In this document: positions 1-53,369 of the stretch, piece by piece
Layout of the letters: each line of letters begins with the position of its first letter
Position numbering within the stretch: position 1 is the stretch's first letter
Assembly (NCBI GenBank): GCA_029556545.1
Contig: JAKQEQ010000011.1
Location: 1-53,369 of the forward strand
Direction of reading: 5' to 3'
DNA from: Candidatus Hydrogenedentota bacterium
GTDB taxonomy: Bacteria > Hydrogenedentota > Hydrogenedentia > Hydrogenedentales > JAGMZX01
Length of the DNA: 53,369 nucleotides
Made by a program: the position numbers and the translations under genes
The notes under the pieces: generated by a model
The model's input: the letters and a program-made list of their open reading frames with translations, nothing else
Database searches by the model: none
Told to the model about the DNA's origin: nothing

Positions 1-3000
1 TGTCCGAACTGTACTCCCACTGATAATTCAGCGGCGCGAAGCCGCCCGAGGCATTCGCCGCAAGTATGAGCGGATCCACATACTGCGCCTGATTCACCGT
101 CGTTGGCGATATGGTCACCGTCACCGCGTTGCGCTTCTGCAGGATGGCCGCCGCCGAGACCGCGTTCGGATCCGGGCTCGTGTCCGAGACCGTGCAGCGG
201 TATTCGCCGTTCGCGCTCGGCGACGCCAGGATATTCGACAGCGCGAGCGTGCTCACGCCGCCCACGTTCGTAATACTCACCAGCGTCGATCCGTTCGGAT
301 GGGTGGGACTGGTAACCGGCAGCGCCGGGTTGCCCACGCCGAAACCGTCCGCGTCCCATTCCCAAAGGAACGTGTACACGGCGCTGCCGCCCGTGGCCGT
401 CGCTACGAAATTCTGCGTCGTGCCGTAAATGTACGCCGACGCGGGCACCGGCCCCGAAATCGCCAGGAGCACCGTCACCGTAAGCACCGCCTCGTTCGTC
501 TGCGCCACCGAGTAGAAACTCGATCCGACGTTGTCGGTGACGATACAGTAGTAGTTGCCGGCGTCCGCCAGCGCCAAGTTGCTGATCGTCATGTCCGCCG
601 TCGTCGCGCCCGATATCGTCGATCCGTTCCCGGTCGCGCCGTTTGCAAGCGGCGTACCGCTCGGCTGCTTGTACCAGGCGTACGTGTACGGCGTATAACC
701 GCCGGACGCCACGGTGCTGAACGTGATCGACCCGCCCGTGTTCCGATGGCCGCCCACCGGGTCCGTCGCCAATACCGGATTCCGAATATCAAGCTGGATG
801 TTCCCAGACGTCGCCGTATTCGGCGTCGGCGCCAAGCTGTCCGTGGCGATACAGCGGTAGTAACCGACACCGCTCAGAGCCAGCGGATCGAAGGTCATCG
901 TGCTTGTGGGAGACGACCCGCCGAGCGTCACGGTCGCGCCCGGAACCGCGGGATGCCCCCCGGGTCCCGCGGTGATGTTCTGTGGCGACGAGAAGCCCGC
1001 GTCCGTCGAGAACTGCCACTGGAAGGTGTACGGCGGAATACCGCAGTCCGCCTGCACCCCCATCGCCGGGAGCGTATCCGCGAGGTACAGACGCACCGGG
1101 GTCGGCGTCGTCACCTGGTTGGTCATCGTTCCCTCGACCGTCACCGTCGCGAGGCAGGTGGCCGCATTCAGCGACCCGTCCCGGACCCGCAGCGTGACGG
1201 ACTGGTCGCCCACGTCCGCGCACGTAAAAGTGATCGACGCCGCGTAACTCCCGTCAGGCTGTCCCGTCCGCTTGATCTGCAATTCGAGCACATCCGGCGG
1301 CGCCCAGTTGTCCGTGCTACCGTTGTTTATGTCCGCCGCCGGCACTACGACCGACGTCGGCGACAGCGTCGCCGTCCGGTTCTGGCACACCGCGACCGGC
1401 AGCGTCGTATCCGTCACCGTCACCGTCAGCGATCGCGGCTCGCGAATGCGGTAGCCCGCCGAGTCGCGCATCGCGCTGTTGACCGTGATGGTCAGGCTGG
1501 CGCCCCGCTGCAGGTAGCCCGCGTTCCACCCGAGTTCATACGTCGTGCCGCTCACGAACGTCACCGAAGTCGGATTGACGGCCACCGTGCCTCGACCGGC
1601 GCCCGAGGCCGTATAGTAAGAAAGCGTCGCCACGTCGGTGGCGTTCATGGCCTCCGAGAACGTAATCCGCACCGCCCGCGGATTGGGCACCACCAGCGGC
1701 GCCACCAGGTAGGGGGCCGTCGTGTAGGTCGTGTTGTTCCAGAACGACAGCGTACGGCTGAGGTTGTTCATCACGACGAGGTCCATGTAATTGTCGGGAT
1801 ACCCCGCCGGCGTCTCGGGCGCCCGCAAGGTCGGGGCCAGATCGATCTGCATCGGGCCACGGTCCGCGACAAACGAGCCCGACGCGCCCGTGGGCAGCAA
1901 CGTCTGCGTCCAGCTCGTGCCCGCGCCGTTCATGTTCTCGTAGTAGACCACCTGACCGTTTGTGGCGGCGCCTTGAGGGGAAGCATCGAGCCGGTTGAAC
2001 GAGGCAAAGAGATCCGCGTCCCCGTCCGCGTCAAAGTCCACGCTCTTCAGGAAGATGGGATAGGCGTCATCACGCACGCCGCTGTCTGTCGGCGTCCGCG
2101 TGGCGTCTACGTTGAAGAGACTGACCCAGTTATTTGCGTCCGCTGTGTTGGTGTTAAAGGACAGGCGGATGCTGGCCACGCTGCCCGCCGTGCCGCGCTG
2201 CGCCACAAACAGGTCCAGCCGCCCGTTCTGGTTCACGTCGCCGAACGCCGTATCATAGGGGCGATACCATGACCCTTCCGCGATATTCAGCCGCGTCGGG
2301 TAACTCAGCGATCCGTTCAAGCCGGTGGATCCGCAATACCAACGAACGCGGTTGTTCGCGCGGGCGCAGATGAAGAGCTCGGGCCGCGCGTCGCCGACCA
2401 CGTTTGCCGCCCGGATCGAGACCGGGAAGTCCAGCGTGTTGAAGTCTTCAATCCCCACATAGCTCCAAGTTGTCGGGATGGTCGGCGGCGTGACCGCGTT
2501 GTGATAATAAAATCCAATGCGGCTCTTCGTGTTCGGCGCCGTCGGGCTCGGGCCTTCGCCGAAGACCACCCCCACGTCCACGTCCGTGTCCCCATCGAGG
2601 TCGAGTACCGCCAGCTTGCGTGTGTTGTGGTGCCAGTCGTAGCCCAGATTCCGGCCCACGATGACCCGCGGATTTGCTTCCCATGCGGACGTTCCGGTAC
2701 GCCGCCACCACAGGATGCCCTCGACGTGGGTGCAGAAAACAATGTCGTTCAAACCGTCCCGGTCAATGTCCGCCACCGCGATGTCCGAAAGAATGTCTAC
2801 CCTGTTAAACGCCGTAAAGCCCGTGGGATTGTAGGGGTTGCTAGTCCAAGTACCGACGAGTTCGGTGGGCCAGTTGTCCGTCCCGTCGTTGCGGTACCAC
2901 ACGATCGTGAACTGGGACGGGATGTTCGGGTCGGCCGCCCACGCGCGGGACAGATAGCCGACCACGAGATCCGGCGCGGTGTCTACGTCGTTGTTCACGT

Positions 3001-3181
3001 TGCTGATGCACGTGGCCTTGTACGCCGTGTTGCCGACGGTCGGCAGGGCTATTTGCTTTGTTCGATTGAAGACAACCTGGCTCTGCGCCTGGGCCACGCC
3101 CGCCATCAGCGCGAAAATCACCACGACGGCCGCCAACGTCGCCCCACGCGTCCCCGGTTTCACAACAGACTCTTTTCTCAT
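1..3181 (-). CDS. Secreted FG-GAP/VCBS-repeat and Ig-like domain protein (C-terminus cut by window edge)
   Basis: A single open frame of about 1060 codons runs from the ATG at 3181 to the left edge without a stop, so the C-terminus lies outside the window. The N-terminus has basic residues followed by a hydrophobic stretch ending in Ala-Gln-Ala, a Sec signal peptide. Roughly residues 40-420 contain repeated Asp-rich loops of the FG-GAP/VCBS beta-propeller type (for example DLDGDTDVDVG, DFDADGDADLF). A Big/CBM-like stretch follows, then several Ig-like beta-sandwich repeats marked by PPYTFQWQFS, TPYTYAWYK and PLNYQWEYS and by a YYCIVTDN-type Cys strand. GGAAGGA lies 8 nt before the ATG; an in-frame ATG 21 nt upstream is possible but contains that site. 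Probably a surface or extracellular adhesin; the ligand is unknown. Confidence 0.85.
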   Translation of the reverse strand, partial: MRKESVVKPGTRGATLAAVVVIFALMAGVAQAQSQVVFNRTKQIALPTVGNTAYKATCISNVNNDVDTAPDLVVGYLSRAWAADPNIPSQFTIVWYRNDGTDNWPTELVGTWTSNPYNPTGFTAFNRVDILSDIAVADIDRDGLNDIVFCTHVEGILWWRRTGTSAWEANPRVIVGRNLGYDWHHNTRKLAVLDLDGDTDVDVGVVFGEGPSPTAPNTKSRIGFYYHNAVTPPTIPTTWSYVGIEDFNTLDFPVSIRAANVVGDARPELFICARANNRVRWYCGSTGLNGSLSYPTRLNIAEGSWYRPYDTAFGDVNQNGRLDLFVAQRGTAGSVASIRLSFNTNTADANNWVSLFNVDATRTPTDSGVRDDAYPIFLKSVDFDADGDADLFASFNRLDASPQGAATNGQVVYYENMNGAGTSWTQTLLPTGASGSFVADRGPMQIDLAPTLRAPETPAGYPDNYMDLVVMNNLSRTLSFWNNTTYTTAPYLVAPLVVPNPRAVRITFSEAMNATDVATLSYYTASGAGRGTVAVNPTSVTFVSGTTYELGWNAGYLQRGASLTITVNSAMRDSAGYRIREPRSLTVTVTDTTLPVAVCQNRTATLSPTSVVVPAADINNGSTDNWAPPDVLELQIKRTGQPDGSYAASITFTCADVGDQSVTLRVRDGSLNAATCLATVTVEGTMTNQVTTPTPVRLYLADTLPAMGVQADCGIPPYTFQWQFSTDAGFSSPQNITAGPGGHPAVPGATVTLGGSSPTSTMTFDPLALSGVGYYRCIATDSLAPTPNTATSGNIQLDIRNPVLATDPVGGHRNTGGSITFSTVASGGYTPYTYAWYKQPSGTPLANGATGNGSTISGATTADMTISNLALADAGNYYCIVTDNVGSSFYSVAQTNEAVLTVTVLLAISGPVPASAYIYGTTQNFVATATGGSAVYTFLWEWDADGFGVGNPALPVTSPTHPNGSTLVSITNVGGVSTLALSNILASPSANGEYRCTVSDTSPDPNAVSAAAILQKRNAVTVTISPTTVNQAQYVDPLILAANASGGFAPLNYQWEYSSD

Positions 3182-3480
3182 GATATCAATCCTTCCAGTC
3201 ATAGACCTCATGCCCGTGCGGTCCTTGCCGCTGCCTGTATACCCGCCCCGGCAACATTGTGACTATACGCCACGAGGCGCGCGCGTCCGGGGACACCGCC
3301 CGCGCCTCGACGCACACCGCACGCCTTCGGCCCCCGTCCGAATCGCGCAGTGCCGTCACTCACCCGCCCTCCTCCGTAAGAATCCACCGCATGACACCCG
3401 CACGCCGGCCCGGCCGCCCGCGCGACCGAGCCGTACGCTCGCGTATCCGCTGTGATCTAATCCTACACCAAATGCCAAAA
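3182..3480. other. Intergenic region upstream of the FG-GAP protein
   Basis: This 299-bp gap separates two minus-strand genes. It carries the ribosome binding site of the FG-GAP gene near 3190 and presumably its promoter. I see no convincing -35/-10 pair, no strong hairpin with a T-tract after the upstream gene, and no small gene. Confidence 0.5.
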
Positions 3481-6066
3481 TTAAGCAATACCCGGGCAGA
3501 ATCCGTCCTCCGTGCCCTCGTCCGGGCAGTAGTGGTAGCCGGGGAAGTTGTAGAACTGGATCACCCGCAACAACTCGGTCAGCGCAATCTGCCAATTCTG
3601 CGGCGCGTAGTCGCTCGCGTGCGGGCAGCAATCCTGGTTCGCGCCGGGTCCCGGCACGTACCCGTCTTCCGTGCTCAACGGGTCGTCCGCGCAGTGGAAC
3701 CCGCCCGAGTTGTAGAACTGAATCACCCGCAGCAACTCGGTCAACGCGATCAGGTTGTCCTGCGACTGGTCCGCCGTGTGGTACTCGCTCGCGCAGGGGT
3801 CGCCTTCGCCCTCGCCTTCACCCTCACCCTCGCCTTCACCCTCACCTTCACCTTCACCTTCACCTTCACCGCCACCATAGAGGTCGCTGCAATCGATCAC
3901 ACCGTTTCCATTGACGTCCACGGCGTCAAACTGCGCTTGCGTAATGCCGCTGTTCAGGCCGTGAACCTCGCCGAGGGTCAGCACATCGTCCTCGTTGTCG
4001 TCGAGGCCGGGCAGGAGGTTGAACAACCAATCCACGGCCAGGAACTCGGCCATGCTCAACTCGTTGTCGCCGTTGGTGTCGACAAGCCACCAGCCGAGCC
4101 CCAAGGTAAAATCGCTGAGGCCCGTGACCGCCGAGACTTCGGCGCGGCTCAGCGTCCCGTTGCCGTTCGTGTCCCCGAACGCGATCATGAGCAGGTAGTA
4201 GCTCTCGGCGCCGTCAATGTCGCACGAGGGCTCGCCCTCGCCCTCACCTTCGCCCTCGCCCTCGCCTTCACCTTCGCCTTCACCTTCACCTTCACCTTCA
4301 CCTTCACCTTCACTGGGGCAGGGTGGGCACCCGCCGCCATCGGCTGTGGCGGCGTCGTTCAATGCGGCTGCGACAAACGTGTTGAAATCGGCGGGGCCAC
4401 TTACTGTCGCGTTGTACTCGCCGATGTTGCAGACCCAGTCATAGTCGGGGTCGCCGTTGGACGCGAGATACGGGCTGGCCGAGAAATCGTAGTTGCTCAG
4501 GTCGACGGTGGGGAAGAGCGGGATGCTGTTGAGCAGGTTCAGGATGGCGTCGATGAGGCTTTGCTCGCCCTGGGTCGTAATGCCCGCGACCAACGGGACG
4601 AACAGGCCGTCCGGCAGCAGCGTGCCGATAAGGGGGATGCCGTCGAGCAGCGCCTGAGCCTGCGCCCGGTTGCTCATGAACGCGACGCGGGTGCAGCAGA
4701 AGCAGTTCAGCGACGTCGTGGCGAGCACGGTGTCGAGCAGGCGCGCCTGGGCCACGTCCACCATGCCGTTGCTGTCGATATCCGCGGCGTCGGGGTCGCC
4801 CACGAGCGAGCTGATGATCAGCATGCCGTAGAGTTGGCGCAGTGAACTCTCGAATCCGGCGGTTATCGGGGTGTTCGTGCAGGTGATGTGGCAGGCGTCG
4901 GCGTAGCAGGAGCCCTCGGGCCCCGGCTCGACGCCAAACAGTTCGAGACAGTCAATGTAGCCATCGCCGTTGGCATCGACGTCGTCGAATTGCTCCTGCG
5001 TGATGTCGTCGGAAAGCTCGCGGAGGTTGGCCAAGGTAACCAGGTTGTCTTCGTCGGGATCGATATCCGGCATGAGGCTCCGCAATAGCGAATTGCCCGT
5101 GAACTCTTCGAGCGAGAGGTAACCGTCGCCGTTCGAGTCGATGAGGAACCACCCGAGGGATAGCCAACTCGCCAAGGCCTCGAACTCGTCGCGCGACAAG
5201 GTCAGGTCATCGTTCAGGTCGCCGAACAGGAGCATGAACTTGTAATAGTTCTCCGGTGAATCGATGTCGCATTGTTCACCTTCGCCCTCACCCTCGCCTT
5301 CCCCCTCGCCTTCGCCTTCGGCGCCGCAGTCGGGGCAGCCGCCGTAATAGTCCTTGATGGTGTCGTTTGTCGCCGCCGCCACGAAAGCGTCGTAATCGTT
5401 GGGGGCCGTCACGACCCAGGCGTTGTACTCGCCGATATTGCAGACCCTGTCCGTGTCGGCGTCGCCGTTCTTGTGCAGGTAGGGTTCCGCGTCCCCGTTG
5501 AACACGGCGAAATCGATCGGCGGCATATTCGGGATGACTTGCGCCAGAAAGCCGATGAGCGAGTTGACAAGTTCCTCCTGGCCGGATGTGGTCATGGCCG
5601 CGAGCACGGCGACGAGGAGGTCTTTGTCCGGCGGCGCGGGCATGGGGATGCCGTAAATGTCCGACGGCCAGACGGCCAGAATGGCCAGTGCGACAACCTC
5701 CGCCGCGATGCGGTTCTGCAGGTACGGCTCATAGACGCAGCAATGATTCGGCGCGAGGCGGTCCGAGAGGATCGCGTCGAAGAGCCGCGCATGGGCAATC
5801 TCGGGCATGCCGTCGAAATCAAGATCGGCGGTCTCCGGGTTGATGACGTAGCCGATAATCGGGATATTGCTCAGGGTGGTGTAGAGCTCGCGCAGGTCGT
5901 CCTCGTAGTGCGGGTTGTAGCCCAGCCCGAGACACCACCAGTTCGGGCACGGCTCAACGTTGCAGAACGTGTCGTCTTGCGCCGCGGCCATCGGCGCAAG
6001 CCCCAATAACAGTAGTGCGCCGCACCATGCCGCCCGCCTGCCCGCATTTGTGTGCTTCTTCTGCAT
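3481..6066 (-). CDS. Secreted EF-hand protein with duplicated module, (Glu-Gly)n linkers and paired C-terminal tag
   Basis: 861 aa with a signal peptide ending near residue 29. The architecture is a duplication. Module 1 (about 35-247) and module 2 (about 390-585) share DxDxxGMxxxAxARLxDxxL, a Cys-Cys pair, PYLxxNGDxDxxxVCNIGEYNA and a closing GGCPxC. Each is followed by a (Glu-Gly)n linker and a block of EF-hand loops (265-377 and 615-732) with canonical loops such as DSNGDGYLSLEE and DANGDGYIDCLE, so calcium binding is likely. A third linker (733-755) leads to a C-terminal doublet (762-861) in which TELLRVIQFYN occurs twice. AGAGGA precedes the ATG by 9 nt. No catalytic domain is recognised. 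An extracellular structural or adhesive role is inferred. Confidence 0.88.
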   Translation of the reverse strand: MQKKHTNAGRRAAWCGALLLLGLAPMAAAQDDTFCNVEPCPNWWCLGLGYNPHYEDDLRELYTTLSNIPIIGYVINPETADLDFDGMPEIAHARLFDAILSDRLAPNHCCVYEPYLQNRIAAEVVALAILAVWPSDIYGIPMPAPPDKDLLVAVLAAMTTSGQEELVNSLIGFLAQVIPNMPPIDFAVFNGDAEPYLHKNGDADTDRVCNIGEYNAWVVTAPNDYDAFVAAATNDTIKDYYGGCPDCGAEGEGEGEGEGEGEGEQCDIDSPENYYKFMLLFGDLNDDLTLSRDEFEALASWLSLGWFLIDSNGDGYLSLEEFTGNSLLRSLMPDIDPDEDNLVTLANLRELSDDITQEQFDDVDANGDGYIDCLELFGVEPGPEGSCYADACHITCTNTPITAGFESSLRQLYGMLIISSLVGDPDAADIDSNGMVDVAQARLLDTVLATTSLNCFCCTRVAFMSNRAQAQALLDGIPLIGTLLPDGLFVPLVAGITTQGEQSLIDAILNLLNSIPLFPTVDLSNYDFSASPYLASNGDPDYDWVCNIGEYNATVSGPADFNTFVAAALNDAATADGGGCPPCPSEGEGEGEGEGEGEGEGEGEGEGEGEGEPSCDIDGAESYYLLMIAFGDTNGNGTLSRAEVSAVTGLSDFTLGLGWWLVDTNGDNELSMAEFLAVDWLFNLLPGLDDNEDDVLTLGEVHGLNSGITQAQFDAVDVNGNGVIDCSDLYGGGEGEGEGEGEGEGEGEGEGEGEGDPCASEYHTADQSQDNLIALTELLRVIQFYNSGGFHCADDPLSTEDGYVPGPGANQDCCPHASDYAPQNWQIALTELLRVIQFYNFPGYHYCPDEGTEDGFCPGIA

Positions 6067-6192
6067 GACTTTGTTCCTCTTTCTGGCTTGCGCCCTGTGC
6101 TACCCGCCATAGGCGGAAGCGGTGCGCGAATAAGCTCGTTTTCCCGCGAATACATGTTCCGTGCTGATCGGGCGCGTCGCGGCGCGCGAGGT

Positions 6193-6681
6193 TCAGACGC
6201 GGTCCGGCGGCGAGTGCGGCGTCCCCCCGGAAAGATGTCGATACATCTTCCCCCCGTAGAGGCGCCTTGGCGGCGGGTCCGATACCGGAGCTATGCGCCG
6301 CGCCGCAACGACGGCCGGCAAAGTAAACTCGGCCGGCGTCGTTTGATTGCTCTTGCCAATAAGCCGCACCGCGGACGGAACGCCCGCGGCCCACTCTCTA
6401 ACGTGCGAAGACACCGCCGGATCGGGGGCTTCGTGGCCGGTTTCCTCGATAATGCGCTGCAAATCGCGGATATCCGTCCGTCCGTCGCCATCGACGTCCG
6501 CCGCGTTCGGATCGCCGGTCCGCGCAAGCAACGCGGCGACGCACGCTTGCATATCGAGCACGTCTACTTGTTGATCGCCGTTGAGGTCCGCCGCCGCGCG
6601 GCCCAACACTACACCCCCCGCGCCCGACGCCAATACGGAGGCGCCGGCCACGACCAGCGCGACTAGTCCCCTGCACCACAC
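6193..6681 (-). CDS. Small exported dockerin-like protein
   Basis: About 162 aa. A hydrophobic signal-like N-terminus is followed by two 12-residue calcium loops in dockerin type I arrangement: DLNGDQQVDVLDMQ and, 22 residues later, DVDGDGRTDIRDLQRII. Each is followed by an F-helix-like segment. The remaining ~100 residues are Pro/Arg-rich and show no recognisable fold. The GTG at 6681 is preferred because AGGAG lies 11 nt upstream; the GTG at 6693 would overlap that site. Dockerins normally dock to cohesins; none is seen here, so the function may be simple Ca-dependent folding. It precedes the EF-hand protein in the same direction with a 126-bp gap. Confidence 0.75.
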   Translation of the reverse strand: MWCRGLVALVVAGASVLASGAGGVVLGRAAADLNGDQQVDVLDMQACVAALLARTGDPNAADVDGDGRTDIRDLQRIIEETGHEAPDPAVSSHVREWAAGVPSAVRLIGKSNQTTPAEFTLPAVVAARRIAPVSDPPPRRLYGGKMYRHLSGGTPHSPPDRV

Positions 6682-6705
6682 GGTGTTCTGCACTCCTACA
6701 GCTTA

Positions 6706-6734
6706 TTTATACCACAAGACGGCCCGGCCTTCAA
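6706..6734 (-). promoter_or_regulatory. Probable sigma-70-type promoter of the dockerin-like gene
   Basis: On the minus strand TTGAAG and TATAAA are separated by exactly 17 nt, ending 12 nt before the AGGAG ribosome binding site region. The AT-rich -10 stands out from the GC-rich surroundings. Confidence 0.6.
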
Positions 6735-6743
6735 GAATTCGCA

Positions 6744-6773
6744 TTGCTTTTTCGCGGATAAACGGGGTAGTGT
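6744..6773 (+). promoter_or_regulatory. Possible weak promoter of the FAD-linked oxidase gene
   Basis: TTGCTT and TAGTGT with an 18-nt spacer lie 37 nt upstream of the ATG at 6810. The match is weak and the call is tentative; it overlaps no other candidate on this strand. Confidence 0.3.
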
Positions 6774-6809
6774 CCGTTTGCCTGACGAATATTAAGATGG
6801 GGAGTTCGG

Positions 6810-8618
6810 ATGACCATGGACCGCAAGAAGCTGCGTTGGAACGGCTGGGGATGGACCAATGGGCCGGACGTGCTCGGCGCGCACGCGGACGCGGTCTGGG
6901 CGTGGATTGGCCGCACGGTGGGCGTGGATCCGCTGCCGCACACGCCCGCGCCGGGTCTCGACGACACGGCGCTGCCGCCGGGGCGCTTCGATGACGACTT
7001 GCTGGCGCGGCTGGGGGAGATTGTCGGTCCCGAGCAGGTGAAGACGGACCCCTACGAGCGCGCGTTCCACGCGCGGGGCAAGGGCTATATGGATATGCTC
7101 CATCTGCGCACGGGGCGTATCGACGCCGCGCCGGACGCGGTCGTTTATCCCCAGACCGCCGAGGAATGCCTTGCGCTGGTGCGATTCGCCGCCGAAAACC
7201 AGCTTGCCGTGATTCCGTTCGGCGGCGGTTCTAGCGTCGTGGGCGGGGTGACGGCCCTGACGCGGCCCGGCCAGCGGGGCGTCCTCACGATTGACATGAC
7301 GTTGATGGACCAGGTGATCGCAATAGACGAGGAGTCGCTCGTGGCGCGGGTGCAGGCGGGCATCTACGGCCCGCAACTGGAGGAAGCGTTGCAGGCGCGC
7401 GGCTTCACGCTTGGACACTACCCGCAGTCCTTCGAGTTTTCGACCCTCGGCGGCTGGATTGCGCCGCGGGGCGCGGGGCATCAGTCGAACAAGTACGGCA
7501 AGGCCGAGGAGTGGCTTGTCGAGGCGACCCTCGCGACGCCGGGCGGTCTCTGGTGCACGCAGGGCTTCCCCGGTTCCGCGGCGGGCCCGCAATTCCGCGA
7601 CCTCGTCGCCGGGTCCGAGGGCGCGCTCGGCGTCATCACCGAGGCCGTGGTCAAGCTGCACCGCGTGCCCGAGGTCAAGGACTATCGCGGCTACCTGTTC
7701 ATGGACTTCGCGGCGGCGGTCGCCGCGACGCGCGAATTGATGCAGCGTGATGTGCCCACCGCCATGATTCGGCTCTCGGACCCCGACGAGACGTACTTCT
7801 ATGCCGCGCTCAAGACCGCGACCGAGGGCGGGACCCCGCCGTTGCGGCCAGTCTCGGACCGCGCCGCCGAGCCGACCGAAGGTCTCCCGCCGAGCATTTC
7901 CATCATGCTCGTGGGCCTCGAAGGCGAACGAGCCGAGGTCGAGCACGCGCTGGCGCAATGCCGCGGCATTATCGAACAGCACGGCGGGGTCCACATGGGC
8001 GAGGAACTCGGCCAGACCTGGTACAAGGGCCGCTTCGAGACGCCCTACCTCCGCGACCCGATGCTCGACCGCGGCCTCGGCGTCGATACGCTCGAGACCT
8101 GCACCCGCTGGTCCAACCTGGTACGCCTGCATGAGGCCGTGACCCGGGCCATTCACGACGCGATGGCGGCATGGGAGGAGGGGAAATGCGGAATGCGGAA
8201 TGCGGAATGCGGATTGTCGAATGCGGAATGCGGGACTTCCCCTCTCCCCGAGGGAGAGGGACAGGGCGAGGGTTCCAATCCGAAATCCGAAATCCGAAAT
8301 CTGAAATCCCCCCCGCCCCGCGGCATCTGCATGGCGCACATCAGCCACTGTTACCGCGACGGTGCGAGCCTGTACTTCACCTTCGTCTTCCCCCGGGACC
8401 CGCGCGACCCCATGGCCCAGTGGTGGGCAATCAAGCGCGCGGCGTCGAACGCAATTCTCGCCAACGGCGGGACCATCAGCCACCATCACGGCGTCGGCAC
8501 GGACCACCGGGAATGGTACGAAGCGGAAATCGGCCCCGCCGGACTCGAGACCCTCCGCGCCGCCAAGCGCGCCCTCGACCCCGAGGGCATCCTCAATCCG
8601 GGCAAGTTATTGCCGTAG
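6810..8618 (+). CDS. FAD-linked oxidase of the alkylglycerone-phosphate synthase/GlcD type, with in-frame repeat insertion
   Basis: 602 aa. The FAD-binding type 4 domain includes VIPFGGGSSVVGGV (about 132-145) and the flavin-contacting EFSTLGGWIAPRGAGHQSNK (about 210-229). The C-terminal cap has ASLYFTFVFPRDPRDP, ISHHHGVGTDH (the His cluster typical of alkylglycerone-phosphate synthases) and ALDPEGILNPGKLLP. These fit the AGPS/FAD-linked oxidase family; the true substrate (alkyl-glycerolipid precursor or a 2-hydroxy acid) cannot be read from sequence. Residues about 457-502 are foreign: they are translated from three families of intergenic repeat between two conserved blocks, without breaking the frame. 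GGGGAG precedes the ATG. It is monocistronic apart from the small zinc-finger gene downstream. Confidence 0.88.
   Translation: MTMDRKKLRWNGWGWTNGPDVLGAHADAVWAWIGRTVGVDPLPHTPAPGLDDTALPPGRFDDDLLARLGEIVGPEQVKTDPYERAFHARGKGYMDMLHLRTGRIDAAPDAVVYPQTAEECLALVRFAAENQLAVIPFGGGSSVVGGVTALTRPGQRGVLTIDMTLMDQVIAIDEESLVARVQAGIYGPQLEEALQARGFTLGHYPQSFEFSTLGGWIAPRGAGHQSNKYGKAEEWLVEATLATPGGLWCTQGFPGSAAGPQFRDLVAGSEGALGVITEAVVKLHRVPEVKDYRGYLFMDFAAAVAATRELMQRDVPTAMIRLSDPDETYFYAALKTATEGGTPPLRPVSDRAAEPTEGLPPSISIMLVGLEGERAEVEHALAQCRGIIEQHGGVHMGEELGQTWYKGRFETPYLRDPMLDRGLGVDTLETCTRWSNLVRLHEAVTRAIHDAMAAWEEGKCGMRNAECGLSNAECGTSPLPEGEGQGEGSNPKSEIRNLKSPPPRGICMAHISHCYRDGASLYFTFVFPRDPRDPMAQWWAIKRAASNAILANGGTISHHHGVGTDHREWYEAEIGPAGLETLRAAKRALDPEGILNPGKLLP
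8184..8312 (+). repeat. Three short intergenic repeat families inserted inside the FAD-oxidase gene
   Basis: In order: a GAATGCG(G)-type heptamer tandem (about 8184-8236), a palindromic CCTCTCCCCGAGGGAGAGG unit with an AGGGCGAGGG tail (about 8238-8272), and an imperfect tandem of TCCGAAA (about 8276-8312). The first family recurs at 21595-21623 and the second at 9002-9040, both intergenic. Confidence 0.85.
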
Positions 8619-8668
8619 GAGCGGGGGCATCTTGCCCCCGAAAATGTGGGGCGGGACGCGCCGTATGC
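8619..8668 (+). repeat. GGGGGCATCTTGCCCCC hairpin repeat unit
   Basis: Immediately after the oxidase stop, GAGCGGGGGCATCTTGCCCC forms a hairpin and is followed by TGTGGGGCGGGACGC. The same unit, whole or in part, recurs at 8960-8983 and 51228-51346. Confidence 0.75.
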
Positions 8669-8711
8669 CGGCATGTCCCGAGCGCGGGGACACCGACTGG
8701 AGGACACGCAA

Positions 8712-8930
8712 GTGAATACGTGCTACTACTGCAAAGGAGACATCGAGCGCGCCCGCATCGAGCACATGGCGCGTGCGAGAGATGGCTATGTATTCGTTCG
8801 CAATCTTTCCGTCGAGCGGTGCACGCAGTGCGGCGAGGTGTACCTCGACGCGGCGGCGTCGCGCCAAATCGACGCGGCCCTTGACGATGCCGACAGCGCG
8901 CAGGAGCGGCTTCAGGTCCCCGTCGTCTAG
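8712..8930 (+). CDS. YgiT-type zinc-finger protein
   Basis: About 72 aa from the GTG at 8712, which has GGAGG 8 nt upstream. Two CxxC knuckles, CYYC (residues 4-7) and CTQC (about 38-41), with GEVYLDAA after the second, match the MqsA N-terminal/YgiT-type zinc-finger family. In toxin-antitoxin loci these proteins follow a small MqsR- or DUF4258-type toxin; none is present here, since the upstream gene is the FAD oxidase. It lacks the DNA-binding helix-turn-helix half of MqsA. It may be a solitary antitoxin-like protein or a remnant. Confidence 0.7.
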   Translation: MNTCYYCKGDIERARIEHMARARDGYVFVRNLSVERCTQCGEVYLDAAASRQIDAALDDADSAQERLQVPVV

Positions 8931-8939
8931 GCCAAGTAG

Positions 8940-9050
8940 ACGCGCCTGCGGCTTGCGACGTGAAGAATGTGGGGCGGGACGCCGTCTACGCACGCTCGGT
9001 CTTTCCCCTTTCCCCGAGGGAGAGGGTTGGGGTGAGGGTTGAATCAGGGG
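8940..9050. repeat. Intergenic repeats between the zinc-finger gene and the ABC operon
   Basis: Contains a partial TGTGGGGCGGGACGC unit (about 8969-8983) and a second copy of the CCCCGAGGGAGAGGG palindromic family with a GGGGTGAGGG tail (about 9002-9040). Nothing coding is seen between 8931 and 9165. Confidence 0.7.
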
Positions 9051-9165
9051 ACCTTCGGTCGGGGCTGTGGCGCGGTCCGGCCTTCGTCACGCGGGGCGCG
9101 TGACTTCGGCGGGCAAGCGGGAGATTCGGTCACAGCAGGCGTGAAGCCGACCCGAGCCTGAAATT

Positions 9166-10155
9166 TCACACGTCGCCCTTCAACTTGTCGAGGAGAACGG
9201 CGGCGAGTATGACGAGGCCGAGGGTGACTTGCTGGCCGAAGGTTTCGACGCCGGTCCAGCTCAGGCCGCTGTTGAGGACGGAGACGACGAGGAGGCCGAC
9301 GAAGGTGCCGCCGACGCTGCCGCGTCCGCCGCTGAGGCTGGTGCCGCCGACGACGACGGCGGCGATGACGGCGAGTTCGTCGCCGACGCCGACTTTGGGG
9401 CTGCCCGCGCCGAGTCGGGAGGAGAGGATAAGACCGGCGAGGGCGGTGAGGCCGCCGCAGAAGGCGTAGACCAGGAGCTTGACGCGGGCGACATTGACGC
9501 CGCTGAGGCGGGCGGACTCCTCGTTGCCGCCGATGGCGCGGACGTAGCGTCCGAAGCGGGTCATGTTGAGGAGCGTCGCGCCGCAGACGAGCGCCGCGAT
9601 GAAGAACAGCACGCTCACGGGCACGTGCCCGAACAACTGGTAGCGCCCGACCTGGGCGTAGAGTTCCGGCAGGGGCGACACGGGCTTGCCGTCGGTGATG
9701 AGGTTGCCGAGGCCGCGCAGGGAACTCATGAGGGCGAGGGTCGCGATAAAGGGCGGGATCGCGAAGCGGGTCACGAGCAGGCCGACGAGCGCGCCGGCGG
9801 TCGCGCCGAGCGCCAAGGCCGCGATCCAGCCGCCGCCAATCCAGAGCGCCACGGGGTCGCCGCCCCATTGGGTCACGAGCGCGCAAATGACGCCCGCGAA
9901 GGCGAGCATCGAGCCGACGGAGAGGTCGATGCCGCCGGTGAGGATGACGAAGGTCATGCCGACGGCGACGACGCCGTGCACCGAGGACTGGTTGAGGATG
10001 AGGATGGCGTTATCGAGGGAAAAGAAGGACGGCTTCCCCTGATAGCGCCCGACCACCTCGAAGATGATCGTTTCGAGCAGCAACGCCGCCAGCAGCGGTC
10101 CGAAGACCAGCAGCCGCCGCGTCGCCGCGTCGTATCGGCGCGGTTCAACTGCCAT
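9166..10155 (-). CDS. Sugar ABC transporter permease (RbsC family)
   Basis: 329 aa, the usual length for RbsC/BPD_transp_2 permeases. It has about 8-10 hydrophobic helices and the family signatures GGIDLSVGSMLAFAGV (about 74-89), FIATLALMSSLRG (about 135-147), RAIGGNEESARLSGVNV (about 206-222) and GGTSLSGGRGSVGGT near the C-terminus. It forms the membrane channel for an imported sugar. Its start overlaps the 3' end of the coiled-coil gene by 11 bp, so the two are translationally coupled within a four-gene operon. The sugar cannot be named from sequence. Confidence 0.92.
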   Translation of the reverse strand: MAVEPRRYDAATRRLLVFGPLLAALLLETIIFEVVGRYQGKPSFFSLDNAILILNQSSVHGVVAVGMTFVILTGGIDLSVGSMLAFAGVICALVTQWGGDPVALWIGGGWIAALALGATAGALVGLLVTRFAIPPFIATLALMSSLRGLGNLITDGKPVSPLPELYAQVGRYQLFGHVPVSVLFFIAALVCGATLLNMTRFGRYVRAIGGNEESARLSGVNVARVKLLVYAFCGGLTALAGLILSSRLGAGSPKVGVGDELAVIAAVVVGGTSLSGGRGSVGGTFVGLLVVSVLNSGLSWTGVETFGQQVTLGLVILAAVLLDKLKGDV

Positions 10156-11737
10156 CGCCGGACGGCGCCGCCCCGGCGTCGCCGCCGAAAAGGGCGTTGA
10201 CCCATTGCTCGTGGTCTTCGGGCCGCGCGTCGAGTACGGTGCGCTCGATGCGTTCGCGGGCCGCGGCGTCGGGGGCTTCGCGATAGACCCACTGGCCGCC
10301 TTCGGCCTCGGGCGCGCGATCGAAGACGCCGACGTGCGCGCCGTCGATGGTGCGGTAAGCGAATGCGCCTTCGCGGCCCTGGAGCACGCACTCCGCGCCG
10401 ACCAGCCGCTGCGCGCCCGCCTCGCCCGGCACGAGAATCTTGGTCAGGAAGTAGTTGCGCGCGGCTTGCGCCCGGGCGACGGCCTGCTCGGCCTGTTGGC
10501 GCAGTGCGCCGACTTGTTCCTCCAACTCCGCTTTGGCGCGGTTCAGGGCTTCCTGATCCGCGCGGAGCCGCTCGTTCTCTTCGGTCAGAGCGCGGCTCGT
10601 GTCCTTGAGCGTGCGATTCTCGGCGATCAGTCCTTCGTGGACCTCGGTGAGCGCGTCCTTTTCCGCGGCGACGGCTTCGATCTGCCGGCCGAGCGCGGCC
10701 ATTTCCTCGGAAGTCGCGGCGGCGCTCTCCTTCAGGCGTGTGGCCTCCTGTTCGAGGGTGTCCGCGCGTTCCTGCAACGCGCCGACGTCCTGCCCGGCCT
10801 TTTCGAGCGATTCCGTCAACGCGGCGTTCTCCCGCGTCAGCGCCTCGGCTCTCTCCTGGAGTTGCCGGGTCTCATCCAGCGCGGCGTTTAACTCGCGCTC
10901 CAATTGCTCCTTGTCGTTCGTCAATGCGGCGTGGTCCGCCTGCAACTTCTCGTGTTGCGCGCCGAGACTCGCGTGGGCTTGCGCGAGTTCCTCCTTCTCA
11001 GCGGTCAGGGACTGGACGGACGCGGTCAGTTCTTCTTTCTCGCCGGTCAGTGACTGGACGGACGCCGAAAGTTGATCCTTGTCGGTGTTGAGCGCCTTGA
11101 TCTCGTCGCGCAGTTGCTCGATTTGCGCGTACGCGGCGGCGCAGCCTTCTTCGAGCTTGAGCTTGTCGGAGGTCAGCGACGTGGTGCGGTCGGTGAGCGC
11201 GGCCTTATCCTTCAACAAGGTGTCGCGCTCGCCGGTCAACGCGGCGACGCGCCCCTCGAGGTCGCGTCTGATAGCGGAAAGGTCGTCGATGTCCGTGTGG
11301 AGGCCGTCGATTTCTTGGTCGAGCCGCTCGATCTCGCGCAACTGCGGATTCGGCAGGAAGGCGAACTTCGGTCCGACGTAAGGCCCGATTACCACGCCGA
11401 CGATGATCCCGAGAACGGCCATGACGACCCAGCCGTAGCCGCGCCGCGACTTCGCGCGCTCCCGCCGCGGCAGGGGCGGCATCTTCTTCGTCGCGAGGTC
11501 CATGATCTTTTCCTGCCCCGTTTTCGCGCCGCTTTCCGAGGCCGCGGCCGGGGCTTCCGCCGGTTCGCGCACCGCCTCGGCGGCCTTGCGCGCGGCCTCT
11601 CGGACCAGCACGGACTCGTCCGGCGTCTCGGGCGTCGGCTTCGCGGTTTCCTCGGCCTTCTTAAGGGAAACGGGTTTCTTCGGGGCGGCCGCTTTCTTCT
11701 TTCCGCCTCCGCTTGCCGGTCTTTTCTTTGGGTCCAT
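10145..11737 (-). CDS. Membrane-anchored long coiled-coil protein inside the sugar ABC operon
   Basis: 530 aa from the ATG at 11737, which has AGAGGAG 7 nt upstream. The N-terminal ~100 residues are Lys/Pro/Ala-rich and cytoplasmic-like. One transmembrane helix (YGWVVMAVLGIIVGVVIGPY, about 112-131) is followed by about 290 residues of heptad-rich coiled coil with repeated LTxEKEELxAxVQSL units. A ~90-residue globular C-terminus (YFLTKILVPGEAGAQRLVGA onward) completes the protein. No enzymatic motif is visible. Its position between the ATPase and permease genes, with overlap of the permease gene, implies co-expression with the transporter. A scaffold or cell-envelope spacer role is a guess. 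Confidence 0.85.
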   Translation of the reverse strand: MDPKKRPASGGGKKKAAAPKKPVSLKKAEETAKPTPETPDESVLVREAARKAAEAVREPAEAPAAASESGAKTGQEKIMDLATKKMPPLPRRERAKSRRGYGWVVMAVLGIIVGVVIGPYVGPKFAFLPNPQLREIERLDQEIDGLHTDIDDLSAIRRDLEGRVAALTGERDTLLKDKAALTDRTTSLTSDKLKLEEGCAAAYAQIEQLRDEIKALNTDKDQLSASVQSLTGEKEELTASVQSLTAEKEELAQAHASLGAQHEKLQADHAALTNDKEQLERELNAALDETRQLQERAEALTRENAALTESLEKAGQDVGALQERADTLEQEATRLKESAAATSEEMAALGRQIEAVAAEKDALTEVHEGLIAENRTLKDTSRALTEENERLRADQEALNRAKAELEEQVGALRQQAEQAVARAQAARNYFLTKILVPGEAGAQRLVGAECVLQGREGAFAYRTIDGAHVGVFDRAPEAEGGQWVYREAPDAAARERIERTVLDARPEDHEQWVNALFGGDAGAAPSGDGS

Positions 11738-11765
11738 GATCCGCTCCTCTTCCGGCGCGCAGCGC

Positions 11766-13331
11766 CTACGCATTCACCTCGGCATACGTCAACTCGTGGG
11801 AGGGCCAGTCTCGCAATTCCCCCGAGAGCGCGTTCGGCATCCAGCCGCTGTTCATCACGAGCACCCGGTCGCACATGCCGATGACCTCGAGCATCTCGCT
11901 CGATATGATCAACACGGCGACTCCCCGCCGCACGAGCGTGTTCATGAGTTCGTAAATCGCCACCTTCGCGCCGACGTCGATGCCGCGCGTCGGTTCGTCG
12001 AAGATCAGGACTTTCGACCGCGTAAACAGCCATTTCGCCAGTACGACTTTCTGCTGGTTGCCGCCGCTGAGCGTTTGCACGACCGTCTCGACGGACGGGG
12101 CGCGGATTTCGAGGTCGCGCGCGAGCTTGGCGGCGGCGTCGCGCTCGCGGCGTTTGTCGAGGAAGACCAGGCCGCGGAGCAATTCGGAGAGGTTCGCGAG
12201 GGTGGTATTCTCGCGCACGCTCATGCCGAGTATAAGCCCCTGATTCTTGCGGTCCTCGGTAAGCAGGCCGATACCGTGGCGGATCGCGTCCTGGGGCGAG
12301 CGCACCGTGATGCGTTTCCCGTATAGGTGGATGGCGCCTTCGTCCAGCGGGTCCGCGCCGAAAATGGCGCGCGCGACCTCGGTGCGGCCCGCGCCCACGA
12401 GTCCGGTCAGCCCCACGATCTCGCCCTTGTGGAGCGCGAAGCTGATGTCGTGAAACACGCCGTAGCGGCACAGGCCCTCGACGCGGAGGACCTCCTCGCC
12501 CCGCTCGAAGGTCTCCTTCGGAAACAGTCCTTCGTCGAGTTTCCGCGCGACCATCATGCGGATGATCGCGTCGCGCGTGGCGGTGATCTTCGCGGCGCGG
12601 TCCGGGTCGTCGCGCCGCTGCGTGATCTCGGCGATATCGAGGCGTCCCACGTACTTGCCGTCGCGCATGACGGTGACGCGGTCGCCGGTCTCGAAGAGTT
12701 CTTCGAGGCGGTGGGAGATGTAGACGATGCCCACGCCCTGGCGCTTGAGTTCGCGAATCAGGTTGAAGAGCGCGTTCAGTTCATGCTCGGTCAGGGTCGC
12801 CGACGGCTCGTCCATGACGATGATCTTCGCCTGGAACGACAGTGCCTTGGCGATCTCGACCATCTGCTGCTGCGCGATGCTCAGTTCATTGACCGAACGG
12901 CGGACGTCGAGATCGACGTTGATGCGCCGAAGCAGATCGCGCGCCTGGTCGTACATGGCCGGCCAATTCACGAAGGGGGTGTGAGGATAACGCGGCTCGC
13001 GACCCAGGAAGATGTTCTCGGCCACGCTCAGGAACGGGCTGAGGTTGAATTCCTGGTAGATCATGCTGATGCCGAGCTGCTGCGCGTGGTGCGGCGAGCG
13101 GATGTGGACCGGCTCGCCATCGATCCGGATTTCGCCCTCGTCCAGCGGGACCGCGCCCGCGAGAATCTTCATCAACGTGGATTTGCCCGCGCCGTTCTCG
13201 CCCACGAGGCAGTGCGCCTCGCCCGCGCGTACCTCGAGGTCGACGCGGTCCAGCGCCTTCACGCCGGGAAAGCTCTTCGAGACGCCGCGCATCTCGAGGA
13301 TAATGCGTCCGTTTTCGGGGGAGTGCGCCAT
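11766..13331 (-). CDS. Sugar ABC transporter ATP-binding protein (RbsA/MglA family, duplicated ATPase)
   Basis: 521 aa with two fused ATPase domains, as in RbsA. Domain 1 has Walker A GENGAGKST (about 42-50), the signature-like LSIAQQQM and Walker B IIVMDEPSATLT. Domain 2 has degenerate Walker A GLVGAGRTE, a clear LSGGNQQKV signature and VLIFDEPTRGIDVGAK. It energises sugar import with the permease and binding protein of this operon. The ATG at 13331 overlaps the TGA of the binding-protein gene (TGATG), a classic coupling arrangement; a GTG 3 nt upstream is also possible. Confidence 0.93.
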   Translation of the reverse strand: MAHSPENGRIILEMRGVSKSFPGVKALDRVDLEVRAGEAHCLVGENGAGKSTLMKILAGAVPLDEGEIRIDGEPVHIRSPHHAQQLGISMIYQEFNLSPFLSVAENIFLGREPRYPHTPFVNWPAMYDQARDLLRRINVDLDVRRSVNELSIAQQQMVEIAKALSFQAKIIVMDEPSATLTEHELNALFNLIRELKRQGVGIVYISHRLEELFETGDRVTVMRDGKYVGRLDIAEITQRRDDPDRAAKITATRDAIIRMMVARKLDEGLFPKETFERGEEVLRVEGLCRYGVFHDISFALHKGEIVGLTGLVGAGRTEVARAIFGADPLDEGAIHLYGKRITVRSPQDAIRHGIGLLTEDRKNQGLILGMSVRENTTLANLSELLRGLVFLDKRRERDAAAKLARDLEIRAPSVETVVQTLSGGNQQKVVLAKWLFTRSKVLIFDEPTRGIDVGAKVAIYELMNTLVRRGVAVLIISSEMLEVIGMCDRVLVMNSGWMPNALSGELRDWPSHELTYAEVNA

Positions 13332-14251
13332 CACGAGCCTCGTTCCGCGTCCAGCGCCGCCTTGTCAAGAATGCCCACCGGCACATTTACGATCTTCGGC
13401 GTTTCCTCGCCGCGGAAGTGGGCCGCGACGGTCTCGATGGTCTGGCGTCCGATCTTGCGCGGGTACTGGACCGTGTCGGCCTTGAGGGCCTTGCCTGCCT
13501 GAATGGCGGCGCAGGCTTCGGGCGTGCCGTCAAAGCCCACGATGACGATCCGGTCCTGCAAACCCGCCGATTCGACGGCCGCGAGCGCGCCCAGCGCCGA
13601 ATCGTCGTTGATGCCGAAGATGGCGTCGAGGTCCGGGTGCGCCTGGAGCAGTTTTTCCGCGGCGCGGTGCGCCTTGTCGCGCTGACCCTCGCCCGGCGCG
13701 CGCTGCACGATCCGCATGTCGGGGAACCGCGCCAGTGTCTCCATGAATCCCCGGACCCGGTCCTGCACCGAGGTGGCCTCGGGATGATCGATGATGGCGA
13801 GCTTGCCCTTGCCGCCCAGGACTTTGGCCAGGTACTCCGCGAGGATGACCCCGCCCGCGTAGTTGTCCGAGGCGATATGGCTCACCACGTCGGCGTCCTT
13901 CGCGGCGATATCCGCGGTGAAGACGGGCACGCCGCGCGCGCGCGCCTCCGCGATGGCCGGGCCCATGCCGCTCGAATCCGTGGGCGCGATGATGAGCGCG
14001 TTCACGCCCTGGGCCAGGAACATTTCGATCTGCTCGATTTGGCGCTGGCTGTTGAATTCCGCGTACTGGACGCGCAGCGTGAAGCCGTGGTCCTTGGCCG
14101 CCTCCTGCATCTCGTCCACCAGGTCCTGATAGAACACGTGCGTGGCCGTCAACAGCGTCGCCCCGATGACTTTGCCCCCGCCGCCCGAGTCGCATCCTGC
14201 CGCGACAAGCGCCGCAAGACCCAGACAAAGAACAACTACCCGACTTCGCAT
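13331..14251 (-). CDS. Periplasmic sugar-binding lipoprotein (RbsB family)
   Basis: 306 aa. The N-terminal stretch LALLV-type hydrophobic core ends in AAGC, a lipobox, so it is a lipoprotein. The type I periplasmic-binding fold is shown by EFNSQRQIEQIEMFLAQGV, NALIIAPTDSSGMGPAI, GVPVFTADI, HIASDNYAGG, IFGINDDSALGALAA and IVGFDGTPEA. It captures a monosaccharide-type ligand for the downstream ATPase and permease and is the first gene of the operon, transcribed away from the DUF5107 gene. The ligand is not predictable; the conserved Asn-Asp and Asp pattern (INDD, GFDG) is typical of ribose/galactose-class proteins. Confidence 0.92.
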   Translation of the reverse strand: MRSRVVVLCLGLAALVAAGCDSGGGGKVIGATLLTATHVFYQDLVDEMQEAAKDHGFTLRVQYAEFNSQRQIEQIEMFLAQGVNALIIAPTDSSGMGPAIAEARARGVPVFTADIAAKDADVVSHIASDNYAGGVILAEYLAKVLGGKGKLAIIDHPEATSVQDRVRGFMETLARFPDMRIVQRAPGEGQRDKAHRAAEKLLQAHPDLDAIFGINDDSALGALAAVESAGLQDRIVIVGFDGTPEACAAIQAGKALKADTVQYPRKIGRQTIETVAAHFRGEETPKIVNVPVGILDKAALDAERGS

Positions 14252-14556
14252 GGCGAGCCCTTCCTCCGCGCGTTGCCCGATTACTCTACCGGTTTCAAAA
14301 AGGCCGGCGCAAGGGCCGCGCGCATAGCGCGCCGCTCACGATCCGACCTCAGGCATGCAGCCGGTGCGTCGCGCCCGCGCACCGGGGATATCCGCGGCGG
14401 GCTCGTTCACCCCGCGCGGCGGACGGGACCCTGTCAAGCCATTTGTGAATCTTACCCGAGGGGGACTTGAGCGCGCTGCGCGGCGATTCTAGAATTCTGC
14501 GGGCGCGGGCGGAGCCGCGGGCGCGCCCACGTTCATTCGCGAGAAGGAGACCCCTC
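14252..14556. other. Divergent intergenic region between the ABC operon and the DUF5107 gene
   Basis: 305 bp. It holds the plus-strand promoter described at 14467-14495 and must hold the minus-strand promoter of the ABC operon, which I cannot place. A GC-rich inverted stretch (GGCCGCGCGC...GCGCGCCG, about 14315-14336) could be an operator or hairpin. No gene is seen. Confidence 0.5.
14467..14495 (+). promoter_or_regulatory. Probable sigma-70-type promoter of the DUF5107-TPR gene
   Basis: TTGAGC and TAGAAT are separated by 17 nt, 61 nt upstream of the ATG at 14557. The TTG here could be misread as an upstream start codon of the same frame; its place in a -35 hexamer argues against that. Confidence 0.6.
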
Positions 14557-17500
14557 ATGCGCTCATTTTTCCACAAGCAGTCTGTGGTCGCCGGACTCGT
14601 CCTGGCCGCGATGTTTCTTGCCGCGGCGGCGCCCGCGATGGCGGCGGCGGTGAGCGTCCGCGAGGCGCCGCTCACGTTGCCCACCTATGGCGTGGGCCCC
14701 GCGGACATCAACCCGCGTTTTTATGATGGGCGCGGCTACCAGGGCGCCATGGGGCCGGTCTATCCGTATGCAATGCTGGACGACCTTACCCACGAGCGGT
14801 CGGACCGGACGTACACCGCGCTTTACCTCGAAAACGAATACGTGCGAATCATCGTACTGCCGGAAATCGGCGGGCGCATCTTCGAGGCGTATGACAAGAC
14901 GAACGGCCACCACTTCTTCTACCGGCAAAACGTCGTCAAGCCGGACCTCATCGGCATGCTCGGCGCGTGGATTTCGGGCGGCGTCGAGTGGTGCGTGTTC
15001 CACCACCACCGGAACACGACGTTCATGCCGGTGGACTACCGCCTCGCGGAGAACCCGGACGGGAGCAAGACGATCTGGATCGGGGAGTCTGAGCGCCGCC
15101 ACCGGATGCGCTGGATCATCGGGATGACGCTCACCCCCGGATCGTCGCGGCTCGATGTCACGGTCAAGATGTTCAACCCGACCCCCTACGTGCACACGCT
15201 GCTCTACTGGGCGAACGTGGCCATCCATGCGACTGACGGGTACCAGGTCATCTTCCCGCCGAGCACGCAATTCGCCACCTTTCACGGGAAGAACGAGTTC
15301 TCGCATTGGCCCGTGTCGTTCGAGCGGTTTCACGGCATGGATTACACGCAGGGGGTTGACGTGAGTTGGTGGCGGAGCCATCCGAGCCCGACCTCCTTCT
15401 TCGCGTGGGAGGCGAAGGAGGACTTCTTCGCCGGTTACGACCACGGTCTGGACGCGGGCGTCGCGCACGTGGCGGACCACCACGTCGTGCCGGGCATGAA
15501 GCTGTGGACCTGGGGCACGAACTCGACGTGGGACCGCACCCGCCTCACCGATGAGGACGGCCCATACGCGGAAATCATGGTGGGCGCGTTCTCGGACAAC
15601 CAGCCGGACTACAGTTGGATGCAGCCGGGCGAGGTGAAGGTGTTCAGGCAAAGCTGGTACCCGCTGCGCGGGCTCGGCGGCGTGTGCAACGCTACGATCG
15701 AGGCCGCCGTCAACCTCGTCGTTACAGACGGTACGGCGCGCCTGGGTTTCAACACTACCGCGACGCACGACAAGGCCCGCGTAACGCTGCGCGCGGGGAC
15801 GGTTTCGCTGCTCGACCGCACGGTGACCATCGGGCCGGCGAATCCGTTCACGGCGGAGGCGGCGCTGCCGCAGGGTGTAAGGGAGGAAGACCTGCGCGCC
15901 GCGGTCCACGGGCAGGACGGCCGCGAACTGGTCGCGTACCAGAAGCAGACGTACGAAGAGGAGCCTATGCCGGAGCCGGTTTCTCCGCCGCCGGCGCCCG
16001 CGGAAATTGAGACGGTGGAGGAACTCTATCTGGCCGGCCAGCGCCTGCAACAGTTCTACAACCCTTCCATTGAGCCCTACCCCTACTACGAGGAAGCGTT
16101 GCGGCGCGACCCGGACGACTCGCGCGTGAACACGGCGCTGGCCATTGATGACTGCAAGCGTGGGCTGTACGAGCGTGCGGAGGAGCGCCTGCGCCGCGCG
16201 ATAGCCCGCATCACGCAAAACTATACCCGACCCCGCGACGGCGAGCCGCACTATTACCTCGGCGTCGCCCTTGCGGGGCAGGAGCGGTATGCCGAAGCGT
16301 ATGACGCATTCAACCGGGCCTCATGGAACGCCGCATGGCGTTATGCGGCGAATTACGCCTTGGCGCAAATCGACTGCCGCCGGGGCGATCTTGAAGAGGC
16401 GTTGCGTCACTTGGACGAGGCCATCGGCGTGAACGCGCGCGCCACGGCGTCGCTCAACCTGCGCGCGGCCGCGCTGCGCCGGCTTGGCCGCTACGCCGAG
16501 GCCGCCGCGCAGGCCGAGGCTGCGGAGGCCATCGATCCGCTGGACTTCTTCGCCGCCAACGAGCGCTGCCTTGCTGAAGGGGCGGCGGGCCGGAAACGCG
16601 CGGCGGACCGCATGCGCGAATCACTCACGGCGCGCATGCGCGACGAGGCCGAATCGTACCTGGAGCTGGCGTCCCATTACGGCGCGGTCGGGCTTTACGA
16701 GGAGGCCGTCGATGTGCTGTCCCGGCGCACCGGCGGCGACGACCCTGGCAGCAACCCGATGCTCTATTACCACCAGGGTTACTACACCGCGATGCTGGGC
16801 GACGCCGCGGCGGCGAACGCGCTCTATGCGACAGCCAACGCCAAGCCGCCCGAATACTGTTTTCCCTTCCGGCTGGAATCGATTCGCATGCTGCGACACG
16901 CCGTCGCCGCGCGCCCGGACGACGCGCGCGCGTATTACTATCTCGGCAACCTGCTCTACGATTTGCAGCCGGACGCCGCCGTGGCGGCGTGGGAGGCATC
17001 GGTCGCGCTGGACGGAACGCTGGCCACGGCGCACCGCAACCTCGGCTACGCCTATCAGAAACTGCGGGACGACTACGCGGAGGCCATTGCCGCGTACGAG
17101 CGGGCGGTGCAGTGCGACAACACGGACCCGCGCGTGTTCTACGAACTCGAATTGTTGAACGAGGTCGCGGGCGTCGCGCCGGACAAGCGGCTCGCCGTGC
17201 TGACCTCGAACCAGGCGACCACCGATCGCCGCAGCGACCTCGTTGTGCGCGAGATTCAGCTCTTCGTGGATACCGGACAGTATGATCGCGCCATCGAGAT
17301 GTTGGCGGGCCGGCGCTTCACGACCTGGGAGGGCGGCACAGGCGCGCACGACACGTATGTCGAGGCGCTGGTGTTGCGCGGCATGTCTCGGCTGGACGCC
17401 GGTCAACCGGCGGATGCACTCGCGGATTTCCTGGCGGCCCTCGAGTACCCCGCCAACCTTGGGGTGGACCGCCCGCCCCACGATCCACAGGCCGCGCGCA

Positions 17501-17913
17501 CCCACCTGCTTATCGCGGACGCGCACGACGCGCTCGGCGACGCGGCGAGCGCTCGTGCCGCCCTGGAAGCCGGCGCGGCGATTGACGTGGGCGGATCCGA
17601 ATTCCGGTTCCACAAGGGCCGGGCGCTCGCCCGACTTGGGCGGGCCGAGGAGGCCAAGACGTTGTTCGACGACCTCGCCTCCGACGGTGCGGCGCAATTG
17701 GCGAAGGGCGGCGAGGTGGACTTCTTCATGAAGTTCGGCGAGCGGCAGGCCCACGGCCAGCGCATGGCCCGCGCACACTACCTGGCCGGGCTCGGCGCGC
17801 TTGGCCACGGCGACGATGCGGCGGCGCGTGAGCAATTCGAGAAGGCGCTGGAGGCCAACCCGAACCACCTCTGGGCGCGCGTGTTCCTGCGGCGGCTTCT
17901 ATCGGGCGCGTGA
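14557..17913 (+). CDS. Secreted DUF5107 and tetratricopeptide-repeat protein
   Basis: 1118 aa from the ATG at 14557, preceded by AAGGAGA 7 nt upstream. There is a signal peptide (about 1-29, ending AMAAA). Residues about 30-440 match the DUF5107 beta-sandwich family: LENEYVRIIVLPEIGGRIFE, YRQNVVKP, GVEWCVFHHHRN, LYWANVAIHA and TWGTNSTWDRTRLTDEDGPY are its recurrent blocks. From about 480 to the end the protein is a superhelix of roughly 15 TPRs (for example HRNLGYAYQKLRDDYAEAIA). DUF5107-TPR proteins commonly sit beside sugar transporters and glycosidases, as here. The DUF5107 part resembles aldose-epimerase/galactose-mutarotase-like folds, so carbohydrate binding is plausible but unproven. 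Confidence 0.85.
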   Translation: MRSFFHKQSVVAGLVLAAMFLAAAAPAMAAAVSVREAPLTLPTYGVGPADINPRFYDGRGYQGAMGPVYPYAMLDDLTHERSDRTYTALYLENEYVRIIVLPEIGGRIFEAYDKTNGHHFFYRQNVVKPDLIGMLGAWISGGVEWCVFHHHRNTTFMPVDYRLAENPDGSKTIWIGESERRHRMRWIIGMTLTPGSSRLDVTVKMFNPTPYVHTLLYWANVAIHATDGYQVIFPPSTQFATFHGKNEFSHWPVSFERFHGMDYTQGVDVSWWRSHPSPTSFFAWEAKEDFFAGYDHGLDAGVAHVADHHVVPGMKLWTWGTNSTWDRTRLTDEDGPYAEIMVGAFSDNQPDYSWMQPGEVKVFRQSWYPLRGLGGVCNATIEAAVNLVVTDGTARLGFNTTATHDKARVTLRAGTVSLLDRTVTIGPANPFTAEAALPQGVREEDLRAAVHGQDGRELVAYQKQTYEEEPMPEPVSPPPAPAEIETVEELYLAGQRLQQFYNPSIEPYPYYEEALRRDPDDSRVNTALAIDDCKRGLYERAEERLRRAIARITQNYTRPRDGEPHYYLGVALAGQERYAEAYDAFNRASWNAAWRYAANYALAQIDCRRGDLEEALRHLDEAIGVNARATASLNLRAAALRRLGRYAEAAAQAEAAEAIDPLDFFAANERCLAEGAAGRKRAADRMRESLTARMRDEAESYLELASHYGAVGLYEEAVDVLSRRTGGDDPGSNPMLYYHQGYYTAMLGDAAAANALYATANAKPPEYCFPFRLESIRMLRHAVAARPDDARAYYYLGNLLYDLQPDAAVAAWEASVALDGTLATAHRNLGYAYQKLRDDYAEAIAAYERAVQCDNTDPRVFYELELLNEVAGVAPDKRLAVLTSNQATTDRRSDLVVREIQLFVDTGQYDRAIEMLAGRRFTTWEGGTGAHDTYVEALVLRGMSRLDAGQPADALADFLAALEYPANLGVDRPPHDPQAARTHLLIADAHDALGDAASARAALEAGAAIDVGGSEFRFHKGRALARLGRAEEAKTLFDDLASDGAAQLAKGGEVDFFMKFGERQAHGQRMARAHYLAGLGALGHGDDAAAREQFEKALEANPNHLWARVFLRRLLSGA

Positions 17914-17932
17914 TACCCGGTTCTGAGTGCCC

Positions 17933-19942
17933 CTATCGCGCGCCGTATTCCGCCGCGACCCAGTGGAGAATGGCCTCGATGTTGATGGCGCTTTCCCAGG
18001 GGCGGCAGCGGGTGTTGTAGGGCCGGTGGTCGCGGTAGTACTCGGCCCACGCGCCGGTGGGGTCGGCGAGGGCGAGGGTCCGCTCGTACAGGGCGCGGGC
18101 GGCGGGGTGGCCGAGTTCCGTCAATGCGTAGAGCAGCAGGCCGTAGTCGTAGCCGACGGAGGCGTCGCCGCCGGGGCGCGAGGGGAGTCTGCCGGTCGCC
18201 TCGTAGGCCGCGACGATTTCCTCGACCATCGGTCGCAGTTCGTCTTTCTCGAATATGGGGGAGTGGAAGTAGAGCGGCGTCAGGCTGACGGACTGGAGCG
18301 TGAACACGTCCGGCGGCGCGGCGGGCAGCGGCGGGCGGTCCATGCAATCCACGCAGACGTAGCGGGCGTTGTCGGTGCGCAGGGTCCATTGGACGGTGTT
18401 GCAGTGCTCGCACACGCCGTGGCGCGCGCGCGGCATGGGCGCGGCGGCGCGGCGCGCGGGGTTGTTGGTGATGAGGCGGCCTTCGCGCAGGAAGTTGTCG
18501 CGGAACGCGCCGCGCACGCGGTTGAGTACCTCGCGCGCGTTCGCAAGGCGCGCCTCGTCCCACAGGCCGTGCTCGCCGGCGAAATCGAGCAGCCGCGCGC
18601 TGCTGTCGATGAAGAGGAGCGTCGCCTCGGCGGATCCGTCGTTGAGGGCCGAGCGCGGCAGGATGCCGCCGGCGACGTAGGTTTCGTCGCCGTTGAAGGG
18701 GAGCATGTCGGCCACGAGCCAGCGCTGCTGGGCGTCCCACGCCCAGTCGAGCATGGGGAAGATTTCGAGGAGGAACGCCGTGTCGCCGGAACGGGCGAGG
18801 TAGTCGAACGCCTGCAGGGTGATGTAGCCGGTGATTTCGACGTCGTCGTTCTCGTGCACATGGAACAGGCCGGGGATGCCGAAGGCCTGCGCGTTGCGGA
18901 TCATGCCGTGGGAAGCGAACACGCGGTGGTAGAAGGCGAGTATGTCGCGCGACATCTCCTCGTGGCCCAGCGCTACGAGGCCGCGGTGCGTGCCGTACTG
19001 GTCGCGCACGTAGCCCAGGTGATAGGGGTAGCCCGCGAGCACGCCGCCGTCGGCGGCCTGTTGCGCCTTGATCATGACGGCGACGTCGTCGAGCACCTGC
19101 ACGAGTCGGTCGCGCATCGGCACGTTCGGCGGGAGTTCCCGGTCGAAATCGCGGCCCTTGGCCGTGAAATCGCGCCACGAGGCCAGGGTCCGCGCGTGCA
19201 ACACGGGGTAGTCCGCGGCGAGTGCGGCCTCGATATGTTCGAGACATTCCTCGATGCCGGGACCGCCCGCCACGTAGAGCGTCGACACGCCGGGTGCGCA
19301 GGTGAAGGCGGTTGCGCCGGTTGCCTCGTCCCGTTCCATCGCGATGGCGCCGCGCCACGCGAATTGCTGAAAGACGGCGAACGGGATCGGGTAGTTGCCG
19401 AAAGGCACGGAGGGCCGCCCGATGGGTGTTTCGACGATGAGCCCTTCCGGCGCGGCTGGACCGCCCGCGCTTGCGGCGAGTCGCAGGCCGAGTTCCGGTT
19501 CGTAGACCATGCGCAAGGGGGCGGCGGCCTCGATGCGCCGCACGAAACAGGGCAGTTCGCTGTCCACGAAGTCTGTCATCGTCGCGACGTGATCGCCGCC
19601 GCGGGCGATCCGGTGCTCCCAGACCGCCGCGCCGCACACGCGCCGGGAACGCGCTTCGAGACCGTCATCCGGCAAGCGGATGCCGCCGATGGTGGTGGCG
19701 CTATACGGCGGACCGAATAACTGGATTACCTCGGGACCCTGTTCGTAGACGCAGAGTCGCCCGTTGCCGAGACAGTGGACGCTGCCATCATCGCGGGCGT
19801 CTCCGCGCCAGACCCGTTCAGGGGCCCAGCGGATCGGGGCGGCGGCGGTTTCGGCGGATTGCGCGCGGGGTTGCCCGCCAAGGCAAAGGGTCGCGGTTAC
19901 GGCGCCAAGAATGCAGATAGCGACCAAGGTTCTTCCTCCCAT
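17933..19942 (-). CDS. Secreted six-hairpin (alpha/alpha)6 glycosidase-like protein with zinc-ribbon insertion
   Basis: 669 aa from the ATG at 19942, preceded by GGAGA; an alternative ATG pair at 19969/19972 lacks a good site. A hydrophobic signal lies at residues 1-25. A beta-sandwich N-terminal half is followed from about residue 285 by an alpha/alpha toroid with YHLGYVRDQYGTHRGLVALG, the ENDDVEITGYITLQAFDYL block and WDAQQRWLVADMLPFNGDET. These resemble glucoamylase/GH15-GH65-like six-hairpin glycosidases, with Asp/Glu residues in those blocks as candidate catalytic acids. Unusually, CEHC...CVDC (about 509-534) forms a zinc-ribbon-like insert within the barrel. Convergent with the DUF5107 gene, 19 bp apart. 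The specific activity is unknown. Confidence 0.78.
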   Translation of the reverse strand: MGGRTLVAICILGAVTATLCLGGQPRAQSAETAAAPIRWAPERVWRGDARDDGSVHCLGNGRLCVYEQGPEVIQLFGPPYSATTIGGIRLPDDGLEARSRRVCGAAVWEHRIARGGDHVATMTDFVDSELPCFVRRIEAAAPLRMVYEPELGLRLAASAGGPAAPEGLIVETPIGRPSVPFGNYPIPFAVFQQFAWRGAIAMERDEATGATAFTCAPGVSTLYVAGGPGIEECLEHIEAALAADYPVLHARTLASWRDFTAKGRDFDRELPPNVPMRDRLVQVLDDVAVMIKAQQAADGGVLAGYPYHLGYVRDQYGTHRGLVALGHEEMSRDILAFYHRVFASHGMIRNAQAFGIPGLFHVHENDDVEITGYITLQAFDYLARSGDTAFLLEIFPMLDWAWDAQQRWLVADMLPFNGDETYVAGGILPRSALNDGSAEATLLFIDSSARLLDFAGEHGLWDEARLANAREVLNRVRGAFRDNFLREGRLITNNPARRAAAPMPRARHGVCEHCNTVQWTLRTDNARYVCVDCMDRPPLPAAPPDVFTLQSVSLTPLYFHSPIFEKDELRPMVEEIVAAYEATGRLPSRPGGDASVGYDYGLLLYALTELGHPAARALYERTLALADPTGAWAEYYRDHRPYNTRCRPWESAINIEAILHWVAAEYGAR

Positions 19943-20192
19943 GCGCTTCTCCAACGAGCGATAGGCCATCATTTCGCGGCGCGCGCATGCAAGGGCCGCG
20001 CCGGGCATAGGTCCCATGAGCCCCATAGGACCTGTGAAGTCCCACCGCCGAGAACCGCTTGTAGCGCTATCGTATTCTTGCACCAGGCGCGGCGCAACCG
20101 GTACGATGCTCTTTCAGGACGCGGCGGGCGCACATCCCAACCCTGTCTTCCCAGCCGCCCGGTCATGCGGACGGCTACAAGGATTACGAGAC
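19943..20192. other. Intergenic region between the glycosidase-like gene and tatC
   Basis: 250 bp. Contains an imperfect inverted pair AGGTCC...GGACCT around 20009-20033. Related hexamers appear in the hairpin at 52822-52845. No gene is supported; a plus-strand open frame here is only the upstream extension of tatC. Confidence 0.4.
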
Positions 20193-21044
20193 TTGCCGGA
20201 AGAAGACACCAACGATAATGAAGCGCGGATGACCTTCACGGAGCATCTGGGCGAACTGCGGACGCGCCTGATCCGCGCCGTGCTTTCGGTGGCCGTTGCA
20301 TTTGTCTTTTGCGCCTTCTTCTCGGACCGGATTCTCTACTATCTGGCGAAGCCGCTCATTCCCGAGGCGACGCAGAACGTCGAGACCACGGGCGAAAACG
20401 GCGCGGGCTCCGAGGGGGCGAGTCCATCAGGGACGGGTGCGCCGGCGGCTTCCCCTCGAAAAGCGAATGTTTCCTGGACCACGCTGGGCGCGCTCGAGGG
20501 GCTTATCGTCCGGTTCAAGGTGGCCATTTACGCGGCCATTGTGCTCGCGTTTCCGTATATCCTCTATCAGGCGTGCGCGTTCATCTTTCCCGGCCTCAAA
20601 CCCAACGAGGTGATCCTCGTCAAGTATCTGCTTCTGGGTTGCGGCGCGTTGGCCACGCTCGGCGTGGCGACCGCTTACTTCGGCGTGTTTCCGCTGGTGC
20701 TGCCGTACCTGTTGGAATACACTCCCGTGTTTGCCGAGGCGCAACTCCGATTGGACGAGAATATCTCGTTGATTATCATGGCCCTGCTCGGGTTCTGCGT
20801 GGCGTTCCAGTTTCCGATGGCCGTGCTTGTGCTGGTGTACATGGGGCTGCTGTCGCCCGAGACCCTGAGCAAGCACCGCCGTGTCGCTATTGTCGGGCTC
20901 GCGGTGGCCTCGGCGTTCTTCACGCCGCCCGACCCGTTCTCGATGATGATTATGCTGGTTCCCTTGGTCCTTCTCTATGAAATCAGCATTATTCTGTCTA
21001 GAATCATGGTGCGGCGTCGCGCCGCGGCCAGTACCGGAACGTAA
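20193..21044 (+). CDS. tatC: Twin-arginine translocase subunit TatC
   Basis: About 283 aa. The opening MTFTEHLGELRTRLI block, six hydrophobic helices, ACAFIFPGLKPNE (cytoplasmic-loop FxxPGL), LVLVYMGLLSPETLSKHRR and the AFFTPPDPFSMMIMLVP block identify TatC, which recognises twin-arginine signals with TatB in the inner membrane. The first periplasmic loop is enlarged by a low-complexity Gly/Ser/Ala/Pro segment (GENGAGSEGASPSGTGAP). I chose the TTG at 20193 because AAGGA lies 9 nt upstream and the resulting acidic N-terminus resembles other TatC proteins; the ATG at 20229 is the alternative but has no clear ribosome binding site. Confidence 0.9.
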   Translation: MPEEDTNDNEARMTFTEHLGELRTRLIRAVLSVAVAFVFCAFFSDRILYYLAKPLIPEATQNVETTGENGAGSEGASPSGTGAPAASPRKANVSWTTLGALEGLIVRFKVAIYAAIVLAFPYILYQACAFIFPGLKPNEVILVKYLLLGCGALATLGVATAYFGVFPLVLPYLLEYTPVFAEAQLRLDENISLIIMALLGFCVAFQFPMAVLVLVYMGLLSPETLSKHRRVAIVGLAVASAFFTPPDPFSMMIMLVPLVLLYEISIILSRIMVRRRAAASTGT

Positions 21045-21059
21045 GGAGTTCGGCGCGCC

Positions 21060-21581
21060 ATGATAGGCATCGGTTTCGGCGAGATGATCCTGCTGGCGGG
21101 GATCGCGCTCATTGTCATCGGACCGGAGAAGTTCCCCGATTTCGCCAAAGTGGTCGTCCGCACCATCCGTGACCTGCGCGGCTACATGGATGAAGTGAAG
21201 AAGGAACTCTCCGAGGAACTGAAGCCCGTCGAGGAGGAGATGCGATCCCTTACCCGGCCCGACGCGCGGAGTTACAGCCGCCCCGCTGCAACGCCGGCAC
21301 GCCCCGCGGTCACGAACACCCCAGCCCCCCAAGAGACGGCACCCGCGACCGAAGGCCCCGATCAGAGTGCTTCCGCCGCCCCGCCCTCGTTGACGCCTTA
21401 CGGTGGGTATTCACCGGAACAGGACGAAGACTACGACCATTCGGCAGAGAACGAGGCGCCGGGGCCGGATCACGGTGCGGACGCCGGCCAAGACGGGGCC
21501 GAGCCCGCGAGCGCGGGGGAGAGCGAAGGCGGGGGCGAGGGCGTTACGGAGATCAGTTCGCCTGACCGGCTGGACGGATAG
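21060..21581 (+). CDS. tatB: Sec-independent translocase TatB
   Basis: 173 aa. MIGIGFGEMILLAGIALIVI is the single N-terminal helix, with the conserved Glu at position 8. GPEKFPDFAK is the hinge, and an amphipathic helix rich in Arg/Lys/Glu follows (about 25-60). The long acidic, Pro-rich C-terminal tail is typical of TatB rather than TatA. The gene lies 15 bp after tatC with AAGGAG upstream, so the two are co-transcribed. TatB hands substrates to TatC. No TatA homologue is present in the window; it may be elsewhere, or this protein may serve both roles. Confidence 0.88.
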   Translation: MIGIGFGEMILLAGIALIVIGPEKFPDFAKVVVRTIRDLRGYMDEVKKELSEELKPVEEEMRSLTRPDARSYSRPAATPARPAVTNTPAPQETAPATEGPDQSASAAPPSLTPYGGYSPEQDEDYDHSAENEAPGPDHGADAGQDGAEPASAGESEGGGEGVTEISSPDRLDG

Positions 21582-21594
21582 CCCCCGCGCGTTA

Positions 21595-21623
21595 GGAATG
21601 CGGAATGCGGAACGCGGAACGCC
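21595..21623 (+). repeat. GAATGCGG heptamer-type repeat remnant
   Basis: GGAATGCGGAATGCGGAACG and flanks follow the tatB stop. It is the same family as the insertion in the FAD oxidase at 8184. Confidence 0.65.
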
Positions 21624-21715
21624 TCACATCCCCTCATCTCGTTGTCTACGCTGAAAATTGACTTGATACCTCCCCAGGTGCTTACTTGCACGTATTCTTG
21701 TTCGGCCGCTTGCGG

Positions 21716-21940
21716 GGCCGGAAGTAGAGGACGGGTGTCCCCTATCCGTAGGCTTTTGCCTACGGCTATTCACGTTTGGCCCCTTGCGGGGCCAGGGGAC
21801 GCGCGACATGCCCTCGGCCCAGTCGTACTCGTACTGCTCCGAATATCGACCGGAACGAGTATGGAGTGCGCCCTTTAGGGCGCCGGATACGGGCTGAAGC
21901 CCGCACTCCGAACGAGCGGGCCATTCAGCCCGCTTCAGCA
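21716..21940. repeat. Array of perfect short hairpins (REP-like)
   Basis: Within about 225 bp I count several perfect stem-loops: CCGTAGGC/GCCTACGG with TTTT loop (21746-21765), TGGCCCC/GGGGCCA with TTGC loop (21777-21794), GCGCCC/GGGCGC with TTTA loop (21868-21883), GGGCT/AGCCC (about 21891-21902) and AGCGGGC/GCCCGCT with a 6-nt loop (21915-21934). The unit GCGCCCTTTAGGGCGC with a following CACTCCGAAC recurs in altered form at about 34204-34231. No reading frame here looks like a protein. The rest of 21582-22237 contains only a promoter and leader for the next gene. Confidence 0.75.
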
Positions 21941-22027
21941 TCCATTTTCGTCGTCTGCGGAAGAAATCCGCCGCAGGAGGATCTCATGACCACACGTACT
22001 GGATTCCTCTCCCGGCGGCGATATTTC

Positions 22028-22056
22028 TTGACTTGGCGGGGGTTATGGAGTATCTT
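22028..22056 (+). promoter_or_regulatory. Probable sigma-70-type promoter of the Ig/LRR/P-domain protein gene
   Basis: TTGACT and TATCTT are separated by 17 nt. Transcription from here would give a ~175-nt leader before the ATG at 22238. Confidence 0.6.
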
Positions 22057-22164
22057 TCTAACGTGGGGTAGAGTATGTCCCCGCAGCGAAAGTCGAGTGG
22101 TGGAACTTACTGGGCGTCTCGGTGGCGAACGGCGGGCGCGACGCAAGGTATGTTTGCGTCGGCC

Positions 22165-22237
22165 GGTTCAGTGACGGTACAGGCAGGGACCGTAGGACCA
22201 GCGACGTCCACGTTACTCGTGGAGGCAAGCGGTCGTC
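22165..22237 (+). promoter_or_regulatory. Structured leader with a hairpin overlapping the ribosome binding site
   Basis: Just 5' of this interval GACGCAA/TTGCGTC form a 7-bp stem with a 7-nt loop (about 22139-22159). At 22207-22223 TCCACG and CGTGGA form a perfect stem with a TTACT loop, and its 3' arm contains the first three bases of the GGAGG site (22221-22225) that serves the ATG at 22238. Folding would partly hide the site. No known riboswitch class was recognised. Confidence 0.4.
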
Positions 22238-24970
22238 ATGGCAAAACGAATTCGAGCCGCGGGGTGGTGCGCCGTTCTGCTCGTTATTGCGGTCATTCCG
22301 GCGTCGGCGCAGACAACGGACGTTGACTTCGATTTCATTATGCGGTGCGCGGATTACTTCCTGGCGAAAGAGATGGGGGCGGGCGCGTTTCCGCCATTCT
22401 TCGGCACGGACCGGGACGGCAACGGCATTCGGGAGGACGATTCGCTGGCGATGCTGTCAGGGCTGTTGTTAGGCAACTCCCCGAATATAGAGCCCAGCGT
22501 GCGCGGCGAGGTGCAGGCGGGGTTCCAGGTGAACTTGCAGCAGGTGGCGACCGACCTGTACATCCAGGCGCAGGTGTTGGGGTTCAACGTGAATATCGAC
22601 ATTCTGGAGGAGTTGCGGGATTCCGACCCCTTCTTTGCTTTCGCCGTACAGCATCTGCTGGCGGGATATATGACCATCGCGGACAACGTGACCATCAATT
22701 TTCTGAGGAATTTCCTGAAGGATCTCGTGCGCAAGTTCGCCCAGCGCGAAGGCTACGGCGAGTACCTGGACCTGGTAAACCTGGACGAACTCATCAAGTT
22801 TCACGCTTCGGATTACCGCACCTTCGGCGATGCGCCCTCCGAGCCGAACTACCTGGGCGCGAACGGCAATGTGGACTATCACCTCAACGGGACCACGAAC
22901 CGGCAGGAATATGATGCATCGAGCGGGACGTTCCGGCGCGAGGACTGGCTGGGGCGCTGCAACATGGTCGCCCCCATCCGCATTGTGACCACGCCCAACA
23001 GCGGGAGCGTGCAGACCGGCGACCAGTTTGCCTTCACCATACAGGCGGTGGGCGGCACGGGTCCGTTGCGCTATCAATGGCTTCGCACGGACTCGAACGG
23101 CAAAGAATTCCTGGAGTCGTATGACTTGGTGGGCGGCAATTTCGACGTTTACAACCTGCACTACGCGAGCGTGCTGGACCATGCAAAGTTCATGGTGGCC
23201 GTGTCGGACGATCTCTCGCAGTGGAATCCGGGCACGCGACTCGGGGGCCGGACGTCCTGGTACGGGACGCTGAACGTAACCGTGGTTCCGTTCCAGATTG
23301 TGGCGCAGCCCATAGGCGCCACGCTTCCCATCGGGTCGAGTCATATGTTCGAGTTCCGCGTCCGGGGCGGCACGCGCTATCCGTCGTATCAGTGGAAGTT
23401 CAACGGCGCGAACGCCGGGCCGAACGCTTCGATATGGACGATCAACCCGGTGACGGGCTCCAGCCAGGGGATGTATCAATGCATCGCGACTTCGGCGGCG
23501 GAGCAGTTGTCGTCGTTCATCGTGACGCTCACGGTTTCGGGCCGCGGCGAAAAGGTGATATTCCCGGACGCGAACCTGGACACGGCGGTGCGGGGCGTGC
23601 TGGGCTACCCGGCGGGCATCGACCTCTACGAGGGCGACTGTCTGTTGGTGCAATCTTTGACTGCGCATAGCGCGAACATCACGAATCTCACGAACATCAG
23701 CAAGCTCGTGAATCTCCGGCATCTGGACCTGTGGAACAACGGCGTGGCCGACTTGTGGAAACTCATCCCGCTGCCGGGGCAGCCGATAATGCCGCTGCAG
23801 TATCTGAACGTGGGGCAAAACAACGTGTCCAATATTGCGCCGCTTGCGCAGTTGCCCACGCTCGAAACGGTATTCCTTTGGAACAATCAAGTCGCCGATA
23901 TCAGCCCGCTGCTGGCGATCGAAGGGCTGGGCGCCGGCGACGAAGTCGGCCTCGAAGGCAACCCGTTGTCGGAGACAGCGCTGTGCGTTGACATTCCGGA
24001 ACTGTTGGCGCGCGGGGTAACGGTCGGTTTCGACGGGGCGTGCATCGCCGCGGAAGGGGAAGGCGAGCCCGAAGGGGAGGAAGGCGCGGCTGAAGGTGAA
24101 GGCGAGGGTGAGGGCGAAGGCGAGGGCGAGGGTGAAGGCGAGGGCGAAGGCGAGGGCGAGGAGATACCGGAGTGCGATATGGTGTTTCGCATGAACAAGC
24201 TGGCGGCACTGAACGATTTTACCATTGTTACATCGCGCATCGAAGTGCCTGTGTCGCGTCCGATAACGGACGTGGCCGTGGTGTTGAACATCACGCACGC
24301 GGCCACGTCGCAGTTGGTGGCGCAGTTGACTTCGCCACACGGCATACCCGTCACGCTGTTTGTGCGCGAAGGCGCGTCAGGCGCAAACCTGATCGAGACG
24401 CGCTTCACGGATGAGGCAACCACGCCGTTTGTATATGGCACGGCGCCGTATACGGGGAGTTTCCGACCGTTCCTGCCCTTTAATCAGTTGGATGGCCGGG
24501 ACATGCTCGGCGTGTGGACCTTGACGGTGTCCGACACGACCCTGGGCATCACGGGCACGCTGGACAGTTGGCGTCTGCACTTCAATCCGTGTGTGCCGTC
24601 CGAGGGCGAAGGTGAAGGCGAAGGCGAGGGCGAAGGCGAGGGTGAGGGCGAAGGCGGCGCGCCGGGATACCACAGCGCGGATATCAACCAGGATTGGCGC
24701 ATCGATCTTGGCGAAATGTTGCGCGTGATTCAGTTGTTTAACGCGGGGTCGATCTCCTGCAGCGCGACGACGGAAGACGGCTATGAACTCGGCGCGGGCG
24801 ACACAAGTTGTGGGCCCCACAGCTCGGATTACGCGCCCCAGGACTGGCGGATATCGCTGTCGGAGACCCTGCGGACCATACAGTTCTACAACGCGGTCGG
24901 CGGGTTCTACCACGTGGACCCGAGCGGGGAGGACGGGTTCCGCCCCGGCCCGGCTCCCGCGGCCCGCTAA
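22238..24970 (+). CDS. Secreted multidomain protein: novel module, Ig-like, LRR, P-domain, (Glu-Gly)n linkers, paired C-terminal tag
   Basis: 910 aa with a signal peptide (1-25). Residues about 30-240 are a diverged copy of the module duplicated in the protein at 3481-6066, with matching landmarks DRDGNGIREDDSLAMLSGLL and NYLGANGNVDYHLNGTTNRQEY. Two Ig-like repeats follow (about 247-350 and 352-435; RYQWLRTD, SYQWKFNG). Leucine-rich repeats come next (about 470-580; LRHLDLWNNGVADL, LETVFLWNNQVADI), then a (Glu-Gly)n linker and a proprotein-convertase P-like domain (about 648-785; LVAQLTSPHGIPVTLF, DMLGVWTLTVSD). A second linker and the paired C-terminal tag (about 811-900) end the protein. 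GGAGG lies 12 nt before the ATG. An extracellular binding role is inferred; no protease domain is present. Confidence 0.88.
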   Translation: MAKRIRAAGWCAVLLVIAVIPASAQTTDVDFDFIMRCADYFLAKEMGAGAFPPFFGTDRDGNGIREDDSLAMLSGLLLGNSPNIEPSVRGEVQAGFQVNLQQVATDLYIQAQVLGFNVNIDILEELRDSDPFFAFAVQHLLAGYMTIADNVTINFLRNFLKDLVRKFAQREGYGEYLDLVNLDELIKFHASDYRTFGDAPSEPNYLGANGNVDYHLNGTTNRQEYDASSGTFRREDWLGRCNMVAPIRIVTTPNSGSVQTGDQFAFTIQAVGGTGPLRYQWLRTDSNGKEFLESYDLVGGNFDVYNLHYASVLDHAKFMVAVSDDLSQWNPGTRLGGRTSWYGTLNVTVVPFQIVAQPIGATLPIGSSHMFEFRVRGGTRYPSYQWKFNGANAGPNASIWTINPVTGSSQGMYQCIATSAAEQLSSFIVTLTVSGRGEKVIFPDANLDTAVRGVLGYPAGIDLYEGDCLLVQSLTAHSANITNLTNISKLVNLRHLDLWNNGVADLWKLIPLPGQPIMPLQYLNVGQNNVSNIAPLAQLPTLETVFLWNNQVADISPLLAIEGLGAGDEVGLEGNPLSETALCVDIPELLARGVTVGFDGACIAAEGEGEPEGEEGAAEGEGEGEGEGEGEGEGEGEGEGEEIPECDMVFRMNKLAALNDFTIVTSRIEVPVSRPITDVAVVLNITHAATSQLVAQLTSPHGIPVTLFVREGASGANLIETRFTDEATTPFVYGTAPYTGSFRPFLPFNQLDGRDMLGVWTLTVSDTTLGITGTLDSWRLHFNPCVPSEGEGEGEGEGEGEGEGEGGAPGYHSADINQDWRIDLGEMLRVIQLFNAGSISCSATTEDGYELGAGDTSCGPHSSDYAPQDWRISLSETLRTIQFYNAVGGFYHVDPSGEDGFRPGPAPAAR

Positions 24971-25116
24971 CGCGGCGTCGGGGGCGGAAACGGGCACGCC
25001 GGGGAAAGAGGGGGGGAGGGGCCGTGTCTTGGGGCGGAACCGGTTCCTTGAAGCGCGCGCGAAATTTTGGTGCAACTTTCTTGGAATCTCGGGGATGAAT
25101 AGCAGCGGAATCCGGG

Positions 25117-25145
25117 TTGAAGCCTCGAGCGGGTTTTGATAGTAT
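25117..25145 (+). promoter_or_regulatory. Probable sigma-70-type promoter of pal-cpoB
   Basis: TTGAAG and TAGTAT with a 17-nt spacer lie 43 nt upstream of the pal start. A small hairpin, AAGGGG/CCCCTT (about 25152-25166), sits in the leader. Confidence 0.65.
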
Positions 25146-25187
25146 GCCCGCAAGGGGCAACCCCTTAACGGTTACATGGGAGGACCT

Positions 25188-25724
25188 ATGAGCAAGTATT
25201 ACCGTATTTCATGCATTCTGTGCGCAGTGGGTCTGGCCATCGCCCTGTCGGCGACCAGCGGCTGCAAGCGGAAGTCCAAGGGCGTCATCGAACCTGACAT
25301 GGACGCCGGGGGCACGGGCATGGAGAGCACCACCGGCGAAGGCCAGCCGGGCCTGGACCTCGAGTCCCTGCTCTTTAGCCCCGATCGCGGACTGAAGGTC
25401 GTGTATTTCGATTACGACAGTTCCGCGTTGCGCGCGGACGCGCTCGCCACGCTGCGTGAAAACGCCGAGAAAATCAAGCAGGCCCCGGGCGTGATCATCC
25501 AGGTCGCGGGCCATTGCGATGAACGGGGCACGCAGGAATACAACTTGGCCCTGGGCGAACGGCGCGCGCTGTCGGTGCGCGATCACTTGATCCAGCTTGG
25601 CGTATCGGGCGACCGTCTGGTCACCATCAGTTTCGGCGAGGAGTTTCCGGCGGTCGATGGCCACGACGAGTCCGCGTGGCGTTACAACCGGCGGGTAGAG
25701 TTCAATCGGGCGCAAGCGCGCTAG
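25188..25724 (+). CDS. pal: Peptidoglycan-associated lipoprotein Pal
   Basis: 178 aa from the ATG at 25188, with GGGAGGA just upstream; an in-frame ATG at 25176 lies before that site. The signal ends in a lipobox (SATSGC). The C-terminal OmpA-like domain has VYFDYDSSALRADA, VAGHCDERGTQEYN with the Asp and Arg that bind the diaminopimelate of peptidoglycan, LGERRALSVRDHL and RYNRRVEF. It anchors the outer membrane to the wall and supports cell division as part of Tol-Pal. It is followed 10 bp later by cpoB. Its presence argues for a diderm cell. Confidence 0.93.
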   Translation: MSKYYRISCILCAVGLAIALSATSGCKRKSKGVIEPDMDAGGTGMESTTGEGQPGLDLESLLFSPDRGLKVVYFDYDSSALRADALATLRENAEKIKQAPGVIIQVAGHCDERGTQEYNLALGERRALSVRDHLIQLGVSGDRLVTISFGEEFPAVDGHDESAWRYNRRVEFNRAQAR

Positions 25725-25734
25725 GAAAGAAACC

Positions 25735-26721
25735 ATGACACGGACCTGCAGCGGAATCCTTGGCTTGGTCTTGTTTGCCGTCGCGATTTCGGGCTGCGCC
25801 ACTGGCGGCTCGCAGACGCAGGCGACTATCACGGATATTCACCGGCGTGTCACCAAGCTCGACAAAGACATGGACACGACCATGGGCAAGTTGAACGAGA
25901 CCACGGCCGAACTCAACGCCCGGGTGGAGACGACCGACCAGGAGACGCGCAGGCTGCGCTCCATGTCCGAGGAGAATCAGATTCGCCTCGAAAGCATCGA
26001 GCGTTCGTTAAATGAATTGAAGACCCAGGCCTATCGCGCATGGAATCTGACCTCGGCGCCCACGGACGAATTTTCGGCCGCGTCGGCGCCCGGCGGTACG
26101 CGGGTGGACATTATCGGCCCGGAATGGAGCAGCCCGCCCTCTGAGCCGCCTGTGTCGTCCATGAGCGCGCCCGCCATCGCGACGCCGCCGCCCGTGGCGG
26201 CGATGCCGGTGACCCCGGCGCCAAGCCCGCCGCCGCCCACGGTGGCTACGCCTCCGGTGGCCGCGCCGCCGCCCACGGTGGCCACGCCTCCGGTGGCTGC
26301 GCCGCCGCCTACCGTGGTGACGGCGCCGCCGTCGGCGGGCGACCCGCAGTCGGCGTATCAGAGCGCCCAACGCAGTTACGCGAACGAGGACTATGAAGCG
26401 GCCCTTCGCGCGTTCGATTCGTTCTTGCGCCAGCACTCCGACTCGGAACTGCGGGCGAACGCGCAGTTCTGGAAGGCGAAGTGCTGCCTGAATCTGAATC
26501 GGTATCAGGAGGCCATCACGGAGTTCGAGCGCCTGCGTGTCGAGTATCCGGGCAGCACCAAGGCGCCCTTCGCGATGCACAATCAGGCGGTCGCTCACTC
26601 GCGCCTCGGTCAGAACGACCAGGCAGTCCGGCTGCTGGAAGAGGTCATCAATACGTACCCGACCACGCCGGCGGCCGATCAGGCGCGAACCGACCTCAGG
26701 AAACTGCGCGGCGAAATCTGA
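25735..26721 (+). CDS. cpoB: Tol-Pal accessory protein CpoB (YbgF), lipoprotein form
   Basis: 328 aa. The N-terminus is a signal with lipobox (ISGC), whereas enterobacterial CpoB is a soluble periplasmic protein. Residues about 28-105 form a trimerising coiled coil (RRVTKLDKDMDTTMGKLNE). A Pro/Ala/Val-rich spacer has two TVATPPVAAPPP repeats (about 160-200). The C-terminal ~120 residues contain TPRs (SAYQSAQRSYANEDYEAALR, FWKAKCCLNLNRYQEAITEF) in the standard CpoB layout. It would coordinate wall synthesis with outer-membrane constriction. It forms an operon with pal and ends at a strong terminator; tolQ, tolR, tolA and tolB are not in the window. Confidence 0.88.
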   Translation: MTRTCSGILGLVLFAVAISGCATGGSQTQATITDIHRRVTKLDKDMDTTMGKLNETTAELNARVETTDQETRRLRSMSEENQIRLESIERSLNELKTQAYRAWNLTSAPTDEFSAASAPGGTRVDIIGPEWSSPPSEPPVSSMSAPAIATPPPVAAMPVTPAPSPPPPTVATPPVAAPPPTVATPPVAAPPPTVVTAPPSAGDPQSAYQSAQRSYANEDYEAALRAFDSFLRQHSDSELRANAQFWKAKCCLNLNRYQEAITEFERLRVEYPGSTKAPFAMHNQAVAHSRLGQNDQAVRLLEEVINTYPTTPAADQARTDLRKLRGEI

Positions 26722-26744
26722 CGGCGATTCGATGTGGTAATCGG

Positions 26745-26776
26745 CGCGCGCGGGACCCCGTCCCGCGCGCGTTTTT
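26745..26776 (+). terminator. Rho-independent terminator after pal-cpoB
   Basis: A perfect 12-bp stem, CGCGCGCGGGAC with GTCCCGCGCGCG around a CCC loop, is followed by five T residues (26772-26776). It lies 23 bp after the cpoB stop. Confidence 0.9.
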
Positions 26777-26821
26777 CCAGTGCGACGCGTGGGACGGCTG
26801 AAACACGGGGAATGCGCAAAG

Positions 26822-27832
26822 ATGCCTTACTATCTGGGACTCGATGCGGGCGGCACGAAGACGTTTTGCCTCGTCGGCGATGAAACGGGGCGCGTGCTCG
26901 GCTTCGGCCGCGCGGGCGCTGGCAACTATGAAGTGCGTGGTGTGGAAGCCGCGGCCATTGAGAACCGGCGCGCGGTCGAGCAGGCGCTCGGGGCCGCGTC
27001 CCTGCGTCTCGAGGACGTCCGCAGTGTCGGGATGGGCATAGCGGGGGCCGATTTGCCCGAAGATTACGTGATGCTCGATCGCGAGATTTTCACGCCCCTT
27101 TTTGGCGCGATCCCCCGCGTATTTCGGAACGACTCGATGGCGGGCCTGCGCGGCGGGCTCCGCGAGCCTTACGGTATCGTCATTGCCTGCGGCACCGGCT
27201 GCGTCTGCGCGGGCGTAAACCGGGACGGGCGGGACGCGCGCGTGGGCGGGCTCGGCGAGGAATTCGGCGACAAGGTCAGCGGATCGAGTATCGGCGTGGA
27301 AGGGATCCAGGCCGTCTGGCGCGCCCGGGACGGTATCCTTCCGCCGACGCTGCTCACGGCGCTTTTCGTCGAGCGCTCCGGCTGCGCGGACGTCGAGGAA
27401 TTGTTCCACAAGCTGTATCGCGGCGAGTTGTCCTACGCGGACCTGCAACCGATGGCGAAGATCGTCTTCGACGCGGCGCGGCTGGGCGATGCGGCGGCCT
27501 GCGATATCCTGGAATGGGGCGGGCGTTATCTGGGCCAGATGGTAAACGCCTGCGCCCGCAAGCTCGGCATGTCAGAGGACTTATTCAAGGTCGCGATGGC
27601 GGGCAGTGTGTTCAAGGGCGACAGCCCGGTGCTGGCGGACGCCCTGCGCACGGTGGTCCACCGGGAATGCCCGAAAGCGGAAGCGGTCATGCCCGCGTTC
27701 GAGCCGGTGGTCGGCGCCCTGTTGATGGGCATGGAACTCGACGGGGCCGTCTCGGACACGGTCTACGAGCGGCTCGCGGGCGAGTTGGCGGAGGCGGAGC
27801 GGCGGTTCGACGTGCAATTGAAGGCTGGGTAA
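26822..27832 (+). CDS. BadF/BadG-family ATPase, N-acetylglucosamine-kinase-like
   Basis: 336 aa from the ATG at 26822. It has the ASKHA kinase fold: phosphate-1 motif LGLDAGGTKTFCLVGD at the N-terminus, VGMGIAGADLP, NDSMAGLRGG, phosphate-2 motif IVIACGTGCVCAGV and GGLGEEFGDKVSGSSIG. The length and motifs fit eukaryotic-type GlcNAc kinases of the BadF family, which phosphorylate amino sugars at O6; other members activate 2-hydroxyacyl-CoA dehydratases, but the dehydratase subunits are absent here. It begins just after the pal-cpoB terminator and is 7 bp from the next gene, so it probably opens a new operon. Amino-sugar salvage is a reasonable inference given the downstream UDP-sugar pyrophosphorylase. 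Confidence 0.8.
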   Translation: MPYYLGLDAGGTKTFCLVGDETGRVLGFGRAGAGNYEVRGVEAAAIENRRAVEQALGAASLRLEDVRSVGMGIAGADLPEDYVMLDREIFTPLFGAIPRVFRNDSMAGLRGGLREPYGIVIACGTGCVCAGVNRDGRDARVGGLGEEFGDKVSGSSIGVEGIQAVWRARDGILPPTLLTALFVERSGCADVEELFHKLYRGELSYADLQPMAKIVFDAARLGDAAACDILEWGGRYLGQMVNACARKLGMSEDLFKVAMAGSVFKGDSPVLADALRTVVHRECPKAEAVMPAFEPVVGALLMGMELDGAVSDTVYERLAGELAEAERRFDVQLKAG

Positions 27833-27839
27833 GTTTGGC

Positions 27840-28970
27840 ATGCGGGTCCATGGCGGACATGTGCTGGTAACGACGCTCGCGGCGGTCGGGGTGTTGCTCC
27901 TCTACGCGGCGTGGCAGCGGTCAGGAGAACCCGACGTCGCGACGGAGACCGTCACGTCGGGATCGTTGCCGCCCATGGACTCTGACCCCTCGCTAGTGCC
28001 GCGCATCGAGGTCGAGACCACGGAACTGCACGTGGGGACCATCCCCAACGCGGGTCTCTTCGAGACGCGGCTGGCGGTGTATAACCGCGGCAAGGCCCCG
28101 CTGCGCCTCAGCGACGTGCGCACGAACTGCGCGTGCAGTCAGGGCCGCATCCCGGAATCGAGCCGCGTCGTGCCGCCCGGCGGCGAAGGCGTTATCGAGG
28201 TCATGGTCGACCCGCGCCGCATCGTCGGTTTTCACTCGCGAAAGACGCTCACCCTGTTCTCGAACGACCCGGAGCAGTCCCGGGTGCGCATCGACGTGGT
28301 GGCGGATGTGGACCCGGAATTCGAGGTGATCCCGGCGGAAGTCGAATTCGGTGAGGTCGAGAAAGGCGAAGTCGTCTCCCGGACGGTGTTGGTTCGGCAA
28401 AGACAAGAAGAACCGCTGGAGATTACGGATGTGGCGGAAAGAGGCCGGCGCGCCGGGGATGACGGAGCGAGCGAACTCCAGATCGCGTGGCGACCCCGGC
28501 CGAAGGAGATGTGGGAGCATCACGAGAAATCGGAGTACGCGATCGACGTGACGTTGGGCGCGGACGCGTCGCCGGGGCCGTATCTGCGGTTCTTCGATAT
28601 CAAGACGAACGTGGACCGCGTGCCGGCCTTGCCGATCAAGGTGGCGGCGGAGATACGGGCGCCCTACACGCTGGACCCGGCCTATCCGCGCGCGCTGGCC
28701 ATCGTCGGGACCGCCGCGAGCCCCGACGCCACCGGAACCGTGCGGGTCACGGGCGAGGCGCCGCTGACAATCGCGGACGTCGAGACTGACCTGGATGCGT
28801 TGCGGGTCGAGGTCGCGGACGGCGACGCGCCGAACGCGAAGCTCATTATCGCCTCGTTGTCGCCGGAAGCCGCACCCGGTCGATTTGACGGCGTGCTGCG
28901 CTTCACGGTTAGGATCAACGGTCGCGAGTACTGGGAGAAGGTCGCCATACGCGCGGTTGTCGCGCGTTGA
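27840..28970 (+). CDS. Membrane-anchored DUF1573 protein
   Basis: 376 aa. The N-terminal hydrophobic segment (about 8-24) is an anchor or uncleaved signal. The first beta-sandwich (about 52-150) carries the DUF1573 signature: an FETRLAVYNRGKAPLRL strand, VRTNCACSQG with its conserved Cys pair, and PGGEGVIEVMVDP. Two further immunoglobulin-like segments follow (EFGEVEKGEVVSRTVLVRQ and the C-terminal ~100 residues). DUF1573 proteins are abundant in Planctomycetes and Bacteroidetes, and their function is not established. It is cotranscribed with the kinase gene upstream, 7 bp away. Confidence 0.8.
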   Translation: MRVHGGHVLVTTLAAVGVLLLYAAWQRSGEPDVATETVTSGSLPPMDSDPSLVPRIEVETTELHVGTIPNAGLFETRLAVYNRGKAPLRLSDVRTNCACSQGRIPESSRVVPPGGEGVIEVMVDPRRIVGFHSRKTLTLFSNDPEQSRVRIDVVADVDPEFEVIPAEVEFGEVEKGEVVSRTVLVRQRQEEPLEITDVAERGRRAGDDGASELQIAWRPRPKEMWEHHEKSEYAIDVTLGADASPGPYLRFFDIKTNVDRVPALPIKVAAEIRAPYTLDPAYPRALAIVGTAASPDATGTVRVTGEAPLTIADVETDLDALRVEVADGDAPNAKLIIASLSPEAAPGRFDGVLRFTVRINGREYWEKVAIRAVVAR

Positions 28971-29009
28971 AGAGGGGCGAGGCGCGCCTCGCCTCGATGG
29001 AGTTGGCGC

Positions 29010-29396
29010 ATGGCGCTGTTTGGATTTGGCAAGAAGGACGCTGAGCGAGGCGGCAACGCCGCGGATCAGACGCACCCGATCGTCGGGCGGGCGATCTACT
29101 GTCGCATTTGCGACGCGGAGCGCACGTTTACCCGCTGCTGGCGGCGGGCCGCGCCGGTGCGGCGTTGCCCGTGCTGCGGCGCGGCGTTCGATCGCCCCGA
29201 AACGATCTACGCGCGCGCGTGGCCGGCGTGCCCGCAGTGCGGGGAACCGCTCGAACAGCCGGGGTTCGACTATGGGCTCTGCGACGGGTGCGGCTCGAAA
29301 TTCGAGATCATGGAGGGCACGCGCCCCGGCTTGCTGCCCAACCAACAGCAACGCAAGGAAATGGAGAAACACGGAAAGTCATGGATTCGGAGATAA
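29010..29396 (+). CDS. Small multi-CxxC zinc-ribbon protein
   Basis: 128 aa, cytoplasmic, with no signal. Four CxxC-type knuckles are visible: CRIC (about 31-34), CPCC (about 54-57), CPQC (about 74-77) and CDGC (about 92-95), enough for two treble-clef or ribbon zinc sites. The rest is basic and unstructured. I do not recognise a named family. The stop lies inside the next gene (16-bp overlap), so translation is coupled to that of the UDP-sugar pyrophosphorylase. Confidence 0.7.
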   Translation: MALFGFGKKDAERGGNAADQTHPIVGRAIYCRICDAERTFTRCWRRAAPVRRCPCCGAAFDRPETIYARAWPACPQCGEPLEQPGFDYGLCDGCGSKFEIMEGTRPGLLPNQQQRKEMEKHGKSWIRR

Positions 29397-30844
29397 GCGC
29401 GCGCGACGAAAACGAACTCAGGGAAACCGCCAGGAAGTTCGACCAGGAGCATATTTTTCGATTCTGGAACGAACTCGACGACGCGGCGCGTGCCCGCCTG
29501 TCGCAACAGGTCGGCGACATCGATTTCCCGTTCATGCACGGGCTCATCGAGCGCTGGGTCCGCAACGAGCCGCCCCCCGAGACCTTTGACGCCATCACGC
29601 CCATCCCCGTCATCCCCCCGGCGGACCCCGCGCGCCCGGACGCGCGCGCGGCCTTCGATGCGGGGGAGGCGGCGCTGCGCGCGGGCCGGGTCGGCATCGT
29701 TATCGTCGCGGGCGGCCAGGGCACACGCCTCGGCTTCGACGGCCCCAAGGGGGCCTATCCCATCGGGCCCGTGACCCGCAAGACCATATTCGAGTACCAC
29801 GCCGAACGCATCCGCGCCGTCAACCGGCGATACGCCTGCGCCCTGCCGCTGTATCTCATGGTCAGCGACACCAACGAGGCGGCCACCCGCGCGTTCTTCC
29901 GCGAGCACGCCTGGTTCGGCCTCAACGAGCGCGACGTCCTCTTCTTCCGGCAGCGCATGGTCCCCTGCGTCGACACCGCGGGCCGGTTCCTCCTCGATGC
30001 GCCCGACCACGTCGCCGCGAATCCGAACGGCCACGGCGGCTGCATCCCGGCGCTCGTCGACAACGGCTGCACCAAGGATGCGCGCGCGCGCGGCGTGGAT
30101 ACCCTGTACTATTTCCAGGTGGACAACTGGGCCGTCAACATGGCCGACCCTTACTTCATCGGCTATCACGTGCTGGGCGGCGGCGAGATGTCGTCGAAGG
30201 TCCACCGCAAGGAAGCGCTTCGCGAGGGCGTGGGCGTCCACTGCATCTGCGACGGCGAATACCGGGTCATCGAATACAGCGAACTCGATCTCTATCCGCA
30301 GCTGCTCGAAACGGACGACCACGGCGCCATCGTGCACTACGCGGGCAACCCCGCCATGCACATCCTCGACGTGGGCTTCGTCGAGCGCATCGCGGGCGCC
30401 TACGACCGCTTTCCGTGGCATCGCGCCTTCAAGAAAATCCCGTTCCTCGACGACGCCGGCGACCTCAGCAAGCCCGATGCGCCCAACGGCTACAAATTCG
30501 AGACGTTCATCTTCGACGCGCTGCGATACATCACGCACGCCCCCATCGCCCTCGAAATCCGGCGCGCCGGCGAATACACGCCCATCAAAGACTTCGACGG
30601 CGTCAACAGCGTCCGGCGCGCTTGGCGCGAACAAAACGCCTACTGGGCCGGCTGGATCGAAGCGGCGGGTTGCCCCGTGCCCCGCGACGAGCGAGGCGAC
30701 GTGTCCATAGCGGTTGAAATCAGCCCCCTTTTCGCCCTCACCCGCGACGAGTTCATCGCGAAGAGCGACGGCCGCGCCTGGCCCACCCATCAGGACCTCG
30801 CCATCGATCCGCGCGGCGAGGTCATCGCGCCTCGGGCGCCGTAA
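29381..30844 (+). CDS. UDP-sugar pyrophosphorylase (UAP1/UDPGP family)
   Basis: 487 aa from the ATG at 29381. The nucleotide-binding loop VAGGQGTRLGFDGPKGAYPI (about 107-126), MVSDTNE, NPNGHGG, the metal-site YFQVDNWAVNMADP and NGYKFETFIFDAL are the landmark blocks of eukaryotic-type UDP-N-acetylglucosamine pyrophosphorylase. This enzyme makes UDP-GlcNAc or UDP-GalNAc from UTP and the sugar 1-phosphate. Length and motifs favour UAP1 over UTP-glucose-1-phosphate uridylyltransferase, though specificity is inferred. It is last in the kinase-DUF1573-zinc-ribbon operon and may feed wall or capsule precursors. A bacterial GlmU would make this activity redundant, so it may act in salvage. Confidence 0.88.
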   Translation: MDSEISARDENELRETARKFDQEHIFRFWNELDDAARARLSQQVGDIDFPFMHGLIERWVRNEPPPETFDAITPIPVIPPADPARPDARAAFDAGEAALRAGRVGIVIVAGGQGTRLGFDGPKGAYPIGPVTRKTIFEYHAERIRAVNRRYACALPLYLMVSDTNEAATRAFFREHAWFGLNERDVLFFRQRMVPCVDTAGRFLLDAPDHVAANPNGHGGCIPALVDNGCTKDARARGVDTLYYFQVDNWAVNMADPYFIGYHVLGGGEMSSKVHRKEALREGVGVHCICDGEYRVIEYSELDLYPQLLETDDHGAIVHYAGNPAMHILDVGFVERIAGAYDRFPWHRAFKKIPFLDDAGDLSKPDAPNGYKFETFIFDALRYITHAPIALEIRRAGEYTPIKDFDGVNSVRRAWREQNAYWAGWIEAAGCPVPRDERGDVSIAVEISPLFALTRDEFIAKSDGRAWPTHQDLAIDPRGEVIAPRAP

Positions 30845-30943
30845 TGCACGCCGTCATCAGGTGCGGGTTCCTCATGGAAGACGGGACGAGAACGGTGGGC
30901 GTCCGCCGATTTCCACTTTATGCCAGAACTCGAAGTAATGAAG

Positions 30944-32500
30944 TTACTGTATGCGGATTTCCGCCCAGACGATCTGCTGTTCCGCATCGGGTCCGGTCTG
31001 CTTGATTTGGACGGTGTTGTAGCCTTCTTCGAGTACTTCGAGGGGACAGGCGAAGGATACGGCGCGCGCGACGTCGGGGAGCGCTTGGGACGGGGCAAGG
31101 TCCGCGGCGGGCGGGCAGTCGCGCCCGTTGACGGTGACCTCGAACGCGGCATTCGAGACGCCGTCCTTCCGGGCCAGACCGGCGATGAAGGCCGCGGTCC
31201 CGGTTTTCGGCGCGGGCCCGATGTAGACACGGAAGGTCCCGCCCGTGAATCCGTCCACCGGCAGCGCGGCATTGTTCGACATGCCCGGCGGCACGGTATC
31301 GCGGTAGGTGACCACGAAGCGGCGCGGCAACGCGACGACGTCCGCGAGGGCCAGCCCGTTTTCGAGCAGCGCCCGATAGGTTCCCGGCCCGCCCTGCATC
31401 GGCTCGGCGTCCATGTAGTTGAAGAGGTAAATCTGGTCCACGCCGCGATGGAGATGCGCCGCCGCGAACCCGCGCACGGACAGGAGGTCGTTCTCCATCG
31501 CGTTTGCGCCGGGATAGGCCCGGAGCAGGATTTCCTGGCCCGCGGCCAGCACGATGTTCCGGGCGGTATCCCCGAGGCGTTCGCGCCACAGCTCGATCGG
31601 GATGTCGAAGTCCGACGTTGCCCAGAACGGCGTCGGCACTAGCATGTCCACCAGCCCGTCACGGACCCAGCGGATACCGTCCATGCCGAGGCCGATCGCC
31701 GCATCGGGGTGCGCGGGAACGCGCGCGCCCAATCGGATGGCATGACCGCGCCGTGCCGACCACTCGTTAGTGAGCGCGCGCACGTCCTTCATGAATTGCG
31801 TGAGTATTTCGCTACCTTCCGCCTCGTGGCCGGGCTTGAAGTGATACCCGAAGCGCATCCAGTCCAGTTCGAGCCCGTCCGGGTCATAGCGTTCGAGGAG
31901 TTCGCGCACAAACGCCATGTGGTGTTCGCGCACTTCGGGAATGCCGTAGTCGAAAGCGCGGTCCACCCACGATCCCGCGCTGCCCGGCACGCGCCAATAC
32001 TCGGGATGATCGCGCCAGAACGAATTGTGGATGTAGCAGTCAACGTCGTCCACGTTGTGCACGTCGTTCATCCGCATCGAGAGCCACGGCGAAATCCTCT
32101 TCTCGCGGCAGCGCGCGATCCACACCGCGTACGGGTCCAGCCCGCGTTCATCGAGGAGCCGCGCGTTTTCGCACCATGTCTTCGCGAAATCCTCCTGCGG
32201 CGGTTTCTGCGTGCCTTTCAGGTCCCATATCGCGTCCCACACCTTGCTTCGGAAACTGGCCTTCATCGCGTTCGGACACAGGAACAGGTGCGAGACCTTT
32301 GTCCCCGCGTACTGGTCCACGAAGGCGTTCAGCCCCTCGATCGACATCTGGTCCGCCGACCGCGACCCGAAGAAATGGCTGTCGTCTTCGTTGATGACGA
32401 GACCGGGTTCCGGCGCAGCGGCCGCGCCACCCTGCGCCAAGAACACGCATGCGCCCGCCAGAAGCGCGCGAATTCCCATGACCCGCAAGCATGACCACAT
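30944..32500 (-). CDS. Secreted glycoside-hydrolase-like TIM-barrel protein
   Basis: 518 aa from the ATG at 32500, with GGAGGG 8 nt upstream and a signal peptide (1-29, ending AAAA). Central blocks ISPWLSMRMNDVHNVDD, PEVREHHMAFVRELLERYDP and GLELDWMRFGYHFKPG resemble the GHL10/DUF4015 glycosyl-hydrolase-like families, in which the Asp of the L-D-W/Y motif is a candidate catalytic acid. The C-terminal ~130 residues form a beta-sandwich accessory domain ending in an amide/ether-binding-like strand (GYNTVQIKQTG). The substrate is unknown. It stands alone, convergent with the UAP1-like gene across 99 bp. Confidence 0.72.
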   Translation of the reverse strand: MWSCLRVMGIRALLAGACVFLAQGGAAAAPEPGLVINEDDSHFFGSRSADQMSIEGLNAFVDQYAGTKVSHLFLCPNAMKASFRSKVWDAIWDLKGTQKPPQEDFAKTWCENARLLDERGLDPYAVWIARCREKRISPWLSMRMNDVHNVDDVDCYIHNSFWRDHPEYWRVPGSAGSWVDRAFDYGIPEVREHHMAFVRELLERYDPDGLELDWMRFGYHFKPGHEAEGSEILTQFMKDVRALTNEWSARRGHAIRLGARVPAHPDAAIGLGMDGIRWVRDGLVDMLVPTPFWATSDFDIPIELWRERLGDTARNIVLAAGQEILLRAYPGANAMENDLLSVRGFAAAHLHRGVDQIYLFNYMDAEPMQGGPGTYRALLENGLALADVVALPRRFVVTYRDTVPPGMSNNAALPVDGFTGGTFRVYIGPAPKTGTAAFIAGLARKDGVSNAAFEVTVNGRDCPPAADLAPSQALPDVARAVSFACPLEVLEEGYNTVQIKQTGPDAEQQIVWAEIRIQ

Positions 32501-32685
32501 CGGATTTCCCTCCTGCCGTCGTGAATCGTTCTGATTGTAACTTATTCCGCAATCTCCGCCGGGGAGCCGTCCGCTGTCGACATTGTCGCGCACGGGGCGG
32601 TTCGCGGGAGCCGTGGATGAATGGCGAAGAAGCGTCGAATCCCGGTTGTCGTCAGGGTGTGGGAGAAGCACCCTGTGGCGTCGCG

Positions 32686-34059
32686 TCACTCCAGCCCGTA
32701 CTTCTTGATCTTATATTGGAGCGTGGTGCGCTTGAGTCCGAGGTGTTCGGCGGCCTTGGTCTTGTTCCAGCGGAATCGGTCGAGGGCGCCTTTGATGAGT
32801 TCCATTTCGAGGCGGTCTTTGCGTTCGATGAGCGACTCGGCGGCTTTGGACTCGACGGGCGGCGGCGGGGCCTGGTCGGCCTCGACGAGGAGTTCGGCGG
32901 GCAGGACGTCGCGGGTGATGCGGTTGTCCTCCGCGAGGACGAGCGCGCGCTCGATGACGTTTTCGAGTTCGCGCACGTTGCCGGGCCAGGGGTAATGCAG
33001 GAAGATGCCGAACACGTCGTCGTCGAGTTCGGCGATTTCGCGGCCCATTTCGATGCTGAACTTGCGCACGAAGTGGTCGACAAGGACGGGGATGTCGTCG
33101 CGCCGGTTGCGCAGGGGCTGAACTTCGATCGAGAAGACGTTGAGCCGGTAGTAGAAGTCCTCGCGGAAGCGCCCCTTGTCGATGGCGTCGCGCAAGTCGC
33201 GGTTGGTCGCGGCGACAATGCGCACGTCGACCTTGATGGTCTCGGCGCCGCCGACGCGCTCGATTTCGCCTTCCTGCAAGACGCGGAGCAGTTTCGTCTG
33301 GATGTGGGTGTCGATCTCGCCGACTTCGTCGAGGAAGAGGGTGCCGGTGTGCGCCTTCTCGAATCGGCCGATGCGGCGGTCCGACGCGCCGGTGAACGCG
33401 CCCTTTTCGTGGCCGAACAATTCGCTTTCGAGGATGCCGGGCGCGAGGGCCGCGCAGTTCAGCGCGACGAAGGGCCGGTCGCGGCGGGGGCTCGCGTCAT
33501 GGATCGCCCGCGCGACCAGTTCCTTGCCCACGCCACTCTCGCCCCGGATCAAGACCGCGCTGTTGCTCGGCGCGATCTTCGCGATCATCTTCACGAGTTG
33601 CTTCGTGTGCGTGCTCCCGCCGACCATGGTGCGGATGCCGGGATGAATCCAGGTCTGGATGTTTTGCGCGCGCACGGGCCGGATTTTCAGGATGATCTTC
33701 TCGACCTTGCGCTCGATTTCGTGGAGCTTGAAGGGCTTGGTGATGTAGTCATATGCGCCGAAGCGCATGGCCTCGACGGCGGACGCAATGGTGCCGTAGG
33801 CGGTGAAGATGATGACTTCGGTATCGGGGTTGACCGCTTTCGAGGCGCGGAGCACGGCGATCCCGTCCTTGCCGGGCATGTTCAGGTCCGTGATGACGAC
33901 CTCGAACTGCTCCTGATCGATGAGCGCGATAGCCTCTTCGCCGTCGGCGGCGGTCTGGACGTCGAATCCCTTCTCCGTAAATGTATCCGCCAGGAGAACG
34001 CGCATATTCTCCCGATCATCCACCACGAGCATTCGATGTTGGCGCGCCGACTCCTCCAC
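32686..34059 (-). CDS. Sigma-54-dependent response regulator (NtrC family)
   Basis: 457 aa. An N-terminal receiver domain (about 10-125) has VVDDREN, the phospho-accepting Asp in VVITDLNMPG and the Lys in YITKPFK. The AAA+ domain (about 150-385) has Walker A GESGVGKE, the sigma-54-contacting GAFTGA loop, Walker B GTLFLDEVGE and an R-finger region (PLRNRRDDIP). A Fis-type HTH ends the protein (WNKTKAAEHLGLKRTTLQYK). It activates sigma-54 promoters on phosphorylation. I chose the GTG at 34059, which has AGAGGAG 5 nt upstream; the ATG at 34032 is possible. No histidine kinase lies nearby, so the signal and targets are unknown. Confidence 0.93.
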   Translation of the reverse strand: MEESARQHRMLVVDDRENMRVLLADTFTEKGFDVQTAADGEEAIALIDQEQFEVVITDLNMPGKDGIAVLRASKAVNPDTEVIIFTAYGTIASAVEAMRFGAYDYITKPFKLHEIERKVEKIILKIRPVRAQNIQTWIHPGIRTMVGGSTHTKQLVKMIAKIAPSNSAVLIRGESGVGKELVARAIHDASPRRDRPFVALNCAALAPGILESELFGHEKGAFTGASDRRIGRFEKAHTGTLFLDEVGEIDTHIQTKLLRVLQEGEIERVGGAETIKVDVRIVAATNRDLRDAIDKGRFREDFYYRLNVFSIEVQPLRNRRDDIPVLVDHFVRKFSIEMGREIAELDDDVFGIFLHYPWPGNVRELENVIERALVLAEDNRITRDVLPAELLVEADQAPPPPVESKAAESLIERKDRLEMELIKGALDRFRWNKTKAAEHLGLKRTTLQYKIKKYGLE

Positions 34060-34109
34060 GGGCACTCCTCTGCAATCCTGGGACCTGGACGCCAAGGAAA
34101 CTCTAGCAC

Positions 34110-34231
34110 GGGGGCGCTGCGCGGTCAAACGGCGGGACACCCGTGGTGGCATGGGCATCTTGCCCATGTCTTGAATCACGGGCGGGACGCCCGTGCCACG
34201 AGTGGGCGCCCTGAAGGGCGCACTCCGAACC
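34110..34231. repeat. Intergenic repeat cluster: GGGCATCTTGCCC and GGGCGGGACGCCC units
   Basis: GGCATGGGCATCTTGCCCAT forms a hairpin. It is followed by CGGGCGGGACGCCCGTGCC and then GGGCGCCCTGAAGGGCGC with a CACTCCGAAC tail. Variants of the first two units occur in reverse order and orientation at 38316-38372, and of the third at about 21868. Confidence 0.75.
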
Positions 34232-34624
34232 CTACTGCCCCAGGAGGTCGTCCAGGGCGGTGCGCGGGTCCTTTTTCGGCTTGGGCGCGCCGAAGAAGTC
34301 GCGGGCCGCCTGATCGGCGTCCGCGCGCTCGGCATCGTCGCCGAAGAGTTGCGCGAGCGTTTCGCGGGCCTGGTCCTGTTTCTCGGGCGCGGCGCCCTCC
34401 GCCGTCACGTCGGCGAAATCGAAGGCGTCGCAATAATTCATTCCTCGGCGGTCCGCCACCATGTCCGTTCCCGGCACGCGGCACTCGTTGTGGCGGGTTG
34501 CGTCATGATGCCGGCAGTTCAGGCAGCAATGCAGATAGGCCCTGCACTTCGGGCACGCCTCGGAGAAGCCGGGGCGCGTCTTCTCGCCGGGCCATTCCCA
34601 GCCGCACTTGTGACACCGTTTCAC
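34232..34624 (-). CDS. Small Cys-rich zinc-binding protein
   Basis: 130 aa. The first ~67 residues contain nine cysteines in knuckle-like pairs (CHKC at 4-7, CPKC near 24, CCLNC near 33, then C and YCDAF), followed by a charged Ala/Asp/Glu/Lys-rich tail without structure. Such single-gene Cys-rich proteins occur in several delta-proteobacterial and planctomycete-type genomes; no function is assigned. It is divergent from the SAM-hydroxide-adenosyltransferase gene with a 122-bp gap and separated from the response regulator by repeats. Confidence 0.65.
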   Translation of the reverse strand: MKRCHKCGWEWPGEKTRPGFSEACPKCRAYLHCCLNCRHHDATRHNECRVPGTDMVADRRGMNYCDAFDFADVTAEGAAPEKQDQARETLAQLFGDDAERADADQAARDFFGAPKPKKDPRTALDDLLGQ

Positions 34625-34746
34625 GGGACCGCCTCCTGATCGCGGCCTCAGCTTATGCGCCGCGCGAAGGGCCGTGCAAGTCCGCGCGATGCAGCGGGCG
34701 GCCGGGCCGTGTACAATTATGCCCTCGCATCGAAGGAGGCGTCCCT

Positions 34747-36009
34747 ATGCGGAGAACAACGGTGCCGGCGCTGCTGGCGCTTGCGACGGGCGTGATGGCG
34801 TTCGGCGCGCCGGTCGGGCGCGTCGTGCTATGCACGGACTACGGCGTGGATTCGGTCTACGTCGGGATTCTGAAAGGCGTGATCTACGACAAGTTCCCCG
34901 ACGCGCGGGTGGATTCGCTCACCAACGCCATCCCGCCGTTCGATATCGAGGCGGGCGCGCGCATCCTCGCGGAGGGCTGCGCCGTGTATCCGCCCGGCAC
35001 GGTCTTCTGCTGCGTCGTCGACCCCGGCGTCGGGACCAGTCGCAAGGGCGTCGTTCTCGAAACGGACACGGGACAGGTCTTTGTCGCGCCGGACAACGGC
35101 CTCCTGACGCTGGTCGCCGAGCGCGACGGCGTCCGTGCGCTGCACGAAATCGCGAACGCGGCGATCTGGCGCGAAGGCGCGCTTTCGAGCACGTTCCACG
35201 GACGCGACATCTTCGGCCCGGTGGCCGCGGCGATCGCGGCGGGGGCGGCCCTGTCCGAGGTCGGCCCGGCCATCGAGGAAATGGTCCGGCTCGACCTGCC
35301 GCGCCCGGTCATCACGGAGACCGAGGCGCGCGGGCGCGTCTTTCGCGTGGACGACTATGGCAACTGCGTCACCGATATTCCGGGCGAGGCGCTGGCGCGG
35401 GCGTTCGGCCTGCGGCACGGCGACCGGGTTTCCGTGACGATCGGCGGGGCGACGTTCGAGGCCCCGTTTGTCCGCACCTACGCCGATGTGCCGGAGGGCG
35501 AGCGGCTGGTGCTGGTCCAGAGCATGGGCTACGTCGAATGCGCGGTGAACCTCGGCAACCTTGCGCGGGACCTTGGCGAAAGCGCGCGCGCGCAGGTCGT
35601 CATCCGCGCGGTCGCATCCGAAAAAGGAGAGGCTGTCCCCATGGCCGGACAGGGAGAGGCGCTGATCGTCTTCCACCGCGGCGGCGGCATCGCGGGCGTG
35701 ATGGACCGCTTGACGATATCCGCCGCCGGCGCGTGCGAGTTGTCGCGCAAGATGAGTCGAGCCTTTTTCGGGTTGGAACAGGAAGAATTGCGCGAGATTA
35801 TCGCCATCCTCGATGCGGCGCGCCTCGATACGCTGCCCGAGGCGTCCCCCGCACCGCGCGGCGCGGATTTCTTCACCTACGAAGTGACTTATCGCGGCGT
35901 CACGCGGCGCTTCGTCGGCGGGGCCATACCCGAGACGGCCGCGCCCGCGCTCGGGCGGCTCAATCAACTCATCGACACGCGCGGGAAGCCCCCCGCGCGG
36001 GTCCCTTGA
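34747..36009 (+). CDS. Exported SAM hydroxide adenosyltransferase (DUF62) fused to an emfourin-like domain
   Basis: 420 aa, with AAGGAGG 7 nt before the ATG. Residues 1-22 look like a cleavable signal (VMAFGA). Residues about 24-290 are the DUF62/SAM hydrolase fold: LCTDYGVDSVYVGILKGVI, IPPFDIEAGARILAEG, VVDPGVGTSRKG (Asp and Arg of the catalytic triad), FHGRDIFGPVAA (His) and VDDYGNCVTDIP. It hydrolyses SAM to adenosine and methionine in known members, which are cytosolic. The C-terminal ~110 residues (VFHRGGGIAGVMDRLTIS, LDTLPEASPAPRGADFF, YEVTYRGVTRRF) resemble emfourin, the protealysin inhibitor family. An internal ribosome binding site precedes an in-frame ATG at 35641, exactly at the domain junction. 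Confidence 0.82.
   Translation: MRRTTVPALLALATGVMAFGAPVGRVVLCTDYGVDSVYVGILKGVIYDKFPDARVDSLTNAIPPFDIEAGARILAEGCAVYPPGTVFCCVVDPGVGTSRKGVVLETDTGQVFVAPDNGLLTLVAERDGVRALHEIANAAIWREGALSSTFHGRDIFGPVAAAIAAGAALSEVGPAIEEMVRLDLPRPVITETEARGRVFRVDDYGNCVTDIPGEALARAFGLRHGDRVSVTIGGATFEAPFVRTYADVPEGERLVLVQSMGYVECAVNLGNLARDLGESARAQVVIRAVASEKGEAVPMAGQGEALIVFHRGGGIAGVMDRLTISAAGACELSRKMSRAFFGLEQEELREIIAILDAARLDTLPEASPAPRGADFFTYEVTYRGVTRRFVGGAIPETAAPALGRLNQLIDTRGKPPARVP
35624..35643 (+). promoter_or_regulatory. Internal ribosome binding site and start at a domain junction
   Basis: AAGGAGAGG at 35624-35632 precedes an in-frame ATG at 35641 by 8 nt inside the DUF62-emfourin-like gene. Initiation here would give a free ~122-residue C-terminal domain. 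Confidence 0.45.
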
Positions 36010-36014
36010 TCCCC

Positions 36015-36674
36015 ATGCGCGTCGCATTGGAAGACATCTACCGGAGACTGCTGCGCCATTTCGGGCCGACCCACTGGTGGCCCGGCGATACGCCCTTCGA
36101 GATCGCCATCGGCGCGATCCTGACACAGAACACGGCGTGGTCGAACGTCGAGCGGGCCATCGCGAACCTGAAGCGGGAGCGGCTGCTGCGCCCAAGGGCG
36201 ATGCTGGCCTGTCCGCGCGACCGCCTCGAAGCGGCCATCCGCCCGTCCGGCTACTTCCGCCAGAAGGCCGAGCGCCTGCGCATCTTCTGCGACTACCTCA
36301 CGACGCGCTACGGCGGCAGCATGCGCCGCATGGCGCGCCGCCCGGTCGAGGTCCTGCGCGAAGAGTTGCTGGCGATCAAGGGTATCGGCCCCGAGACCGC
36401 GGACGATATCCTGCTCTACGCCTGCGAGAAGCCCGTCTTCGTCGTGGACGCCTACACGCGCCGCATACTGAGCCGCCACGGCCTCGTTTCGCCGAAAACC
36501 GGCTACGAGGAGTTGCGCGCCGTCTTCGAGACAAACCTGCCGCCGGAGGTCGCGCTTTTCAAGGAATATCACGGGTTGATCGTCTACGTCGGCAAGGATT
36601 TCTGCCGGAAGACGCCCCGCTGCGAGGGATGTCCGCTCGCCCCGATCCTGCCGCAAGGCGGCCCCCCCTTGTGA
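36015..36674 (+). CDS. Endonuclease-III-like HhH-GPD DNA glycosylase (COG2231 type)
   Basis: 219 aa, from the ATG 5 bp after the preceding stop. The HhH-GPD fold is shown by ILTQNTAWSNVERAI, the helix-hairpin-helix IKGIGPETADDILLYA and the catalytic Asp in VVDAYTRRI. In classical EndoIII the hairpin carries a lyase Lys (GRKTAN); here it is Glu, so the protein is probably a monofunctional glycosylase or has another role. The C-terminal iron-sulphur loop CRKTPRCEGCPLAP has three of the four usual Cys. It excises damaged bases in family members; substrate unknown. It probably shares a transcript with the DUF62 gene. Confidence 0.85.
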   Translation: MRVALEDIYRRLLRHFGPTHWWPGDTPFEIAIGAILTQNTAWSNVERAIANLKRERLLRPRAMLACPRDRLEAAIRPSGYFRQKAERLRIFCDYLTTRYGGSMRRMARRPVEVLREELLAIKGIGPETADDILLYACEKPVFVVDAYTRRILSRHGLVSPKTGYEELRAVFETNLPPEVALFKEYHGLIVYVGKDFCRKTPRCEGCPLAPILPQGGPPL

Positions 36675-36699
36675 ATCGGGCCTCCGCGACCACATGCAA

Positions 36700-36854
36700 A
36701 ACGTGAAATAGGGTCAGCCTTGTGCAATATAGGCCGGGAGCAGGTCAACGCGGAGGCGCGGAGAACGCCAAGAGACGCGGAGGAAGGAGATGGGGAAATA
36801 GGGGACAGCCACCTATTTTTGATATTCCTTCGACCTTCGGTTAGCTTTGCGTTC
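36700..36854. repeat. RAYT-associated flanking repeats
   Basis: GAAATAGGGTCAGCC (about 36707) and GAAATAGGGGACAGCC (about 36795) are near-direct repeats. The second forms a stem, AAATAGG/CCTATTT, followed by a T-run (36796-36820). Between them is a GCGGAGGCGCGGAG-type imperfect tandem. Such sequences flank REP-associated transposases. Together with the transposase remnant they account for most of the 501-bp gap 36675-37175. Confidence 0.6.
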
Positions 36855-37040
36855 ATGCAGAGACAAGCGAGCGTGGTCTTACCGGGGTTGGCGCATCATA
36901 TGACGCGGCGCGGCAACAACCGGCAGGAGGCTTTCTTCGTTGACGGCGACTGATTGGCGTATCTTGGCGTGTTGGGCGAGCAGTGCGGAAGAACCGGGCG
37001 TGCGGGTGCTGAGTCGCGCGTCGGGGGCCGCATTTGTGGT
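36855..37040 (+). pseudogene. Remnant of a REP-associated tyrosine transposase (RAYT, Y1_Tnp)
   Basis: From the ATG at 36855 the translation VVLPGLAHHMTRRGNNRQEA matches the conserved N-terminus of RAYT transposases (V-x-PG-x-x-HH-x-T-x-RGNxRQ), including the metal-binding HxH-like pair. A TGA at 36951-36953 replaces the residue after FFVDGD, yet the same frame continues with LAYLGVLGEQCG, the expected next block, and a +1 shift restores GVRVLSRA. Similarity then stops. The catalytic Tyr region is missing, so this is a decayed copy of about the first 60 residues. Confidence 0.75.
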
Positions 37041-37175
37041 AGGATACCCGCCGTTGTCCGTTCGGAATACGGGGCGTTGCGGCGCATGTTGTCTCGGATG
37101 AGCCCCGTGTGCGCGCGCGTCCCGGCCTGACACAAGCGGGGGGCGGTCCGCTCCCCGAGCAATGCGAAGCAGTTC

Positions 37176-38339
37176 ATGCCCGAGTCCACAAGAGAAAGCC
37201 TCGTGAGCGTATCGAACCTGTACCAGTTCGCGACGCGCGTCTACGCCTCCATCCCGTACAAGTTTTTAGGGAACGGGTACTCGTTCCCGGCGTGGCACTA
37301 TTACTTCGAGGTGACGCGGCGCTGCAACCTGCGCTGCAAGATGTGCCAGTACATCGAATGGCTCGAAAACGAGCCGATCAAGAAGCAGATGGAGGGCGAA
37401 CTCACCACGGAGGAATGGTTCCGCGTGGTGGACCAGGTCCCGCGGTTCAGTCTCGTGACTTTCACGGGCGGCGAGCCGTTTGTGCGGCGCGATTTCATGG
37501 ACATCCTGGCCCGGGCCAGCGCGAAGGCGCGCACGCACTTCATCTCGAACACCACCATGCTTCCCGAGGACCGCGCCGAGGCCATTGTTCAACTCGCTCC
37601 GCGGCGGATCGGCGGTCTCGGCTTCAATTTCGCGGGCACGTCGATTGAAGGCCCCGGCGACCGCCACGACGAAATTCGCAAGATGCAGGGGGCGTTCCAG
37701 CGGTCGATGAGCGGCATCAGAGCGTTGATCGCGCGGCGCGACGCGTCGGGCAAGCAGTGCCCGCTGGTCCACATCACCACGGTCATCCAGAAAGACAACG
37801 TGGACGTGCTGCATCACATGCCGCGGGTGGTGAAGGACGCCGGGGCCACCGTGCTCAACCTCGTCACCGAAACGCGCATGCACGAACTGCCGAACCTCGG
37901 CGACGTCGATCCCCAGACCTACAACATGGACGACATCAAGTGGCCCCGCATCGACCGCGCGCAATTGACCGAGGCGCTGGACAAGACCATCGCGGCGGCG
38001 CGCGACGCGGGCGTCGAGCTGCGGCTGCCGCGCGTGCCGAAGGACGAGATCATCAAGTACTACGACGGCGGCATCGACTTGAAGGAATACGAATGCCGCA
38101 ACGCCTGGAACACGCTGATTGTCGGGCGGCTCGGCGACGCCTATCCCTGCTGGCTCGTGAAGCTCGGGAATGTCCGGGAGCACAGCCTCAAGGAGCTTTG
38201 GAACAACGCGGCCATGCGGGAGTTCCGCCAGACCTGCCAACGCAAACTGTTCGCGCCCTGCCCCGGCTGCTGCTTTATCGAGCACAAGGCGCATCATCGC
38301 GCCGCGGCCGGCAACGTGGCACGAGCGTCCCGCTCGTGA
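37176..38339 (+). CDS. Radical SAM protein with Cys-rich C-terminal region (SPASM-like)
   Basis: 387 aa. The radical SAM cluster motif is CNLRCKMC (CxxxCxxC, about 48-55). FTGGEPFVRRDF is the GGE block that binds SAM, and GFNFAGTSIEGPGDRHDEIR and the barrel core follow. The C-terminal region ECRNAWNTLIVGRLGDAYPC, LKELWNNAAMREFRQTC and FAPCPGCCFIE supplies extra Cys for an auxiliary cluster, as in SPASM/twitch proteins that modify peptides or build cofactors. No precursor peptide or partner gene is seen. The last residues (VARASRS) come from an intergenic repeat that overlaps the stop. The start is uncertain; a GTG at 37203 is the alternative. Confidence 0.85.
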   Translation: MPESTRESLVSVSNLYQFATRVYASIPYKFLGNGYSFPAWHYYFEVTRRCNLRCKMCQYIEWLENEPIKKQMEGELTTEEWFRVVDQVPRFSLVTFTGGEPFVRRDFMDILARASAKARTHFISNTTMLPEDRAEAIVQLAPRRIGGLGFNFAGTSIEGPGDRHDEIRKMQGAFQRSMSGIRALIARRDASGKQCPLVHITTVIQKDNVDVLHHMPRVVKDAGATVLNLVTETRMHELPNLGDVDPQTYNMDDIKWPRIDRAQLTEALDKTIAAARDAGVELRLPRVPKDEIIKYYDGGIDLKEYECRNAWNTLIVGRLGDAYPCWLVKLGNVREHSLKELWNNAAMREFRQTCQRKLFAPCPGCCFIEHKAHHRAAAGNVARASRS

Positions 38340-38372
38340 TCCGGGGACATGGGCAAGATGCCCATGCCACGC
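38316..38372. repeat. GAGCGTCCCGCTC and GGGCAAGATGCCC hairpin repeats overlapping a stop codon
   Basis: GCACGAGCGTCCCGCTCGTG is a near-perfect palindrome whose last bases provide the TGA of the radical SAM gene. It is followed by ACATGGGCAAGATGCCCATG, the reverse-orientation counterpart of the unit at about 34147. Confidence 0.75.
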
Positions 38373-38388
38373 CCCGCCCCTGAACCTA

Positions 38389-38817
38389 GGGCAATCGCAT
38401 TAAGAAGTACGAGCATTCCGCTTCGATGTGAATAATTATTCGGGGAGATATGCGAACTCGATGTGTGGGTGTCTTGCCCTGGAACCGCGTCGCGCGCTGG
38501 AATTCCCGCATTTAGGGCCGAAGGCCCATGACATAGTAGCCCAGGGCAACGCCCTGGGAAAATGTGCGCGCCTCAATGTGAAGCCCTGCAAGGGCGTAAC
38601 AGCCAATGGGCCCTGTATGCGGGGCGCCCTTATTCTCTGCCCGCGTGGAATCTTGCCGTCGTGTTTCGCCCTTTCAGGGCTTCTCATTATATCAGCCATC
38701 CCTCTTCCCAGGGCGTTGCCCTGGGCTGTTCTGTCCGGCCCTTTCAGGGCCGTGCCCTTCGCCAAATCGCGCGGTTCCCGTAGTGGGGATAATGTGCGGA
38801 TTTTAATGCGATTGCCC
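38389..38817. mobile_element. MITE-like element with 15-bp perfect terminal inverted repeats
   Basis: GGGCAATCGCATTAA at 38389-38403 is matched exactly by its reverse complement at 38803-38817. Inside, two copies of a ~110-bp unit lie in opposite orientation: CCCAGGGC-AAC-GCCCTGGG at 38540-38558 and its exact reverse complement at 38707-38725, each with a second AGCCCTGNAAGGGC hairpin nearby (about 38580 and 38670). No protein-like frame is present. Target-site duplications are not evident. It fills most of the 567-bp gap 38340-38906. Confidence 0.65.
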
Positions 38818-38906
38818 CCGGCCCTGAAGGCGCTTGCCCTTGACGTTCCCGGAGTTTATCCTTAGCGCCGGCAACCATTGGCAATTGCGCGAGAAGGAGC
38901 AACATC

Positions 38907-39218
38907 ATGGCCATCAAGCACGTGGTTCTTTTCAAGTTCAAGGACGGCACGCCGGACGCCACCATCGGCGAGTTGATCGAGGGGTATAAGGCTCTGCCGG
39001 GCAAGATCGACGTCATGCGGCATTTCGAGTGGGGGGCGGACGTCAGTGTCGAGGACCTGCATCAAGGGTTCACGCACTGCTTCATCACGACGTTCGCGGA
39101 CGCGGCGGGCCGCGACGCCTATATCCCGCATCAGGCGCATCAGGACTACGTGAAGGTGCTGCTGCCGCACCTGGACAAGCTGTTGGTCCTGGATTTCGAG
39201 CCGCAAGTGGTCAAGTAG
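38907..39218 (+). CDS. Dabb (stress-responsive A/B barrel) domain protein
   Basis: 103 aa, a complete single domain. [44 protein letters not shown] and the final VLDFEP strand match the dimeric ferredoxin-like Dabb family, in which the two invariant His positions (KHVVLF and PHQAHQ) line a pocket. Some members cyclise polyketides, but most bacterial members have no assigned function. AAGGAG precedes the ATG by 9 nt. It is 34 bp upstream of the PEP-hydrolase-family gene, with which it probably forms an operon. Confidence 0.88.
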
Positions 39219-39252
39219 CGCGGCGGTCGCAACGCAAACGGGAGGACCAGTC

Positions 39253-40089
39253 ATGGCGTTTACACGGCAACAAGTCCTGGACCGGCTGCGGGCCCAGATT
39301 GACAAGGGCCTGCCGATCATCGGCGGCGGCGCGGGCACCGGCATCAGCGCGAAGTGCGAGGAAGCGGGCGGCGTCGATCTGATCGTCATCTACAACTCGG
39401 GGCGGTTCCGCATGGCGGGCCGCGGCTCCCTCGCCGGGTGCATGCCCTACGGCGACGCCAACGCCATCGTCATGGAGATGGCGGGCGAGGTGCTTACCGT
39501 CGTCAAGAACACGCCCGTGCTCGCCGGGGTGTGCGGCACGGACCCGTTCCGGCAAATGCCCGTTTTCCTGGGCGAAGTGCGCGAGATCGGGTTCTCGGGC
39601 GTGCAGAACTTCCCGACGGTGGGCCTGTGCGACGGCGTGTTCCGGGCGAACCTCGAGGAGTCCGGCATGGGCTACGGGCTCGAGGTCGACATGATTCGCA
39701 TCGCCCACGAGATGGACCTTTTCACCACGCCGTATGCCTTCAGCACCGCCGAGGCGGAGAAGATGGCCGCGGCGGGGGCGGACGTCGTCGTGGCGCACAT
39801 GGGTCTGACCACGAAGGGATCGATCGGCGCGCAGACGGCCAAGACGCTCGATCAATCGGTGAAGGACGTGCAGGACATCGCCGACGCCGCCAGGGGCGTC
39901 AAACCGGACGTTATCGTCCTGTGCCACGGCGGGCCGATCTCGATGCCGGAGGACGCGGCCTACGTGCTCCAGCGGACCAAGGGGGTCCACGGCTTCTACG
40001 GCGCGTCGAGCGTCGAGCGCCTGCCCACCGAGATCGCGATCAAGGAGCAGATGCGGCAATTCAAGGCGGTACGGTTTGAGGGTGCTTGA
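39253..40089 (+). CDS. Phosphoenolpyruvate-hydrolase-family TIM-barrel protein
   Basis: 278 aa. The TIM-barrel landmarks [80 protein letters not shown] and [17 protein letters not shown] match the PEP_hydrolase (PF09370/COG5564) family, often found fused to or near transcription factors and UPF0261 proteins. Despite the name the reaction is not well established. GGGAGG lies upstream of the ATG. It converges with the GGDEF gene across 12 bp. Confidence 0.85.
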
Positions 40090-40101
40090 GGCGGCGCGCT
40101 C

Positions 40102-41361
40102 CTACACCGCGTCCACGACGGCGTTCTTTCCCCGCGCCTTCGCCGCGTAGAGGGCCTTGTCCGCCGCGCCGATGAGTTCGGCGGCCTCGGCGGGCGCGGC
40201 GTATTGCGCAATGCCGACGCTGAGGGACGTTCCGTAGTTTTGCATCTGGTGGAAGTGGGCCCGGATGCGTTCCGCGATGTGCCGCCCCTGTTCGCGGTCC
40301 GCGTTGTGCAGCAGGATGGCGAACTCGTCGCCCCCGCATCGGTAGCCCTCGTCCCCGGCGGCGGTGCGGATGCTCGCGGCGATCAATTCACCCACGCGCG
40401 CCAGGAGTTGATCGCCGACCTGGTGACCGTGCGTGTCATTGCATGCCTTGAAATTGTCGAGGTCCAGCATCAGCAGCGTCAGGGGGAGTCGCTCATGGTT
40501 GGCGCGCCGCACCGCCGCCTCGACGTTGCGGTGAAAGGCGTGCTTGTTGAACAGGCCCGTGAGGCCGTCGATGACTGCCGCCTGCGCCAGTTGCCGCTCG
40601 ACTTCCCGCTTCTCGGTCACGTCCTTGAGCGCCATGAAGATGAGATGTTCCGACGCCACGTCGATGAACGTCACGCTGATATCCACGTAGACCTCGCCGC
40701 CGTCCGCGCGGCGCAGGGTCATGTCGCCCAGCGTGCCCCGGCCACGACAAATCGAGAGCCCCAGCGCGAAACGTTCCCGGTCGGCGGCGGCCAGCAACTC
40801 GGTAAACGGGGCGGATCGTAACTGGTCCAGCGAACGGCCGGCGAGCTCCTGGAACGCCTGGTTTGCGTCCAGCAGCACGAACGTGTCGCGCGCGAGCAGC
40901 GCCATACCGTCGATGCTCAACTGGAAAATGCTCTGGAACTTGCTTTCGGCAAGCAGGCGCGCCACGCGCTCGGCCCGCTCCTTGAACAGGCGCTTGAGCT
41001 TTGCCACCAGTTCATTGATGTGGAACGGCTTGACGATGAAGTCCGTGGCCCCCGCGTCGACCACGTCCATGTAGGGGAAGTCCTCGGAGAAGCCGGTCAT
41101 CACGACGAGGTCCAGTTCCGGCTGGAGACGGCGCGCCAACTGAACCAGTTCGAATCCGTGCAGTCCAGGCATGATCATGTCCGTTATCAGCACGTCAAAG
41201 CGTTTCTCGCCCAGTCGCTGCACGGCTTCATCGCCGTTCGCCACACTTTCGACGTCGCAATTGAACTGTACGGCGATAACCTCGGACAACAAGCCGCGCA
41301 TCGCCGCGTCATCATCGGCGATCATCACCGTGGTGGATACTTGCGCGTCTTCGTTTGCCAT
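40102..41361 (-). CDS. Diguanylate cyclase response regulator (REC-PAS-GGDEF)
   Basis: 419 aa from the ATG at 41361, with GGAGAGG just upstream. Receiver domain (about 10-125): MIADDDAAM, phospho-Asp in VLITDMIMPG, Lys in FIVKPF. A coiled linker leads to a PAS domain (about 145-255; LLDANQAFQELAGRSLDQL) and a GGDEF domain (about 265-415) with LMLDLDNFKACNDTHGHQVGD and the intact active site YRCGGDEFAIL. It makes c-di-GMP in response to phosphorylation. No RxxD inhibitory site is seen four residues before the active site. It could set the motile-sessile choice, relevant to the flagellar operon nearby, but no cognate kinase is in the window. Confidence 0.93.
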   Translation of the reverse strand: MANEDAQVSTTVMIADDDAAMRGLLSEVIAVQFNCDVESVANGDEAVQRLGEKRFDVLITDMIMPGLHGFELVQLARRLQPELDLVVMTGFSEDFPYMDVVDAGATDFIVKPFHINELVAKLKRLFKERAERVARLLAESKFQSIFQLSIDGMALLARDTFVLLDANQAFQELAGRSLDQLRSAPFTELLAAADRERFALGLSICRGRGTLGDMTLRRADGGEVYVDISVTFIDVASEHLIFMALKDVTEKREVERQLAQAAVIDGLTGLFNKHAFHRNVEAAVRRANHERLPLTLLMLDLDNFKACNDTHGHQVGDQLLARVGELIAASIRTAAGDEGYRCGGDEFAILLHNADREQGRHIAERIRAHFHQMQNYGTSLSVGIAQYAAPAEAAELIGAADKALYAAKARGKNAVVDAV

Positions 41362-41434
41362 GCACCTCTCCGCGGCAAGGCCCCCTTCGGCGGAACGCAC
41401 CAATCGCTCTTCGGGACCTCTGAGCCCGACCCCT

Positions 41435-41462
41435 ATTGTACACGAGAAAGCGCTTAGCTCAA
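41435..41462 (-). promoter_or_regulatory. Probable sigma-70-type promoter of the GGDEF regulator
   Basis: On the minus strand TTGAGC and TACAAT are separated by 16 nt, giving a leader of about 70 nt. Confidence 0.6.
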
Positions 41463-41574
41463 AGTGCCCGGTATGCGTCCGTCCGCTCCGCCGTCCGCGG
41501 CAACAGTCCGCTGCCGGGAGGGCCGCGAAATTCCGCGTATCGTCTCGGGTGCTCCGACGCGGTCTAACGCGGAC

Positions 41575-41604
41575 TTGCCGCCGCGCGCTTCCGGTCTGTA
41601 TACT
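41575..41604 (+). promoter_or_regulatory. Probable sigma-70-type promoter of the EF-G-like gene
   Basis: TTGCCG and TATACT are separated by 18 nt, about 90 nt upstream of the ATG at 41693. The T-rich run just after the -10 is the only AT-rich block of this gap. Confidence 0.5.
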
Positions 41605-41692
41605 CCCTTTTTTCTGGCGTCGGTTTTATTGCATTACGCGACTTTCGCGCAGCCCCCGGCGGGGCTGTCAACCACCTATTGGAGGGGCCGTC

Positions 41693-43726
41693 ATGGCAAC
41701 CATCGAAGCGGGCAAGGTGCGCAACGTTGGCATTGTAGGTCACAGCGGCGCCGGCAAGACGTCGCTGGTCGAGCAAATCCTGTCGGATATGGGGGTAACC
41801 TCGCGCAGGGGGCGCGTCGAGGACGGCAATACGGTGTCCGACTTCCTTGAGGAGGAAGTGCAGCACGGCCACTCGATACAGTTGTCCCCCGTCCACTTCG
41901 AATACAACGGCATGCGGATTCACCTGATTGACCATCCCGGGTATGCGGATTTCCTGGGCGAGGTGGCCGCGTCCGCGCCCGTGATCGACGCGATGGTCAT
42001 CGTGGTGGACGCCAGCACGGGCATCCAAATCGGCACGGACAACGCGTTTCGGTACGCGGAAAAGCACCATGTGCCGCGCGTGTTCTTCGTCAACAAGCTT
42101 GAACGCGAGCACACCGACTTTCACGATACCGTCGGCATGCTCCGGGCGACCTACGGCACGCAGGTCGCGCCCTTGATCGCGCCGGTAGGCCAGGCGCATG
42201 AATTCAGCGGCGTCGTGAATGTGCTCGAAGCGGCATCGCTCGACGACGCGCAGGAGACCATGAAGCTCGAATTGACGGAGGCCGTGGCGGAGAGCGACGA
42301 CACGCTGATTGAGAAATATCTCGACGCGGGTGAGTTGTCGCCGGAGGAATTGCGCCAGGGGCTGGGCAAAGGCATCGCCGACGGCAAGCTGATGCCGGTT
42401 GTAGCCGGGTCGGCGGACAAGGACCTCGGCGTTCGCGAACTGGTCGAACTGATTGCCACGTGCTTCCCGTCGCCCCTGGACCGCAAGGTGGTCGCCATCG
42501 GGAACAACGACAAGCCGGTCGAGGTCAAGGTGGACCCGAGCGGCCCGTTTCTCGCGCAGGTATTCCGGCAAGTCGTGGACCCGTTCGTCGGCCATCTGAC
42601 CATGTTTCGCGTGTTCTCGGGCACGCTCAAGAGCGACGGCGAGTTCTACAACGTCACGACGCGGTCGAAAGAGCGCACCGGCAAGATTCTGCTCCTGAAG
42701 GGCAAGGACAACGTGCAGGTGGACGCCGTCGGGCCGGGCGACATCGCCGCCGTCACCAAGCTCAAGAGCACGCACTTCAATAACACCATCGCCGCGCCGG
42801 GCACGGACCTCACGCTGCCGCCCATCGAAATGCCGACCCCGCTCGTGAAGCTTGCCATCAAACCCAAGTCGCGCGCGGACGAAGACAAGATCGGCGAGGC
42901 CCTCAACCGGCTCGCGGAAGAAGACCCCACCTTCAAGCACTACCGCGACCAGGACACGGGCGAGCACGTGGTCCGCGGCATGGGCGACCTGCAACTCGAT
43001 ATTCTCCTCGAACGGATGCGCAACAAGTACCATGTCGAGGCGGAAACTTTCACGCCCAAGGTGGCCTACCGCGAGACCATCAAGGCCAAGGCCGAGGCCC
43101 AAGGCAAGCACAAGAAACAGACCGGCGGCCACGGCCAGTACGGCGACGTGCACCTGCGTATCGCGCCGAACGACCGCGGGGCCGGCTACGAATTCATCGA
43201 CAGCGTCGTCGGCGGCGTCGTGCCGCGCAATTACATCCCCGCCGTCGATAAGGGCTGCCAGGAAGCCCTTGCCAAGGGCGTCATCTCCGGCCATCCCGTC
43301 GTCGATATCAAGGCCGAGTTGTTCTACGGATCGTACCACACCGTCGACTCGTCGGAACTCGCCTTCAAGATCGCCGCGAGTCTCGCCATCCAGAAAGCGT
43401 TCAAGGAAGCCAAGCCGTGCATCCTCGAACCGATCATGGAGATCGCCATCACCGTCCCGGACGAGTTCATGGGCGACATCAACGGCGACCTGAACTCCCG
43501 CCGCGGCCGCATTCTCGGCATGGACCCCGCGGGTCCGGGCCGCCAGTGCATCCGCGCCACGGTGCCCGAGGCCGAAGTGTTGCGGTATTCCGCAGACCTG
43601 CGCAGCATGACCGGCGGACGAGGCACCTACGACCTCAAGTTCAGCCATTACGAGGAAGTGCCTGAGCACATCGCCAAAGAGATTGTCGCCGCCCACGAGA
43701 AGGCCCGAGAGGAAGGCAAGGACTGA
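41693..43726 (+). CDS. Elongation factor G-like GTPase (EF-G paralogue)
   Basis: 677 aa, with GGAGGGG before the ATG. G1 is GHSGAGKTSL (canonical EF-G has GHVDAGKTT), switch I VSDFLEEEVQHGHSIQLS, G3 IDHPGYADF and G4 VNKLER, with Glu in place of the usual Asp of NKxD. Domains II-V are present: RVFSGTLKSDGEFYN, EDPTFKHYRDQDTGEHVVRG, QTGGHGQYGDVHLRI, GVVPRNYIPAVDKGCQEA and RGRILGMDPAGPGRQ. These features fit the EF-G2-like group, which is distinct from the housekeeping translocase and often of unclear role. There is no rpsL, rpsG or tuf nearby, as expected for a paralogue. Confidence 0.9.
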   Translation: MATIEAGKVRNVGIVGHSGAGKTSLVEQILSDMGVTSRRGRVEDGNTVSDFLEEEVQHGHSIQLSPVHFEYNGMRIHLIDHPGYADFLGEVAASAPVIDAMVIVVDASTGIQIGTDNAFRYAEKHHVPRVFFVNKLEREHTDFHDTVGMLRATYGTQVAPLIAPVGQAHEFSGVVNVLEAASLDDAQETMKLELTEAVAESDDTLIEKYLDAGELSPEELRQGLGKGIADGKLMPVVAGSADKDLGVRELVELIATCFPSPLDRKVVAIGNNDKPVEVKVDPSGPFLAQVFRQVVDPFVGHLTMFRVFSGTLKSDGEFYNVTTRSKERTGKILLLKGKDNVQVDAVGPGDIAAVTKLKSTHFNNTIAAPGTDLTLPPIEMPTPLVKLAIKPKSRADEDKIGEALNRLAEEDPTFKHYRDQDTGEHVVRGMGDLQLDILLERMRNKYHVEAETFTPKVAYRETIKAKAEAQGKHKKQTGGHGQYGDVHLRIAPNDRGAGYEFIDSVVGGVVPRNYIPAVDKGCQEALAKGVISGHPVVDIKAELFYGSYHTVDSSELAFKIAASLAIQKAFKEAKPCILEPIMEIAITVPDEFMGDINGDLNSRRGRILGMDPAGPGRQCIRATVPEAEVLRYSADLRSMTGGRGTYDLKFSHYEEVPEHIAKEIVAAHEKAREEGKD

Positions 43727-43737
43727 CGCCGGGTGTT

Positions 43738-43924
43738 GCTGGATTCCCGCTTTCGCGGGAATGACGGCGGGGTGCGACGTGGCCATTCTTGGTCATTCCC
43801 GCTTTCGCGGGAATGACGGCGGGGTGCGACGCGGCCATTCTTGGCCGTTCCCGCTTGCGCCGGAATGACGGGAGGGGACAGACCGGGGCTGTTTCTCGTC
43901 ATTCCCGCGAAAGCGGGAATCCAG
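43738..43924. repeat. Cluster of ATTCCCGC-GCGGGAAT hairpins with inverted ends
   Basis: Perfect hairpins ATTCCCGC-TTTC-GCGGGAAT occur at 43743-43762 and 43795-43814, a degenerate one follows at about 43847-43867, and ATTCCCGC-GAAA-GCGGGAAT lies in reverse orientation at 43901-43920. The first three stand at a 52-bp period, with GGCGGGGTGCGAC spacers. The cluster starts CTGGATTCCCGC and ends with its reverse complement. It is a widespread bacterial palindromic repeat type. It may also terminate the converging transcripts. Confidence 0.8.
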
Positions 43925-43967
43925 AGAACGTCCCTCTTACGCCTTGATTATACCCGCGAAGCCTCCG

Positions 43968-44438
43968 TCACAGGCCCTCGAAGACCTTGATCACCCGGTT
44001 TACTTGCTCCTTCGTGTCGCCTGTGGCGACCAGAAGGAACATCCTGTTCTTCCCCACATTGACCGGCCGCTGCGGCTGAGGACGGGTCACGCCCGCCGCG
44101 ATATTCGACAGATTGAACGCCTCCGCCGCGCCGGCCCCCATGTCCGGCTTGTTGTACTCGTACTGCTTCGCCAACTTGCCCGTGTTGTCGAAACGATAGA
44201 GCGCCGCCGTCACCGGTGTGCCGCTCCCCGTCGATACCGTGATGCTTACCTGCTCGACCGCATCGAGCCCCGGCGTGGGCAGTTTCACGAACTCGAACAC
44301 GGTAAACCCCGCCTGCTCGAAACCCGCGCGCACCCGTTCCGCCGTCAGCGGCGTCGGTCGCAATTGCATCAGCAGCGGCAGCGCCGCCAGGAGCACAAAT
44401 GCCGCCAAGATGACCTTCACAACCGTCTTCACGTTCAT
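43968..44438 (-). CDS. Small membrane-anchored protein of unknown function
   Basis: 156 aa from the ATG at 44438, with GGGAAGG upstream. MNVKTVVKVILAAFVLLAAL is a signal anchor. The remaining ~130 residues form an alpha/beta domain exposed outside (FEQAGFTVFEFVKLPTPGLD, VSITVSTGSGTPVTAALYRF, NRMFLLVATGDTKEQVNRVI). I do not recognise the family. It follows fliP on the same strand after 245 bp and lies before the palindromic cluster, so it may or may not belong to the flagellar transcript. Confidence 0.7.
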   Translation of the reverse strand: MNVKTVVKVILAAFVLLAALPLLMQLRPTPLTAERVRAGFEQAGFTVFEFVKLPTPGLDAVEQVSITVSTGSGTPVTAALYRFDNTGKLAKQYEYNKPDMGAGAAEAFNLSNIAAGVTRPQPQRPVNVGKNRMFLLVATGDTKEQVNRVIKVFEGL

Positions 44439-44639
44439 TGCGTGGCCCTTCCCGTGATCCGGCGCGGATATCCCGCCCGGCTTCCCTATCCAAAACACCG
44501 GCCGACGGAAGCCCTATGCCCGCCGGCCGCGCGCGGTTCCAGTATACCCTATGCGCGGGGCGCGCGGGTCCATCCGTCCGCGGCGGGAACGGGGATCGCC
44601 GGCGTGTGGGCGCCTGCGCGTGGGTGGGAATTGTGGAGA

Positions 44640-44680
44640 CGAGGCGGGGGGCGAGTACGAGTGCGAGTACGAGGGGAGGG
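44640..44680 (+). repeat. GAGTACGAG short tandem repeat
   Basis: GCGAGTACGAGTGCGAGTAC and the following GAGGGGAGGGGG form an imperfect hexamer tandem in the gap after fliP. A shorter related run, GTACTCGTACT, occurs at about 21827. No gene is seen in 44439-44683. Confidence 0.55.
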
Positions 44681-44683
44681 GGA

Positions 44684-45454
44684 TTATGCGAAGCTGCGGG
44701 CGATGCTGCCGATCAGCAGATTCCATCCGTCGACGAGGACGAACATCACGATCTTGAAGGGGAGGGAGACGAAGATGGGGGGGAGCATCATCATGCCCAT
44801 GGCCATGAGGGTGCTGGCGACGACCATGTCGATGATGAGGAAGGGGATGTAGATGAGGAAGCCTATTTCGAAAGCGGTGGTGAGTTCGCTGATGACGAAC
44901 GCGGGCACGAGGACGTGGGTGGGCACGTCGTCGGGGGTGTCGGGGCGGGGCAGGCGGGCGATATCGAGGAAGAGCTTGATGTCTTTGGCGCGGGCCTGGC
45001 GGAACATGAATTCGCGGACGGGCGCGACGGCTTTTTCGAGGGCCTCGTCGGCGGTGGCGATTTCGCCGCGGATATAGGGCTGGATGGATTCGTCGTTGAC
45101 GCGCTGGTAGGTGGGCATCATGATGAAGAAGGTGAGGAAGAGCGCGAGGCCGATGAGGACCTGGTTCGGCGGGGTCTGTTGCGTGGCGAGGGCCTGCCGC
45201 AGAAACCCGAGGATCACGATGATGCGGGTGAAGGAGGTCGTCATCACGAGGATGGCGGGCGCGAGTGAAATGACGGTGACGATAAACACGACGAGGAGGG
45301 TGGTCGAGATGTTCTCCTGCGCGGCGGCGCGGCGCACGCCCTCGAACACGTTCTCGGTCAGCGAGTCCGCCTCGGGCGCGGCGGGTTCCTGCGCCGTCAC
45401 CGTCGCGGTAAGCGCGATCAACAGGACGGCCAGTATCTTACTCGCGCGGTTCAC
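44684..45454 (-). CDS. fliP: Flagellar export apparatus protein FliP
   Basis: 256 aa. A cleavable signal (ending VTAQ) is followed by the FliP/type III export fold: ISLAPAILVMTTSFTRIIVI, GFLRQALATQQTPPNQVLIG, FFIMMPTYQRVND, HVLVPAFVISELTTAFEIGF and LPFKIVMFVLVDGWNLL. FliP forms the export gate core with FliQ and FliR in the basal body. The GTG start at 45454 has AGGA 8 nt upstream and overlaps the fliO end by 17 bp. FliQ and FliR do not follow as they usually do. Confidence 0.95.
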   Translation of the reverse strand: MNRASKILAVLLIALTATVTAQEPAAPEADSLTENVFEGVRRAAAQENISTTLLVVFIVTVISLAPAILVMTTSFTRIIVILGFLRQALATQQTPPNQVLIGLALFLTFFIMMPTYQRVNDESIQPYIRGEIATADEALEKAVAPVREFMFRQARAKDIKLFLDIARLPRPDTPDDVPTHVLVPAFVISELTTAFEIGFLIYIPFLIIDMVVASTLMAMGMMMLPPIFVSLPFKIVMFVLVDGWNLLIGSIARSFA

Positions 45455-46223
45455 GGGCGCGTTCCTGCAAGTGTTGGCGCAGGCGCTGGATATCGCCCCG
45501 CAAGGCCGCGATTTCGTCGTCGTCGCCGGAAGTCTCGGCGGTTTCCTGGGCCAGGTTCGCGCGAAGTCGTTCGAGGAAGCGTCCGGAGGACGCGCCGCGC
45601 GGCGCGGACTCGCCGGGTTCGCGTAGAAACGCCTCGGCGTCGAATTCGGTGATGAGCCGCGCGGTGTCCCGCGTCACCGCGATGATTAGCACGCGGTCTC
45701 CGGATCGCACGTAGTGGAGGCCCACGCGCGGCGTGAGGTAGAGCCTGCCGAGCACCTCGCCGTACTGCTGCCCAGCCAGAAGCGGCGTGCGCCGGCCCAG
45801 CTTCCGCAAGAGATACGCTACCAGGATGATCGCCGCGCAGACGAGGCACAGCCACATGATCGCCGTCAGCAGCATGCGCGGAAACCCAGGGGTTTCCCGG
45901 GGAGGCGCTTCCCCCGGGGCCGCGGCGGCAGGTCCATCGTATTCGCGCTGCAATGCGGTCATGTAGTCGGGCGGCGGCGTGGGGGAGGGGGGAGGGGGCG
46001 GTGTCGTGGGCGGCGGCGGCGGCGGCGCGGCGGCATAGGTGTTCGCCGGAATCGCGCTTGTTGTCTCGCCTTCAGCCGCCTCGGGCGTCGGCAGGTCCAG
46101 CGGTTCCTTATTCGCCGCGCCGAAGGCGGCGCGGTCGCGGATCGCGTCGGGTGTCGTCTGCGCGGTCGCCATGACGGCGCAGACCGTCACTATCGGCGCG
46201 GCCAGCAAGAGCACCCGCTTCAT
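45438..46223 (-). CDS. fliO: Flagellar biosynthesis protein FliO
   Basis: 261 aa. Signal peptide (ending ATAQ), a long Pro/Ala/Glu-rich periplasmic segment (about 45-115), one transmembrane helix (MLLTAIMWLCLVCAAIILVAYLLRKLG) and the short cytoplasmic FliO domain (GQQYGEVLGRLYLTPRVGLH, VLIIAVTRDTARLI). A charged coiled tail ends the protein. FliO chaperones assembly of the FliP ring, consistent with its place immediately before fliP. It overlaps fliN by 4 bp. Confidence 0.9.
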   Translation of the reverse strand: MKRVLLLAAPIVTVCAVMATAQTTPDAIRDRAAFGAANKEPLDLPTPEAAEGETTSAIPANTYAAAPPPPPPTTPPPPPSPTPPPDYMTALQREYDGPAAAAPGEAPPRETPGFPRMLLTAIMWLCLVCAAIILVAYLLRKLGRRTPLLAGQQYGEVLGRLYLTPRVGLHYVRSGDRVLIIAVTRDTARLITEFDAEAFLREPGESAPRGASSGRFLERLRANLAQETAETSGDDDEIAALRGDIQRLRQHLQERAREPRE

Positions 46224-46561
46224 GGCTCATAACTCCCCCTCGGATTGATGACTTCGGAGATGCGCACGTGCAGGGCGTCGCCCAGGACAAGGACCTCGCC
46301 CTTCGCAAAGCGGATCCCGTTCACGGAAATGTCGAGCGTTTCGCCGGCCACCTTGTCCAACTGCAGCACGCTGCCGCGCCGGAGTTCGATCACGTCGCGC
46401 ACGAGCAGGTTGCACGTGCCCAAGTCCGCGGTTACGGTCAGGCGGATACGGCTCAGGTTCGTTATGTCCAGATGTTCGGGCGACCCGGGAACCGCCGAGA
46501 GTTCCTTGTCATAGGGCGGCCCGGGGGCCGCGGCGTCTGGGTCGGGGTGTGCCTGGGTCAT
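46220..46561 (-). CDS. fliN: Flagellar motor switch protein FliN
   Basis: 113 aa from the ATG at 46561, overlapping the fliL stop as ATGA. The C-terminal SpoA domain is complete: IRLTVTADLGTCNLLVRDVI, LRRGSVLQLDKVAGETLDIS, VNGIRFAKGEVLVLGDALHV and RISEVINP. FliN forms the lower C-ring and docks CheY-P and FliH. The gene usually follows fliM; here it directly follows fliL and the N-terminus shows no CheC- or FliM-like addition. Confidence 0.93.
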   Translation of the reverse strand: MTQAHPDPDAAAPGPPYDKELSAVPGSPEHLDITNLSRIRLTVTADLGTCNLLVRDVIELRRGSVLQLDKVAGETLDISVNGIRFAKGEVLVLGDALHVRISEVINPRGSYEP

Positions 46562-47070
46562 TGCTCGACCAACGTGTATTTTCGATGGAGCACCTTGGTC
46601 ACCGCCAAGCCCGCGCCCGGGCCGCATTCATTCAGCAGCGCGTTAATCTGGCGCATCGCCTCCTCGCGGACCAGGTCTTTCTCCAAAGGGTCGCTGAGTT
46701 GCCGTTTCGTTTTCGACGCATACAAATCCACCAGCAACCCCTCGAAATGCGGGCGGTTCGCCTCGATGACCTGAACCGTCTGCGGGTCCTTGCAGGCCAG
46801 TGTGATCGAGAGAATCAGGATGGGCGACGGGGCGGCCGGGTCGTCCGGCAGTCCCGTGATTTGCAGGTCCTTGAATTCCGCGAAGAAGGTCCCGGGAACG
46901 GTCGGCGCCTCGTCTACGGCGTCGCCGCTCAACATGGGCCGGATCAGGAAGAAGAAGAGGGCCAGCGCAAGCACGGCGGACAAGGCGACGATGCCGACGA
47001 TCACGATCCAAAGGGCGAGGCCGGAAGCCCCGGCCCGGTCCGCCGCGCGCGGTCGCGCATGCTGTTTCAT
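46558..47070 (-). CDS. fliL: Flagellar basal-body-associated protein FliL
   Basis: 170 aa. One transmembrane helix (ALWIVIVGIVALSAVLALALFFF, about 19-41) and a periplasmic domain with FFAEFKDLQI, ILILSITLACKDPQTVQVIE, RPHFEGLLVDLYASKTKRQL and LREEAMRQIN-type segments matching FliL, a stomatin-like stator partner. It lies 6 bp after motB and overlaps fliN, so it is in the middle of one operon. Confidence 0.9.
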   Translation of the reverse strand: MKQHARPRAADRAGASGLALWIVIVGIVALSAVLALALFFFLIRPMLSGDAVDEAPTVPGTFFAEFKDLQITGLPDDPAAPSPILILSITLACKDPQTVQVIEANRPHFEGLLVDLYASKTKRQLSDPLEKDLVREEAMRQINALLNECGPGAGLAVTKVLHRKYTLVEQ

Positions 47071-47076
47071 GGCGCG

Positions 47077-47880
47077 TTACCTCCGTTCCAAAATCGAGAA
47101 ATCCACTCCCGTTGTCTCCGGCTGCTGGACGATGGCGCCCCGCGTCCCGAATCGCTCGCCGATCAGCCGCTCGCGGTCCCGCTCGACGATTCCGCGAATA
47201 TGAATATCAACGCGGCGGTTGGCGCCCCGTCCCGCTTCCGTGTCGTTTGGCGCGACCGGCTGCCCGTCGCCGCAGGCGACCACTTCGATTTGGCTCATGG
47301 GCGCGCCACCCTGCGCGGCCAGTCGCCGCGCCACCGCGTCGGCGCGCCAGTAACTCAGTTCGTGATTATCCCGATAGCGCGGGGAGCTTATCAAGGGACT
47401 GCTGTCGGTGTGGCCGCGGACCTCGATGAAGGCGGCGGGCAGGTCCGCGAGGAGCGTGGCGATCTCCTGCAATATGGGGGCCGCGGCGGGCTTCAGGTCC
47501 GCGCTGGCCGGGTCGAAGAGGACCGCGTCCGGCAGCGTGAGGCGGATGCCCCCCGTGGCGTCATAGTCGATCTGCACCATTTCGGCGCGACCCGTTACCT
47601 GGAGGCGGCGGCGGAGTTCGCGGGCAAGCCGCTCGGTTTCGCCCTCGGACCGCCGCGTGGGCTGTGGCACGGGGTTGACCACGAACTTGTTGGCTTGCAG
47701 TACACCGAGCGCGCCCTGGAGCGACATCATGGCCTCTTTGAAGTCCTCCTCGCTGACAGTCGAGAAGGAAAGCAGCAGGACGAAGAAAGTGAGCAACAGA
47801 CTCATCATGTCGCCGTAGGTCACGACCCACCCCGGCACCCGGGGCTCTTCCAGACCTTTCCTTTTGTCTCTTACCGCCAT
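47077..47880 (-). CDS. motB: Flagellar stator protein MotB
   Basis: 267 aa from the ATG at 47880, one base after the motA stop codon. PGWVVTYGDMMSLLLTFFVL is the plug and transmembrane helix with the proton-carrying Asp (GDMMSLL). The OmpA-like peptidoglycan-binding domain has IEVRGHTDSSPL, HELSYWRADAVARRL, ACGDGQPVAPNDTEAGR and NRRVDIHI. It anchors the stator to the wall with MotA. The Asp and following Met-Met pattern is that of proton-type stators, but ion choice is not certain. Confidence 0.95.
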   Translation of the reverse strand: MAVRDKRKGLEEPRVPGWVVTYGDMMSLLLTFFVLLLSFSTVSEEDFKEAMMSLQGALGVLQANKFVVNPVPQPTRRSEGETERLARELRRRLQVTGRAEMVQIDYDATGGIRLTLPDAVLFDPASADLKPAAAPILQEIATLLADLPAAFIEVRGHTDSSPLISSPRYRDNHELSYWRADAVARRLAAQGGAPMSQIEVVACGDGQPVAPNDTEAGRGANRRVDIHIRGIVERDRERLIGERFGTRGAIVQQPETTGVDFSILERR

Positions 47881-47881
47881 G

Positions 47882-48670
47882 CTACCTGCGCCCGCCCGCC
47901 GTCTGGATCGGCGCGACCCGCGCGCGCACGCTTGGGGACACAAAGGCTTTGAGCTTCTGTTCCACGACGCGCGGGTTGTCTCCGGACTGAATGGAGAGTA
48001 TGCCTTCTATCGTGATTTCCTTCGTGAGCAGTTCGATGGCCGTGCGCACCTTGAGCTTGCCCGCCGCCGGCAAGAAGATGACGTTGGCGAGGAGCGCGCC
48101 GTACAAGGTCGTAATGAGCGCCACCGCCATGCCCTGCCCGATCATCGACGGGTCATCGAGGGCGATCAGCATCTGAATGAGGCCGATGAGCGTGCCGATC
48201 ATCCCGAATGCCGGGGCGAAGGTGCCCATCGTCACGAGGATCGACTGCCCCATGCTGTGGCGGTCCTCCATGAACGCGATTTCCGTGGTCAGGATATCCT
48301 TGATGAGTTCCGGGGCCGTCCCGTCAATCGCCAGTTGAATACTGCGCTGCATGAATTCGTCTTCCGCCTTAGCCGCGTGGCTTTCGAGCGCCAGGATGCC
48401 CTCGCGGCGGGCGACGGTGGCGTAATGGACCATCTGCTCGATGAGTTTTTCGGGCGGGTTTGCCTTGTGGATGAAGGCGTTTTTGAGCGTGTTGAACACG
48501 CTCAGCACGTCGCTGAGCGGGAAATTGATGAGCGTTGCCGCGAGCGTGCCGCCGAAAACCAGCACAAACGACGGCAGATTCAGGAAGATAGCGACGGCGC
48601 CGCCCAGCAGGATCGTGATAACGACCAGCGCGATACCGGCCAGGAAGCCGATAATAGTTGCAATATCCAT
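47882..48670 (-). CDS. motA: Flagellar stator protein MotA
   Basis: 262 aa. Four hydrophobic helices with IIGFLAGIALVVITILLGG, the SFVLVFGGTLAATLINFP block, the cytoplasmic loop (VARREGILALESHA, AIDGTAPELIKDILTTEI, the charged residues contacting FliG), APAFGMIGTLIGLIQML and VALITTLYGALLANVIFLP. It forms the ion channel with MotB. flbD normally sits between flgE and motA in this operon type; the 136-bp gap upstream has no room for it. Confidence 0.95.
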   Translation of the reverse strand: MDIATIIGFLAGIALVVITILLGGAVAIFLNLPSFVLVFGGTLAATLINFPLSDVLSVFNTLKNAFIHKANPPEKLIEQMVHYATVARREGILALESHAAKAEDEFMQRSIQLAIDGTAPELIKDILTTEIAFMEDRHSMGQSILVTMGTFAPAFGMIGTLIGLIQMLIALDDPSMIGQGMAVALITTLYGALLANVIFLPAAGKLKVRTAIELLTKEITIEGILSIQSGDNPRVVEQKLKAFVSPSVRARVAPIQTAGGRR

Positions 48671-48806
48671 GAGTTCCTACCCTACCCCGGGTGCGGGCGT
48701 ATTCTAACATCGCGGCGGGAATAGGTCCACCGTCCATGTCAGGCCGCGCCGGTCCCCGGCCCCGCGACCGGGAACCGGCGCGCCTGTCACTCATGCCCTG
48801 ACCGTG

Positions 48807-50087
48807 TTATCGACCAAGGTTTACCGTTTCCTGGAGCAGCGTATCCGCCGCGCTGATGGTGCGGGCGTTCGCCTGGAACCCGCGTTGCGTGATAATCAGA
48901 TTGCTGAATTCCGCGCCGAGGTCCACGTTCGAGTTTTCGAGCACGCCGCCGCTGACCGAGCCGCGGCCGCCGGATTGCGGCCCGCCGACCTGCGCCGTGC
49001 CGGAGGCGGGCGTCTCGCGGAAGAGGTTATTGCCGTCCCGTTCGAGGCCGGAGACGTTTGCGAACGTGGCCAGCGCCACCTGTGCGATGACCTTGGTCAG
49101 GCCGTTCGTGAACACGCCGTTGATCTCGCCGTTCCCGCCGATGTTGAAGCTTTGCAGCACCCCGCGCGGGAATCCGTCCTGGTTGCGCAGGGTCACGTCG
49201 CTGTTCGCGTCCGCTCCCATCGAGAGCTGCGTCAACGCGCCGAAATGGATCGCGAACTCGAACGGCGTTGCAGGCAGCGCGGTGTCCGTCGGGAACGCGG
49301 CGACCGGAATGCTGATGAGCCCCAGCGTTTCGTCCTGCGGCGTAAGCGGGTCGTCGACCAGCGTGCCATCCGGGCTGAACGTGATAGTGCCCGCCGGAAC
49401 CGGGGACACGGTCACGCCGTTGAACGTGGCCTCCCAAGACCACTCGTTCGTATTGGCCGTCTTCGTGAAGAGCAGGCTGACCTCGCGCGCCGTACCGAGC
49501 GAGTCGTAGACCGTAATCGAGCGCGTGACCGTCGTGCCCGCCGCGACGTCCGCGTTCAGATTGCCGATGAGCGTGGCGTTTTCCGTGGCGCGCACGATCC
49601 CCGTGGCGCCTACCGGGATGGTGATGTCCGTAGGCGCGGCGTTCGTGTCGATCACGCCTTGCTCATTGGCCATGAAGCCGCGCACGCGCAGCCCCGTCGC
49701 GGGATCAACCAACACGCCGTTGGCGTTGATGCGAAACGAGCCGTCCCTCGAGTAGCGGTCGTTCAGGCCGTCGCTCAGGATGAAGAACCCCGCGCCCTGG
49801 ATCGCGAGGTCGGACGACACGCCGGTAGTAATAAGCGACCCTTGCTCGAAATTCGTGTCGATGCTGGCGATCTGTACGCCGAGCCCGACCTGCAGCGGGT
49901 TCGTTCCGCCGAAGTTGCCGACCGGCGCGGAGCCGCCGGCCAGGGTCTGCGAAAACAGGTCCTGGAACAGCACGCGCGCGCCCCGGTAGCCGGTGGTGTT
50001 CACGTTCGCGATATTCGATGCCACGACGTCCAGTTTGCGCTGCTGCACGAGCAGGCCGTTGACGCCGGTGTAGATAGCGGTTCCCAT
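48807..50087 (-). CDS. flgE: Flagellar hook protein FlgE
   Basis: 426 aa from the ATG at 50087, with AGGAGG 9 nt upstream. N-terminal rod/hook helix YTGVNGLLVQQRKLDVVASN with NIANVNTTGYRGARVLF, the D1 start DLAIQGAGFFILSDG, and the C-terminal coiled helix EFSNLIITQRGFQANARTIS with LLQETVNLGR are diagnostic for the FlgE/F/G family. Its length and neighbours (flgD, TIGR02530, motA) identify the hook protein. It polymerises into the universal joint between rod and filament. Confidence 0.93.
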   Translation of the reverse strand: MGTAIYTGVNGLLVQQRKLDVVASNIANVNTTGYRGARVLFQDLFSQTLAGGSAPVGNFGGTNPLQVGLGVQIASIDTNFEQGSLITTGVSSDLAIQGAGFFILSDGLNDRYSRDGSFRINANGVLVDPATGLRVRGFMANEQGVIDTNAAPTDITIPVGATGIVRATENATLIGNLNADVAAGTTVTRSITVYDSLGTAREVSLLFTKTANTNEWSWEATFNGVTVSPVPAGTITFSPDGTLVDDPLTPQDETLGLISIPVAAFPTDTALPATPFEFAIHFGALTQLSMGADANSDVTLRNQDGFPRGVLQSFNIGGNGEINGVFTNGLTKVIAQVALATFANVSGLERDGNNLFRETPASGTAQVGGPQSGGRGSVSGGVLENSNVDLGAEFSNLIITQRGFQANARTISAADTLLQETVNLGR

Positions 50088-50119
50088 GATGCATTGCCTC
50101 CTGGGTGTTCGCGCCGCGT

Positions 50120-50578
50120 CTAGCGTTCGGCGGCGCGTGGGCTTCCCCAATAGGGGGCCGGCCCGGTTTCGAGTGCCTCTTGCGGCGGCGTCCCGTGTTC
50201 CGGGGCCACCACAACACTGTCAATGTTGGTGAATACGAGTTCCTCCGTGTCGGTCAGCGGCGCCGCCGTGATGACCGTGCGCTTCGACACGTTCACGACG
50301 AAAGCCACGTGGTCCATCAGGAGGAGCGACTCGCGCGCGCCTTTCGCCGCGGCCAGGTCCAGCAGCCGCCCGAGGCAGGCTTCCTGGGCCGGGGTCAGGC
50401 GGATGGCGCGCTGGGCAAGACGCTCGGTCGCGTGCGCCGAAAAGCGCACGGGCGCCTCGCGCTCAAGTTCCCGCTCGAACACCGCCGCGAACGACGTTGT
50501 CGAGGGCGACGTTGCGCGCGCGGGCGCAGGGGGCGTCAAGCCGGCGTGCGGCAGGACACGCGAGACATGCAGGCTCAT
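50120..50578 (-). CDS. Flagellar operon protein of the TIGR02530 family
   Basis: 152 aa. VRFSAHATERLAQRAIRLT, LAAAKGARESLLLMDHVAFV and VNVSKRTVITA are the signature blocks of the TIGR02530 'flagellar operon protein', found between flgD and flgE in spirochaete, Firmicutes and related operons. Its role is not established; the first motif may bind hook cap or hook protein. The ATG overlaps the flgD stop (ATGA), so translation is coupled. A ~40-residue Pro/Ala-rich N-terminus and an acidic, Pro-rich tail flank the domain. Confidence 0.85.
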   Translation of the reverse strand: MSLHVSRVLPHAGLTPPAPARATSPSTTSFAAVFERELEREAPVRFSAHATERLAQRAIRLTPAQEACLGRLLDLAAAKGARESLLLMDHVAFVVNVSKRTVITAAPLTDTEELVFTNIDSVVVAPEHGTPPQEALETGPAPYWGSPRAAER

Positions 50579-51192
50579 GACGCGTCTCCCGGAACGGGTT
50601 CCTCGACCGGCGATTCAGGCGGCGCCTGGTCGCCGATGAGCATGACGCCCGTCATAGGCAGCGGCTCGCCGTCCACGGTCAGCACCACGATGCTGCCCAC
50701 GAGCGCGACCGACTCGACAATGCCCTTCACTTCGTCGCCCGAAAGATTCAAACCCTCGACGTAGCGTCCGATCATCCCTTGCGCGGAGATGAAATTGAGC
50801 TGATCGATATTGCCGGTCAGGAATTCCACCTGGTACGCGAGGTCCTGGAAGCTGGTGTTGAGGTTATTCATCTGTTCGAGCGCGGTGAACTGCGCCAACT
50901 GCGCGAGCATGTCCGTGTTGTCCATCGGATCAAGCGGGTCCTGGTTGCGGATTTGTTCCATCAACAAGCGTAGGAACATGTCCGTCCCCAGGCCGCCGGT
51001 TTCCGCCGTCGCGGACGTGGACAGCGCCTTGGCCCCGTCGGCCTTGGCTGTTGTCGCGGGCGTCACGGCCTGGTGTCCTAATAGCCGCGTCCGCAGCGTC
51101 GCCGTGATCTGTTGGACCGCGGCCTGCCGCTGCGTGCGCGAGGGCGTCAGGTTGCCGAAGCCGTTTGCCTTGTACAGGCCCACGATGTTCAT
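50575..51192 (-). CDS. flgD: Flagellar hook-capping protein FlgD
   Basis: 205 aa from the ATG at 51192, with GGGAGA 8 nt upstream. The FlgD N-terminal block DMFLRLLMEQIRNQDPLDPM with DNTDMLAQLAQFTALEQMNN is unmistakable, and a short beta-rich tail (GMIGRYVEGLNLSGDEVKGI) follows. FlgD caps the growing hook. The protein is short for the family and lacks a clear C-terminal FLG-Ig domain, as in some spirochaete homologues. A repeat-filled 164-bp gap separates it from fliK. Confidence 0.93.
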   Translation of the reverse strand: MNIVGLYKANGFGNLTPSRTQRQAAVQQITATLRTRLLGHQAVTPATTAKADGAKALSTSATAETGGLGTDMFLRLLMEQIRNQDPLDPMDNTDMLAQLAQFTALEQMNNLNTSFQDLAYQVEFLTGNIDQLNFISAQGMIGRYVEGLNLSGDEVKGIVESVALVGSIVVLTVDGEPLPMTGVMLIGDQAPPESPVEEPVPGDAS

Positions 51193-51224
51193 GTTGAATT
51201 CTCCCATAGGTCTTGTTTCGTCCC

Positions 51225-51350
51225 GCTCAGGAGCGGGGGCATTCTGCCCCCGATGTGGGGCGGGACGCCTGGGACCGATCCGACCGATCCGACTGATCCG
51301 ACCGATCCGTCATCTTGCCCCCGGTGTGGGGCGGGACGCCCCACCTCCTG
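51225..51350. repeat. Repeat cluster between fliK and flgD, with a GATCCGACC minisatellite
   Basis: Two GGGGGCATnnTGCCCCC / TGTGGGGCGGGACGCC units (51230-51270 and 51311-51346) enclose a 9-bp tandem, GATCCGACC and variants, about 51276-51310. These units match those at 8619 and 8960. Confidence 0.75.
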
Positions 51351-51356
51351 GTGCGT

Positions 51357-52784
51357 TCATACGAACACGTCCACGGCCCCGTAGTGCCGCGCCACGCGAC
51401 GGGTCGGCCCGTCGTCCGCGGCGACCTGGCCGAGACGCCACGGGCGATACAGCCCGGCGGACCGCGATAACGCGAGCGTGCGCTGCGTTTCGCCGTCGTT
51501 CGCCCGTTGCTGTCCGCCATGCCGCGCCAGTTCCGCCGCCACCTCGATGTTGCACACGTCGATCCCTTCGCGCTGCAAGGCCTCGCGAAGCGTCTGGGCC
51601 TGGGCCTCCAACACGCCACGCACCATGGGATTGGCGGACGCAAGCCGAACAGCGAGCCCGTTGGCGGCCGTGTGGACCTCGATGCGCATCTCGCCCAGCG
51701 ACTCCGGGATCAGCCGCACCGTCAGCGAACTCTCGTCGCGGCCCGTCAGGTACCGGATCGAGCGCGCCGCCTGGTTGGCCAAGGCTTCCGTCATGGACTG
51801 TCGCATGGGCTGCGCAGCGTCGGCGAGACGCGCGGGCGGCGCGTTCGCGATGCGATCCAACCCCGCCGCGGGGGACGGCGGCATCGCGGACGGTCCGTTC
51901 GCGACGGGCCGATTCGCTTCCGGCGTGACCGTGTCGCCGATGGCTGCCTTGCCCTTCTCGGGGCTCGATGCGGCGTCCGACGCGGCGACGAGGAACACGC
52001 GCAAGGCCGTGCCCCCCGCTTCCGACGCATCGGAATCCGCAGCCGCCGGGACCATGTCGGGGAACGGGATTCCCTGACCGCGCGCGGCCACGGCTTCCAC
52101 CGCGACCACGGCATCCGGCCGCTGAACCAGACCATCGGCGGCCATTCGCGGCGTTTGTCGCTCGACCGCCTGCCGCGCCTGGGCCGCCGCTCGGAGCAAC
52201 GCCCGCAGACCGTCTTCCAGCGTCGTTGGGGCCGTGTTCCCGACCGGGCTGCCGCCGGACTCGACCGTCTGCTGGTTTGCGGAACTTTCCGGTAGGATCG
52301 CCGGGTCTGCGATCTCGCGAACTTGGTGCGAGGCGGACCCGGACGCCGCCGGAAGCCCCTCGGCGGCAACGGGCGGACCAGGGGCACCGGGTTGCCCGGC
52401 CTCCTGACCGTCGGTGGGCGCCTGCGGTTGCGTGGCGAAGAGGGCCCACGCGGGCGCTTCCAGCGTCGGCATGGTCGCCGGGCCGGGAACCCCCATGAGC
52501 AGCGCGATTTGGGCCTCCAACAAGCGCAGCAGCGCTTCATCGCCGACTGCCGCTTCCTCGGCGTCTTGCGCCGCCGCTTCCGCCAGACGCCGTGCAAGGG
52601 CGTCCAGTACGGCCTGCGCATCCACGGCGAAGCCGGTCGGCGGTTCGGCAAGGTTGCCTGCCTCGGCCAAGGCCCGCAGGAAGGTCGCCGCGTCCGCCGG
52701 TGCCGTCGCGTTCGGGCTTGTCGCTTGGAGCGGCGGCCCGGTCGCGGGCGCGGCGCCCAGCATTTCAAGAAACTGCATGGTCAT
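51357..52784 (-). CDS. fliK: Flagellar hook-length control protein FliK
   Basis: 475 aa. A long low-complexity Ala/Pro/Glu-rich N-terminal region (about 1-350) with a Gln-, Ala-rich ruler-like composition is followed by the conserved Flg_hook domain: SLTVRLIPESLGEMRIEVHT, GLAVRLASANPMVRGVLEAQ and LREALQREGIDVCNIEV. FliK measures hook length and triggers the switch in export specificity. AAGGAGGTGATT lies upstream of the ATG at 52784, an unusually strong ribosome binding site. Its place before flgD is standard. Confidence 0.88.
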   Translation of the reverse strand: MTMQFLEMLGAAPATGPPLQATSPNATAPADAATFLRALAEAGNLAEPPTGFAVDAQAVLDALARRLAEAAAQDAEEAAVGDEALLRLLEAQIALLMGVPGPATMPTLEAPAWALFATQPQAPTDGQEAGQPGAPGPPVAAEGLPAASGSASHQVREIADPAILPESSANQQTVESGGSPVGNTAPTTLEDGLRALLRAAAQARQAVERQTPRMAADGLVQRPDAVVAVEAVAARGQGIPFPDMVPAAADSDASEAGGTALRVFLVAASDAASSPEKGKAAIGDTVTPEANRPVANGPSAMPPSPAAGLDRIANAPPARLADAAQPMRQSMTEALANQAARSIRYLTGRDESSLTVRLIPESLGEMRIEVHTAANGLAVRLASANPMVRGVLEAQAQTLREALQREGIDVCNIEVAAELARHGGQQRANDGETQRTLALSRSAGLYRPWRLGQVAADDGPTRRVARHYGAVDVFV

Positions 52785-52821
52785 GCATAATCACCTCCTT
52801 TCATATGGAGTAAAATAGGAC

Positions 52822-52845
52822 ACATAGGTCTTAGACGACCTATGT
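52822..52845. promoter_or_regulatory. Perfect ACATAGGTC/GACCTATGT hairpin between motE and fliK
   Basis: Nine-base arms flank a TTAGAC loop, 35 bp after the motE stop and 38 bp upstream of the fliK start. It has no T-tract, so an operator, transcript-processing site or attenuator is as likely as a terminator. Confidence 0.4.
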
Positions 52846-52879
52846 AGTGGGGCAAAATCAGGCGGGGCTCGGACCGTGC

Positions 52880-53369
52880 TTACAGGGGCGGTTCCTGGAG
52901 GAGACGCAGGATGCGCACCGCCTCGTCAGGCGCGACTTGCTCGACGATTTTCGCGCGCTGTTTGTCTTTGACCAGCCTCAGGATGGCGGCCGCTTCCTCG
53001 GCGGGCAGGCCCTGGAGGCGCTCCGCGGCCTTTTTCGGGTCCATCAATTCGAGCGTGGTTGCGGCGGTCTGTCGCCGCACCTGTTCCTCGGCGTCGCTCT
53101 GCTCGAGCGCGCCCTTTATTTCCTTGAGGCGGTCCTCGATCACGCCCTGGAGTTGCAGCAGCTCGGCGTTACGCCGCTCGAACTCCGTTTCCCGCCGTTT
53201 CAGGTCGGCCTCCCGCTGGGCCAGGGCCGACTCGCGCTCGTTCAGCATCCGCGCTAACCCGCTGAGGTCGTCCCGTTGCGTCCCGCTTGCCTGGGCGGGG
53301 GCCGATTCGGGTGCGCGCCCTATCACGCGGCCCAAGTTCTCGGCGGTCAGCAGGCCGGTGGCGGCCATG
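52880..53369 (-). CDS. motE: MotE-like MgtE-N domain flagellar protein (N-terminus beyond window)
   Basis: The frame is open to the right edge; at least 163 codons are visible. A coiled coil (LNERESALAQREADLKRRET, RNAELLQLQGVIEDRLKEIK) is followed by an MgtE-N-like helical bundle (ELMDPKKAAERLQGLPAEEA, AAILRLVKDKQRAKIVEQVA). This matches MotE, the periplasmic chaperone of MotC-type stators, and the MgtE intracellular N-domain proteins often located before fliK. A Met codon sits at the edge, but the expected signal anchor is missing, so the true start is probably outside. Confidence 0.7.
   Translation of the reverse strand, partial: MAATGLLTAENLGRVIGRAPESAPAQASGTQRDDLSGLARMLNERESALAQREADLKRRETEFERRNAELLQLQGVIEDRLKEIKGALEQSDAEEQVRRQTAATTLELMDPKKAAERLQGLPAEEAAAILRLVKDKQRAKIVEQVAPDEAVRILRLLQEPPL

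Follow-up and report, generated by a model that had tools for sequence, protein, structure and literature searches.

A predicted helical module with two EF-hand-type loops recurs in putative secreted proteins of Hydrogenedentota

The locus

The window analysed here, a stretch of 53,369 nucleotides, is one contig (C52) of the 6.1-Mb draft genome of a Candidatus Hydrogenedentota bacterium. Translation of positions 3481..6066 (-) yields P0002, a protein of 861 aa in which a signal-peptide-like part, copy 1 of the module under study, a Gly-Glu linker, an EF-hand region, copy 2, a linker, an EF-hand region, a further linker and a C-terminal domain follow one another from the N to the C terminus. 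As the initial annotation had proposed, a module of about 200 aa is present twice, at residues 34-249 (copy 1, 5320..5967 (-)) and 386-585 (copy 2, 4312..4911 (-)), and the landmarks that it had listed occur in both copies in the order it gave. The duplicated unit is, however, larger than it had recognized, since it includes, besides the module, the Gly-Glu linker and about 115 aa of EF-hand region. These larger units, residues 34-380 (4927..5967 (-)) and 386-732 (3871..4911 (-)), are 41% identical over 363 alignment columns (BLASTP, E 4e-66).

The EF-hand regions that follow the modules lie at 3874-4224 and 4933-5319 (-), and the best stretches of the Pfam EF-hand matches in P0002 fall at residues 307-376. 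One loop of the EF-hand region has Pro at position 2, a trait that we take to recall lanmodulin. The lanmodulin match of P0002 (E 4.4e-5, far under the cut-off) covers residues 309-375 of the EF-hand region, outside the modules, and was set aside. Directly upstream of P0002, a small ORF at 6193-6693 (-) has a Dockerin_1 match above the cut-off.

The second protein, P0001 (22238..24970 (+), 910 aa by translation), begins with a third module copy, followed by Ig, LRR, a Gly-Glu linker, a P_proprotein domain and a C-terminal domain. This diverged N-terminal copy (22283..22972 (+)) is supported by profile searches, a profile-profile match and a structural model. Both P0001 and P0002 have a signal-peptide-like N-terminus as judged by eye, and by the same judgement the first residues of the third copy belong to that part of P0001. 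Immediately upstream of P0001 lie tatC and a TatA-like gene (20016-21581 (+)), and downstream an OmpA-like and a TPR/YfiO-like gene. Elsewhere in the window, at 43743-43871, there is a 52-bp tandem repeat (2.5 copies, 93% matches), whose unit holds a short inverted repeat.

The two proteins also share a C-terminal domain of about 100 aa, located at 3484..3795 (-) in P0002 and at 24665-24967 (+) in P0001, in which two dockerin-like loop-helix repeats are discernible by eye. Neither Pfam nor NCBIfam gave a name for it. It is present in at least 73 copies in the source genome and in 41 of 68 genomes of the phylum, and may have a sorting or anchoring role.

Loops and conserved residues

Each module has one EF-hand-type loop near either end, with a helical core of about 100 residues in between. 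The loops of copy 1 occupy residues 81-92 (5791..5826 (-)) and 202-213 (5428..5463 (-)), and those of copy 2 residues 429-440 (4747..4782 (-)), with Gln at position 12, and 539-550 (4417..4452 (-)), with Glu at this position. Both strings that the initial annotation had quoted from the N-terminus of P0001 were found there, and they correspond to the loops of the third copy at residues 58-69 (22409..22444 (+)) and 211-224 (22868..22909 (+)), the latter with a two-residue insertion. The two motifs had thus been noted before, but their nature as EF-hand-type calcium loops had been missed.

Ligand positions were counted in an alignment of 60 modules (A4), in copy-2 numbering with loop 1 at 44-55 and loop 2 at 154-165. 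Positions 1, 3, 5, 9 and 12 of loop 2 are occupied by Asp (59), Asp (60), Asp (59), Asn (59) and Glu (60) in the 60 rows, giving the full EF-hand ligand set in at least 59 of 60 rows at each position. Loop 1 shows the EF-hand ligands at positions 1 (Asp in 59/60, the remaining row being gapped throughout the loop), 3 (Asp 54, Asn 4, Thr 1), 5 (Asn 50, Asp 6, Ser 3) and 9 (Asp 55, Glu 4), with a variable position 12 (Gln 34, Glu 17, His 7, Ser 1). As this last position is Gln, His or Ser in 42 of 60 rows, Ca2+ binding by loop 1 may be weak or absent in the majority of members. One relative of the third copy (L020) has lost ligands in loop 2.

In a profile search of the PDB, EF-hand proteins matched over the loop-2 part only, CIB1 with its last EF-hand ranking first (E 0.014), ahead of calmodulins (E 0.05 and above). 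EF-hand_1 matched 4 of 60 modules at E<=1, the best at 0.021 and below the gathering cut-off, and copy 2 was not among them. Outside the loops, near-invariance across the whole family is limited to a few positions, Asn81 and Tyr166 among them.

Predicted structure

The AlphaFold model of copy 2, built from 60 rows, is confident (pLDDT 94.6, pTM 0.92) and all-helical, with helices at 20-29, 31-37, 52-64, 71-91, 95-98, 104-114, 117-128, 146-149, 162-169 and 173-183 and no strands of three or more residues. A helix follows each loop without a break (52-64 after loop 1, 162-169 after loop 2). The preceding helices end at 37 and 149, going by secondary structure alone, and the loops start at 44 and 154. 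Because the helix before each loop thus ends five to seven residues earlier, we infer that these loop-helix units would be F-hands rather than full EF-hands.

Foldseek found no PDB match to copy 2 at E<=0.001 (best E 1.7), a missing match that does not prove a new fold. The best E-values were 2.9 for the third copy against the PDB and 2.0 for copy 2 against BFVD. In the VIA comparison of 98 chains, four reached Z>=2, the top value being 2.3.

Module types and cysteines

By eye, four types were distinguished on the alignment: A, the Cys-rich type of copies 1 and 2; B and C, found in tandem arrays; and D, that of P0001. Most of the 41 type-A rows have Cys at positions 2, 7, 11, 72, 73, 161, 195 and 198. 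Replacements of Cys11 and Cys72 coincide, both occurring in an identical set of 5 of the 41 rows, a pattern that suggests a disulfide between them. Since the five rows, all first modules, form one clade, this joint loss may go back to a single event. In four further rows, each the second module of a tandem array, positions 7, 11, 72, 73 and 198 lack their Cys jointly.

Distribution

With a profile of 18 rows from the source genome (A2), 39 matches were obtained in this genome at E<=0.1, 36 of them at E<=1e-6. The family is hence far bigger than the three copies first noticed. At the latter threshold, 49 of 68 Hydrogenedentota genomes had a match, compared with none of the 318 genomes from outside the phylum that complete the 386-genome set, in line with the restriction to Hydrogenedentota-like genomes that had been raised as a question. 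The 19 genomes of the phylum without a match fall mostly into one family (16 in f4), with one each in f5, f10 and f11.

One short pattern, sensitive only to the type of copies 1 and 2, was run against 84,980 species genomes and gave 30 loci in seven assemblies. By title, 20 loci belong to Hydrogenedentota, Hydrogenedentes or Hydrogenedens and 10 to 'uncultured bacterium' (three assemblies). Two of these three assemblies have long stretches of DNA identical to genomes from the taxonomic order to which the window belongs (L092-L055, L116-L056), and so have four of the assemblies with a Hydrogenedent- name, which assigns the window to this phylum. The third, CALEDJ, shared no DNA in two comparisons, though its two module ORFs (454 and 1153 aa) have the same lengths as two in G009, a genome of that taxonomic order. 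Neither viral contigs nor plasmids yielded a relative of the module, and a mobile origin was dismissed on these grounds. Within what was searched, the module is confined to Hydrogenedentota.

Architectures and history

In the source genome, Gly-Glu runs occur in 23 of 25 module-bearing ORFs and the C-terminal motif in 13 of 25, several of the ORFs lacking the latter being cut by contig ends. A Pfam scan of P0001, P0002 and twenty other module-bearing ORFs revealed as partners above the cut-off reprolysin, GH114, Bact_surface_Ig-like, Ig, LRR, InlB-type repeats (InlB B-repeat), CHRD, P_proprotein and EF-hand, and below it GDSL lipase, metallophosphatase and C-type lectin. For instance, a single ORF (L018:4445-7531 (+)) combines a reprolysin-type protease domain, the module and a GH114 domain.

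Two architectures are common to different families of the phylum. The order module-EF-module-EF was found in L091 to L095 and in L108, which is cut by a contig end. Tandem arrays of five modules are present in L099, L101, L102 and L116; variants have four modules, one of them cut (L118), or six, in the source genome (L014). One ORF of L110 contains two modules (4998-5600 and 5760-6362) with identical protein sequences, which either arose by duplication in recent times or are an artefact of the assembly.

A tree of 60 rows groups the modules of the P0002 architecture by their place in the protein: first modules fall into a single clade (8 rows, 100/100) and second modules into another (6 rows, 100/98). 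Likewise, slots one to four of the tandem arrays correspond to clades (99/94, 100/99, 100/97 and 99/99), and slot five to a group of five rows (98/89) that includes L098, a module outside an array. As the slots form clades of their own, the duplications would predate the divergence of the genomes, and slot identity has been kept since. Long branches meet in this tree, so the placement of the third copy is not to be trusted.

Comparison with known families

The claim that the module belongs to no named family held up: none of the 60 members has a match over the module above the cut-off in Pfam or NCBIfam, and PHROGs, searched with five members, does not cover the family (best E 0.024, PHROGs having no cut-off). 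Profile scans placed none of the three copies of the window in a known family. The literature on Hydrogenedentes or Hydrogenedentota that we searched for dockerin, cohesin, EF-hand, calcium-binding and novel families yielded no description of the domain.

The nearest likenesses concern the loops. EF-hand_1 and its relatives, calmodulin and CIB1 resemble the module in their 12-residue loop with ligands at positions 1, 3, 5, 9 and 12, to which loop 2 conforms fully, and in the helix after each loop. Unlike in these proteins, no helix directly enters either loop in the model, and a helical core lies between the loops, which are separated by 110 residues. TSP3_bac (PF18884), with a single match among the 60 members (E 0.038, below the cut-off), is similar to loop 2 (DxDxDGxxNxxEY-like) but forms a run of loops instead of a folded helical domain. 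The Amuc_1099 family (NF042425) matches 5 of 60 members at E<=0.1, and its likeness is confined to a short stretch over loop 2; in two members scanned singly, the match covered 16-18 residues and reached at best 19.4 bits against a cut-off of 50. Matches to TrAA12 were set aside, as their positions suggest that they fall on the Gly-Glu linkers. The domain is thus undescribed in the libraries and papers searched. As an extracellular domain with calcium loops it varies a kind already known, and its fold may be new.

Possible role of the module

The module is probably a calcium-stabilized structural or binding unit of secreted, surface-associated proteins. On this reading, its roughly 200 residues would fold on their own into an all-helical extracellular domain. 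After export, each loop would hold a Ca2+ ion. Both ions, joined in modules of the copy-1/2 type by cysteine bridges, would fix the helical core as a rigid block. This block would serve as a structural or binding accessory in multidomain secreted proteins, spacing, presenting or docking hydrolase, protease, Ig, LRR or lectin-like domains. The partner domains are too varied to indicate a single substrate. Attachment to the surface is likewise probable, given the linkers, the signal-like N-termini seen by eye and the unnamed C-terminal domain, which would keep the proteins at or near the cell surface. As each array slot keeps its own lineage, the contacts of a module, be they with the domain beside it or with a partner molecule, are probably specific to its slot and not interchangeable.

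Alternatively, the module might be an enlarged dockerin-like docking domain, in which two F-hands with a helical insert bind a cohesin-like partner and assemble a secreted complex. Dockerins have been characterized by duplicated F-hand motifs resembling EF-hands (PMC4728124). Like Dockerin_1 (PF00404), the module has two loop-helix units of the calcium-loop type in a putative extracellular domain, both of them seen in the copy-2 model. Loop 1 and its helix follow the dockerin pattern. Furthermore, Dockerin_1 matches above the cut-off occur at seven places in the genome, one of them next to P0002 (6193-6693), and Cohesin matches above the cut-off at four, two of which lie close together on contig C33. 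Yet Dockerin_1 is absent from the matches of the 60 modules at E<=1, and the 27 dockerin rows of the genome all lie outside the modules. Dockerins place two F-hands within about 60 residues and their profile has 57 positions; the loops of copy 2 start at 44 and 154, in a domain of some 200 aa that is three to four times longer. Moreover, dockerins usually occur once per protein, in contrast to the module with its arrays of up to six. We therefore regard a dockerin-like function as unlikely.

Even less probable is that the module is an enzyme whose conserved Asp and Asn residues form a catalytic or metal-catalytic site. There are indeed several near-invariant residues of charged or polar character, and Asn81 (55/60) and Thr113 (48/60) of the core lie outside the loops. 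The invariant acids, however, sit at the spacing of EF-hand ligands, the module is repeated in arrays and adjoins separate hydrolase domains, and no enzyme family matched above the cut-off. With few near-invariant positions besides the loop ligands, a structural or binding domain fits better than an enzyme.

Kinship of the third copy

That the three copies represent a real domain family, as the initial annotation had supposed, was borne out by two approaches. In an iterative profile search starting from the P0002 copies, the N-terminus of P0001 was hit by the second profile at E 0.0056 and by the third at 4.3e-10, in both cases before it was included in the profile. Independently grown profiles matched as well. 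A phmmer search from P0001 only gathered 17 rows, 11 of which (E<1e-15, one duplicate locus left out) made up a type-D profile; the type-A profile consisted of those 41 of the 60 rows of A4 with at least 31% identity to copy 2, the third copy being left out. In hhalign, these two profiles aligned over 129 columns with a probability of 97.6% (E 3.6e-12). The match persisted over 77 columns with both calcium loops masked (81.5%, E 1.1e-5) and over 60 columns with the inter-loop core alone (87.6%, E 3.5e-6), so that the alignment extends beyond the two motifs. Control probabilities were 0.7% for a reversed profile, 0.1% for a reversed core and at most 3.7% for 30 column-shuffled cores.

The AlphaFold model of the third copy (22310-22975) was obtained from an alignment (A6) of 50 of the 60 rows, mostly of other types, with the third copy trimmed. 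It is weaker than that of copy 2 (pLDDT 74, pTM 0.71). The Cys-rich segment and GGCPxC are features of copies 1 and 2 that the third copy lacks, and the final part of the core is not common to the third copy and the other two. It is most improbable that the third copy is unrelated and has only the two calcium loops in common with copies 1 and 2 through convergence: its identity to copy 2 is just 21-22% in mixed alignments, its branch is long (1.89) and neither the modest model nor the missing Cys-rich segment speaks for kinship, but the loop-masked and core-only matches stand far above the shuffled controls and the model, although built from a mixed alignment, keeps the main-helix order of copy 2. 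At the level of sequence profiles, a kinship of the third copy with copies 1 and 2 beyond the two motifs appears well supported.

Implications

Taken jointly, the data permit a more far-reaching reading, which we put forward only tentatively. The module might be a new fold, a helical core held by two far-apart calcium F-hands. It would have arisen within Hydrogenedentota and multiplied there into a construction kit peculiar to this lineage, from which secreted proteins are built and whose parts have fixed places in the arrays. If the fold is new, calcium F-hands would act in it as clamps for a separate helical core and not as a paired unit.

With our study, a profile, loop ligands and a confident model become available for an undescribed domain of a phylum that is poorly studied and largely uncultured, present in most of the genomes searched there. 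In the richest families, its annotation would inform large secreted proteins now called 'hypothetical', dozens of them per genome, and the stable slots make a partner-specific design of the arrays testable.

Follow-up and report, generated by a model that had tools for sequence, protein, structure and literature searches.

An emfourin-like domain at the C terminus of a predicted exported SAM_HAT (DUF62) enzyme in a lineage of Hydrogenedentota

A SAM_HAT enzyme with a C-terminal tail

The window, i.e., the whole 53,369-nucleotide stretch of Candidatus Hydrogenedentota DNA that was analyzed, is contig 52 of a 6.1-Mb genome (G000) in 195 contigs. It encodes a protein in which a predicted exported SAM_HAT (DUF62) enzyme is followed by an emfourin-like domain, hereafter the tail (Table 1). 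The open reading frame of the initial annotation is real: the ATG, a perfect Shine-Dalgarno sequence, the stop codon, and the 420-residue translation are all in place. The fusion is a new combination of known parts, conserved but narrow in distribution and restricted to one lineage.

Table 1. Features of the fusion gene and the next gene of its likely operon
Feature	Positions	Strand	Description	Basis
Fusion gene	34747..36009	+	420 aa; predicted exported SAM_HAT (DUF62) enzyme plus emfourin-like domain	Orthologue in G001 over nearly the whole length
Start codon	34747	+	ATG
Stop codon	36007-36009	+	TGA
Shine-Dalgarno sequence	34733..34739	+	AAGGAGG, 7 nt before the start codon	Sequence and start-site scan
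Predicted signal peptide	34747..34809	+	Residues 1-21; cleavage near AFGA-PVG	N-terminal extension pattern in orthologues
SAM_HAT_N (PF01887)	34822..35265	+	Residues 26-173, with D31, D92, R99, and H151	Pfam, 9.4e-48
SAM_HAT_C (PF20257)	35332..35592	+	Residues 196-282	Pfam, 1.1e-20
Variable linker	35614..35655	+	Residues 290-303; contains the proposed internal start	21% identity to G001
Emfourin-like domain (tail)	35656..35982	+	Residues 304-412; Pfam match 331-401	PF20242
HhH-GPD DNA glycosylase gene	36015..36674	+	Endonuclease III/3-methyladenine glycosylase-like; next gene of the likely operon	Pfam, 4.3e-18

The enzyme part is a complete DUF62 protein

The proposed DUF62 identity is borne out. 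Both Pfam domains are complete and score far above their cut-offs (PF01887, 162.1 bits against 26.3; PF20257, 74.2 bits against 25.5). In a PDB sequence comparison, the closest solved proteins are SAM_HAT enzymes, headed by 2zbu of Thermotoga maritima (9.2e-53). With 18 relatives as input, AlphaFold gave a model that aligns with 2zbu at a target TM-score of 0.94. The Asp-Arg-His site is present in VVDPGVGTSRKG and FHGRDIFG (D92, R99, and H151); among 30 aligned sequences, D92 and R99 are invariant and H151 is kept in at least 90%. The tail is not the ordinary DUF62 C terminus: SAM_HAT_C ends before residue 290, and because the normal C-terminal domain is complete there, the last 110 residues are additional. 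From the family and its site, we infer that the probable reaction is cleavage by water of SAM or of a SAM-like sulfonium nucleoside. The NCBIfam equivalogs for (R)-SAM hydrolase match below their cut-offs (NF058624, 173.5 versus 350 bits; NF053629, 134.1 versus 470 bits).

Predicted exported SAM_HAT proteins are common

The N terminus of the fusion protein, MRRTTVPALLALATGVMAFGA-PVG, is hydrophobic. Similar extensions occur in 22 orthologues of the same clade (TDYGxDS type), with best 11-residue hydropathies of 2.2 to 3.65; counted from likely starts, the hydrophobic core is mostly preceded by at least one basic residue. Across these orthologues the character of the extension is kept and its sequence is not. 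Cytosolic-type paralogues in six genomes lack the extension, with at most 11 residues between the likely start and the TDFG motif. The window genome has a second SAM_HAT gene of this cytosolic type, a 264-codon frame with 44% identity and no signal peptide. The exported and cytosolic types split with full support on the phylogenetic tree, and catalytic residues are kept throughout the exported clade. Judged by this pattern, export of the fusion protein via an N-terminal signal peptide, as had been suggested from the window sequence, is well supported.

The initial annotation had called export strange for a DUF62 enzyme. The predicted export stands and the case for strangeness is weakened, since signal-peptide SAM_HAT proteins are common. 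They also occur outside Hydrogenedentota, in two genomes of another phylum, in Aeromonas, and in Escherichia coli. The E. coli and Aeromonas versions have textbook signal peptides (MKKTLATLFLLTCLGSSSAYA...), and 2393 of the 5426 complete E. coli genomes (44%) carry such a homologue. This homologue (L086:4001-4900, L087:4001-4891), with its clear signal peptide, would put a DUF62 enzyme in the extracytoplasmic space of a model organism. In the other phylum, the exported SAM_HAT proteins L097 and L096 (genomes G091 and G158) have lipobox-like N termini (LMIAGC and FLVLAC) and are probably membrane-anchored lipoproteins. A limited literature search found no paper on the export of DUF62 proteins.

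The fusion is conserved but narrowly distributed

Whether the fusion is conserved had been raised as a check; we found it in a second species and in a more distant relative. The congener G001 has the whole fusion, with 67% identity over residues 7 to 415. In G005, which belongs to another family, a related tail sits at the same place, scoring 20.4 bits with an HMM of the G000 and G001 tails, whereas the best of 2000 shuffles of the G005 tail reached 6.7; Pfam gives no hit for it. In the comparison of G000 with G001, dN is 0.36 and dS 1.25 for the tail (dN/dS, about 0.28), and dN is 0.17 and dS 0.90 for the enzyme part. Purifying selection acts on both domains; the linker, with 21% identity over residues 290 to 303, is free. 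The tail evolves faster than the enzyme (56% versus 76% identity).

Searches of 68 Hydrogenedentota genomes with the family model and with the tail found the domain only as this C-terminal tail, in G000, G001, and G005, and none of the 68 has it as a separate gene. About 20 exported orthologues in the order lack the tail: they stop right after SAM_HAT_C and lie in the same operon. Plasmids, phages, and viral contigs yielded no relative of it. Among the emfourins found in other phyla, all stand alone, and the fusion itself was not found in the two very small other phyla in which it was sought directly.

In G007, the orthologue carries, at the position of the tail and with a similar length, a C-terminal extension of 122 residues (L011 794-1159, minus strand) that has no Pfam match. 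As a candidate emfourin-like domain it scored 1.9 bits with the HMM, below shuffles, and was not counted; one tail profile run on the 68 genomes included this extension, so that its G007 match is by construction. The extension is possibly a second, independent one. The tree omits G005, whose gene is broken across contigs. In it, G000 and G001 group together as a clade, and G007 lies next to that clade. Since this placement of G007 is weak (support, 83/77), a single gain of the tail and repeated gains cannot be told apart.

The tail is a distant relative of protease-linked emfourins

Emfourin inhibits protealysin and thermolysin, binds 1:1 at the active-site region, and is encoded in the operon of the protease (PMC9505478). 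The window tail matches the Emfourin family (PF20242) at 1.5e-4 in the whole protein and at 7.3e-6 when residues 299 to 420 are searched alone; its score of 26.7 bits falls just short of the Pfam gathering cut-off of 27. The G001 tail alone scores 40.8 bits (3e-10), above the cut-off. By sequence score, membership in the broad Pfam family would thus be good for the G001 tail and borderline for the window tail. The description of the last ~110 residues as emfourin-like holds in this broad sense; to the protease-linked emfourins, the tail is only distantly related.

Emfourins from other genomes and plasmids mostly adjoin M4 protease genes. With a six-emfourin profile, of whose members at least five are M4-linked, the tail scored no better than shuffles, and a four-emfourin profile likewise did not set it apart from them; a profile of these emfourins matched the solved emfourin 6zyg (5.7e-6). 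hhalign of the tail against four emfourins of another phylum gave probabilities of 33 to 56%, and no emfourin came up when the PDB was searched with the tail profile. A low-confidence structure model of the tail, predicted from a single sequence with no alignment depth, has a pLDDT of 65 and the order beta-beta-beta-alpha-beta-beta-alpha; 6zyg is not among its best 50 PDB matches. The M4-linked emfourin L104 has the motif TGGFAGL and the G001 tail has RSGGFAGL. The L104 motif bridges classical emfourins and the SGGFAGL-type fused domain.

The neighboring HhH-GPD gene is conserved

Only 5 bp separate the fusion stop codon from the HhH-GPD gene, whose best NCBIfam match is PRK13913, a 3-methyladenine glycosylase model (3.6e-33, below cut-off). 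An HhH-GPD gene directly follows the exported SAM_HAT gene in 21 of the 23 orthologous loci with readable downstream DNA (e.g., L061-L075). SAM methylates DNA by itself, yielding 3-methyladenine, and a SAM-removing enzyme beside an HhH-GPD glycosylase is therefore suggestive. This pairing may bear on DUF62 function and may be more telling about it than the tail; a straightforward shared task with the glycosylase sits poorly with a hydrolase that is exported. In several of these Hydrogenedentota loci, a radical SAM/SPASM gene lies further on. On the other side of the fusion gene, the minus strand of the window (34232-34624) encodes a small cysteine-rich putative zinc-ribbon protein with no Pfam match; this gene also adjoins the fusion gene in G001 (L063:10425-10814).

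Possible partners and roles of the tail

Three M4 proteases of the window genome exceed the Pfam cut-off (L058, L059, and L060). Their genes lie on contigs other than that of the fusion, so the tail is not a stand-alone protein beside an M4 gene: it is fused to SAM_HAT, and the next gene is HhH-GPD. By eye, all three M4 frames have signal-like N-terminal segments; these proteases would therefore meet the exported protein in the same compartment, which makes protease binding by the tail possible. In the one that was scanned, an FTP propeptide and both M4 domains are accompanied by a T9SS-associated domain. The three proteases are long, and the T9SS-associated domain found in one of them is galactose-binding-like; this lineage may possess type IX-like secretion. 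M4 proteases occur in 47 of the 68 genomes of the phylum, most of which lack the tail. M4 presence thus does not track the tail, and their co-occurrence says little. G005 has the tail and no M4 hit in a genome that is 63% complete.

Our best explanation, to which as a whole we give an even chance, is that an exported SAM_HAT enzyme gained a C-terminal emfourin-family domain just upstream of the next operon gene. The fusion would be made as one polypeptide and sent out of the cytoplasm by its N-terminal signal peptide, and the enzyme would hydrolyze SAM or a SAM-like sulfonium nucleoside via the Asp-Arg-His site of the family. The tail would most likely be a protein-binding module in the same compartment as the enzyme. 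Its likeliest partner, by our guess, is a thermolysin-type (M4) protease that the same cell secretes; through this contact the enzyme would be spared cleavage or be held next to the protease. Such an enzyme would need an extracytoplasmic source of SAM, which counts against this explanation. We regard as unlikely the more specific proposal that an exported SAM-hydrolyzing enzyme shields itself with a fused inhibitor of the secreted thermolysin-like proteases of the cell, which would be the first link between DUF62 and emfourin. The analysis demonstrates the fusion with its conservation and selection, the enzyme family, and the catalytic residues, and sequence patterns support export well; substrate, partner, and purpose, inhibition included, are tentative.

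Two alternatives concern the gene itself. The fusion would be an artifact of assembly or annotation if a sequencing error had joined two neighboring genes; the genome is in 195 contigs, its relatives are labeled metagenome-assembled, and the position of the tail is one that a small gene of its own could have occupied. This is highly improbable, because an independent genome, G001, has the same in-frame fusion, selection acts on both of its domains, the gene that follows is the same, and a third genome, G005, has the fusion as well; its presence in a second species effectively refutes the artifact. The gene could also yield two products, the exported full-length enzyme and a free cytosolic emfourin-like inhibitor started at codon 299. 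The elements proposed for such an internal start exist as described: AAGGAGAGG at 35624-35632 shortly precedes an in-frame ATG at 35641, at the domain junction. G001 reads CCGGGCCGGACGCCCGTTGCGGGC there, with no ATG or GTG and no Shine-Dalgarno sequence, and the linker is unconserved. In addition, an in-frame ATG preceded by AGGAG or GGAGG arises at least once in 24.8% of synonymous-codon shuffles of the fusion gene, so the site is not beyond chance. Without a signal peptide, moreover, a free product would not reach secreted proteases. Thus, two products are very unlikely, and we reject the internal start with high confidence.

The other alternatives accept the fusion and read its parts differently. 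The true substrate of the exported enzyme could be another adenosyl compound, or the enzyme could be halogenase-like, with the tail aiding retention outside the cytoplasm. SAM is chiefly a cytosolic metabolite, the (R)-SAM hydrolase models match below their cut-offs, and the view that StDUF62 serves physiologically to hydrolyze (R,S)-SAM is called into doubt in a 2025 study (PMC12120602); we nevertheless consider this reading unlikely, given the conserved Asp-Arg-His residues of SAM hydrolases and a top PDB match, 2zbu, that is not a halogenase. A stronger competitor, which we rate as a real possibility though the less probable one, is that the emfourin-fold module forming the tail does not inhibit proteases, either through loss or because it never did, and serves stability, oligomer contacts, or binding to another envelope protein, while the enzyme does the work, as in the ~20 tail-less orthologues. 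It would fit the ending of these orthologues right after SAM_HAT_C in the same operon, the faster divergence of the tail, its distance from M4-linked emfourins, and the missing Pfam hit in G005. It fits less well with the G001 tail, which clearly passes the Pfam emfourin cut-off, and with the existence of an M4-linked emfourin that has the GGFAGL motif.

The physiological role of DUF62 enzymes is not settled. That many of them form a predicted exported branch implies that part of the family acts outside the cytoplasm, which the proposed (R)-SAM clearance inside cells does not cover. A protease-inhibitor-like domain on a DUF62 enzyme gives experiments a way to ask where the enzyme works and what endangers it, and would add a fused module to the small stand-alone inhibitors of the emfourin family.

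Comparison with known systems

The fusion protein shares two complete domains and the Asp-Arg-His site with the SAM hydroxide adenosyltransferases/(R)-SAM hydrolases (2zbu; Pyrococcus PH0463; Salinispora StDUF62), and its modelled core is 39% identical to 2zbu. Solved DUF62 members have ~255 to 285 residues; the fusion protein differs by its signal peptide and a C-terminal extension of ~130 residues. With emfourin (PF20242) of Serratia proteamaculans, the protealysin-associated inhibitor of protealysin and thermolysin (PDB 6zyg), the tail shares a Pfam family match that is borderline in the window protein, a GG motif, a GAD-x-F/Y-T-Y strand, and the final helix. Emfourins are small stand-alone proteins beside an M4 protease, whereas the tail is fused to an exported enzyme; compared with the M4-linked emfourins, it lacks the FxPGLxRP hairpin and has ~15 extra residues. 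Further close parallels are the tail-less exported SAM_HAT proteins of ~20 Hydrogenedentota genomes, E. coli, and Aeromonas, which combine a signal peptide with a SAM_HAT enzyme. The E. coli and Aeromonas proteins, annotated as SAM hydrolase/SAM-dependent halogenase family proteins, differ in having no emfourin-like domain, and the tail-less Hydrogenedentota orthologues share with the fusion the operon with the HhH-GPD gene.
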